From positions 1-32,792 of IMG/VR virus record IMGVR_UViG_3300027712_000086: a stretch of DNA of 32,792 nt; one strand, 5' to 3'. The stretch comes from a virus. The translations under genes were made by a program, and so were the position numbers. The notes beneath the pieces were generated by a model. That model did not search any database. It was given only the letters and a program-made list of their open reading frames with translations, and was not told the DNA's origin. Below, one piece after another: positions 1-32,792 of this stretch (the stretch's first letter is position 1; every line of letters begins with the position of its first letter).

Positions 1-622
1 TAGTCGTCGGGGTTGAAGTACAACCTATAAGTAGGTTTCCGCTGGTATCAACACGCGCCCTTTCCGTGTCATTTGTACGAATAACAAGTGGGTGGTTTGT
101 ATAGCTACCAACATACGCTGTGCTTGTTTCTGACCCCATTTGTGCTGTAACTGAAGTATCAGTTTTTGTCGCCAAAAGTCTGGTGTCAGACGCCGAACTA
201 GAGACTTGCAATTTAGACGCTGGCGAAGTAGTACCAATCCCCACGTTTTGGCTTGTATCTACGGTGACTGCTGTGGTTCCTGCGCTTTGCAATGTGAGCG
301 CAGTAGCTGCCGCAGAAGTCAGTTGGCTGATTGTAGCCGTGCCGCCAACAAACAAGCCCTTGGTGATACCTATGCCGCCAGCGGTGTAAATTGATCCTGT
401 AGAGCCGCTGCTGGTGTCTGTGGTAAGGCTTGAATTGATGCCTTGTGCAAACGGGATTCGCACGGTGGTCGCCGTCTGCCCGTCTTTTGTAATTGCTGTG
501 GACAGGCCGGTGGCTAGGTCTGCGGTCAACGCATTGAATGCGGAACTGCTGATGACCGTGCCGGTCACCACGGGCTGACCCGTAGTGTTGATTTGGAATG
601 TGCCGCTGCCGTTGTAACTCAT
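1..622 (-). CDS. Tail fiber, N-terminal part (cut by left window edge)
   Basis: This reading frame is open from an ATG at 622 to the window edge, giving 207 codons with the C-terminus missing. The start MSYNGSGTFQINTTGQPVV is a common virion-binding N-terminus of podovirus fibers. Two short cassettes of the type found just before S74 chaperone domains are visible: NVGIGTTSPASKLQ at about residues 126-139 and ERARVDTSGNLLIG at about 188-201. An S74 self-cleaving chaperone probably lies beyond the edge, but it is not seen. The ATG follows an AGGTG ribosome site and sits 4 bases after the stop of the preceding gene, so it ends the leftward structural train. Likely role: host receptor binding. 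Confidence 0.85.
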   Translation of the reverse strand, partial: MSYNGSGTFQINTTGQPVVTGTVISSSAFNALTADLATGLSTAITKDGQTATTVRIPFAQGINSSLTTDTSSGSTGSIYTAGGIGITKGLFVGGTATISQLTSAAATALTLQSAGTTAVTVDTSQNVGIGTTSPASKLQVSSSASDTRLLATKTDTSVTAQMGSETSTAYVGSYTNHPLVIRTNDTERARVDTSGNLLIGCTSTPTT

Positions 623-626
623 GGTT

Positions 627-2252
627 TCACCTTTGTTGCTGTGCTAATGCTTCTTGATTTAGGCGCAGCCATTCATCAAGTCCGCTTTGTTGGTTGCCCG
701 TTTGCCCTGCTAACAGAGCCGCCATCTTAGCTTGCTGCGCGGTCATTGGAACACGGCTGGACACCGCTTCTGCGCCCTTATTTAAGGCTCCCGCCATCTG
801 ACCATATTTATAGGCAGTTTCGCCAACAACCCTAGGACTAGATGACAAAACATCAGCAGCCGCCAAAGCTGGGCCACCAGCGCCATAAGCCAAATAAGCC
901 GTGGGAACATTGGATGCACCTTGCAATCCGCGAGGTGTTAGGCTATTCATGGCTTGGCCTGCCAATGCTGGCATCAAGTCTTTGCCGCCTGCATTTGACA
1001 ATTCTTGCGCCAAACTGAGCCTTTGCCCATAGTTGGTGTTGACGTTGTTTCGCATCAATGATTGCAGCTTACGCATTGCGGTATCGGCAGATGCTTTATT
1101 GCCCAATGACAATGTGCGCTCAATTTCGTTGATTAAATCAGACGATTCGCTATAGCCCTTCATCACTTCGGCATAAGTTGGCGCTTGTTTGCCAATCTCA
1201 GATTTGACCGCATCGTAAACTTGTTTGCCAGCACTAAAAGCGGTTTTTTCTTCCGGCCCTAATTTTCCAAAAGATTCATAAAGTGTTTGCTTTAGGGCAT
1301 CCATTCCTTCGGGCGTGTGGTAATCAGCGGGATTGGAATTTTTCCAATCATCCACTTTTTTTCTCATGTCTTCTAAAACATTGGCGGCGGTCTGATCTTT
1401 GATCTTGCCCTTGTAATACGCCATGCTTTCTGCATTTTTTAGTGCATTGTCAATGCCGGTGAAATCAAGAACAGTCTTGTCGTTTTTGATGTTGACCATA
1501 CCCGACCGATATTCCTTCATCTTGTCGGCATTCATCTGAGCCAAGTTTGATTTGGCATCGTCCAAGACTTGCAAAGACGGCACTTTGTCCCGCATATTTT
1601 CCAAAAAGGTTTGATTGCCTTCTTTGCCCGCTTTAATGGCTTGATTGATTGGCTCCATGCCAACACCTGACTTTGCAGCTAAATAGCCTTTGCCAATTGT
1701 TTCAGCGCCTTTGCCAACAGCTTTGGTGGCGGCAATGGCTTGGGTGACCGGATTGAGAACATTCGATGCCGCAGACAACACATTGCCAGCCTGCGCTGTT
1801 TTTGCACCAATGTTGGCGGCTTTCAAGCCTGTGCCAGCACCACCAGCAAGCATTGAGACATCGCTCAAAATGCGGAATGGGTCTTCTTGTAAAGTTTGCT
1901 TAAACCCTTCCATTGAACTGTAAGGCTTGACAAATTCTTGACCAGCTACATTGGCGGTTTGAATAGCACGTTGTTGTGCTTCGGGGTTGACTTCAATGGC
2001 GTTGATGCCACGTTGAACAGCGGCTGGCATAGCGTTGTAAAACCCACCAGCGGCAACATCAGCAATGCCTTTTGCGGTCTGTACGGGGCTAGATAAGGCT
2101 TCCACTAACCCGCCAATTGTGTTTTTGTAAAAGCTGCCAGGCGCATTGCCTAGCATCTTCATGGTGCTAAATGGGATTGGCTCAACAGACGCGACATTCC
2201 ACTCCGGCGGTGGTGCAGGCGCTACAGATACAACTTGCCAAGGTTCAGCCAT
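627..2252 (-). CDS. Putative ejection (internal virion) protein, 541 aa
   Basis: I recognise no named family. The protein has a proline-rich start (MAEPWQVVSVAPAPPPEW), then long alanine- and glycine-rich amphipathic segments at about residues 90-210, then a mostly helical charged middle (about 210-400), and a Gln-rich end. Such helical, Ala-rich proteins encoded between the tail hub and the fiber in podoviruses are typically carried in the virion and ejected with DNA. Its ATG overlaps the stop of the upstream gene (TAATG), so it is translationally coupled to the preceding two ejection-type genes. The opening M-A-x-P-W motif resembles that of the upstream neighbour (MALPWEENY). A passive tail or head structural role is the alternative. 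Confidence 0.6.
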   Translation of the reverse strand: MAEPWQVVSVAPAPPPEWNVASVEPIPFSTMKMLGNAPGSFYKNTIGGLVEALSSPVQTAKGIADVAAGGFYNAMPAAVQRGINAIEVNPEAQQRAIQTANVAGQEFVKPYSSMEGFKQTLQEDPFRILSDVSMLAGGAGTGLKAANIGAKTAQAGNVLSAASNVLNPVTQAIAATKAVGKGAETIGKGYLAAKSGVGMEPINQAIKAGKEGNQTFLENMRDKVPSLQVLDDAKSNLAQMNADKMKEYRSGMVNIKNDKTVLDFTGIDNALKNAESMAYYKGKIKDQTAANVLEDMRKKVDDWKNSNPADYHTPEGMDALKQTLYESFGKLGPEEKTAFSAGKQVYDAVKSEIGKQAPTYAEVMKGYSESSDLINEIERTLSLGNKASADTAMRKLQSLMRNNVNTNYGQRLSLAQELSNAGGKDLMPALAGQAMNSLTPRGLQGASNVPTAYLAYGAGGPALAAADVLSSSPRVVGETAYKYGQMAGALNKGAEAVSSRVPMTAQQAKMAALLAGQTGNQQSGLDEWLRLNQEALAQQQR

Positions 2253-3142
2253 TACTTAACCCTTTCTGCTTTGCCGTTTCGCATTGACCATTGTTGTCCA
2301 TTGGCAAATGTCGTGATATGGCCTTCTTTTAACATAGATGCAGGCGGCGCAGCAACAGTAGCGGGCGCAAAATTAGTCGGTGCGGTTTGGAAATTTTCTA
2401 CGTTGTAATTTGCTTTTCCAAGATTTTCAATGCTTGTTTTGCGTTTGGCATCAATCAATGCCGCACGTTCTCTCATGCGGTTTTCAACCATTGATGGATT
2501 CATTCCAGGGCTTATTGATGTTTTGTCCCAAGCTGCTTTTTCTCCGGCGGTCAATGATGCCCCAAACAATGCATTACGGGCCACATTGTCATTGGCTTCA
2601 TGTGCAGCCCACCATTCAGCTTGCGATTGCTTATCACCGCCAAAAGTGCTGCCAATTGTGTTGGCAATGTCACCAGCAAATTTGATCCCGTAGCCAGCAT
2701 ACTCGGGCTTAAAGGTTTCCATAAGGCGCATTTGAGTGCCCAATGAATTATCCAATCCAGTTATTTTTTCTACTTCGCCGGAAGTTAAATCACGTTTTTT
2801 AGCAGGCGCTGCCGCTTCTCGTGCTGTTTTTTCTGCTTCTTTAACGGCATCAATTTTCATTTGATCAATACGCTGGTAATACTCAGATAAACGGCGTTTG
2901 TAATTTACTGGTGCTTCATTGACTTCTTGTTTTGGCGGTGGCGGTAAAGCAGGCATTGCAGCAGCAGCGGGCGCAACAGCGGGCGCTGTTGCCGCAGTAG
3001 CGTTTCTTGTTTGCATGGCGGCAACCAATGGATCAGGCGCAACCGCAGCGGCAGGCGGCGACATCACAACCGGCTGAACGGGGCGCGGTTTAGGCGCTGG
3101 CGTTGCTTCTGTTTGGTAATTTTCTTCCCAAGGTAAAGCCAT
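2252..3142 (-). CDS. Putative ejection/structural protein, 296 aa
   Basis: The family is not recognised. I choose the ATG at 3142 (MALPWEENYQTEATPAPKPR), because GGAGGTGAA lies at the right distance before it; an upstream in-frame TTG at 3160 would put that ribosome site inside the gene. Residues 1-100 are Pro/Ala-rich and probably unstructured. Residues 95-130 form a charged helix (NYKRRLSEYYQRIDQMKIDA), and the middle (about 125-250) is predicted mostly helical. It overlaps both neighbours by one base (TAATG at both ends), so three consecutive genes are co-translated, consistent with parts of one ejected or tail-associated assembly. Confidence 0.6.
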   Translation of the reverse strand: MALPWEENYQTEATPAPKPRPVQPVVMSPPAAAVAPDPLVAAMQTRNATAATAPAVAPAAAAMPALPPPPKQEVNEAPVNYKRRLSEYYQRIDQMKIDAVKEAEKTAREAAAPAKKRDLTSGEVEKITGLDNSLGTQMRLMETFKPEYAGYGIKFAGDIANTIGSTFGGDKQSQAEWWAAHEANDNVARNALFGASLTAGEKAAWDKTSISPGMNPSMVENRMRERAALIDAKRKTSIENLGKANYNVENFQTAPTNFAPATVAAPPASMLKEGHITTFANGQQWSMRNGKAERVK

Positions 3143-4791
3143 TATTTCACCTCCACCCAATTAGATTGTTGATTGGGATCACCACCTTTAAATCTGAATT
3201 TTTTATCGCCATTGACTACAACATCGTTAATTTTTGGTGGGGCTTTTGCAATTGCTGGCGTTGGTGCTGCCGCGCTTGTTGATTGTGTGCCGCCAAGTAC
3301 GCCTTGCGTTGCTGATAGGCTCAATCCTTTTATGTTGGCGGGAATAGCTATACCAAGTTCGCCCAACCTAGCAACCACTTCAGCTTTTCTCAATTCAAAG
3401 CCTGCCGCCTCTTCGGGAGCCACGCCGCCAGCAGTTTTAACAAAATAACGATCAACCAAATCCCTGATTTTGGGGTCGCTTCGTATCGTACCCATTGGCA
3501 CGCCAGCTTGTTGCAATTGACCCAAAAAGCCATCCAATGGCTTAACATAGCCTGTTGCAAGAATTGGATCGTCTTTTTTAACTTGCCGCACAACAGTTTC
3601 ACCTTGTGCATTTACTGTTGTAATGCTTGCATATTCCGGCCCTTTTGTCGCAAAACCTTCTACAAATTTTGGATCAGATTCATCCATTAATACCATTTTT
3701 GTTGATCCATCTGCGTTTGTAACTTCTACGCGAACTTTCTTAGATGGCGCTGCGCTTACTACAGCTTCACCAGCCATATCAATCAATGGCGTTACGCGAC
3801 CTTCATTGTCCATTTTCATCAAAGATTCGCTACCATCCTTATTTTTTACGGTGACTTGTTTATAACCTTGATTTTTTTGTTCCCATGCCAATCTTTCAGC
3901 GGCAACATTTCGCACTTCATTTGCAATCGCGGCATCGTATGTTGTAAGGCTTGGATCATTTGAATTTTTTGCCGCTATTGCAGCACGTTCTGCTTGCAAT
4001 TTACCCAAATTACTAAGCGCCGTTGATTCAGTTTTTGCGGCTGCTGTAGCCAACAAATTGCCGGTTGGCCCACGCAATTCTTGACCTGGGCTAAGAGCAA
4101 TTGGACGCTGTGGAGTTGGAGCCGCTGTTGCCACCGGCGTGAGTTGTCCATTTGTTCCTAATTGGCGATATAAAACGTCTCCAGTGCTAAGTTTTACATC
4201 TTTTGGCTCAAATTGTGCCAAGTATTTTGCCATTGCCAATTGCTTAACTTCGGGAATGTCAATTCCTTGTAGCGTCTCAGGACTGATGTAGCCAGCAGGC
4301 ACGGCGGGACGTGCAGGAATTGCGGCTTGGCCTGGCACGGCTTCTTTGCCTGCCACAGCGGGAGAAACTTCGTATTGCCCAACTTCTCGCGGCATTCCAT
4401 AACCGCCAAAACTTTTTTCAATTTGAGGAGCCATTACCGCTGGTTTGGCTGGAATGGCTTCTTGGCCTGGCACAGCTTCTTGTCCGGCAAACGCTTCTTG
4501 TGCCGGTGCAGAAATTGCCCGTGCCAAATCGCCAAATTGCTTGTCGTAATTTGTGCGGTATTCGTTTTGCAGCTTGGCGTAATCTTGCCGCGCTTTTTTC
4601 TCTTGATATGCGCCAAGTCCCGATTCCAAAACTTTTGCCAAACCAGCAAGCGGGCTGATTGCTACGCCTGGCGTTGTTGGCATTTGCAAAACTTGTGATC
4701 CTGATTCTTGCAATGCTTGCGCCATGCGTTGTCGCCGCGCAATTTCTTCCGCTTGTTGCGAGTAAGGATCAATTAAACTGACTGTTGCCAT
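3142..4791 (-). CDS. Putative ejection-type structural protein with duplicated Pro/Ala linker, 549 aa
   Basis: The protein starts MATVSLIDPYSQQAEEIARRQ, a charged helix often seen at the start of podovirus virion proteins of unknown fold. Residues 50-100 are helical. Two copies of an 18-residue linker follow, AG(Q/K)EAVPGQ(E/A)AIPA(K/R)PAV, at about 102-119 and 147-164. The remainder mixes beta-rich stretches (for example 315-420, with several VTNADGS-like hairpins) and a helical C-terminal region. The ribosome site TAAGGA precedes the ATG. Gene order after the ejection-type Gln-rich protein suggests a virion component delivered with or guiding DNA. No enzyme motif is seen. Confidence 0.6.
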   Translation of the reverse strand: MATVSLIDPYSQQAEEIARRQRMAQALQESGSQVLQMPTTPGVAISPLAGLAKVLESGLGAYQEKKARQDYAKLQNEYRTNYDKQFGDLARAISAPAQEAFAGQEAVPGQEAIPAKPAVMAPQIEKSFGGYGMPREVGQYEVSPAVAGKEAVPGQAAIPARPAVPAGYISPETLQGIDIPEVKQLAMAKYLAQFEPKDVKLSTGDVLYRQLGTNGQLTPVATAAPTPQRPIALSPGQELRGPTGNLLATAAAKTESTALSNLGKLQAERAAIAAKNSNDPSLTTYDAAIANEVRNVAAERLAWEQKNQGYKQVTVKNKDGSESLMKMDNEGRVTPLIDMAGEAVVSAAPSKKVRVEVTNADGSTKMVLMDESDPKFVEGFATKGPEYASITTVNAQGETVVRQVKKDDPILATGYVKPLDGFLGQLQQAGVPMGTIRSDPKIRDLVDRYFVKTAGGVAPEEAAGFELRKAEVVARLGELGIAIPANIKGLSLSATQGVLGGTQSTSAAAPTPAIAKAPPKINDVVVNGDKKFRFKGGDPNQQSNWVEVK

Positions 4792-4801
4792 TTACATTTC
4801 C

Positions 4802-5947
4802 TTACAAAAATGCATATTTGAGCGCCGCGCCGCCCAAGCCAAAAAGCCCTGCGGTATTTGCGTTTTGCGTTGCCACTTGCTGGTTGTAAGTGTTTTGAGC
4901 ATTTTGGGCTTGTGCTTGCGTAGCCCCAAAAATTTGCGCGGGCGCTATGTTTGAGCCTGAGTAAGCCTGAAATTGCGGATTCTGAATTTGACTGCCGGAC
5001 ATCAATGCGCTAATTTCATTTAGCGGCATTTGACGGCCCTGGATGGCTTGTGCAAGTGCTTGCTGCTGTGCGGTGTTGCCAAACTGTGCGCCTTGCAAGG
5101 CTTGGTTATATCTTTGTGCTTCTATTGCATTTTGGCTTTGTGCAGATGACATTCCTTGAGCATAATTTTGACCAATAGCTTGATTTCCAGCTTGTTGGTT
5201 TTGTAAGTTTGCCCCAAATCCCGCCAATTGCGCTTGATTGCCAAATCCAGCATTTTGCAAAGCCTGACCATAACCTTGTTGGTTGGCAGACATATCTAAA
5301 TTAATGCCTTGCAATGCAGCTTGTTGCCGCGCATCGTTTTCTTGTTGACCTAAAATTTGAATGGCATTGTCGTAGGCTTCAGTTCCAGGGCGCAAACCTT
5401 GGTTAATCAATTGCGTTTCGGTGCTTACTCTGTTTTTTTGCAAAGACGGCTCTAAACGAGACATGATAGCCTGCTGACCCGTCATTCCAGCGTTTACAGG
5501 CATTTTTGCCACGCCACTTAAATCCAAAGATGATGTCAAATTTGGAGCATTCACACCGCCTTGCGCCAACCCATATTGCCCCGCTGATGGGGCACTTTGC
5601 AATGGGCCACCTTGATTAAAAGATGTTTGAACAGCAGGGCCACCAAAAGCAAAAGGTTTATCAAGAACATTGCCTGCAAGCTGAGTGCCTTTGCTGCCAA
5701 GTTGGGCAAGTTGGGATTGGACGTTTTGTTGCTCAGTCAGCGTTTTTTGAGCCGCCGGAGTTAACGATTGGGTGATGGTTGGAGTGTCGCCGTTATAGGA
5801 CACCAATTGCGTCCCATAGGGAGTGTAAATGTTGGGATTGCTCAGTTTAGACTGAACACGCGCCGTTTCAACGTTTGCAGCGCCTTGATCTACAGCGGCC
5901 TGTTTGTAATCAGGTGCTGCTGGCGCTACTGGAGCACTTTTTCCCAT
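4802..5947 (-). CDS. Gln/Asn/Ala-rich internal virion-type protein, 381 aa
   Basis: The start MGKSAPVAPAAPDYKQAAVDQ followed by NPNIYTPYGTQLVSYNGDTP (about residues 37-56) is a signature I know from many podovirus proteins annotated as internal virion or injection proteins. Residues 200-350 are strikingly rich in Gln, Asn, Ala and Gly with weak periodicity, as expected for a long polar helix or flexible segment. A GGAG site precedes the ATG. The first 38 bases overlap the end of the GNAT gene. It leads the run of three further ejection-type genes. The function is inferred from family resemblance and position. Confidence 0.65.
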   Translation of the reverse strand: MGKSAPVAPAAPDYKQAAVDQGAANVETARVQSKLSNPNIYTPYGTQLVSYNGDTPTITQSLTPAAQKTLTEQQNVQSQLAQLGSKGTQLAGNVLDKPFAFGGPAVQTSFNQGGPLQSAPSAGQYGLAQGGVNAPNLTSSLDLSGVAKMPVNAGMTGQQAIMSRLEPSLQKNRVSTETQLINQGLRPGTEAYDNAIQILGQQENDARQQAALQGINLDMSANQQGYGQALQNAGFGNQAQLAGFGANLQNQQAGNQAIGQNYAQGMSSAQSQNAIEAQRYNQALQGAQFGNTAQQQALAQAIQGRQMPLNEISALMSGSQIQNPQFQAYSGSNIAPAQIFGATQAQAQNAQNTYNQQVATQNANTAGLFGLGGAALKYAFL

Positions 5948-6353
5948 ATCGATTCTCCAAATATTTGCATCGTTCCTTTGGCATTGTGAGGATTACCATG
6001 TCCCCGTCTGCCATCGCATCCTTGATCCGCGCTTCCTCTTGAAAGCCCATTTTTTCAACAAATTTGATGCTTGTGATGTTTGCGCTGCTAACCGGCACAA
6101 TGATTTTGCCGACATTACAAACATTGAACGGGTAGTCAAAGATGGCTGCTAAGTAGGCCGGAGTCATTCTGCCGGTCACCGCAATGTGGCAAGTGATTGA
6201 CTTGCCATGCCAGTTTTCGTAGATGACACCGGCGACAAAATCGCCGTCTTTCTTCAACCCGATAGACCGGCTGCGCTCTTGAAAGTAGCCACCATCGACC
6301 TTTTTTGCAGTCCAATGTCCTGCTGAATGGTCTGAAATGATCTCAAAGGACAC
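5910..6353 (-). CDS. GNAT-family N-acetyltransferase-like protein, 147 aa
   Basis: The sequence fits the phage-encoded GNAT fold. The segment MTPAYLAAIFDYPFN is followed by a beta strand (KIIVPVSSANITS), then FVEKMGFQEEARIKDAMADGD, which matches the acetyl-CoA-binding helix and the last strands (GF-x-E-E-A-R-x-x-D-A). The protein ends with M-x-K-E-R-C-K-Y-L. GNAT proteins move an acetyl group to an amine; the target is unknown, and in podoviruses this gene is common beside tail genes. I choose the GTG at 6353, because TTGAGG lies 6 bases upstream; a TTG at 6365 is the alternative. It overlaps the upstream stop and the downstream start. Confidence 0.75.
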   Translation of the reverse strand: MSFEIISDHSAGHWTAKKVDGGYFQERSRSIGLKKDGDFVAGVIYENWHGKSITCHIAVTGRMTPAYLAAIFDYPFNVCNVGKIIVPVSSANITSIKFVEKMGFQEEARIKDAMADGDMVILTMPKERCKYLENRYGKKCSSSASST

Positions 6354-7890
6354 CACCAGCCTCAAACACCAAGTCGGTTGCGACCCATTGCAATTGTATC
6401 CCTTGTGTTGCTGTGTTCAACGTGGGAGCAAAAGAATATCCAATGCCGGTTGTGCCTTGCCAATCAGCGGTTGGGGCAAGACCGCCGCCCCAATAGGCAG
6501 CATCCCATAAGCCGCTATCCCAAACGCCATATTGCGGAACAGAAAAACTTAATTGCGCGCTTTGGTCATCAAGGTTGTAATCAACGTTTACATTGCCAAA
6601 AATCGATGGTGTGCCGTTGCTTAACAAGTGATAACGAATCATCTTGCATTGCTTTTGAGTTGCCGACCCATAATTTTGAAAACTTTGCAAGGCAAAACCA
6701 TTGATGTTGGATGTGTAATCAGTTGTGCCATTCCACGCTTTTCCAACATAGCCATTGCCGCCAAAATAAGGGTCATCTTGATAAATTTCCCAACAATTGG
6801 CGCTCCAACCGGTAAAGTTGCACCAGCTTTTGGTGATGGTGTTCATCACATATTGCTGCTCTTGCCCCGTTGCAACAGGGACATTCATAATCAGTTGGTT
6901 TTCCTTGGAGTAGTAAAGCAAACTCCACCCAAAGTTTTGCCCATAAGAACTAACCGCTTGGCTGACCGCAAATTGAATTTTGTTGGTAATTGACACCCGA
7001 GGGTCAAGACGGGACGATTGCAAAGCGCCGGCCATGGGCATCACGCCATCTTGCGTAATGATTAACAAATCGCCACCGTACTTGAGCCAGCATCGCCGCC
7101 CAATAGGTGCGCCAACCCGCCAAAGACCGGTCATAGAAATGCCGCTTGGCGTTGTTGGATCGGTCAATCGCCAAACCACTACTTCGCCATTGCTGGTTAT
7201 AAACGCAAGGTAATCATCAATGCCGTAACCAGCATCTAACGTCCAAGTCATGCCCGCCATGATGTAGCCGCCCAATTGGACAAGGCTGGTCATGTCTAGC
7301 GATTGCGCCGCGCCGCCAATGCTATTAATTGGCAAATACCATGCTTTTAGCGACCCGTTTTCCACCAACCACACGCGATTCTTGAATAGCGTAATGTTTA
7401 CGCAATTGGCGGTATCTACGCCGGTGATGTTGTAAGGCGACCCATCGCCGTCCTTATGCCAAGCCGAACCGTCATAAGTCCGCAGCTTATCCGCGCCATT
7501 GACGCACATCAAATATGACCCGCCGGTGGTGGTCATGTTTATGTACTGAAATTTGGCATTGGATAGGCCGGTGACATCCGCAGCGCCCACCGTGCCGCCT
7601 GCCGTGATGTTGTAGATCGAATCAATTGCCGCCGCAAACATTTTGTTTGCTGTTCCGGAACTGTAAGCAAAAATGGTCTGTACCGTTCCTGTGATGCCGG
7701 TGGCAAATTTGGTATAGCCGTTTCGCAAGATGACTGAGTTTGTGCCAGGCCAAAAGTTTGTCAGAGTTACCGCATCTAGCGGATCCATTGCGCCCAATGC
7801 GTCACGGGCATTCCAGCCGCCAATAGGCGCGGCTACAGATACCGTTTGACTGCGTTGGGTTGATGGCGCTCTGCCAAATGATGCAAGCAT
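6343..7890 (-). CDS. Tail hub / DNA stabilization-like protein, 515 aa
   Basis: The start region, VAAPIGGWNARDALGAMDP and then LTNFWPGTNSVILRNGY (about residues 20-60), is characteristic of a widespread podovirus virion protein of about 500 residues. It continues as repeated beta blades with aromatic turns such as KFQYINM, YLMCVNGAD, NRVWLVENG, DYLAFITSNGEVVVW and DLLIITQDG. This pattern is that of a beta-propeller, like the P22 gp10 tail hub that seals packaged DNA. The assignment to that role comes from size, fold pattern and position after the connector gene. It starts with an ATG that shares one base with the previous stop. Confidence 0.7.
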   Translation of the reverse strand: MLASFGRAPSTQRSQTVSVAAPIGGWNARDALGAMDPLDAVTLTNFWPGTNSVILRNGYTKFATGITGTVQTIFAYSSGTANKMFAAAIDSIYNITAGGTVGAADVTGLSNAKFQYINMTTTGGSYLMCVNGADKLRTYDGSAWHKDGDGSPYNITGVDTANCVNITLFKNRVWLVENGSLKAWYLPINSIGGAAQSLDMTSLVQLGGYIMAGMTWTLDAGYGIDDYLAFITSNGEVVVWRLTDPTTPSGISMTGLWRVGAPIGRRCWLKYGGDLLIITQDGVMPMAGALQSSRLDPRVSITNKIQFAVSQAVSSYGQNFGWSLLYYSKENQLIMNVPVATGQEQQYVMNTITKSWCNFTGWSANCWEIYQDDPYFGGNGYVGKAWNGTTDYTSNINGFALQSFQNYGSATQKQCKMIRYHLLSNGTPSIFGNVNVDYNLDDQSAQLSFSVPQYGVWDSGLWDAAYWGGGLAPTADWQGTTGIGYSFAPTLNTATQGIQLQWVATDLVFEAGGVL

Positions 7891-8177
7891 TAGTTTTTGT
7901 TTCTTTGTGATATGGCCTTAGATTTGGCCCTTGCATCTTCTTTTGAACTGGCTCCCCATGCCTTCAATGACAAAGCCAATCGGGTTGGCTCACCGTTCTT
8001 TTCCATTGGGCCAGGCATATTGCCCATCCGCGCCAAAAATGATGCCCTGCGCGGGTTGTCGCCTGATTTAACAGGCGGCTTCAAATCCATGCCTTCTGCT
8101 TTTGCCGAGGCTCTACCCTTGGCGTTCAAGCCGCCTTCGGGATTCTTGCCTTCTTTGCGTTGCCAAGCTGCTGTCAT
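7890..8177 (-). CDS. Conserved small basic phage protein (DUF6321-like), 95 aa
   Basis: The motifs AWQRKEGKNPEGGLNAKGR, PVKSGDNPRRASFLARMG and WGASSKEDARAKSKAIS follow each other without a gap and match, from memory, a small conserved family usually labelled DUF6321. The protein is strongly basic and probably binds nucleic acid or fits inside the head. The function is not known. It starts with ATGA overlapping the stop of the preceding 52-aa gene, and its own stop overlaps the hub gene start. That places it in the connector block between the adaptor-like and hub-like proteins. Confidence 0.75.
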   Translation of the reverse strand: MTAAWQRKEGKNPEGGLNAKGRASAKAEGMDLKPPVKSGDNPRRASFLARMGNMPGPMEKNGEPTRLALSLKAWGASSKEDARAKSKAISQRNKN

Positions 8178-8332
8178 TTCTTTTTCTCAGGCTTTGCAGT
8201 CTTAGCGGCTTCTTTGAAAGCCTTGGCGGTAGGTGCGCCTTCTGTGCCAGGCTTACGCATCTTCTCGCCTGACCCTGCGGCTATCCTTGCCTTCTTTGCC
8301 TGGATGTTGGCATAAAGTCCATCTAGTTTCAT
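8174..8332 (-). CDS. Small Lys/Ala-rich phage protein, 52 aa
   Basis: I choose the ATG at 8332, because ATAGGAG stands 5-6 bases before it; longer in-frame starts lack this. The protein reads LDGLYANIQAKKARIAAGSG, then EKMRKPGTEGAPTAKAFKEA, and ends in a run of Lys. It resembles small highly basic proteins repeatedly found beside podovirus connector genes. The function is unknown. It begins 9 bases after the stop of the connector-like gene and overlaps the next gene by ATGA. Confidence 0.65.
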   Translation of the reverse strand: MKLDGLYANIQAKKARIAAGSGEKMRKPGTEGAPTAKAFKEAAKTAKPEKKK

Positions 8333-8340
8333 ACAATCTC

Positions 8341-9258
8341 CTATTGTGCGGGCCAATTCCCGTCTTGAACACTCCAAGGGCCAACCAGCGGATTCATGCC
8401 AATTGGGGCAAGGGATTGCGCGGGAACAGGCACATCTTGCGCTTTGGTGTAGCTTAACGCCCGCATAAATTCTCCCAATTCCACAGAATAATCTAGCTTT
8501 TTAGCTTTAAGAAAATAGAATTTCAAACCCGCCAGCATAAGGTCATCAGGGAAAATTGTTGTATCGGTGTCAAGGGTAAATGCGCTTTTGTCGCCTGCGG
8601 TTGCGCCGCTAGACATCACCCAATAATTGCTAACGTACTCAAACGCAAAAGTGTAGATGCTTGTCAGGGCTTGGAAAATTCGCAAGCGGTTGTTGTATAT
8701 ACGATAGCGTTCCCTTGGGCCAACAGAGATGATGCCGCCTTGCAACCATTGCCATTCTTGGCTGGTTTTTGTTCCAAGATTGCGCCAATGGTTTGTGCGA
8801 TCCCAATTTGTATCCGAAATCATGCGGTCAAAGTCGGTTGGCATCACATAGTCTTGTTTGGCAAACGTCATGGACACCGCTGCTGTTGAAGTTGCCACAG
8901 GCGTGTTCAGCGTGACTTGAGTCGCTGAATCAACACTCAAAATCTCAGCGTATGGCGCTTGGCCTGTGCCGGTGACCACATTTCCGGCCTCTAAGCCTGT
9001 GGTCGTTCCCATGCTAGTGATGACCTTTGACCCTGCCGTGATTGTGCCGGTGGTGCTGATTCCGGCGGTTGTTTGCAGGACATAAGCCTTGACCAGCCGT
9101 TGCCATTCGTATTCGCGCACCAAGTCTTTGCCCAGCCGCTGAGACAAAGCCAGCAATTGGACGGTTTGGTTGTTGGTGGAACCAATTACTGCCGCTGGTT
9201 GGGACAAGCCCAGTTCGCCCGAAACTTGGTCAACCAGTTGCAGTAATGTGTATGCCAT
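8341..9258 (-). CDS. Head-tail adaptor-like protein, 305 aa
   Basis: A helical N-terminus (YTLLQLVDQVSGELGLSQ, then LLALSQRLGKDLVREYEWQRL, residues 3-60) is interrupted by a beta insert at about 60-135 (GTITAGSKVITSM, GTGQAPYAEILSVDS, QVTLNTPV). It continues with YVMPTDFDRMISDTNWDR and a mixed C-terminal region. The short-helix bundle with the P-x-D-F-D-R motif resembles ring proteins that dock under the portal (T7 gp11 / P22 gp4 type). The gene lies just before the hub-like protein in the same operon, which supports an adaptor role. The exact family was not confirmed. Confidence 0.65.
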   Translation of the reverse strand: MAYTLLQLVDQVSGELGLSQPAAVIGSTNNQTVQLLALSQRLGKDLVREYEWQRLVKAYVLQTTAGISTTGTITAGSKVITSMGTTTGLEAGNVVTGTGQAPYAEILSVDSATQVTLNTPVATSTAAVSMTFAKQDYVMPTDFDRMISDTNWDRTNHWRNLGTKTSQEWQWLQGGIISVGPRERYRIYNNRLRIFQALTSIYTFAFEYVSNYWVMSSGATAGDKSAFTLDTDTTIFPDDLMLAGLKFYFLKAKKLDYSVELGEFMRALSYTKAQDVPVPAQSLAPIGMNPLVGPWSVQDGNWPAQ

Positions 9259-9849
9259 TTATTCCACCACTTCTTCTTTGCGAGGTCTGCCAGCCTTCTT
9301 GGTTTTCAATTCCGCAATCATCGCACGAAGTTCAGCCATTTCAGCCTCTTGAGTCTTCAATTTTTCATCTGTTTCGGCGCGGATTTTGTCCATCATTTGG
9401 CTATCTTGCGCTGCATTAATGAATGCTTGCGCCTTGCCTCGGAGTTCGTTGAACCCCATAATCTTGTTGCCTGCGGAGTCCGGCAGCTTGGCAAACTGGT
9501 CAATTGTGAAAATGTTGAGTGCCCTAAATTCGGCCTTTTGCGTGTCGCTGATTGCTGCCCATGCCTCAATTGGTGTGCCATCGGATTTTTGCTCTTTCTT
9601 TTGCTCAAACCGTGCCCACTCAATTGGGAATTCTTCCATGTCGCTTTCGCGCATTGGGCGGTCAACCACCAGTGTGGAATCGCCTGGAACCAGCTTTTTC
9701 AAGTAGATTTTTTCCTCAAAAATGGGGCGTTTTTCGAGTTCTGACTTGTAATTGTTCTTAATCTGTACAGCATGGAAAAACACCGCCATCTTGCCTCGGT
9801 TGTCTTCCATGAAACTTTCGTTTGTCCATCCAGCCGTTTCGTTCTTCAT
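9259..9849 (-). CDS. Coiled-coil protein with AT-hook-like tail, 196 aa
   Basis: Residues 15-100 are a mixed domain (KMAVFFHAVQIKNNYKSELE, then KKLVPGDSTLVVDRPM and FPIEWARFEQKK). Residues 100-140 carry IDQFAKLPDSAGNKIMGF, like a short helix-hairpin-helix. Residues 140-185 form a clear coiled coil (KIRAETDEKLKTQEAEMAEL). The end is KKAGRPRKEEVVE, containing the GRPRK core of an AT-hook, which binds the minor groove of AT-rich DNA. The family is common in podovirus head regions but has no known function. It overlaps the second DUF115 gene by ATGA. Confidence 0.65.
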   Translation of the reverse strand: MKNETAGWTNESFMEDNRGKMAVFFHAVQIKNNYKSELEKRPIFEEKIYLKKLVPGDSTLVVDRPMRESDMEEFPIEWARFEQKKEQKSDGTPIEAWAAISDTQKAEFRALNIFTIDQFAKLPDSAGNKIMGFNELRGKAQAFINAAQDSQMMDKIRAETDEKLKTQEAEMAELRAMIAELKTKKAGRPRKEEVVE

Positions 9850-10580
9850 GCCATTTCCTTTAGTTGAAGTGCCGTTTCTTGCATAAGCCCGTCACCGAAA
9901 AATGCGATCTCCGCATCCTGAGTTGTGATGAATTGTTCCATCTCAATCGCTGCCTGTAGCATCTGCCTAGTGGTCTGAAATACTCGGTTTCCAGCTTTCA
10001 CCATAATTTTAGCTTGTTCTTTGCCCAAATGTGCCCCAGCGTGCCGGTCAGTCGTAAATGAGCAATCCATGCCGTGGATGTTAAACCGCCGATAGCCAAG
10101 CGCCGCCATGACGTTCATCGCCCGCTGACCGACTGAACTGCCGCCGCCAATCATGCTGTTTGCGCCCTCGGGGTGGTTTTGCATCACCCATGCCACGGTT
10201 TCTAGATCATCGCCGTTAATCAAATGCCAAAGCCGCACCTGGCGGCCCTTCAGCACTTCCCAATATTTTGGGTGGCACACGGTTGCCATCAGGTAGATGG
10301 TCTTTGCCTGCGGGTTTTGCAGCATCCGTGCTTTATGTTCCCGAGGGTCGCAGTCCACATGGAAATCCGGCACGATGCCCCGTTTGACAAGGTAGTCGTG
10401 CGCCCCTGATACCGTAACAATGGGCCGCTTTATGAGTCGCCAAGTGTCGGCAAGGCTTGGGCCATAGCAGACAATGGATGCCCATTTGTCATTAAATTTG
10501 GGCTTTTTTTTGAGCATTTGCCCATGCGCTTGCGACATTTGAGCATGGCGCTCGGCGTTACTTAGGACACCTTGTAGCAT
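9846..10580 (-). CDS. DUF115 / MptE-like protein, 244 aa
   Basis: This is a Rossmann-like DUF115 (6-hydroxymethylpterin diphosphokinase MptE-like) domain. VCYGPSLADTW (residues 38-47) forms the first nucleotide loop, SGAHDYLVKRGIVPDFHVD (58-76) is the second core strand, and MIGGGSSVGQRAMNVM (143-158) is the third. The same three motifs occur in the N-terminal half of the 544-aa protein two genes upstream, so the two are paralogues. Relatives include sugar-modifying proteins in flagellin and surface-glycan clusters. A GAGG site precedes the ATG, which overlaps the methyltransferase gene by 19 bases. The real substrate is unknown; a glycan or nucleotide-sugar role is inferred from its neighbours. 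Confidence 0.75.
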   Translation of the reverse strand: MLQGVLSNAERHAQMSQAHGQMLKKKPKFNDKWASIVCYGPSLADTWRLIKRPIVTVSGAHDYLVKRGIVPDFHVDCDPREHKARMLQNPQAKTIYLMATVCHPKYWEVLKGRQVRLWHLINGDDLETVAWVMQNHPEGANSMIGGGSSVGQRAMNVMAALGYRRFNIHGMDCSFTTDRHAGAHLGKEQAKIMVKAGNRVFQTTRQMLQAAIEMEQFITTQDAEIAFFGDGLMQETALQLKEMA

Positions 10581-11164
10581 TCAATCCTCATGTCTCGGAA
10601 CGGGAAATGATAGCGCGGATCAAAGAATTCGATGCGTTCCATGCCCACCGATTGCAGCATATCGCGCAACGGGTTTTGAAACCAACCCCACCGATGGCAC
10701 ATAGCAGGGTCTTTGTGCTTGGGGTCGCCCCATAAAGCATAGGTAACCATAAACGGTTGCAAAGGCTCTTTATGCACCACGCAATTGTGGATGTAGGCAA
10801 ACACTTTGTCCATGCAAGGCAATTCAAGAATCATTTTGCCGCCTGGCTTGAGAACACGCATCCATTCAGACAACAGGGCGTGTACTTCCCATTCGTAAAA
10901 ATGCTCCAAAACATGAATTGCGGCGACCGCATCGGCTGAGTTGCTGGCAAGTTCCAGCTTACGCAAGTCGCATTTGATGTCCGATGTTTCGGAATAGAGG
11001 TCTACGTTTACCCAGCCGTTCCAATGCTTTTTTCCGCATCCGAGGTTGTAGGCCGTTTCGTAATCGTCTTCCATGCATCGATCACTATTTGCGGCGAGTA
11101 TTTTTCCATCACGAATTGTTGCGCCGCCAAGATATTGCTTGATACGTTCTTCTGTGTTGTCCAT
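10562..11164 (-). CDS. Class I SAM-dependent methyltransferase, 200 aa
   Basis: Motif I is YNLGCGKKHWNGWVNVDL (about residues 39-56), the acidic loop is DAVAAIHVLEHF (78-89), and motif IV/post-IV is VLKPGGKMILELP (104-116). This is the common small-molecule or sugar methyltransferase type found in glycan clusters. I choose the ATG at 11164 because AGAGGG lies 6-7 bases upstream. That start makes a 157-base overlap with the preceding glycosyltransferase gene; the ATG at 11074 shortens the overlap but has no ribosome site. Between two DUF115 genes, it probably methylates a glycan or its precursor. Confidence 0.8.
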   Translation of the reverse strand: MDNTEERIKQYLGGATIRDGKILAANSDRCMEDDYETAYNLGCGKKHWNGWVNVDLYSETSDIKCDLRKLELASNSADAVAAIHVLEHFYEWEVHALLSEWMRVLKPGGKMILELPCMDKVFAYIHNCVVHKEPLQPFMVTYALWGDPKHKDPAMCHRWGWFQNPLRDMLQSVGMERIEFFDPRYHFPFRDMRIECYKVS

Positions 11165-12642
11165 TCGATGCCCTCTTTGATGTTGCCAATCCAAATGCCA
11201 GGGAAACCCTCCAATGCTGGATGCAGCTCTGCGACTACAAAACACCCTTGACGGGTCGCCTCAATTGCCCGATTTGGGCTTTTGTAGGTATCGGTGGCGG
11301 GGATCACCACAATGTCAGCGCGGGCAAATTCTTCCAACATGGTTTCATGCGACCAAGGGATTGCCCCGCCAAAGTTGGACACCACCCGCAGCGGATAACG
11401 CTCAATGTCCGGCAAGATGCGCTGGAGGCTTTGCTTGTTGACGGCGTGCCCATACCACAGCAGATTCACGCCGTTGCAATGCGGCGGCATCTCATCGTAC
11501 TCAAATGGGTCAGGAATGACCGCGGCATCTTTGCCTAATGCTTTGATGCGCTTTGCCATTTCTTGGGTTGGGCAAGTCACCACATCAGCAATCCGCAGCG
11601 CCTCGGCATAGTGCGTCCAATCAAAATGGTCATCGCAAAAATCCACGATTACCCGGGCGCCACGCGCCTTGGCCCGCGCCATTTCCATCAATTCATGCGC
11701 TTGGGGCTTGGCAAACACCAATGTGCCTGCGGTCAAGTCGTTAAGGCTTGCCCATGTGCCTGCCGGTATCTTTGCGCGGTAACGCCAGCTTGCCGACCAA
11801 ACATCACCAAAATGAATGAACGAAACCCGATCATTTTGCTGTGCTTGGGTATTGATGATGCCGCCTAGTTCCATCATGTTTTCTGCCCTTTTGCGGATGA
11901 TGGCTTGGATTAGCCCATGCCCGTGACCATTGAATACCGCATCCGGTAGGTAATCGTAGTAGGTTTGGAAATGCTCGGCCTGCAACGCCATTGCCGTGTT
12001 GCAGTAGAAAGTCTCGCCATCAAGTTCGATTCTGACTTCAATCAAGCTGTCGCCGTCTTTTAGTCCATCACCATTGACCCGCAGCATTTCGCCATCGTTG
12101 CAGGAATCGTAGCCAAACAGTTCAAATTTTCGCCAGCCAAGAACATAAAACAACGACATGGCCCGCAGGCCGGAAGTTGTACCGCCGCCAATCAGCATAG
12201 AGTTTTTGGGGCGGTTTTGGCCTTTGGTAAGGTATGGATGCCAAAGGGTGACATCGCAGCCTGCAAGGTTGTCAAACATCGCCGGATGGCATTGTGAGGC
12301 AATCATGTACTTCACGGCCTTGTGGGGCTTGTAGAACGCGATCCGATGCTCTTGTGGGTCGATTGCTAGGGCGTAATCAGGAATCACGCCGTTGTCAATT
12401 AACCAATCGTGTGCGCCCTTGATGGCAACAACCGGCGCACCGGCGGCTTGCATCTTTTTGATGAGTTCTATTTGCCCTCTAACGCTTGGGGCGCTTGCTA
12501 CCAGCAAGATCGAGCCGGTCTTTGCCGATTCAGCTTGCTTGACTTGTGCAAAGCCTCTAGCAATTGCCGCATCCATGTGCGCGAATAACGTCTCGTCATC
12601 CGCGACACATTGACCGTTAACTTTGAGAGGTAAAAAACTCAT
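11008..12642 (-). CDS. DUF115 - glycosyltransferase fusion, 544 aa
   Basis: The N-terminal half (about residues 45-200) is a DUF115/MptE-like domain: LLVASAPSVRGQ, then KGAHDWLIDNGVIPDYALA and MLIGGGTTSGLRAMSL. The C-terminal half (about 270-530) looks like a GT-B glycosyltransferase: ARVIVDFCDDHFDWTHY, ADVVTCPTQEMAKRIKALG, VIPDPFEYDEMPP, NLLWYGHAVNKQSL, and late SPNRAIEATRQGCFVVA, the sugar-nucleotide-binding region. It should transfer a sugar to a virion or host glycan, but donor and acceptor are unknown. I use the ATG at 12642; a TTG sits one codon upstream. The GGGG of its weak ribosome site lies within the arm of the terminator before it. Confidence 0.8.
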   Translation of the reverse strand: MSFLPLKVNGQCVADDETLFAHMDAAIARGFAQVKQAESAKTGSILLVASAPSVRGQIELIKKMQAAGAPVVAIKGAHDWLIDNGVIPDYALAIDPQEHRIAFYKPHKAVKYMIASQCHPAMFDNLAGCDVTLWHPYLTKGQNRPKNSMLIGGGTTSGLRAMSLFYVLGWRKFELFGYDSCNDGEMLRVNGDGLKDGDSLIEVRIELDGETFYCNTAMALQAEHFQTYYDYLPDAVFNGHGHGLIQAIIRKRAENMMELGGIINTQAQQNDRVSFIHFGDVWSASWRYRAKIPAGTWASLNDLTAGTLVFAKPQAHELMEMARAKARGARVIVDFCDDHFDWTHYAEALRIADVVTCPTQEMAKRIKALGKDAAVIPDPFEYDEMPPHCNGVNLLWYGHAVNKQSLQRILPDIERYPLRVVSNFGGAIPWSHETMLEEFARADIVVIPATDTYKSPNRAIEATRQGCFVVAELHPALEGFPGIWIGNIKEGIEWTTQKNVSSNILAAQQFVMEKYSPQIVIDAWKTITKRPTTSDAEKSIGTAG

Positions 12643-12643
12643 C

Positions 12644-12671
12644 AAAAAGACACCCCGCTTCTTTGGCGGGG
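12644..12671 (-). terminator. Intrinsic terminator after the capsid block
   Basis: On the minus strand a 6-bp GC stem (CCCCGC pairing with GCGGGG, 12653-12658 and 12666-12671) encloses a 7-base loop. It is followed by TGTCTTTTT at 12644-12652. It lies 12 bases after the stop of the decoration gene and ends at the start of the glycosyltransferase gene. It should reduce transcription from the capsid genes into the sugar island. Confidence 0.8.
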
Positions 12672-12683
12672 CATCAGTTTGCT

Positions 12684-13217
12684 TTAGACAGGGTTAGATG
12701 TCAGTAAGCCAGCATTGTTGACCATGCAATATGGTGCAGATGCCGAGGTTGCCGAAGTGTTAGCCACGATACCTTGGATGTAACCGGAAGACACGGTTGT
12801 ATCGTCCAATTTACCAGCGGTAGCTGTGGTGTACAACGGCACTTTGGGGTTGCAAGCAATCAACAAGTTAACGCGCAACATACCGTTAATGCCGATCCAG
12901 CCGTAGTAGCTAGAGGCAATTGCGGTTTGTGCAAAGCCAACCATTGGATAACCCAACGCAGCAGCATTTGTGGTGGTCACGGGCACAGCACGCATCACGG
13001 GAGTCAAACTCGCCGAATCAGCAAATGTGGACATGATCACCGCATCAAACTGAGAGATGTCGGATTCGGCGCGGGCAAAAATGTACACGCCGTTATTGCT
13101 AGTACTGACCCGACTACCAGGGGTAACGGGGAACAGGGTAGTGGAACCGGCAGACGTAGACGCATAGGTTGCGGTTAAGTCAATACCAATTTTTCCATCG
13201 GTGACGTAATCAGCCAT
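12684..13217 (-). CDS. Probable capsid decoration/head protein, 177 aa
   Basis: The protein is almost wholly beta-strand and rich in Thr, Ser, Ala and Gly. It reads GKIGIDLTATYASTSAGSTT, then VYIFARAESDISQFDAVIM, GYPMVGFAQTAIASSYYGW and MLRVNLLIACNPKVPLYTT. It lies 11 bases after the major capsid gene behind a strong AAGGAG ribosome site and is followed by a terminator. Small beta proteins in this place usually coat or stabilise the capsid. Assignment to decoration is from position and composition; I recognise no exact family. Confidence 0.7.
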   Translation of the reverse strand: MADYVTDGKIGIDLTATYASTSAGSTTLFPVTPGSRVSTSNNGVYIFARAESDISQFDAVIMSTFADSASLTPVMRAVPVTTTNAAALGYPMVGFAQTAIASSYYGWIGINGMLRVNLLIACNPKVPLYTTATAGKLDDTTVSSGYIQGIVANTSATSASAPYCMVNNAGLLTSNPV

Positions 13218-13228
13218 GATGATTCTCC

Positions 13229-14209
13229 TTATTCAGTCATAACGCCTTGGAACTGAAGTCCCGAGGCAGTCATATTGCCAGCCCATCCAATCAGGCGCAC
13301 GATTGCGTCCTGGTTGGTACTCATGCGCTCATCGCCGATTGGGACGAAATTGCGGTTGGTGTGTGGTCGGAAGAAAATGTACTTGCTATTCAAGAAATAG
13401 CCAGTCGAGGTGGGGATATTGCCACCAATACCACCGTCCAACACCACATCAGCGTTCATGTACTTGCTTGCAACAAAGCCGAGTTCAGCCATCTTGCTAG
13501 AGCCAGGGAAACGCTGGATGTTTTGCAGGGAAGACATAAAGAATCCCCACAGGTTGTTGTCCAACAAAATCAAGTCAACCACATCGCTACCGCGCGAGGT
13601 CTTAGCATACAGGCGGTTAAAACCGGTCTGAATGTTGGAAGACGATGCGGACACGCCGAGGTCGTTTGAAAAGTCAAACGTCTGATTGCGCCAAAAAGAC
13701 CATGTGCTGCGATCAATACCGCCAACCACGCCGGTTGCCGGATTAGCGACCACCATAGCTTGCAGACCGGTGATCTGCTTGCCGTTGTTGGCTGTGCCGT
13801 CCGAATAGATACCAGTCGAGATCAAGTTCTCAATCGATGCCTCGGCAACGTCCAAACGTGCGTCAAACAAATCGATGATCTGTTCTTCGCCACTGTTTTG
13901 GAGCATTTCCAAGCCATTGATGGTCACAGCGACTGCGGCCTGCTTGATGGGGAACTGAGCCGCGCTGATAACGTCCGCAGGGCTAATGTCCAAGACTTCA
14001 GCGCCTGAGTAGTACATTGCGGTACTGTTTGCTTGGAACGACAATTCTTGCAGAATGGTCGAACCGCCGGTGAACGGCTTGTACCGTCCTTTTTCACGCA
14101 AACGGGTCAGCAAAGCATTGTTTTTGGTCACGTTATCGGCGACTGTGCCGGAACGCGATTCAATGGTCGTTGCCAAAACGTCTGAGTAGTTTGCATTTGC
14201 AAATGCCAT
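13229..14209 (-). CDS. Major capsid protein, 326 aa
   Basis: The N-terminus YSDVLATTIESRSGTVADNV then TKNNALLTRLREKGRYKPF is the start of a well-known podovirus major capsid family. The core follows with GGSTILQELSFQANSTAMYY, DISPADVISAAQFPIKQAA, VAVTINGLEMLQNSG and the long spine helix IDLFDARLDVAEASIENL (about residues 110-135). The C-terminal half ends with LIGWAGNMTASGLQFQGVM. An HK97-type fold is expected for this family. The AGGAG site 6 bases before the ATG is one of the strongest in the window, as expected for the most abundant virion protein. The scaffold gene lies just upstream. Confidence 0.9.
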   Translation of the reverse strand: MAFANANYSDVLATTIESRSGTVADNVTKNNALLTRLREKGRYKPFTGGSTILQELSFQANSTAMYYSGAEVLDISPADVISAAQFPIKQAAVAVTINGLEMLQNSGEEQIIDLFDARLDVAEASIENLISTGIYSDGTANNGKQITGLQAMVVANPATGVVGGIDRSTWSFWRNQTFDFSNDLGVSASSSNIQTGFNRLYAKTSRGSDVVDLILLDNNLWGFFMSSLQNIQRFPGSSKMAELGFVASKYMNADVVLDGGIGGNIPTSTGYFLNSKYIFFRPHTNRNFVPIGDERMSTNQDAIVRLIGWAGNMTASGLQFQGVMTE

Positions 14210-14222
14210 GACTAACTCCTAT

Positions 14223-15278
14223 TTAACCGAAAGACCGTAGCGCATTGGCTATCACGGCCCGCCGGTCGGTTTGATTGATGACGGGGTTTGCGCTGCCACC
14301 AGGTGCGCCGCGCACACTTACCGCCGCTGTTCTTGCTCTCTGCACTTGGGCTTGCGCTTGCGTTGCTTGCTGCTGTTGAGCATACAAACTTTGCGCTAAT
14401 TGCGGATCAAGCCTAACTGCCGTGTCATATGCCAATTGCAATTTCTCGCGTTCGGACATCTGACTTGTGTCACCCAAAACCTGTGGCGCTTGGAGAAGCT
14501 GCAACATCCGGTCGGAGACTGCCTCAAAGTGCAAATTTGCGGGGTCGCTCGCAAACTGCTGGATAACAGAGAGTGCCCTGTTTTCGTTCGATTTCTGCGC
14601 TTGGTACTGCTGCTGCGTTATGTGTTGCGTCAGTTGCTGTACTTGTTGCGCGAGATCATTGTAATGCGAATCTTGCTGAACCGGTGCAGTCCCACCCAAA
14701 TGGGCGGAAACTTGGTCAATCGGAATCTGAAACTGCTGAATCATGTGGGCCACGGCCTGGCTCTTTTGTGCCGGTGTGCCCGTCCGCAGCAAAGCCGCAG
14801 TCTGCAAAAGGGGCGCAATAGCCTGCGCCGGAGTGGTGTTTTCGTTCCGCAAAATCCACTCATACGGGGCAAATTGCTCGGTAATGGCCCGTGCCTCGGC
14901 ATCCCGTGTTTTGTACTGGCTGATGCCCTTTTCGTAGTCGGCATCGCGTTGTGCAAAGGCTTGCTGAAGTTCCTGTGGGGCTTTTTCCCAATGGTCTTTC
15001 AGTTCAAGCCGCAGGGATTTGGGCATATCCACCCGAGGTTTTTCGGGCGTATTCGGTGCTTGGGATTCGTTAGTCGGAAATTTGGGCGCAAATTTGCCTT
15101 TTTCACGGGGTTGGCTTGGTTTGCTTTGATTTGCAGGGTCAGATGATGTTTTTGCCAATGCCTCGCGGATCGTGTCAGCACGGCTTGGCGGCTCGGCTGG
15201 CGGCGTAGATGCCGCAGGCGCTTCGGGTGTTGAAACTAAATCGGTTGTGTCGGGTGCGACAACTTCGTTTTCCATCAT
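14223..15278 (-). CDS. Scaffolding protein, 351 aa
   Basis: An acidic, Pro/Ser/Thr-rich disordered start (residues 1-85) is followed by helical charged segments: MPKSLRLELKDHWEKAPQEL, FAQRDADYEKGISQYKTRD. A long Gln-rich coiled region follows (about 205-300, with DLAQQVQQLTQHITQQQYQA). This organisation and the place directly before the major capsid gene match scaffolding proteins that template the procapsid and then leave. The ATG at 15278 overlaps the previous stop (ATGA), and AAGGA stands before it. The basic C-terminal helix (DRRAVIANALRSF) probably contacts the capsid protein. Confidence 0.8.
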   Translation of the reverse strand: MMENEVVAPDTTDLVSTPEAPAASTPPAEPPSRADTIREALAKTSSDPANQSKPSQPREKGKFAPKFPTNESQAPNTPEKPRVDMPKSLRLELKDHWEKAPQELQQAFAQRDADYEKGISQYKTRDAEARAITEQFAPYEWILRNENTTPAQAIAPLLQTAALLRTGTPAQKSQAVAHMIQQFQIPIDQVSAHLGGTAPVQQDSHYNDLAQQVQQLTQHITQQQYQAQKSNENRALSVIQQFASDPANLHFEAVSDRMLQLLQAPQVLGDTSQMSEREKLQLAYDTAVRLDPQLAQSLYAQQQQATQAQAQVQRARTAAVSVRGAPGGSANPVINQTDRRAVIANALRSFG

Positions 15279-15697
15279 TTCATCCTTTTCATTTGGTCGA
15301 GGGTCATTTTGATCATTTCCTTGCGCTCGGGCGGCGGTCGGTTGTGCAGTCGATTTGCCATCTCTACGTTCAAATTGCTGCGCTGAGTCGGCGCAATGGG
15401 TGCGCCTGGGCGGTCAAATTCTTGCACCCGTGCCACTTGTCCACGCAAACGGGCGGTATGTGCTTCTTTTTTCTTTTGCCATTGCGCTTGGGCGTATTTG
15501 ACATCCGAGTGGCCCATCTCAATGGTATCGGTTGCCTTTAAGTGTTCGCGCCATTGTGCGCGGCCCATAATCATCTGACCATCAGGCGACCGAAAAGGCT
15601 CAATGTCGCCAAAAACCATCATGCGGTCTGCGGGCGACCCTTTGCTTTTTTCATACGGCTCAGAGCCGTCACTCGGAAAAACCCATGTTTCTTTCAT
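15275..15697 (-). CDS. Conserved head-region protein, 140 aa
   Basis: The function is unknown. The N-terminal half (KETWVFPSDGSEPYEKSKGS, then RMMVFGDIEPFRSPDGQMIM and GRAQWREHLKATDTIEMG, residues 2-63) is a compact domain that recurs before podovirus scaffold genes. The C-terminal half is a basic helix (YAQAQWQKKKEAHTARLRGQ). It ends KMTLDQMKRMK. ATGA overlaps at both ends tie its translation to the scaffold and to the preceding gene. A head-assembly role is inferred from position only. Confidence 0.65.
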   Translation of the reverse strand: MKETWVFPSDGSEPYEKSKGSPADRMMVFGDIEPFRSPDGQMIMGRAQWREHLKATDTIEMGHSDVKYAQAQWQKKKEAHTARLRGQVARVQEFDRPGAPIAPTQRSNLNVEMANRLHNRPPPERKEMIKMTLDQMKRMK

Positions 15698-16056
15698 AGC
15701 ATTTCCAGTAGTTGTGCGATTTCTTCGTCATCACGCCGCAATCTTATCCGAAATTCAAGCTGCCTTACTTTTTCCATCATGGCGGCATAGTCGATAGGAT
15801 CACGGGCGGCAATCTCAATGGCTTGAATTGGTGCGCTAGTTATTTCCTCGCGTTCGGCGGGCGGCAAGCCAAACAAAGCTTCGCGCAGTTTTACCTTACG
15901 CTGTTTTTCTGCCCGCCTATCAGCGTCCCATTGTTGATCGCGTTTCTTTTCATCGAAGCCAAAATGCCCGCCTAATGGAATTTCTACGGGTACAGGCGGC
16001 GTAGTTCCATAAATTGTATTAAACGGAAGTGCGGCAAAGGCTGAAAAGCCAAACAT
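15694..16056 (-). CDS. Conserved head-region protein, 120 aa
   Basis: The start MFGFSAFAALPFNTIYG is typical of a small podovirus family of unknown function. The middle is a charged helix (DEKKRDQQWDADRRAEKQRK) and the end a second helix with EKVRQLEFRIRLRRDDEEIA. No ribosome site is visible before the ATG; the spacer instead holds the inverted repeat at 16068-16081. It overlaps the next gene by ATGA. The function is unknown. Confidence 0.65.
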   Translation of the reverse strand: MFGFSAFAALPFNTIYGTTPPVPVEIPLGGHFGFDEKKRDQQWDADRRAEKQRKVKLREALFGLPPAEREEITSAPIQAIEIAARDPIDYAAMMEKVRQLEFRIRLRRDDEEIAQLLEML

Positions 16057-16067
16057 GATTAGTCGTT

Positions 16068-16081
16068 TACCATTTATGGTA
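16068..16081. repeat. Short perfect inverted repeat in the spacer
   Basis: TACCAT and ATGGTA are perfect arms separated by two bases, within the 27-base spacer between two head-region genes. It would form a small hairpin in the leftward transcript just before a gene with no ribosome site. It is too short and lacks a T-run, so I do not call it a terminator. Confidence 0.45.
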
Positions 16082-16083
16082 CG

Positions 16084-16383
16084 TCAGACTGCTTGTGCGC
16101 CATTCATGTCATCTTGAGCCATCACCCATGCGTAGCACTTAGCCAAAAAAGTATCGCCAGCTTTAGCCTCTATTTCTGCCAATGGGCAATGGTAACGGCG
16201 AAAATCTACATCCCGTGTGTCCTCATCACTAGGTTGCGTAGCATAACCAGCAACATCAATTGTCACGCCGTGGCGGGAATCTGCAATACGGGTACGGCTC
16301 ACGGATGCCGAGATAATGCGAAAGTAAGCACCCGCAAATGGAACGCCATATTGGGAAGTGGAGAGGTTTAGTTGAATAGCCAT
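16084..16383 (-). CDS. Small beta-rich virion-region protein, 99 aa
   Basis: I choose the ATG at 16383 (MAIQLNLSTSQYGVPFAGAY), since AAGGGA lies before it and the upstream in-frame start would run into the previous gene. The protein has several strands (FRIISASVSRTRIADSRHG, VTIDVAGYAT) and ends FLAKCYAWVMAQDDMNGAQA. I recognise no family. It follows the YadA-like gene after 10 bases, which suggests a partner in the fiber or head-fiber assembly. Confidence 0.65.
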   Translation of the reverse strand: MAIQLNLSTSQYGVPFAGAYFRIISASVSRTRIADSRHGVTIDVAGYATQPSDEDTRDVDFRRYHCPLAEIEAKAGDTFLAKCYAWVMAQDDMNGAQAV

Positions 16384-16393
16384 TTTGTTTCCC

Positions 16394-17515
16394 TTATGCG
16401 TAAACCATTTCTGAAGAATTAACAGTTGCAATCCAACGAAGATTGGTGGCTGCAATTCCTGTTACGGTGATAGATAAACCACCGTTTGTAGTATCTGCTG
16501 TTACTGATACTGCCGTGGTAGCAAGAGACACATCTTGGGCTACTAAAACAGGGGTAACAGCGGCAACAAGTGCAGTTGTACCAGCATTTGCGCCTCGACG
16601 AATTACCGCCGAAAAAGTCCATCCTGATGCTTTATCGGAATCCGCAACTTTCTGACGGCAAAGAATGCTTCCGGTTACTACCATAGCTTGATTGTTGGCA
16701 AGTATGACCTGATTAGTTGCTCCTGCTGTACCAGCATCTGAATTTAATTTAGTAGCGGTTGCATCCGTTGTGGCTGCACCCAACACCATATACCCGCCTT
16801 GAGCATCTCCTGCCGTACCTGATATAATAACTCCGTATGCGTATTTACCGATATAAGCGGCTAAAGCACGCTGCCCAAAAGCATAAGAAACTGAGCTTGT
16901 TGCTTGACTATCTTGTCCTCCCAATATAACAGACCGCGTTCCAGATGCAATACCACCACTACCTCCTATAGCAGTAGAAAATGTTCCTGACGCTGTTGGT
17001 GAATTACCCATAGCAATAGCATTGGCTCCCGTTGCCCCGTATAAACCATTATTGTTCATAGCAGCAGCAAAACAATCTGTTCCTGTTGCATAAGAGCCGC
17101 CCAATGCCACTGAGCCTTCGTTTGTACTAACTACTGACGGTGAACCACCACTGTTATTTCCTAAAGCAACGCTATTTGCTGATTTACCGCTTGTGCGAAT
17201 TGCAATGGTTTGAAAATTTGTTCCATCGCAAAGAATCCCAAGACCTTGCCCTTGTGAAAGCTGCCATGTTGTATTTGCGTCTAGCTTTTCAGTCCCTGCT
17301 GGGTCAATCGTAATAGTTCCCGTGCCGGTATTATTTATTTGAAAATTAAACCCAGCACCAAGTATTGCAGCAGCAGTTATGCCAACGGTAAACGTACCGC
17401 TGGTGCAATTAATAATTCCGTTGTTATCAGATGGCTGAACTGTATAGGCTGCTGTAATATTTCTAATCGTGAGTAGGCCCGCGCCCCCCACTTGAAATGA
17501 CCTAGGAAACGTCAT
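16394..17515 (-). CDS. Fiber/spike-like protein with YadA-type head repeats, 373 aa
   Basis: The N-terminal part (TIRNITAAYTVQPSDNNGII, residues 16-100) is a beta domain common in phage fibers. From about 110 to 225 there is a left-handed beta-roll pattern like the YadA/Hia head: SVALGNNSG, GSVALGGSYATG, AIAMGNSPTASG, STAIGGSGGIASG, SVILGGQDSQAT, YAFGQRALAA. The C-terminal 120 residues are a separate domain (GWTFSAVIRRGANAGTTALV). It probably trimerises and contacts the host surface. I use the ATG at 17515, coupled to the previous TAA; a TTG at 17533 is possible. The ribosome site is weak. Confidence 0.7.
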   Translation of the reverse strand: MTFPRSFQVGGAGLLTIRNITAAYTVQPSDNNGIINCTSGTFTVGITAAAILGAGFNFQINNTGTGTITIDPAGTEKLDANTTWQLSQGQGLGILCDGTNFQTIAIRTSGKSANSVALGNNSGGSPSVVSTNEGSVALGGSYATGTDCFAAAMNNNGLYGATGANAIAMGNSPTASGTFSTAIGGSGGIASGTRSVILGGQDSQATSSVSYAFGQRALAAYIGKYAYGVIISGTAGDAQGGYMVLGAATTDATATKLNSDAGTAGATNQVILANNQAMVVTGSILCRQKVADSDKASGWTFSAVIRRGANAGTTALVAAVTPVLVAQDVSLATTAVSVTADTTNGGLSITVTGIAATNLRWIATVNSSEMVYA

Positions 17516-17516
17516 T

Positions 17517-17960
17517 TTAGTAAGACCCACCAAACGCTTGTACGCTTAATGCAGTGGTTGAAGCCGTAGTAGTTACACCAACTGAAGCATACAAAGCAAA
17601 AGTTGATGGAAGAACCAAAGTGGTATAGCTTTTCTGAGCCAAAAAGGAAGCTGTTGAGGCCGAGGGCGTTACTGCTGTTACCAAAATTTCATCATACAAA
17701 TATGCGGTAGTGCCATCCCACAACCAGATACCCACAACATTTGCTGCAGTTGCCGCTGTCATTGAGGTTGAACATGCTTTGACTTGTATCAAATCAATGC
17801 GGAGTCCATTGGTGCTGGTTGGCACAAAAGCCAAAATGTTAGCCCCAGCAAGTGATGCTGTAGCCGTAGGCCCACGGGTTGTGCAAGCCGTTGCAGCCGC
17901 TAGGGATGCATTGACTGCATAAGGGGTACTTGGAAAAATTGGTGCGGTTCCAGCTGCCAT
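17517..17960 (-). CDS. Small beta-rich structural protein, 147 aa
   Basis: The protein is rich in Ala, Thr, Ser and Val. Strands include RIDLIQVKACSTSMTAATA, NVVGIWLWDGTTAYLYDEI, KSYTTLVLPSTFALYASVG and ALSVQAFGGSY. It resembles small phage head-fiber or fiber-base proteins but I cannot name a family. A strong AAGGAGG site, located inside the end of the big fiber gene, precedes its ATG, and the two genes overlap by one base. This suggests it is made in more copies than the fiber. Confidence 0.65.
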   Translation of the reverse strand: MAAGTAPIFPSTPYAVNASLAAATACTTRGPTATASLAGANILAFVPTSTNGLRIDLIQVKACSTSMTAATAANVVGIWLWDGTTAYLYDEILVTAVTPSASTASFLAQKSYTTLVLPSTFALYASVGVTTTASTTALSVQAFGGSY

Positions 17961-20341
17961 TAGAAGCCTCCTTGAGTTGAGTTAAGGTAAAGAGTTGCGC
18001 CAACTGACGAACCACCGCCGCCAGCAGGAGTTGCCCAAGAACCATCGCCGCGCCAAAAGGTGGTTGCTGATGCTGATGTGCCTGAGTTTAGATTGGTAAC
18101 AGGAAGATTACCCGTCACACCTGTAGTTAAAGGCAAGCCTGTTGCATTTGTAAGCGTTCCACTTGATGGAGTGCCCAAAACGCCACCATTGACTACAAAG
18201 GCTCCAGCAGTGCCTGTATTAACGCCCAAGGCAGTCACCACGCCTGTGCCTGTTGTAGTGGTAGCAGGGGCAACACCAGCACCACCGCCAATTACTATGG
18301 AACTTGCTGCTAAAGCCGAAGATGAAGCCAATGTCCCTGATGCCGAATAGTAAGGAACGCCACCAGATGTTCCTGATGTCAACCCTGTTCCACCATTTGC
18401 AACAGCAACGGTTCCTGTTACGTTACCTGCTGTACCAGCAGTAGCTGCATTTAGATTGGCAACTTGCGTAGTGCTTGCAACCGTAAACGGCGCAGTTCCA
18501 GTAACCACCGTTGATGTAATAACACCAGTAGTTGAGACTGTGGTGAACGCGCCCGTAAAGGCAGTTGTAGCGCCCACAGTGCCGTTGATGTTGATGGAGG
18601 CTGTGCCGGTCAAGTTGGTGACCGTTCCGCTGCTCGGAGTTCCCAAAGCTCCGTTAAAAATGATTGGCGCACCAGCGGAGCCAATTGCAACGCCCAATGC
18701 AGTAGCCACCCCAGTGCCAAGGCCCGACACGCCAGTGGAAATTGGTAGACCTGTTGCACTTGTTAAAGTACCGCTGCTTGGTGTTCCCAAAGCACCACCA
18801 TTGACAACAAAAGCGCCAGCAGAGCCTGTATTGACCCCTAGAGCCGTTACAACGCCTGTACCAGTAGTAGTGGTGCTTGGAGCAACTCCAGCGCCTCCAC
18901 CAATGACTAAAGCATTAGCTGCCAATGCCGCAGATGAAGCCAATGTTCCTGCCGCTGAATAGTAAAGCACGCCGCCGGATGTGCCGGTTGTAAGTCCTGT
19001 ACCGCCATTAGCTACTGGCAGTGCCGTACCCGACAATCCAATTGCCAACGTGCCAGTGGTTGTAATAGGTGAGCCAGTAACTGACAAAAATGCGGGAACA
19101 GTTGCTGCAACGCTGGTTACTGTGCCAGTACCGCTGGCAGTTGAATTTATGGTTTGATTAGGCCATGTTCCGCTTACCGTGACGTTTGTTCCTGCAACGA
19201 TGCTGGGGGTAGCAGTCCCTGTACCACCATTAGCTACTGCTACTATGCCCGTTACATTGGCTGCCGTTCCTGTGGTGTTTTGATTAAGGGTTGGGAACGT
19301 GCAGTTAGTCAACGTACCGCTGGTAGGTGTACCCAAAATAGGAGTCACCAGTGTCGGGCTTGTAGATAGAACATTGTTCCCTGTTCCCGTTGAAGTGGTT
19401 ACTCCTGTACCGCCGTTAAGAACAGGCAATGCCGTACCCGACAGACCAATTGCTAATGTGCCACTGCTCGTAATAGGTGAGCCAGTAACTGACAAAAATG
19501 CTGGTACTGTTGCCGCAACACTGGTAACTGTTCCAGTACCAGCAAGAGTTACCCAAGTTGGCGCACTTGTTGCGTTGCTCTGTAAAACTTGACCAGCAGT
19601 TCCAACTTGCCCATTAAACGCAATTGATCCATTAGTGTTAATGGTCATTGCGTCTGTTGTATTGACAGAACCATTGGTAATGAAACTGATCTTTTGATTG
19701 TCCCAACTACCCATAACCAATGGGCCACCATACGATTCAACAAAACTTGCTAATGGTGTTGAAAATCCATTGTTTGGATAACCCGCAGCAGAATAGCTGT
19801 AGGTTGAGTTATTTATGCCCAATTCAGCATATGCCGTGTGACCGCCATCGTTGACCGCATACGATGCATAGCTTGTGTTAGCTGTGCTTGTGTTTTGTAG
19901 GCTGGTGTACAAATAAAGCGGCTCACTGGCGGTAAATCCAGCAATCACGCCGGAATCAGTGTGTCCTGTTGCGTTTCCTACATTCAAAGAACCGACATTG
20001 GTTACGCCTGATGTGTAAGGTATCAAAACACGGTTATTTGCGTCTTGATTTACTGATTTTTCTGCGGGGTAAGACACAAACACATCTTTTGCGCCAGCCG
20101 CAAATACAATTTTGCTGCCGGTGCTAGATGAAAGAACCGTATCGCGAGACAACGTGCCCGCTGAATACGTCCCAATGCCTACTTCCCATTGCGAATCCAG
20201 CGCAATCGTGTAATAGGTGGTGTTTCCTTCTCCTACCGCGCTAAATGACTGAAAGCCAGTGACCGTGCCATCTAGCGTAAGTGTGCCTGATCCCGTTGTC
20301 GTGGATGTTTGCCTAATCCGATCCCCAAGGATTAGGCTCAT
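17960..20341 (-). CDS. Large tail fiber built from repeats, 793 aa
   Basis: The N-terminal part (residues 1-100) begins [18 protein letters not shown] and [20 protein letters not shown], a common fiber attachment domain. Residues 100-260 hold a carbohydrate-like beta domain. From about 267 on, beta repeat modules dominate, with NGGTG knobs ([14 protein letters not shown]) and GTPSSGTL motifs. Two module types are each present twice (see repeat entries). It ends [18 protein letters not shown], a frequent fiber tip start. It likely binds the host surface. A GGAGG site precedes the ATG, which overlaps the portal stop (ATGA). A fiber here, between portal and scaffold, is unusual. Confidence 0.8.
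18132..18400. repeat. Fiber module B, copy 2
   Basis: This 269-bp unit encodes fiber residues of about 647-736 and is a diverged copy of 18744-19012. Both encode SGGVxYYSAxGTLASSxAL, the [17 protein letters not shown] stretch and [15 protein letters not shown]. Differences are mostly at third codon positions and in a few residues, as in an old duplication kept under selection. Confidence 0.75.
18744..19012. repeat. Fiber module B, copy 1
   Basis: This is the partner of 18132-18400, encoding fiber residues of about 443-532. Between the copies, at about 18560-18743, lies a third, shorter and more diverged version ([16 protein letters not shown], then [13 protein letters not shown]). Confidence 0.75.
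18996..19132. repeat. Fiber module A, copy 2
   Basis: This 137-bp unit encodes [20 protein letters not shown] then [18 protein letters not shown]. It matches 19404-19540 closely, with the same length, and overlaps the edge of module B. Confidence 0.8.
19404..19540. repeat. Fiber module A, copy 1
   Basis: This is the partner of 18996-19132, encoding fiber residues of about 267-312. The only protein changes are at the SS/TT before GTLAIG and at the [14 protein letters not shown] knob. Confidence 0.8.
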
Positions 20342-22656
20342 TGCACAGCCTCCACGCCAACCACCATTCCATCAGGGCCGCGAATGACCCGCTTAGGTGC
20401 GCTCAGTTTTTGCATGGCAGCACCAATGTTTTGCATGGATTCACCGTGCAGATTTGCCATGTTGTCGTGCAAGGCGGTGATCTTATCCATTGCCTGGACA
20501 ATTGTGCCGCCCAGTTCGTTGGTTATTTGTGCAGCCGCTGCTTCAACGACCGGTAGGTCGATTCCAGGGTTGCTACCAATGCGAGCCACCATGATTTTGG
20601 TCGCTGCATCCAGTTCGGCTTTCCATCGTTCATATTCTTCCTTGCCAGCCATTTCACGGGCTTTTATCTGCAATTCGTTGTTTTGCTTGGCAGTCTCAAA
20701 ATCGGCTTTCATTTGCGCCAATTGCATATCGGCTTGCACTTTGGCTTGATGCATCTGAATTTCAAGCTGTGCCTTGCCTTGCTCAATTTGCGCCTGCGCT
20801 TGCAATTTCATTTGCTCAGTCTGTGCTTGGGCTTGCATTTTCATCTGTTCTGCTTGTTGATCAGCCTGCAATTGCATCATCTCAGGAGACGGGCCAGGCT
20901 GCTGTTGTTTAGCCATTGCCGCTTTTTCTTCTAAAGATTTCATGGCGCGTTCGACTGCGCTTTCCAGCCCGCGACCGGCGCGGAACCGGCGCACCAAAAA
21001 CAGCAGCATCTCGGATGCCATTGGCAAGGTTTCGGGCGCTTGGCTAATCATGGGAATTGCTTCACGCAAGAACAGTCCAATGGCTTGGATGGCCTCTTGT
21101 GCGCCTTGTTTCTCTGCTTGTTCATCAATCTGCGCCAAGCTGTCGGCCTCGACCGCAATGTGGAAGTCGCGGATTGTGCTGTTGGACAGCATCTGCACGG
21201 CGGCTTGCAGCAATTGCGGATTTTGCCCATCGGGTGTGTCCATCACGCCGGACATCTGCACAATCAACTCAGGCGGGTAAAACTTGCAGATGACTTGCGC
21301 TTTTAGCTTGAATATGTCGGACGCAAACCGCGCCACATCGCCTTGGCTGCTACGCATCCGCAAGCTGCCAAAGTTCGCCTTTAGCTGCTGTGCGCCAAGG
21401 GTTTCTTGGGCTTTGGACGCGCCGCGCAGGATGTCCGAAATGCCCATGATTTCGTAGATTGCCTGCTTGACTTGCTCCCGTGCGGCGTACAGTTCCCGCA
21501 AGGTGACAATGATGGTCGAAGTGTCCATCATGTCAATAGCGCCCTTCAAGCCGCCTTTTTCCGACATTGCCGCCCATGAGGTCACGGGGAACAGCTTGTT
21601 GTCCACGCCTTCGGTAAACAAACGGCCCAATTCCTTAAATTCAGCATTAAACACGCCGACCGCTTTACAGGCTTTGGTCAGCAAGTAGATGCGCTGGGTC
21701 AGGTTGTCCAGTTCCTGCGCTTGGTCTTCATACTCAGCGTAATCCGGCACGGGGATCATTGTCCCTGTGGTGGTGGTCGCCATCAGCGGGCGCGGGCATG
21801 GGAAGAATTCTTCTAGTTCCAGCGGGTCATCACGCTCATCTAGCGCCTGTGGATAACCTTTGGCAATCCAGCAAACCTTGCCGGTGCGCTTGTTCCAAAT
21901 CTCAAACACCTTGGCTTTTTTGTCATAGGTATTCTTGGCGGTCATTGGATTTTTGGCATCCATGTCCGTGTTGCTGCTATCTAGGCCCACGTTCTTGAAC
22001 ACATCGCCGAAACGCTCCATGCCTTCGTCTTTGGTCATGTATACGGCGCGGGAAACCCACCACACTTCGTCCCATGTGCGGGCTGGGCTATGCAAGAAAT
22101 CTGTCCAATAGACGTAATCGATGGGGCTATGCGCCGCATCAATGCGCTCGGTTGGCTCTTCTTGGGTGTTGTAAATTTGCGCTTCGCCTGGCTCTTCTAC
22201 TTCTACAGCGCCTTCGCTTACTTCGGGCTGTTCGTTAACGATTACCGGCTCATAGCGAATCCACGCCGTACCGCGACCAGGCAGCAATCGGTCTTCCACC
22301 GCGCCGCGCATGGCTTGGTCAAAGTCGCCAAATTGGGTGGTTTCGTATTCCATGACCCGTTCCAGCATCGTGGATGCCAGCCGACCTACAGGGTCTTGAT
22401 CCATGTAGCGGCGGGAAACTTCGGGTTTGGCCTGTCTGCCGTACAGCGCAGGGAATAGCACTTGGATGTTCGACCACAGGATGTTGTAGCGAACACGGGG
22501 CATTTCTACCGCATCGCGCTCATCCCGATAGCGTTTGATAATCTTGTGACCGCGTTTTTCCCACTTGTCAAAGACTTTTTGCGCCGCTTCGATTTGGTCG
22601 TGCCAGTACGGGCCAGGATTTTCACCCTCATATGCGCCGGTTTCTTGGTAGGCCAT
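20338..22656 (-). CDS. Portal protein, 772 aa
   Basis: The N-terminal clip/stem region starts [20 protein letters not shown] and [20 protein letters not shown], and continues [19 protein letters not shown]. The core (about 190-560) includes [39 protein letters not shown], and [10 protein letters not shown]-like [20 protein letters not shown], typical of podovirus portals of 700-800 residues. Residues 590-700 are an unusually Gln/Ala-rich long coiled coil ([20 protein letters not shown]), probably the barrel reaching into the head as in P22. Twelve copies should form the vertex through which DNA enters and leaves. It overlaps the fiber by ATGA. Confidence 0.9.
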
Positions 22657-22931
22657 TAGTTACCCGCAGCAAAGAAGAATGTCACATCCAAAGTGCCGCC
22701 AACAGTAGCGTAAAGGCTCACGCCCACATTAGCAGGGAATCGGTGAAACCCGATGGCGGGCGTAATCGTGCCCGACATTACTTCGCCGCTTGCGCCGCCA
22801 TTGCGTAGCACCAAAGTGCCCACGGTTGTGCTGTTAACGTAAAAGCCAATCAATTGGCAAGGGCCGGTGCTGACTGCGCCGGTTGCTGTGATGTTCTTGT
22901 ACCCACCGACTTCTGCTACTGGCTGGCTCAT
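22656..22931 (-). CDS. Small beta protein between terminase and portal, 91 aa
   Basis: The protein is all-beta in appearance: VGGYKNITATGAVSTGPCQL, then GFYVNSTTVGTLVLRNGG and GTLDVTFFFAAGN. It resembles small head-fiber or decoration-like proteins that phages often encode next to the portal. I cannot name a family. The ATG overlaps the terminase stop (ATGA), and its own stop overlaps the portal start. Confidence 0.7.
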   Translation of the reverse strand: MSQPVAEVGGYKNITATGAVSTGPCQLIGFYVNSTTVGTLVLRNGGASGEVMSGTITPAIGFHRFPANVGVSLYATVGGTLDVTFFFAAGN

Positions 22932-24250
22932 ATTCGTTCTCCACGATGATGTTGCGTGTCATATTCCCACAACTCATCCAATGTGATGGTTTGCAGGGTC
23001 TTGCCCTTGGGCGGCGTTTGATCTCTAGCCTCTTGCCGGTAGGCCACGGCTAACATTCTAAATGCATCCGCTGGGTGTGAACACCAATCATGGCGGGGAT
23101 TTTGTCGAAATGCCTTCTTGTCTTCGTCGTATTCCCGCTGATATTGGCGCAGCGCCTCTAGCCCTTCCTCACAGCTTGGGTCGAAATAACACTTTGGCAG
23201 CACCATCCTGACCGCCTGGATGCCATCTTGAATGCCAATCTCAGGCACGATTGCCAGCTTACTCATGCCGCCTAGGTGCGCCGCAAGCTGTTCCACAATG
23301 GATTTGCCGCCCGATGCCAGCGTCTTGGCCCGTGCGTCATGCGGTAGGTAGTGCTTGGTGTACCGGTAGCCCTTGTCGATCACCACTTGGGCTATGTCCT
23401 CAATGCCTGCGCCGCTGACGGCGTAATAGTCCATGACCCTGATTTCGTTTCGGATCACTTGATAGAACCAAATGGCGGTATCGTCTCGATAGCCTAAGTC
23501 CCATGCGGTATAAACCGGCGCATCAGGATCAAACGGCAATTCCCTTATCCGACCTTCGTCTTGCGCCAAGCGCATCTCTTGCCCGTAGTACGCGCCCATG
23601 ATTGCCGCATCAAAGCTGCATTCATATTCTTGATCAAACTGATCTTGGCTCAATTGCGCCCGTGCCGCCTCCAATTCAGAGTCAGGCAGGATTTTGCTTA
23701 CAGAAGCTGGTAGGCGCAGCAGAAACCAATCCGGCGTTCCCTGGCTAACCTTGTAGATGTCGTGGAACTGATTTTTACCCTTGGGTGTGCCGCCAAAGAC
23801 CGCCCAACCTAGCCGGTCGGACAGCGTAGGCCGGATCACATTGCCCCACACGCTAGGCTTAAAATCGCCGTATTCGTCAAGGTATACGCCGTTAAAGCCC
23901 AGGCCACGCATAGCGTCAGCGTTATCTGAGCCAAACAGCATGATCTTTGCGCCGTTAATCAATTCCACCATTAAATCGGCTTCGTTTGTGTTTTTGGTGA
24001 TTGGCGCAGCGTAATGCTTAAGGTAGTCCCATGCCACCCGCTTGGCCTGGCTGCGAAAAGGGGCAATGTACGCATATTGGGCGCTGCGGTTGCCCTCGGT
24101 GATTGCCCGCTTAATCACATCGTTGATTGCCGCCACGGTCTTACCGGCTCTTCGGTGGGCGACCAAACATGACCAACGGGTCGTGCGGTTATGGAACGGC
24201 ATGAATGCGTCCCGAGGGCTGTACGGCAGGATTATTTCCCGCTTGCCCAT
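22928..24250 (-). CDS. terL: Terminase large subunit, 440 aa
   Basis: This is the DNA-packaging motor and nuclease. The ATPase shows an arginine-rich Walker A, AHRRAGKT (residues 31-38), Walker B GVYLDEYGDF with D125 and E126, and the coupling motif GGTPKGKN (153-160). The RNase H-like nuclease carries D251 in AWDLGYRDD, D305 in LPHDAR and D395 in HPADAFRM. The length is short but usual for phages of this kind. The gene follows the small subunit with an 18-base overlap and precedes the portal, the classical order. Confidence 0.95.
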   Translation of the reverse strand: MGKREIILPYSPRDAFMPFHNRTTRWSCLVAHRRAGKTVAAINDVIKRAITEGNRSAQYAYIAPFRSQAKRVAWDYLKHYAAPITKNTNEADLMVELINGAKIMLFGSDNADAMRGLGFNGVYLDEYGDFKPSVWGNVIRPTLSDRLGWAVFGGTPKGKNQFHDIYKVSQGTPDWFLLRLPASVSKILPDSELEAARAQLSQDQFDQEYECSFDAAIMGAYYGQEMRLAQDEGRIRELPFDPDAPVYTAWDLGYRDDTAIWFYQVIRNEIRVMDYYAVSGAGIEDIAQVVIDKGYRYTKHYLPHDARAKTLASGGKSIVEQLAAHLGGMSKLAIVPEIGIQDGIQAVRMVLPKCYFDPSCEEGLEALRQYQREYDEDKKAFRQNPRHDWCSHPADAFRMLAVAYRQEARDQTPPKGKTLQTITLDELWEYDTQHHRGERI

Positions 24251-24549
24251 GTCACCACCATTTCCACCGGCCCTTGGTCAGCGCCTGTGACTTCAGTCCT
24301 TGCCAGCTTAGGCACATGGTATTCCACGACAGACTGAAACAACTCAAACGCTTTTGCCGGATTGGGCTTGATGTCATGCTTGGGATCGCCGTATGCGACC
24401 TTATCGAGCCAATCGGTTAATCTGTGGGCATTGTCATTGACAAACAGCGCAATCGCCTCACGCGCCTCTTGCGTTAGCTTGTTGGGCGTTCCTGCACTGC
24501 GACCACCCGTTTTCTTTCTAGTATTGCCTACTTTAGATTCTGAAGTCAT
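24232..24549 (-). CDS. terS: Terminase small subunit-like protein, 105 aa
   Basis: Residues 12-30 (KKTGGRSAGTPNKLTQEAR) match a DNA-binding start found in many small proteins placed before terL. The middle (ALFVNDNAHRLTDWLDKVAY) and KAFELFQSVVEYHVPKLA are helical, as in terminase small subunits, which recognise phage DNA and feed it to the large subunit. The call rests on the motif and the adjacent, overlapping terL. The start has a weak ribosome site. Confidence 0.8.
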   Translation of the reverse strand: MTSESKVGNTRKKTGGRSAGTPNKLTQEAREAIALFVNDNAHRLTDWLDKVAYGDPKHDIKPNPAKAFELFQSVVEYHVPKLARTEVTGADQGPVEMVVTWASGK

Positions 24550-24563
24550 AAAGAACCCATTCT

Positions 24564-24713
24564 TTATTTCTTTTTAGTCTTTTGCGTTTTAGCTTGGTCA
24601 GCCTTGTTGAATTCCTTGGCTACCTTCACCGGAATGTTTGCCATTTTTGCAAATTTAGGGTTGTGGGCGGCTGCTGCCATGAATTTGGCTTGTTTGCTGC
24701 TAGTGCTCGGCAT
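24564..24713 (-). CDS. Small basic phage protein, 49 aa
   Basis: A short gene between the GT8-like gene and terS. The protein reads MPSTSSKQAKFMAAAAHNP, then KFAKMANIPVKVAKEFNK, and ends in Lys-rich KTKKK. This SKKQAKFMAAAAHNPxFAK pattern is a small conserved phage family of unknown function, often beside terminase. AAGGACG precedes the ATG. It overlaps the GT8 gene by 14 bases. The role may be in DNA binding or packaging, but this is not shown. Confidence 0.8.
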   Translation of the reverse strand: MPSTSSKQAKFMAAAAHNPKFAKMANIPVKVAKEFNKADQAKTQKTKKK

Positions 24714-25383
24714 ATGCGTCCTTCATGTGAATTAAGCCGTTTAGCATCCGGCTCTTTGTGTTGAACCAAGGTTTACTGTAATCACAATTGGCGTAATGGT
24801 CAAATTCGGGAATGCCCAGCGTGTAATGGGCAATCTTTGTCCGCAAATGGTCGTGTTCGCCTACCAGCACGTTCCATTCCCTTGGCAATTCACCGATCAA
24901 TAAGTCGGGCAACCATTGGAATCGGTGCAGTTCCTCGCCTGTTGATTCCTCAATGAATTCGGGTGTCAGCACCTTATTGCGGCTATGTTCGCAGTTCCAC
25001 AGCACCACGCTTGACCAGTTTTTCCTTGGGTAGTCGCCGTTTCGGGATTCCATCGGTGTGCCAATGTACTTCTTTGGGTGTTTGGTCTGATAGTCATGCT
25101 TGACCACCTGGACGGCATAGCGCGGATCAAACAGGCTTTCCAAGTCTTCAATGTCTGCCAGCATCAGCATATCGCTGCCATCCAAAAAGATGGCTTTTCC
25201 CTGATATCCGCACAGAAATGGAACTAAAAACCGCTGATAGGTAAATGCGTTTGTGCCGTCCCGCTGCTTGCCGGATAGGGGCGTTATGCTGACCAGCCCC
25301 TTGGTGCGCTCTATGACCGATTGGCAGAATACATGGTAGCCCACGGCTTCCCGAGGGTCATATCCTGCAAATATGCGGATCAT
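24700..25383 (-). CDS. GT8-like glycosyltransferase, 227 aa
   Basis: The start IRIFAGYDPREAVGYHVF (residues 2-19) is the nucleotide-sugar-binding start of the GT8-like family. The DxD-type metal motif is AIFLDGSDMLMLADIEDL (64-81, with D68 and D71). The GT-A fold continues with PLSGKQRDGTNAF and KNWSSVVLWNCEHS, and the C-terminal half contains HYTLGIPEF, whose His commonly coordinates the metal. It should transfer a hexose from a nucleotide sugar; the acceptor is unknown. It overlaps the Dps-like gene by ATGA. Confidence 0.75.
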   Translation of the reverse strand: MIRIFAGYDPREAVGYHVFCQSVIERTKGLVSITPLSGKQRDGTNAFTYQRFLVPFLCGYQGKAIFLDGSDMLMLADIEDLESLFDPRYAVQVVKHDYQTKHPKKYIGTPMESRNGDYPRKNWSSVVLWNCEHSRNKVLTPEFIEESTGEELHRFQWLPDLLIGELPREWNVLVGEHDHLRTKIAHYTLGIPEFDHYANCDYSKPWFNTKSRMLNGLIHMKDAYAEH

Positions 25384-25736
25384 TTGAGGGTTAGCTTGTA
25401 AATCGTAGAGTCCACCAACGCGGCAATTTCGTCCACGATGTTTTGCAATTCGCTGTCTTCCGGCAAAGCAACGCGATTCTTCTCAATGAAAGCCTTGAGG
25501 CTTGCCATGTACTTCTGCGGGTCTTTGGCGTTGTGGAAGTTCTCGGGGTAATCCTTGATCTTTTCGTACGCGCCGCTGTATGCCTCGGCAAACTGGTCGG
25601 TCAGTTCAATGATTTCGGTGTAGTACGCGCCCAAAGCCATGTGCACCGCAAAACTATCGGTTGCCAAATGCATGAAATGGGTGACCGTGCCGCTGTGCAG
25701 CATGGTCGAAATAAAGTCCGCGACATTGTTTTTCAT
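25380..25736 (-). CDS. Ferritin/Dps-like small phage protein (DUF5856-like), 118 aa
   Basis: Residues 7-50 (FISTMLHSGTVTHFMHLATD, then SFAVHMALGAYYTEIIELTD and FAEAYSG) form two helices with spaced His, Glu and Asp like the start of Dps or ferritin-like four-helix proteins. This resembles a small phage family I remember as DUF5856. The rest (residues 55-118) is helical. No enzyme role is known for it. A GAGGTGG site precedes the ATG, and the gene overlaps the GT8 gene by ATGA. Confidence 0.65.
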   Translation of the reverse strand: MKNNVADFISTMLHSGTVTHFMHLATDSFAVHMALGAYYTEIIELTDQFAEAYSGAYEKIKDYPENFHNAKDPQKYMASLKAFIEKNRVALPEDSELQNIVDEIAALVDSTIYKLTLK

Positions 25737-25754
25737 TGCGCCACCTCTAAAACC

Positions 25755-25771
25755 CCATTGTAAGGCAATGG
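25755..25771. repeat. Hairpin-forming inverted repeat in the spacer
   Basis: CCATTG and CAATGG are perfect 6-bp arms around TAAGG. On the minus strand it is followed by GGTTTTAG. It lies in the 47-base spacer after the micro-ORF at 25784-25819. It could weakly pause transcription; it is too short for a firm terminator call. Confidence 0.4.
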
Positions 25772-25783
25772 TACGTCTTTAGG

Positions 25784-25819
25784 TTACTCCGTCCATGCGC
25801 CACATTCGGGGCACTTCAT
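25784..25819 (-). CDS. 11-aa Cys-motif micro-ORF, possible zinc-ribbon remnant
   Basis: The ATG overlaps the ninB stop as ATGA and reads MKCPECGAWTE, then stops at TAA. The CPECG sequence is half of a zinc ribbon, and the opening resembles phage zinc-ribbon proteins that begin MKCPxCGAWT and continue with an Arg-rich half carrying a second Cys pair. No second half appears in this or the other frames before the next gene. It may be a truncated gene or a very short functional peptide. Confidence 0.4.
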   Translation of the reverse strand: MKCPECGAWTE

Positions 25820-26097
25820 TCGTCTACAAAAGCGCGAAATTTCACGCCTTGTTGTGTGCCAAAGGCTGTGGATAATTCGATCAATTCGGTCATTTCCGGA
25901 ACGGTCATCTTGCTCGTCCGCGCACCAATCACGACAAAGCCGCCTTCAATGCCAGGCACTACCTTTTGTTTTTTAAGCGCGGCGGTCAAAACATCTTTCC
26001 ATTCATCTTTTGTCAGCTTAACACCGTACCACACCACTTGCTGGGCAATGTCTTCAAGGTTTGCCCACATCATGCGGTTTTGGTTAAGGCTTCTCAT
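25816..26097 (-). CDS. ninB: NinB-like recombination protein, 93 aa
   Basis: The sequence RSLNQNRMMWANLEDIAQQV, then VWYGVKLTKDEWKDVLTAAL, VPGIEGGFVVIGARTSKMT and MTELIELSTAFGTQQGVKF is the core of the NinB (lambda Orf) family, which helps load recombinases on single-stranded DNA coated by SSB. Lambda Orf has about 146 residues; here only the conserved core is present, so the N-terminal part is missing. AGGGG precedes the ATG, and the gene overlaps the nuclease by 14 bases. It belongs with the ERF and SSB-like genes of the opposite operon. Confidence 0.85.
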   Translation of the reverse strand: MRSLNQNRMMWANLEDIAQQVVWYGVKLTKDEWKDVLTAALKKQKVVPGIEGGFVVIGARTSKMTVPEMTELIELSTAFGTQQGVKFRAFVDE

Positions 26098-26359
26098 CTA
26101 TGCCCCTAATCATGTCTAAAGCCGCCTGTGGGCTGTCAACCCTGCATAACGTACCACCGGCCCAATTTTGGAAAAAGTCGGCTTGTAACCCCGTTAAACG
26201 CTTTTTAGAGGTGGTTTTGACTTCCATCAAGAAAGTGTGCCCTTTGTATCCAACCAAAATGTCAACCGGCAAGCTAATGATCCACACATAAGCGCCCTCT
26301 GCCCGCAGCGCGGCAACAATAGCCTGTTGGTTTGCGTCAACCCTTGCGGCGTGTCTCAT
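26084..26359 (-). CDS. VRR-NUC-type nuclease, 91 aa
   Basis: A small PD-(D/E)XK nuclease. Asp33 in LPVDILVGYKG, then Glu46 and Lys48 in HTFLMEVKTTSKKRL, with Gln59 in LTGLQADFFQNWAGG, form the expected active-site order. This type is found in phages as a Holliday-junction or branched-DNA nuclease. The gene is coupled to the P-like gene by ATGA and overlaps ninB. It likely resolves recombination or replication branches. Confidence 0.8.
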   Translation of the reverse strand: MRHAARVDANQQAIVAALRAEGAYVWIISLPVDILVGYKGHTFLMEVKTTSKKRLTGLQADFFQNWAGGTLCRVDSPQAALDMIRGIDEKP

Positions 26360-26724
26360 GCTTTTTCTTTCACCTTTGCAATCAGTTCAGCAATCCTGGC
26401 CTTGTTCTTTGCCCGCTGTTCGGCGGTCAATTCGTTCCCCAACTGCAAAAAAGGCGGCTCAACATAGCTACGGCGCAGCAAATTTATCCATTGCGGAAGT
26501 GTAGGTGGGTCTTCCGGCAAGTTCTCCAATGCCCGTTTAATCGTAGCCGCGCTGAAACCCGCCATCTTTTCACTCCAATGATTCATGGCGTTGACCACAC
26601 CAGCATCTGACCCGTCCGGTAACGTCTGTCCGGTCTTCCATTGATTCATAAACCGAGTGCCATAGTTGCCTTGCAGGGCCGCAAACAAACGCTGAATCCA
26701 GCCGTCAGGTAATTTTGAGGACAT
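26356..26724 (-). CDS. Phage P-type replication protein (helicase loader-like), 122 aa
   Basis: I choose the ATG at 26724 because AAAGGA precedes it at 7 bases; the longer frame would lie inside the DUF1376 gene. The sequence WIQRLFAALQGNYGTRFMNQ, then HWSEKMAGFSAATIKRALEN and EDPPTLPQWINLLRRS follows the pattern of phage replication protein P, where a compact helical domain ending P-P-T-L-P-x-x-x-x-L binds the host helicase. It overlaps the O-like initiator by 20 bases, as expected for an O-P pair. Confidence 0.7.
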   Translation of the reverse strand: MSSKLPDGWIQRLFAALQGNYGTRFMNQWKTGQTLPDGSDAGVVNAMNHWSEKMAGFSAATIKRALENLPEDPPTLPQWINLLRRSYVEPPFLQLGNELTAEQRAKNKARIAELIAKVKEKA

Positions 26725-27397
26725 TGAAGTTCCTTTCGTCACCAAAGATGGCCCTGGCTGCGCCCATGTTCTTGTCTTGATAGGCATGAGACTGCATCCA
26801 TTCGGCCTTAAAGCCCGTCCAGCCCCTTTCACAGCACGTTTCAAGGACTGTCTGTAGGCTGACCCCTGCTTTGTCCGCTTCGCGCTGTATGCCGTCTAAG
26901 GCGGTTTGCGTGACCGCAGCCTTTTTTGCTTTTCTCAATTTCAACCAATCCTGCCAAACTATCACCGTCACGCCGTCAGGCGGGGCGACTGTATTTGTAT
27001 TCTTTGGTTTATGGTTATTGGTTATTGGTTTATGGTTATTGGTTGCTATTGGGGTAGCATTAGGGGGGGCAATGGGGGGGGCATCGGGGGGGGATAGCCA
27101 CCGTTTAGCCGCCCCACGTTTTCCAGCGTCAACCATCTCGCGGTATTTGCCAATTTCCTCATCAGCACGCGCACTTACAAAGCCTTTGTCGGTACTGACA
27201 AAAAACTCATTCAGCACACTCAAAACTTCTTGTTCATGGTCGCGCATCCCAATTTGACGAGCAATGTCCCGCTGTTTAATGGGCGCTTCGTGTAAGTAAT
27301 AGTGGTCTAAAAGCCGCCGATAGGCAATGTCTTCCAGCACCGTCAAATGGTGGGTGTGGCTTTTATAGTCCCCAATGTGGAACTGGTAGTAATGCAT
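26705..27397 (-). CDS. DUF1376 (YdaU-type) replication initiator, O-like, 230 aa
   Basis: I choose the second ATG, at 27397, because GGAG lies 6 bases before it. Residues 1-85 (MHYYQFHIGDYKSHTHHL, VLEDIAYRRLLDHYYLHEAP, IARQIGMRDHEQEVLSVLNE) are DUF1376, a winged-helix domain in phage O-like initiators. Residues 100-140 are a Pro/Asn/Thr linker (PPDAPPIAPPNATPI, NNHKPITNNHKP) coded by direct repeats and C-tracts. The C-terminal part (VIVWQDWLKLRKAKKAAVTQ, then CCERGWTGFKAEWMQSHAY) is the common second domain that ends these proteins. It should melt the phage origin and recruit the P-like loader. Confidence 0.85.
   Translation of the reverse strand: MHYYQFHIGDYKSHTHHLTVLEDIAYRRLLDHYYLHEAPIKQRDIARQIGMRDHEQEVLSVLNEFFVSTDKGFVSARADEEIGKYREMVDAGKRGAAKRWLSPPDAPPIAPPNATPIATNNHKPITNNHKPKNTNTVAPPDGVTVIVWQDWLKLRKAKKAAVTQTALDGIQREADKAGVSLQTVLETCCERGWTGFKAEWMQSHAYQDKNMGAARAIFGDERNFNVLKIT
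27006..27093 (+). other. Repeat array and G-tract cluster inside the O-like gene: possible origin
   Basis: Two tandem copies of a 21-bp unit beginning GGTTTATGG (27006-27026 and, slightly altered, 27027-27050) are made of GGTTATT and GGTTTAT words. Immediately after them come four G-tracts on the plus strand: 4 G at 27051-27054, 7 at 27063-27069, 8 at 27074-27081 and 8 at 27086-27093. Loops are 4-8 bases, which meets the usual G-quadruplex pattern. In lambda the origin repeats lie within the O gene. No clear AT-rich melting region is seen. Confidence 0.5.
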
Positions 27398-27410
27398 GAG
27401 CATCTCCGCA

Positions 27411-27445
27411 AACTCCCAAAAGGAAACTTCGGCAGGAGGGGAGTT
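27411..27445. repeat. Long-loop inverted repeat before the O-like gene
   Basis: AACTCCC at 27411-27417 and GGGAGTT at 27439-27445 are perfect 7-bp arms around a 21-base loop, in the leader of the DUF1376 gene. The leftward mRNA could fold here just ahead of the ribosome site. Confidence 0.4.
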
Positions 27446-27457
27446 CTCTTTTCAACT

Positions 27458-27469
27458 GAGTAGCTACTC
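27458..27469. repeat. 12-bp perfect palindrome in the cro-O leader
   Basis: GAGTAGCTACTC reads the same on both strands. In RNA the wider CTGAG and CTCAG arms could pair as a small hairpin. It lies 27 bases beyond the cro-like stop. It may be a protein-binding site or an RNA element; no T-run follows. Confidence 0.45.
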
Positions 27470-27495
27470 TCAGCCTAGCCGGGTTTCGCAAAATT

Positions 27496-27651
27496 TTAAT
27501 CCAAAAACCATTGAGGCCGCAAGTCTTTTGCCTGCCACAACCGCGCTTGGGGCACAACTGTCCATTGGCTAATAGCTGCCAGGCTGATGCCCAACAGTTC
27601 AGCCAGCGCCTTGCGTGAGCCTGCTTTGTCAATAAGTTCCTGTTTGGTCAT
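27496..27651 (-). CDS. Cro-like DNA-binding repressor, 51 aa
   Basis: The sequence SRKALAELLGISLAAISQW (residues 12-30) is a textbook helix-turn-helix with the A-x-x-x-G turn, and WTVVPQARLWQAKDLRPQWF is the dimer-forming tail of small Cro-type proteins. The length fits Cro, which is 55-70 residues. It leads the leftward train, just before the O-like and P-like genes, and stands behind three related inverted repeats. A longer frame from an ATG at 27687 exists but would run through the operator at 27661-27674. The ribosome site is weak. Confidence 0.8.
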   Translation of the reverse strand: MTKQELIDKAGSRKALAELLGISLAAISQWTVVPQARLWQAKDLRPQWFLD

Positions 27652-27660
27652 CTTGCGATT

Positions 27661-27674
27661 GTAAGCTAACTTAC
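27661..27674. promoter_or_regulatory. Operator-like inverted repeat O1
   Basis: GTAAGCTAACTTAC has perfect GTAAG/CTTAC arms with a 4-base centre. It lies 9 bases before the cro-like ATG, so a bound repressor would block the leftward transcript. Confidence 0.6.
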
Positions 27675-27714
27675 TGGCATAAAACATAGGGTTTGCCCTG
27701 ATGCATTTCCCAAT

Positions 27715-27728
27715 GTAAGTTGGCTTAA
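27715..27728. promoter_or_regulatory. Operator-like inverted repeat O2
   Basis: GTAAGTTGGCTTAA matches the O1 pattern with one arm mismatch. It overlaps the likely -35 region (TTGGCT at 27720-27725) of the rightward promoter. Confidence 0.55.
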
Positions 27729-27750
27729 TGTGTGTAAGCTGGCTTATACT
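27720..27750 (+). promoter_or_regulatory. Candidate rightward early promoter
   Basis: TATACT at 27745-27750 is a good -10, and TTGGCT at 27720-27725 a moderate -35; the 19-base spacer is long. On the minus strand the same spot reads TATAAG, so a leftward -10 may overlap it. Operators O2 and O3 cover both elements. The rightward operon starts 46 bases downstream. Confidence 0.5.
27734..27747. promoter_or_regulatory. Operator-like inverted repeat O3
   Basis: GTAAGCTGGCTTAT matches O1 and O2. O2 and O3 start 19 bp apart, close to two helical turns, which would suit cooperative binding by two dimers. Confidence 0.55.
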
Positions 27751-27795
27751 GCACCTAACCCGCACACATTGCAGCGGTCTTTTAAGGAAAATCAA

Positions 27796-27888
27796 ATGAC
27801 TAAAGAAACCTGGGACAACATCATCGTCCACATTTGCATTGCCATCATTAGCTACACCATTGGCTACTTTGTTGGAGGTGGCGTATGA
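27796..27888 (+). CDS. Small membrane protein, 30 aa
   Basis: The protein is MTKETWDNIIVHICIAIIS, then YTIGYFVGGGV: a charged start and one hydrophobic helix (about residues 9-26). A TTTAAGGAAA ribosome site precedes the ATG. It is the first gene of the rightward early operon and ends with ATGA overlapping the next start. The function is unknown; it may be a toxin-like or host-membrane-directed early protein. Confidence 0.65.
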   Translation: MTKETWDNIIVHICIAIISYTIGYFVGGGV

Positions 27889-28100
27889 CACCAACACCAA
27901 AACTACGCTTTGTTGAGCGCGAAGCAAAAACCATTACTGGGGTGTTATTAACACCATTAGGCGCAGTAAATCAATATTCTGCTAAGACTGTCCGCATCCT
28001 TCAGCAATGGTGGAACCCGGTATACAACACCATGGACATGTCGCTTGACAAAAAAACAGGCGAATGGCGTGATGTACCACTTGAAGAGGAGCAAGCATGA
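27885..28100 (+). CDS. Conserved early phage protein, 71 aa
   Basis: The sequence KLRFVEREAKTITGVLLTPL, then YSAKTVRILQQWWNP and TGEWRDVPLEEE follows a pattern seen in small phage proteins (x-LRFVxR ... RxLQQ ... WRDVP). The function is unknown. It is coupled to its neighbours by ATGA at both ends. Confidence 0.7.
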   Translation: MTPTPKLRFVEREAKTITGVLLTPLGAVNQYSAKTVRILQQWWNPVYNTMDMSLDKKTGEWRDVPLEEEQA

Positions 28101-28294
28101 ACACCACCGAATACATCTATGAAGGCGCGGTTTTTGAAATCGAGTACGAAGTCAACAGCCTGGATGAGCCTACCGAAACATGGACAAGCATTTGGTCTAT
28201 CAAACACAAAGGCGTTGAGTTCCTCGACATCTTGAGCAAAGACCTAATTATTTACCTTGAAGAGCAATTAGACAAAACAATGCTGGGGGACTAA
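28097..28294 (+). CDS. Small acidic early protein, 65 aa
   Basis: An acidic protein with alternating strands (YIYEGAVFEIEYEVNSL, then TWTSIWSIKHKGVEFLDIL) and a last helix (LIIYLEEQLDKT). The next gene has the same layout and a similar pattern in the second half, so they look like diverged paralogues. The function is unknown. The ribosome site GAGGAG lies inside the preceding gene. Confidence 0.7.
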   Translation: MNTTEYIYEGAVFEIEYEVNSLDEPTETWTSIWSIKHKGVEFLDILSKDLIIYLEEQLDKTMLGD

Positions 28295-28504
28295 ATGGCT
28301 TACGACGCATTTATGGAAATTGAATGGGATTTAAAAGACAACGGCGAATATGCCAAATTGTTGGTCGGTTACGAATACGACATGAAAGATGACAGTTTGA
28401 CAGTTTTTTCTGTTATGCAGGATGGATTGGAATGGGTTGACTATCTCAACACCGCAACCCGTCAGTATTTGTGCAAATACATTAACGAAAGGATTGAAAA
28501 ATGA
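28295..28504 (+). CDS. Small acidic early protein, paralogue-like, 69 aa
   Basis: The sequence MEIEWDLKDNGEYAKLLVGY, then SLTVFSVMQDGLEWVDYLNT and LCKYINERIEK parallels the preceding 65-aa protein. It starts directly after the previous stop, with GGGG just before the ATG. Such small acidic early proteins can mimic DNA or block host enzymes, but nothing here proves that. Confidence 0.7.
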   Translation: MAYDAFMEIEWDLKDNGEYAKLLVGYEYDMKDDSLTVFSVMQDGLEWVDYLNTATRQYLCKYINERIEK

Positions 28505-28689
28505 ACGCAATGGAAATTATCAAAGATTGTGAAGACCGCGCCGAGGCTTACAGCACCGACCGTTGCGACCGGCTGGCTTACGAAGTTGGCTGTTTGCGGG
28601 CGCAAGTGCGGCATCTGTGCAAAGAAATTGAATTTGCTGTGGAAGAGATTGGCAACATTGAGCAGATGCTGATGGGAGAACGCGCATGA
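28501..28689 (+). CDS. Small helical early protein, 62 aa
   Basis: The protein is helical, with Cys and heptad-like leucines: AMEIIKDCEDRAEAYSTDRC, then LAYEVGCLRAQVRHLCKEIE. A dimeric coiled coil is plausible. I recognise no family. It overlaps both neighbours by ATGA. Confidence 0.7.
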   Translation: MNAMEIIKDCEDRAEAYSTDRCDRLAYEVGCLRAQVRHLCKEIEFAVEEIGNIEQMLMGERA

Positions 28690-28922
28690 AATACCTACTA
28701 TGCCTTGCGCTGGTAGGTTGCGCCAGCGAACCGCCCATGACAGAACAGCAATTGGTGATGGACAAGAAAATCCAATCAATGGGCCGCAATGAAGTCATTG
28801 ACGCAATCAAGCAATGTGAGATATCCGGCTTGCGGGCAATCACAGTGTTTGGCAAGCGCAAGATTAATAACTACACCGCCGAAACCATTGTTGATGTCAC
28901 TTGCGGCCCACGATATTACTGA
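28686..28922 (+). CDS. Predicted lipoprotein, 78 aa
   Basis: The N-terminus MKYLLCLALVGCASEPPMTE is a short lipoprotein signal with lipobox LVGC, so Cys12 would be lipidated in the inner membrane; residues 13-14 are Ala-Ser, compatible with transfer to the outer membrane. The mature part (residues 20-78) is helical, then beta. An early-expressed phage lipoprotein may exclude other phages by changing the surface, as known for several lysogenic phages; here that is inference. Confidence 0.7.
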   Translation: MKYLLCLALVGCASEPPMTEQQLVMDKKIQSMGRNEVIDAIKQCEISGLRAITVFGKRKINNYTAETIVDVTCGPRYY

Positions 28923-28945
28923 TGCAAAAAATTAGGAGCATAAAA

Positions 28946-29098
28946 ATGGACGACCATGTAAAACCTGACCGTGAATTGGAAGAATACGAATGCCCCGAAT
29001 GCGGGCGAGACTGTGGGCAGAAAGTCAAAGGCGAAGTTGGCACTTGCTGGCACTTTTATTGTGAACATTGTGGAATTGATTTTGGGGGTGACTTATGA
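28946..29098 (+). CDS. Zinc-ribbon protein, 50 aa
   Basis: I choose the ATG at 28946, with TTAGGAG before it. The Cys pattern is YECPECGRDCGQKV, then C-W-H-F-Y-CEHCGIDFG: two CxxC pairs (CPEC and CEHC) forming a rubredoxin-like zinc ribbon. It may bind DNA or host RNA polymerase parts. It overlaps the ERF gene by ATGA. Confidence 0.75.
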   Translation: MDDHVKPDRELEEYECPECGRDCGQKVKGEVGTCWHFYCEHCGIDFGGDL

Positions 29099-29703
29099 AG
29101 AATATTGCATCAGCTTTGGTACGCGCCCAGCGCGGATTTGCACCGGCGTTAAAAACGTCCACAAACCCGCATTTCCGGTCTAAGTACGTTGACCTTGCCG
29201 GTTGCATTGAGGCTGTCGTAGATGCCTTAAATGCCGCAGGAATAGCCCTTATCCAGCGCACATCTGAGGACAGCACCGGCGTGACTGTGGAAACGGTGTT
29301 TGTGCATGAATCGGGCGAAATGTTGGAATGCGGCAAGCTGCACGTTCCTGCCAGCAAACAGGACGCGCAGGGTTATGGCTCGGCATTGACTTACGCCAGG
29401 CGCTACAGCCTTATGGCGGCGGCTGGAATTGCACCGGAAGATGATGATGGCAATGCGGCATCTAGAACGCTAACTCCAAAAGTGTCAGCGACCAAGACTG
29501 ATCTTGTGCCGCCTAACCGCATGGCAGTCGTTGCAGACGTTGCAGCAGCCATTGATGAGCGCATGAGCGCCAATGACCTAATTGGTGCGTTTGAAGAATA
29601 TTCGGGCATCACCGATGTGGAAGAAAAAACAGCTTTGTGGGGAATGCTTGACAGCAAAACTCGCAGCAGCATTAAAAAACACGCCGAATCACTTAAAGGG
29701 TAA
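29095..29703 (+). CDS. erf: ERF-family single-strand annealing protein, 202 aa
   Basis: The domain runs from about residue 1 to 125. Conserved motifs are NIASALVRAQRGFAPALK, NPHFRSKYVDLAGCIEAV (residues 24-41), and QDAQGYGSALTYARRYSL (89-106) followed by EDDDGN (115-120), typical for the P22 Erf superfamily. It pairs complementary DNA strands for recombination and possibly genome circularisation. The C-terminal 60 residues form a helical region. The next gene, two bases after its stop, is SSB-like, which fits its role. Confidence 0.9.
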   Translation: MKNIASALVRAQRGFAPALKTSTNPHFRSKYVDLAGCIEAVVDALNAAGIALIQRTSEDSTGVTVETVFVHESGEMLECGKLHVPASKQDAQGYGSALTYARRYSLMAAAGIAPEDDDGNAASRTLTPKVSATKTDLVPPNRMAVVADVAAAIDERMSANDLIGAFEEYSGITDVEEKTALWGMLDSKTRSSIKKHAESLKG

Positions 29704-29705
29704 TC

Positions 29706-29954
29706 ATGTCAAAAATCAAAATGGAAATCACTTGTATCGTTGGAAGCTACACCAATTCCGATGGTCAACAAAAAAACCGTTACCAGCGCATTGGGTCAAT
29801 TATCCAAACACAAAAAGGCGAAATGCTCAAACTGGATGTGATCCCGCTGAAAGAGGGCGGCTGGGATGGTTGGGCATTTATCAATGAGCCGCGCCCACGC
29901 GAGGACAAATATCAAGGTTTGCCAAAGGAGAATGATGATGACATTCCGTTCTAG
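29706..29954 (+). CDS. Short SSB-like single-stranded DNA-binding protein, 82 aa
   Basis: The protein ends KENDDDIPF, the acidic, Phe-ending tip by which bacterial SSBs bind partner proteins. The body is a short beta domain (KIKMEITCIVGSYTNSDGQQ, then RYQRIGSIIQTQKGEMLKLD and GGWDGWAFINEPRPR), about two thirds of an OB fold and much shorter than the 150-180 residues of host SSB. It follows the ERF gene directly, which strengthens the call. It should cover single strands and guide ERF. Confidence 0.7.
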   Translation: MSKIKMEITCIVGSYTNSDGQQKNRYQRIGSIIQTQKGEMLKLDVIPLKEGGWDGWAFINEPRPREDKYQGLPKENDDDIPF

Positions 29955-30234
29955 AAACACCGATCCAATCACAAGCCATATGGCGGCAGATCAGGCTTAT
30001 AGCTTGGCAAAAGATCACGCCATCATCATTGTTGATTGCTTGCAAAAATATGGGGCACTTGGCAAGGACGGCATCATGCTGCTATCCAAGCTGGACAAGA
30101 ATCAGATTAGCCGCCGGTTGCCCGAACTGGAACGCCAGGGGCTAATTAAGCAAACGGGCCAGTTGGTCAAATCATTGTCAAACCGGCTTGAACGTGAATG
30201 GGCATTTCAACCACAACAGAGGTCATTGATATGA
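29938..30234 (+). CDS. Winged-helix DNA-binding protein, 98 aa
   Basis: Of three consecutive ATGs I choose 29938, with AAAGGAG 7 bases before it. The sequence RSRNTDPITSHMAADQAYSL is followed by a winged helix (residues 26-75: IIIVDCLQKYGALGKDGIML, then KNQISRRLPELERQGLIKQT). This type is common among phage early regulators. Its target is unknown. It overlaps the SSB-like gene by 17 bases and the next gene by ATGA. Confidence 0.7.
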   Translation: MTFRSRNTDPITSHMAADQAYSLAKDHAIIIVDCLQKYGALGKDGIMLLSKLDKNQISRRLPELERQGLIKQTGQLVKSLSNRLEREWAFQPQQRSLI

Positions 30235-30368
30235 GAATGATTGAAACCATTTTTGCTTTGATTGGCGTGTGTGCCACCGTTACAGTAGTGTTTTTTTATG
30301 TTGGCTACACCATCTACAACCCGCTGTGCAGCAGCCCGTTGGCGGTCTTTGCGAGGGTTTGCAAATGA
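30231..30368 (+). CDS. Small membrane protein, 45 aa
   Basis: The protein has one hydrophobic helix (TIFALIGVCATVTVVFFYVG, about residues 6-25) and a short tail (YTIYNPLCSSPLAVFARVCK). Its start is ATGA-coupled to the winged-helix gene, its stop ATGA-coupled to the next. The function is unknown. Confidence 0.65.
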   Translation: MRMIETIFALIGVCATVTVVFFYVGYTIYNPLCSSPLAVFARVCK

Positions 30369-30484
30369 AAGAAGATGACAACGACTTTGAAATGTTTGGT
30401 GATTTGGTTATGCTTGTTGGTTGCTTGTTTTTTTTATTACTGCTAGTTATTGGAATAGGCGCACTTGTATGGTGGATGCTATGA
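30365..30484 (+). CDS. Small membrane protein, 39 aa
   Basis: An acidic start (MKEDDNDFEMFGDLVML) leads into one strong hydrophobic helix (VGCLFFLLLLVIGIGALVWW, about residues 18-37). It is coupled at both ends by ATGA overlaps. The role is unknown; a small inner-membrane effector is possible. Confidence 0.65.
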   Translation: MKEDDNDFEMFGDLVMLVGCLFFLLLLVIGIGALVWWML

Positions 30485-30804
30485 CCGGATTTAATTCAAA
30501 GCGTGACGCGGCTGCTGACAAAGATGCGTTGTTTGAAAAATTTGAATTGGCACAGCCAGCGCAGGAGCCTGTGGCGTGGATAACACCGGACGGGAAAGGA
30601 TTCCGCATAAGGTTTTCAGCGCCGACAAATGATGTACCGCTTGGCTGGGATGCCCTTTACACCGCCCCACCAAAGCGCGAATGGGTAAAGCTGACGTATG
30701 AGGAAATTGAAGAACTATTCCAAAGCGCGGCGGGCGCAGACGAAGAAACAGTTATTCGTTTTGCCCGTTTAATTGAATCCAAAATCAAAGAGAAAAACAC
30801 ATGA
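30481..30804 (+). CDS. Conserved phage protein, 107 aa
   Basis: I start at 30481, coupled to the previous stop. The sequence QEPVAWITPDGKGFRIRFSA, then PLGWDALYTAPPKREWVKLT and EEIEELFQSA matches a common phage small-protein layout with PVAW...PLY-T-A-PP...W-x-x-L-T-x-x-E-I. The C-terminal end (EETVIRFARLIESKIKEKN) is a helix. The function is unknown. Confidence 0.65.
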   Translation: MTGFNSKRDAAADKDALFEKFELAQPAQEPVAWITPDGKGFRIRFSAPTNDVPLGWDALYTAPPKREWVKLTYEEIEELFQSAAGADEETVIRFARLIESKIKEKNT

Positions 30805-31433
30805 GTTACATCGTTGCGGCATTGCCGCCATTGAAATGCTTTGTGCGGCGTGAGTTTTTGCACAATTTCACCAAAGGCCACGGCGAACTGGAGCCAGCAA
30901 TTTGGGTCAGCATCAAAGCCTTGCGCGGGCAAGTGTTTCGCATTGAATCTTTGTTGCCAGCTTACGGCGCGTTGTACGACAAGCTGCCAATCCATGCCTA
31001 TGTGTGGAAAACAGATCACGGCAATTTGCCCATTGATTTTTTGCAATTGTGGGATTGCATGGGTTACCGATTTACGGTTGTGGAAAAGATTGCCTTGCGT
31101 AACCTAGGCGTGAAGTTTTTGGGCAAAGACAAGCAATGGCATCACGGTCATTACTTGTTTACCGTGGATTTTTGCGCTGACGGGCAAGACCTTGACACCG
31201 GCTTTACTGAACAAGCCGAAGAACACAAATCGTTTAATTTCATCCGACTTGAAAACGGGCAATTTGCTTGTCAACCAAACAACCGGTGTCTGTGGTATGA
31301 CCAAAGCCTTGTGCCCACAGAAACAAAGTTTCCTGACTTTCAAGCGGCGCAGACTTTTTGGACAGTCGATGGCACACGCAAGTGGTCAGCAGGCGAAGAT
31401 TGGTTTTACGACATCAAAGAAAAAAATGATTGA
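30801..31433 (+). CDS. Conserved podovirus protein of unknown function, 210 aa
   Basis: The sequence ALPPLKCFVRREFLHNFTKG, then HGELEPAIWVSIKALRGQVF, ALYDKLPIHAYVWKTDH, LPIDFLQLWDCMGYRFTVVE, GHYLFTVDFCADGQD and NGQFACQPNNRCLWYDQSLV is a pattern shared with a conserved family in podoviruses that has no known function. No enzyme motif is clear. It ends the rightward operon; its stop abuts the stop of the leftward endolysin gene with no gap. Confidence 0.75.
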   Translation: MSYIVAALPPLKCFVRREFLHNFTKGHGELEPAIWVSIKALRGQVFRIESLLPAYGALYDKLPIHAYVWKTDHGNLPIDFLQLWDCMGYRFTVVEKIALRNLGVKFLGKDKQWHHGHYLFTVDFCADGQDLDTGFTEQAEEHKSFNFIRLENGQFACQPNNRCLWYDQSLVPTETKFPDFQAAQTFWTVDGTRKWSAGEDWFYDIKEKND

Positions 31434-31850
31434 CTAAGCTATTTTTGCGCCTTGCTGAAGTTGGGCAAGAGTCATTCCACCCGTATATTGAAAGTGCGGG
31501 TATTCTTTAAACGTCTTCCAATCACCAGCCCACTCTAGGCCGCAAGATTTGCCAATCTCGCCCACTTGTTTCCATATGGCCTGATCGTCCCATATTGCTT
31601 TTCCATTGACCAGCGGCACAACATCTAGGGCGCAGCGGTGGTTGTGCCATGATTGCCCTGCTTTGGCTCTTGTCACTATGTTGCCAGGCGTTGTGCGACC
31701 TTGGGCGTAAAGCGCGTTTTGGCTTTCGCTGTCGCGGTAAGTGGAGGTCACTAGCAAGTCAATACCTTTGGCCTTGGCAGCATCTACAAACGCTTGTGCC
31801 CGTTGTTTAACGGGTGGGGCTAGGTCATCCAAGTTGCGGGAGTTAATCAT
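31434..31850 (-). CDS. Endolysin, M15 L-alanyl-D-glutamate-type peptidase, 138 aa
   Basis: This cuts the peptide part of peptidoglycan to release phage. The zinc motif SxHxxGxAxD appears as SWHNHRCALD (residues 67-76, H69 and D76), with Arg where Gly is usual. The second part is WKTFKEYPHFQYT with H119. VTSTYRDSESQNALYAQGR (residues 34-52) matches the family too. There is no signal peptide, so it needs the holin to cross the membrane. It overlaps the holin gene by ATGA. Confidence 0.9.
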   Translation of the reverse strand: MINSRNLDDLAPPVKQRAQAFVDAAKAKGIDLLVTSTYRDSESQNALYAQGRTTPGNIVTRAKAGQSWHNHRCALDVVPLVNGKAIWDDQAIWKQVGEIGKSCGLEWAGDWKTFKEYPHFQYTGGMTLAQLQQGAKIA

Positions 31851-32254
31851 TTAGCAGCCACACCGTTGATTTTCTCAGCGGTACGCATACCGGACAAGCC
31901 AAGCATTCCCAACATGAGCGGCATCATTGTGCCCATATCCATTTGGGGAAACTTGACGGGATGACCATAAAGCGCACTGCCCCACTCAGCAAGAGGGCCA
32001 ATCACAAATTGAACGGCGAAGCCTGCACCGCAAACCCAACCTATGCCTGGTCGCCAGCCAGACACAAAAATGCTAGGGTTGGCAGCTTCTGCCTTGTTGA
32101 TGTCCAACTGCCCTGCAATGATTGATAGTTCGCCGGACTGCTGAAGTTTAAACAGTTCCATCTTGGCAGCAGCAGCTTGCACGGGGTCAGGCCACAGCCT
32201 GTCCATGACTTTTCCACCGATGTCTAGTAGTGCGGATACGGGATCAAGCGCCAT
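31847..32254 (-). CDS. Three-TM-type holin, 135 aa
   Basis: The sequence ANPSIFVSGWRPGIGWVCGA (about residues 58-77), followed by a hydrophobic helix (GFAVQFVIGPLAEW) and a second (MMPLMLGMLGLSGMRTAEK, 110-128), matches the holin family with three predicted membrane segments. The GWRPGIGW motif and the G-L-x-G-x-R-T-x-E-K end are its landmarks. It makes holes in the inner membrane so that the endolysin can escape. It is followed directly by the endolysin gene (ATGA). Confidence 0.85.
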   Translation of the reverse strand: MALDPVSALLDIGGKVMDRLWPDPVQAAAAKMELFKLQQSGELSIIAGQLDINKAEAANPSIFVSGWRPGIGWVCGAGFAVQFVIGPLAEWGSALYGHPVKFPQMDMGTMMPLMLGMLGLSGMRTAEKINGVAAK

Positions 32255-32495
32255 TTGTTTCTCCTACTTTGATTTCGTCCATATGGCTACCAACTTTTAA
32301 GCCGCTGAGCCAACCAATAAGGCCACCCACAATGGTTTGAAAAGCAGGGCCAATGATTTCAAAAATCTTGGTGTTGTCCACTTCCTTGACAAACAGCCCG
32401 TGGACTAGCGCACCAATAAGAACAACAACCACAGAGCAAAGGGTTGCGGTCACCATCATGGTCACCCAATAAATCAACCGGTCTTTAGCGTCCAT
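32244..32495 (-). CDS. Two-TM membrane protein of the lysis cassette, 83 aa
   Basis: Residues 9-32 (YWVTMMVTATLCSVVVVLIG) and about 47-66 (IGPAFQTIVGGLIGWLSGLK) are two membrane helices. The ATG at 32495 has AAAGGG at 7 bases; a GTG one codon earlier is possible. It overlaps the holin gene by 11 bases. It may be a second holin, an antiholin or a membrane helper; no family was recognised. Confidence 0.65.
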   Translation of the reverse strand: MDAKDRLIYWVTMMVTATLCSVVVVLIGALVHGLFVKEVDNTKIFEIIGPAFQTIVGGLIGWLSGLKVGSHMDEIKVGETNGA

Positions 32496-32770
32496 CACTT
32501 TGCCCTTTCATGCAATTGCTCAATTCTTGCCCGAATCTTCATGCTGTCCGATGACCCCATAAGAGTCGGCAAATTTGCGTAGATCAAGGTCAGTTGCTGT
32601 TTATTGCAAGCTGGCCCTGATTCTTCCAACCATTCCCATGCCTTGTCTGCGCGTTCTTTTGGATCATTGGTTGAGTACATAAGGTTTACAAAATCAGAAA
32701 CGCTGCATTCACGTTTGATCGTTGCGCCGTAGACAAAAGCGGCAATCAAAAAAATAACAAGGCCGCGCAT
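32495..32770 (-). CDS. Small exported or membrane-anchored protein, 91 aa
   Basis: The start MRGLVIFLIAAFVYGATIK is a signal peptide or anchor. The rest is a helical, Cys-containing domain (ECSVSDFVNLMYSTNDPKER, then ADKAWEWLEESGPACNKQQL), with C22 and C55 able to form a disulfide in the periplasm. Placed first in the lysis cassette, it may act with holin or as a spanin-like protein, but there is no Rz motif. The function is unknown. Confidence 0.6.
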   Translation of the reverse strand: MRGLVIFLIAAFVYGATIKRECSVSDFVNLMYSTNDPKERADKAWEWLEESGPACNKQQLTLIYANLPTLMGSSDSMKIRARIEQLHERAK

Positions 32771-32792
32771 TCATTTGTCGGCTTTTGCTTCT
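32771..32792 (-). CDS. C-terminal end of a gene cut by the right edge
   Basis: Only six codons and a TGA stop are in the window (reading EAKADK). The stop lies just before the ATG of the 91-aa gene, as elsewhere in the leftward train, so a real gene probably ends here. Identity cannot be judged. Confidence 0.35.

Follow-up and report, generated by a model that had tools for sequence, protein, structure and literature searches.

The initiator-like gene and its neighbours

The window analysed here is a 32.8-kb virus record whose genes include those for ERF, NinB, terminase, portal and capsid; the portal gene contains two 33-bp tandem repeats (20,779–20,844, 81% alike) in its Q/A-rich C-terminal part. 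On the minus strand, positions 26,705–27,403 encode an initiator-like protein of 232 amino acids with an N-terminal DUF1376 domain, a linker and an O-like C-terminal domain. The DUF1376 domain (residues 4–84; 27,152–27,394) is predicted to consist of four helices followed by two strands and a further helix, and is the proposed reader of the repeats described below. The linker (residues 104–146; 26,966–27,094) contains these repeats, and the O-like C-domain (about residues 137–210; 26,774–26,995) is the proposed partner of a helicase loader.

Membership of DUF1376 is clear from the match to PF07120 (E = 4.8e-22; 78.6 bits against a curated cut-off of 30.1). The gene also matches phrog_6451 (primosomal protein) and, at its C-terminus, phrog_678 (replication initiation, O-like). 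In the AlphaFold2 model the N-domain is ordered, helical and wing-like in layout, the linker is disordered and of low confidence, and the C-domain is small and helical. A fold search with the DUF1376 model gave no significant PDB match, the weak list including the winged-helix regulators MntR, RovA and OxyR, all with E > 1; a DUF1376 sequence search of the PDB was empty, and NCBIfam returned nothing. Since no PDB entry matches the model significantly, DUF1376 is treated here as a putative DNA-binding domain.

The next gene (26,356–26,724, minus strand, 122 aa) is P-like and may encode a helicase loader. It has a weak match to phrog_1524 and weak homology to an ORF at the place annotated as replication protein P in MW202520. 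In several cultured phages, a helicase loader, an IstB/DnaC-like gene or DnaB lies directly 3' of the DUF1376 gene. Judged by gene order and domain content, the gene at 26,705–27,403 and its neighbours form an initiator module.

A heptamer array under DNA-level constraint

Within the linker, positions 27,004–27,045 (minus strand) hold a 42-bp array of six tandem heptamers of the form xAACCAy, which read on the coding strand, from 27,045 down to 27,004, CAACCAA, TAACCAT, AAACCAA, TAACCAA, TAACCAT and AAACCAA. The initial annotation had described two tandem 21-bp repeats beside four G-tracts, and both lie exactly as described: 27,004–27,044 comprises two tandem copies of TTGGTTTATGGTTATTGGTTA (TRF: period 21, 2.0 copies, 100%), and extension to 27,045 introduces one mismatch in the second copy. 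Its statement that repeats and C-tracts are coding is likewise borne out by the translation (...SPPDAPPIAPPNATPIATNNHKPITNNHKPK...), in which the C-tracts are proline codons. The tandem array thus stands, but its true unit is 7 bp, and the 21-bp iteron is discarded as the unit in favour of a coding super-period. This period appears because each set of three heptamers spans seven codons, and in one of the three the initial T, which would create an in-frame TAA, has to be avoided. The first base of the unit is T in 80/107 cases when it falls at the third codon position, and in 0/86 where TAA would result.

The array is not a chance product. A run of five WTGGTTW units is present at one place in the window and in none of 100 dinucleotide shuffles. 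The exact 21-mer is present in at least 120 viral contigs, and in all but one of them an initiator-type ORF reads through the array in frame. A search with a looser pattern of four heptamers led to the same result, and all of the 92 proteins tested belong to PF07120. Both of these sets were selected by the repeat. In a search with the N-domain only, for which genes were chosen without regard to the array, every complete gene carries three to seven tandem units, and their location in the gene is constant across distant relatives. In the single exception among the 21-mer contigs (L076), the array (4377–4411) is on the opposite strand and falls within an open frame of 677 codons that is not of DUF1376 type.

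Some DUF1376 genes have other repeats or no clear ones. At the corresponding place in the linkers of five DUF1376-like genes (L410, L423, L422, L476 and L447) other short repeats are seen, with units GATACA, AACCAG, CACCAGA, CACCAA and CACCTT. A scan of cellular genomes for the pattern returned mostly unrelated microsatellites, with 2/120 in DUF1376 genes; homogeneous AACCAWW microsatellites occur in cyanobacteria, Bacteroidota and others (loci L286–L405), mostly without a long open frame across them. From these sequence comparisons, AACCAWW alone is not diagnostic, while the in-frame motif within an initiator linker is.

Codon usage in the array is strongly restricted. In a phylogeny-controlled test across 61 related genes, array asparagine is AAC in 89/89 cases, proline CCA in 89/89, histidine CAT in 62/62 and threonine ACC in 59/59; in the same genes, 0/56 conserved N-domain columns use a single codon, and mean use of the major codon is 59%. 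When the motif was defined by protein sequence in 53 non-redundant genes, cultured phages included, its proline was CCA in 64/64 cases versus 224/660 elsewhere (p = 2e-28). When synonymous codons were resampled, 11 of 9000 draws reached the repeat chain seen in the genes. Furthermore, amino-acid changes in the array (N/I/K/T, H/Q, K/E, I/L/K) track those positions of the unit at which the base is free. By these codon patterns, selection on the array acts at the DNA level.

Repeat class and N-terminal domain type

Within the C-domain family of the window's protein, DUF1376 N-domains are accompanied by AACCA heptamers or variants of them, and other N-domains by GA-rich hexamers with no AACCA. 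A sister DUF1376 clade (loci L504–L583) has ACACA/ACCCA heptamers; an 11-bp TGCGAACGCAT-like repeat is often found in the upstream linker of this clade, immediately before the heptamers. A group with a non-DUF1376 N-domain (L584–L663, bearing a PPWIKLHRDLL motif) is joined to the same C-domains and has linker arrays of GAGACA hexamers, again with strongly restricted codon use: GAG accounts for 268/269 cases in the linker versus 157/537 elsewhere. These hexamers are probably a separate iteron class.

Among 235 non-redundant genes, the repeat classes are hardly mixed between N-domain groups; the N-domain classes were sampled around a few queries and their frequencies are not population estimates. 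On trees built from the same 82 DUF1376 genes, repeat class requires 2 changes for the N-domain and 22 for the C-domain, against about 23 for either tree when labels are shuffled. C-domains are freely swapped between N-domains among the relatives. On this phylogenetic evidence, repeat type follows the N-domain and not the C-domain, as would be expected if the N-domain reads the repeats as iterons, in the manner of the lambda O gene. Part of the covariation could stem from physical linkage, should recombination breakpoints usually fall 3' of the array. The residues separating the two DUF1376 repeat classes are concentrated at 52–65 (helix 54–67) and at 87–88, just outside the domain; as the second class is a single clade, these positions are a lead rather than proof.

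Origin candidacy and alternative readings

In lambda and Stx phages, the repeats of ori lie in the middle of gene O, and changes in repeat number lengthen the protein (PMC7466680). The window shares with this system tandem direct repeats in the linker between the N- and C-domains of the initiator, constraint on those repeats as DNA, and an initiator followed by a helicase loader or helicase gene, here through the weakly homologous P-like gene and in cultured relatives through a loader or DnaB. It differs in that the units are 7 bp and abut head to tail, whereas lambda has four to six longer iterons, and in that the N-domain is DUF1376 rather than that of lambda O. Furthermore, a conserved AT-rich tract or unwinding element beside the array was sought in the relatives and none was found; in the window, AT content is 70% over the 50 bp of the array and 30% over the next 50 bp. 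Because a conserved AT-rich flank is absent, we class the array as a variant of the lambda-type arrangement of an origin within an initiator gene, rather than placing it in the lambda ori family itself.

Lambdoid replication types offer a further comparison. There too, distinct modules (lambda versus P22 gene 18/12) each have their own initiator and origin, and a hybrid of lambda and P22 that carries rep-P22 shows no sensitivity to ori-lambda plasmids (PMC3349717). In the present system the classes are set by the N-domain and the C-domain family is common across them. PHROG primosomal proteins (phrog_6451, 9327 and 4118) have the same N-domain family and likewise precede helicase or loader genes; they are annotated only as of unknown function or as primosomal proteins. 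Open-access papers searched by sequence, family name and topic contained no description of a repeat or origin role for the DUF1376 system.

Taken together, anatomy, constraint, covariation and the lambda precedent lead us to infer that the 42-bp array is probably the iteron block of a replication origin lying within the initiator's own gene. The suggestion that origin iterons are housed in the initiator gene therefore holds as regards iteron-like behaviour, given the O-like and P-like genes, the DNA-level selection and the tracking of the N-domain; its quadruplex component fares otherwise, as set out below. GC skew was set aside as origin evidence: the cumulative minimum near 27.5 kb coincides with a switch between divergent genes, third-position skew does not flip there, and gene orientation explains the minimum, so the suggested skew check around 27 kb, which showed no change linked to replication, lends no support.

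The four G-tracts (plus strand, 27,051–27,093; the proline-codon C-tracts of the coding strand) lie at 27,051–27,054 (4 bases), 27,063–27,069 (7), 27,074–27,081 (8) and 27,086–27,093 (8), with loops of 8, 4 and 4. The idea that they form a quadruplex, which would influence melting or the direction of the fork and leave the repeats a secondary part, draws on the unusual 7+8+8 cluster, the only other G/C run of at least six bases in the window being one C6, and on proline codon choice: in the proline stretch of the window's clade, CCC is used in 139/276 cases versus 112/531, and CCG in 0/276. This over-use of CCC makes it likely that slippage or some effect at the DNA level operates in the clade. 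As a class, however, four-tract motifs are not beyond chance, for although this is the only one in the window (loops up to 12), a first-order Markov model expects 1.8 in a window of the same make-up. Nor are four tracts kept among relatives. Array-bearing relatives have between zero and seven: close relatives have three to five, most genes of the same N-type at least two, and other N-types few or none, with at most one C3 tract upstream of the array in SAERR-type genes. Within the 90 nt upstream of the array, 71 of 170 non-redundant array loci lack any C3 tract, and only 25 contain at least four. Comparison of the linker in relatives thus finds the array retained and the four-tract motif missing from most array-bearing genes, for which reason the quadruplex idea is not supported; it is largely refuted and, as the working element, highly improbable. 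By this distribution, with tracts only in near relatives, the sequence that they add beside the array is a side feature specific to the lineage. The C-tracts upstream of the array, in the window (27,051–27,093) and in relatives (L217–L285), look like loose 11–14-bp units of C(4–8) followed by NATWGC.

Three other readings bear on the array itself. It might be an operator at which the initiator represses or times its own operon, with replication starting elsewhere. Iteron initiators often autoregulate, and DNA-level constraint and matching to the N-domain would fit an operator equally well; however, the array lies mid-gene, about 360 bp 3' of the start codon and not at a promoter, and the lambda element at the same place is an origin, which makes this reading unlikely. 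We give still less weight to a recombination joint, a short common sequence for swapping N- and C-domains. C-domains are indeed exchanged freely among N-domains, and the junctions fall at the array, but a joint has no need for five or six tandem copies or for a unit specific to the N-domain class, and the single-codon constraint persists across genes of the same N-domain type. It is very improbable that the array has no function as DNA and is simply a disordered stretch of protein linker, or a heptanucleotide microsatellite that is neutral. The linker is disordered in the model, and cyanobacteria and Bacteroidota have AACCAWW microsatellites that lie outside initiator genes; these cellular arrays share the unit but are mostly homogeneous, with no comparable gene and no initiator link, whereas the phage units are non-homogeneous, avoid only the stop-forming base and keep a constant place in the gene across distant relatives. 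The codon tests refute neutrality unless single-codon use has a cause other than DNA.

If the array is indeed origin iterons, the DUF1376 N-domain, winged-helix-like in the model, would bind to adjacent 7-bp units, every three of which correspond to two DNA turns. The assembled array may then open the DNA in or beside its own AT-rich stretch, and the C-domain would recruit the P-like protein and the host DnaB.

More broadly, and with somewhat less assurance, we favour a view of these initiators as modular cassettes, in which each type of N-terminal DNA-binding domain would travel with its own microsatellite-like linker iteron of 6–7 bp (AACCA, ACACA/ACCCA, GAGACA and others), and the C-terminal domains that bind the helicase loader would be exchanged behind it. 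Were this so, the linker repeat would give origin position and specificity class for very many uncultivated phages. Should the origin reading itself hold, a sequence signature alone would locate the replication origin in many uncultivated phages. DUF1376 would gain a function as the origin-binding domain of phage initiators, and the N-domain/repeat pairs would provide a natural series for work on protein–DNA specificity. The initiator linker would, in addition, answer to two codes simultaneously, that of the open reading frame and that of a 7-bp repeat in the DNA.

One record calls for a separate remark. The filing of Limnohabitans phage DC33 (PQ492659.1; L419) under Inoviridae looks doubtful; the record is 39 kb long and carries an O-like initiator and a P-like gene.
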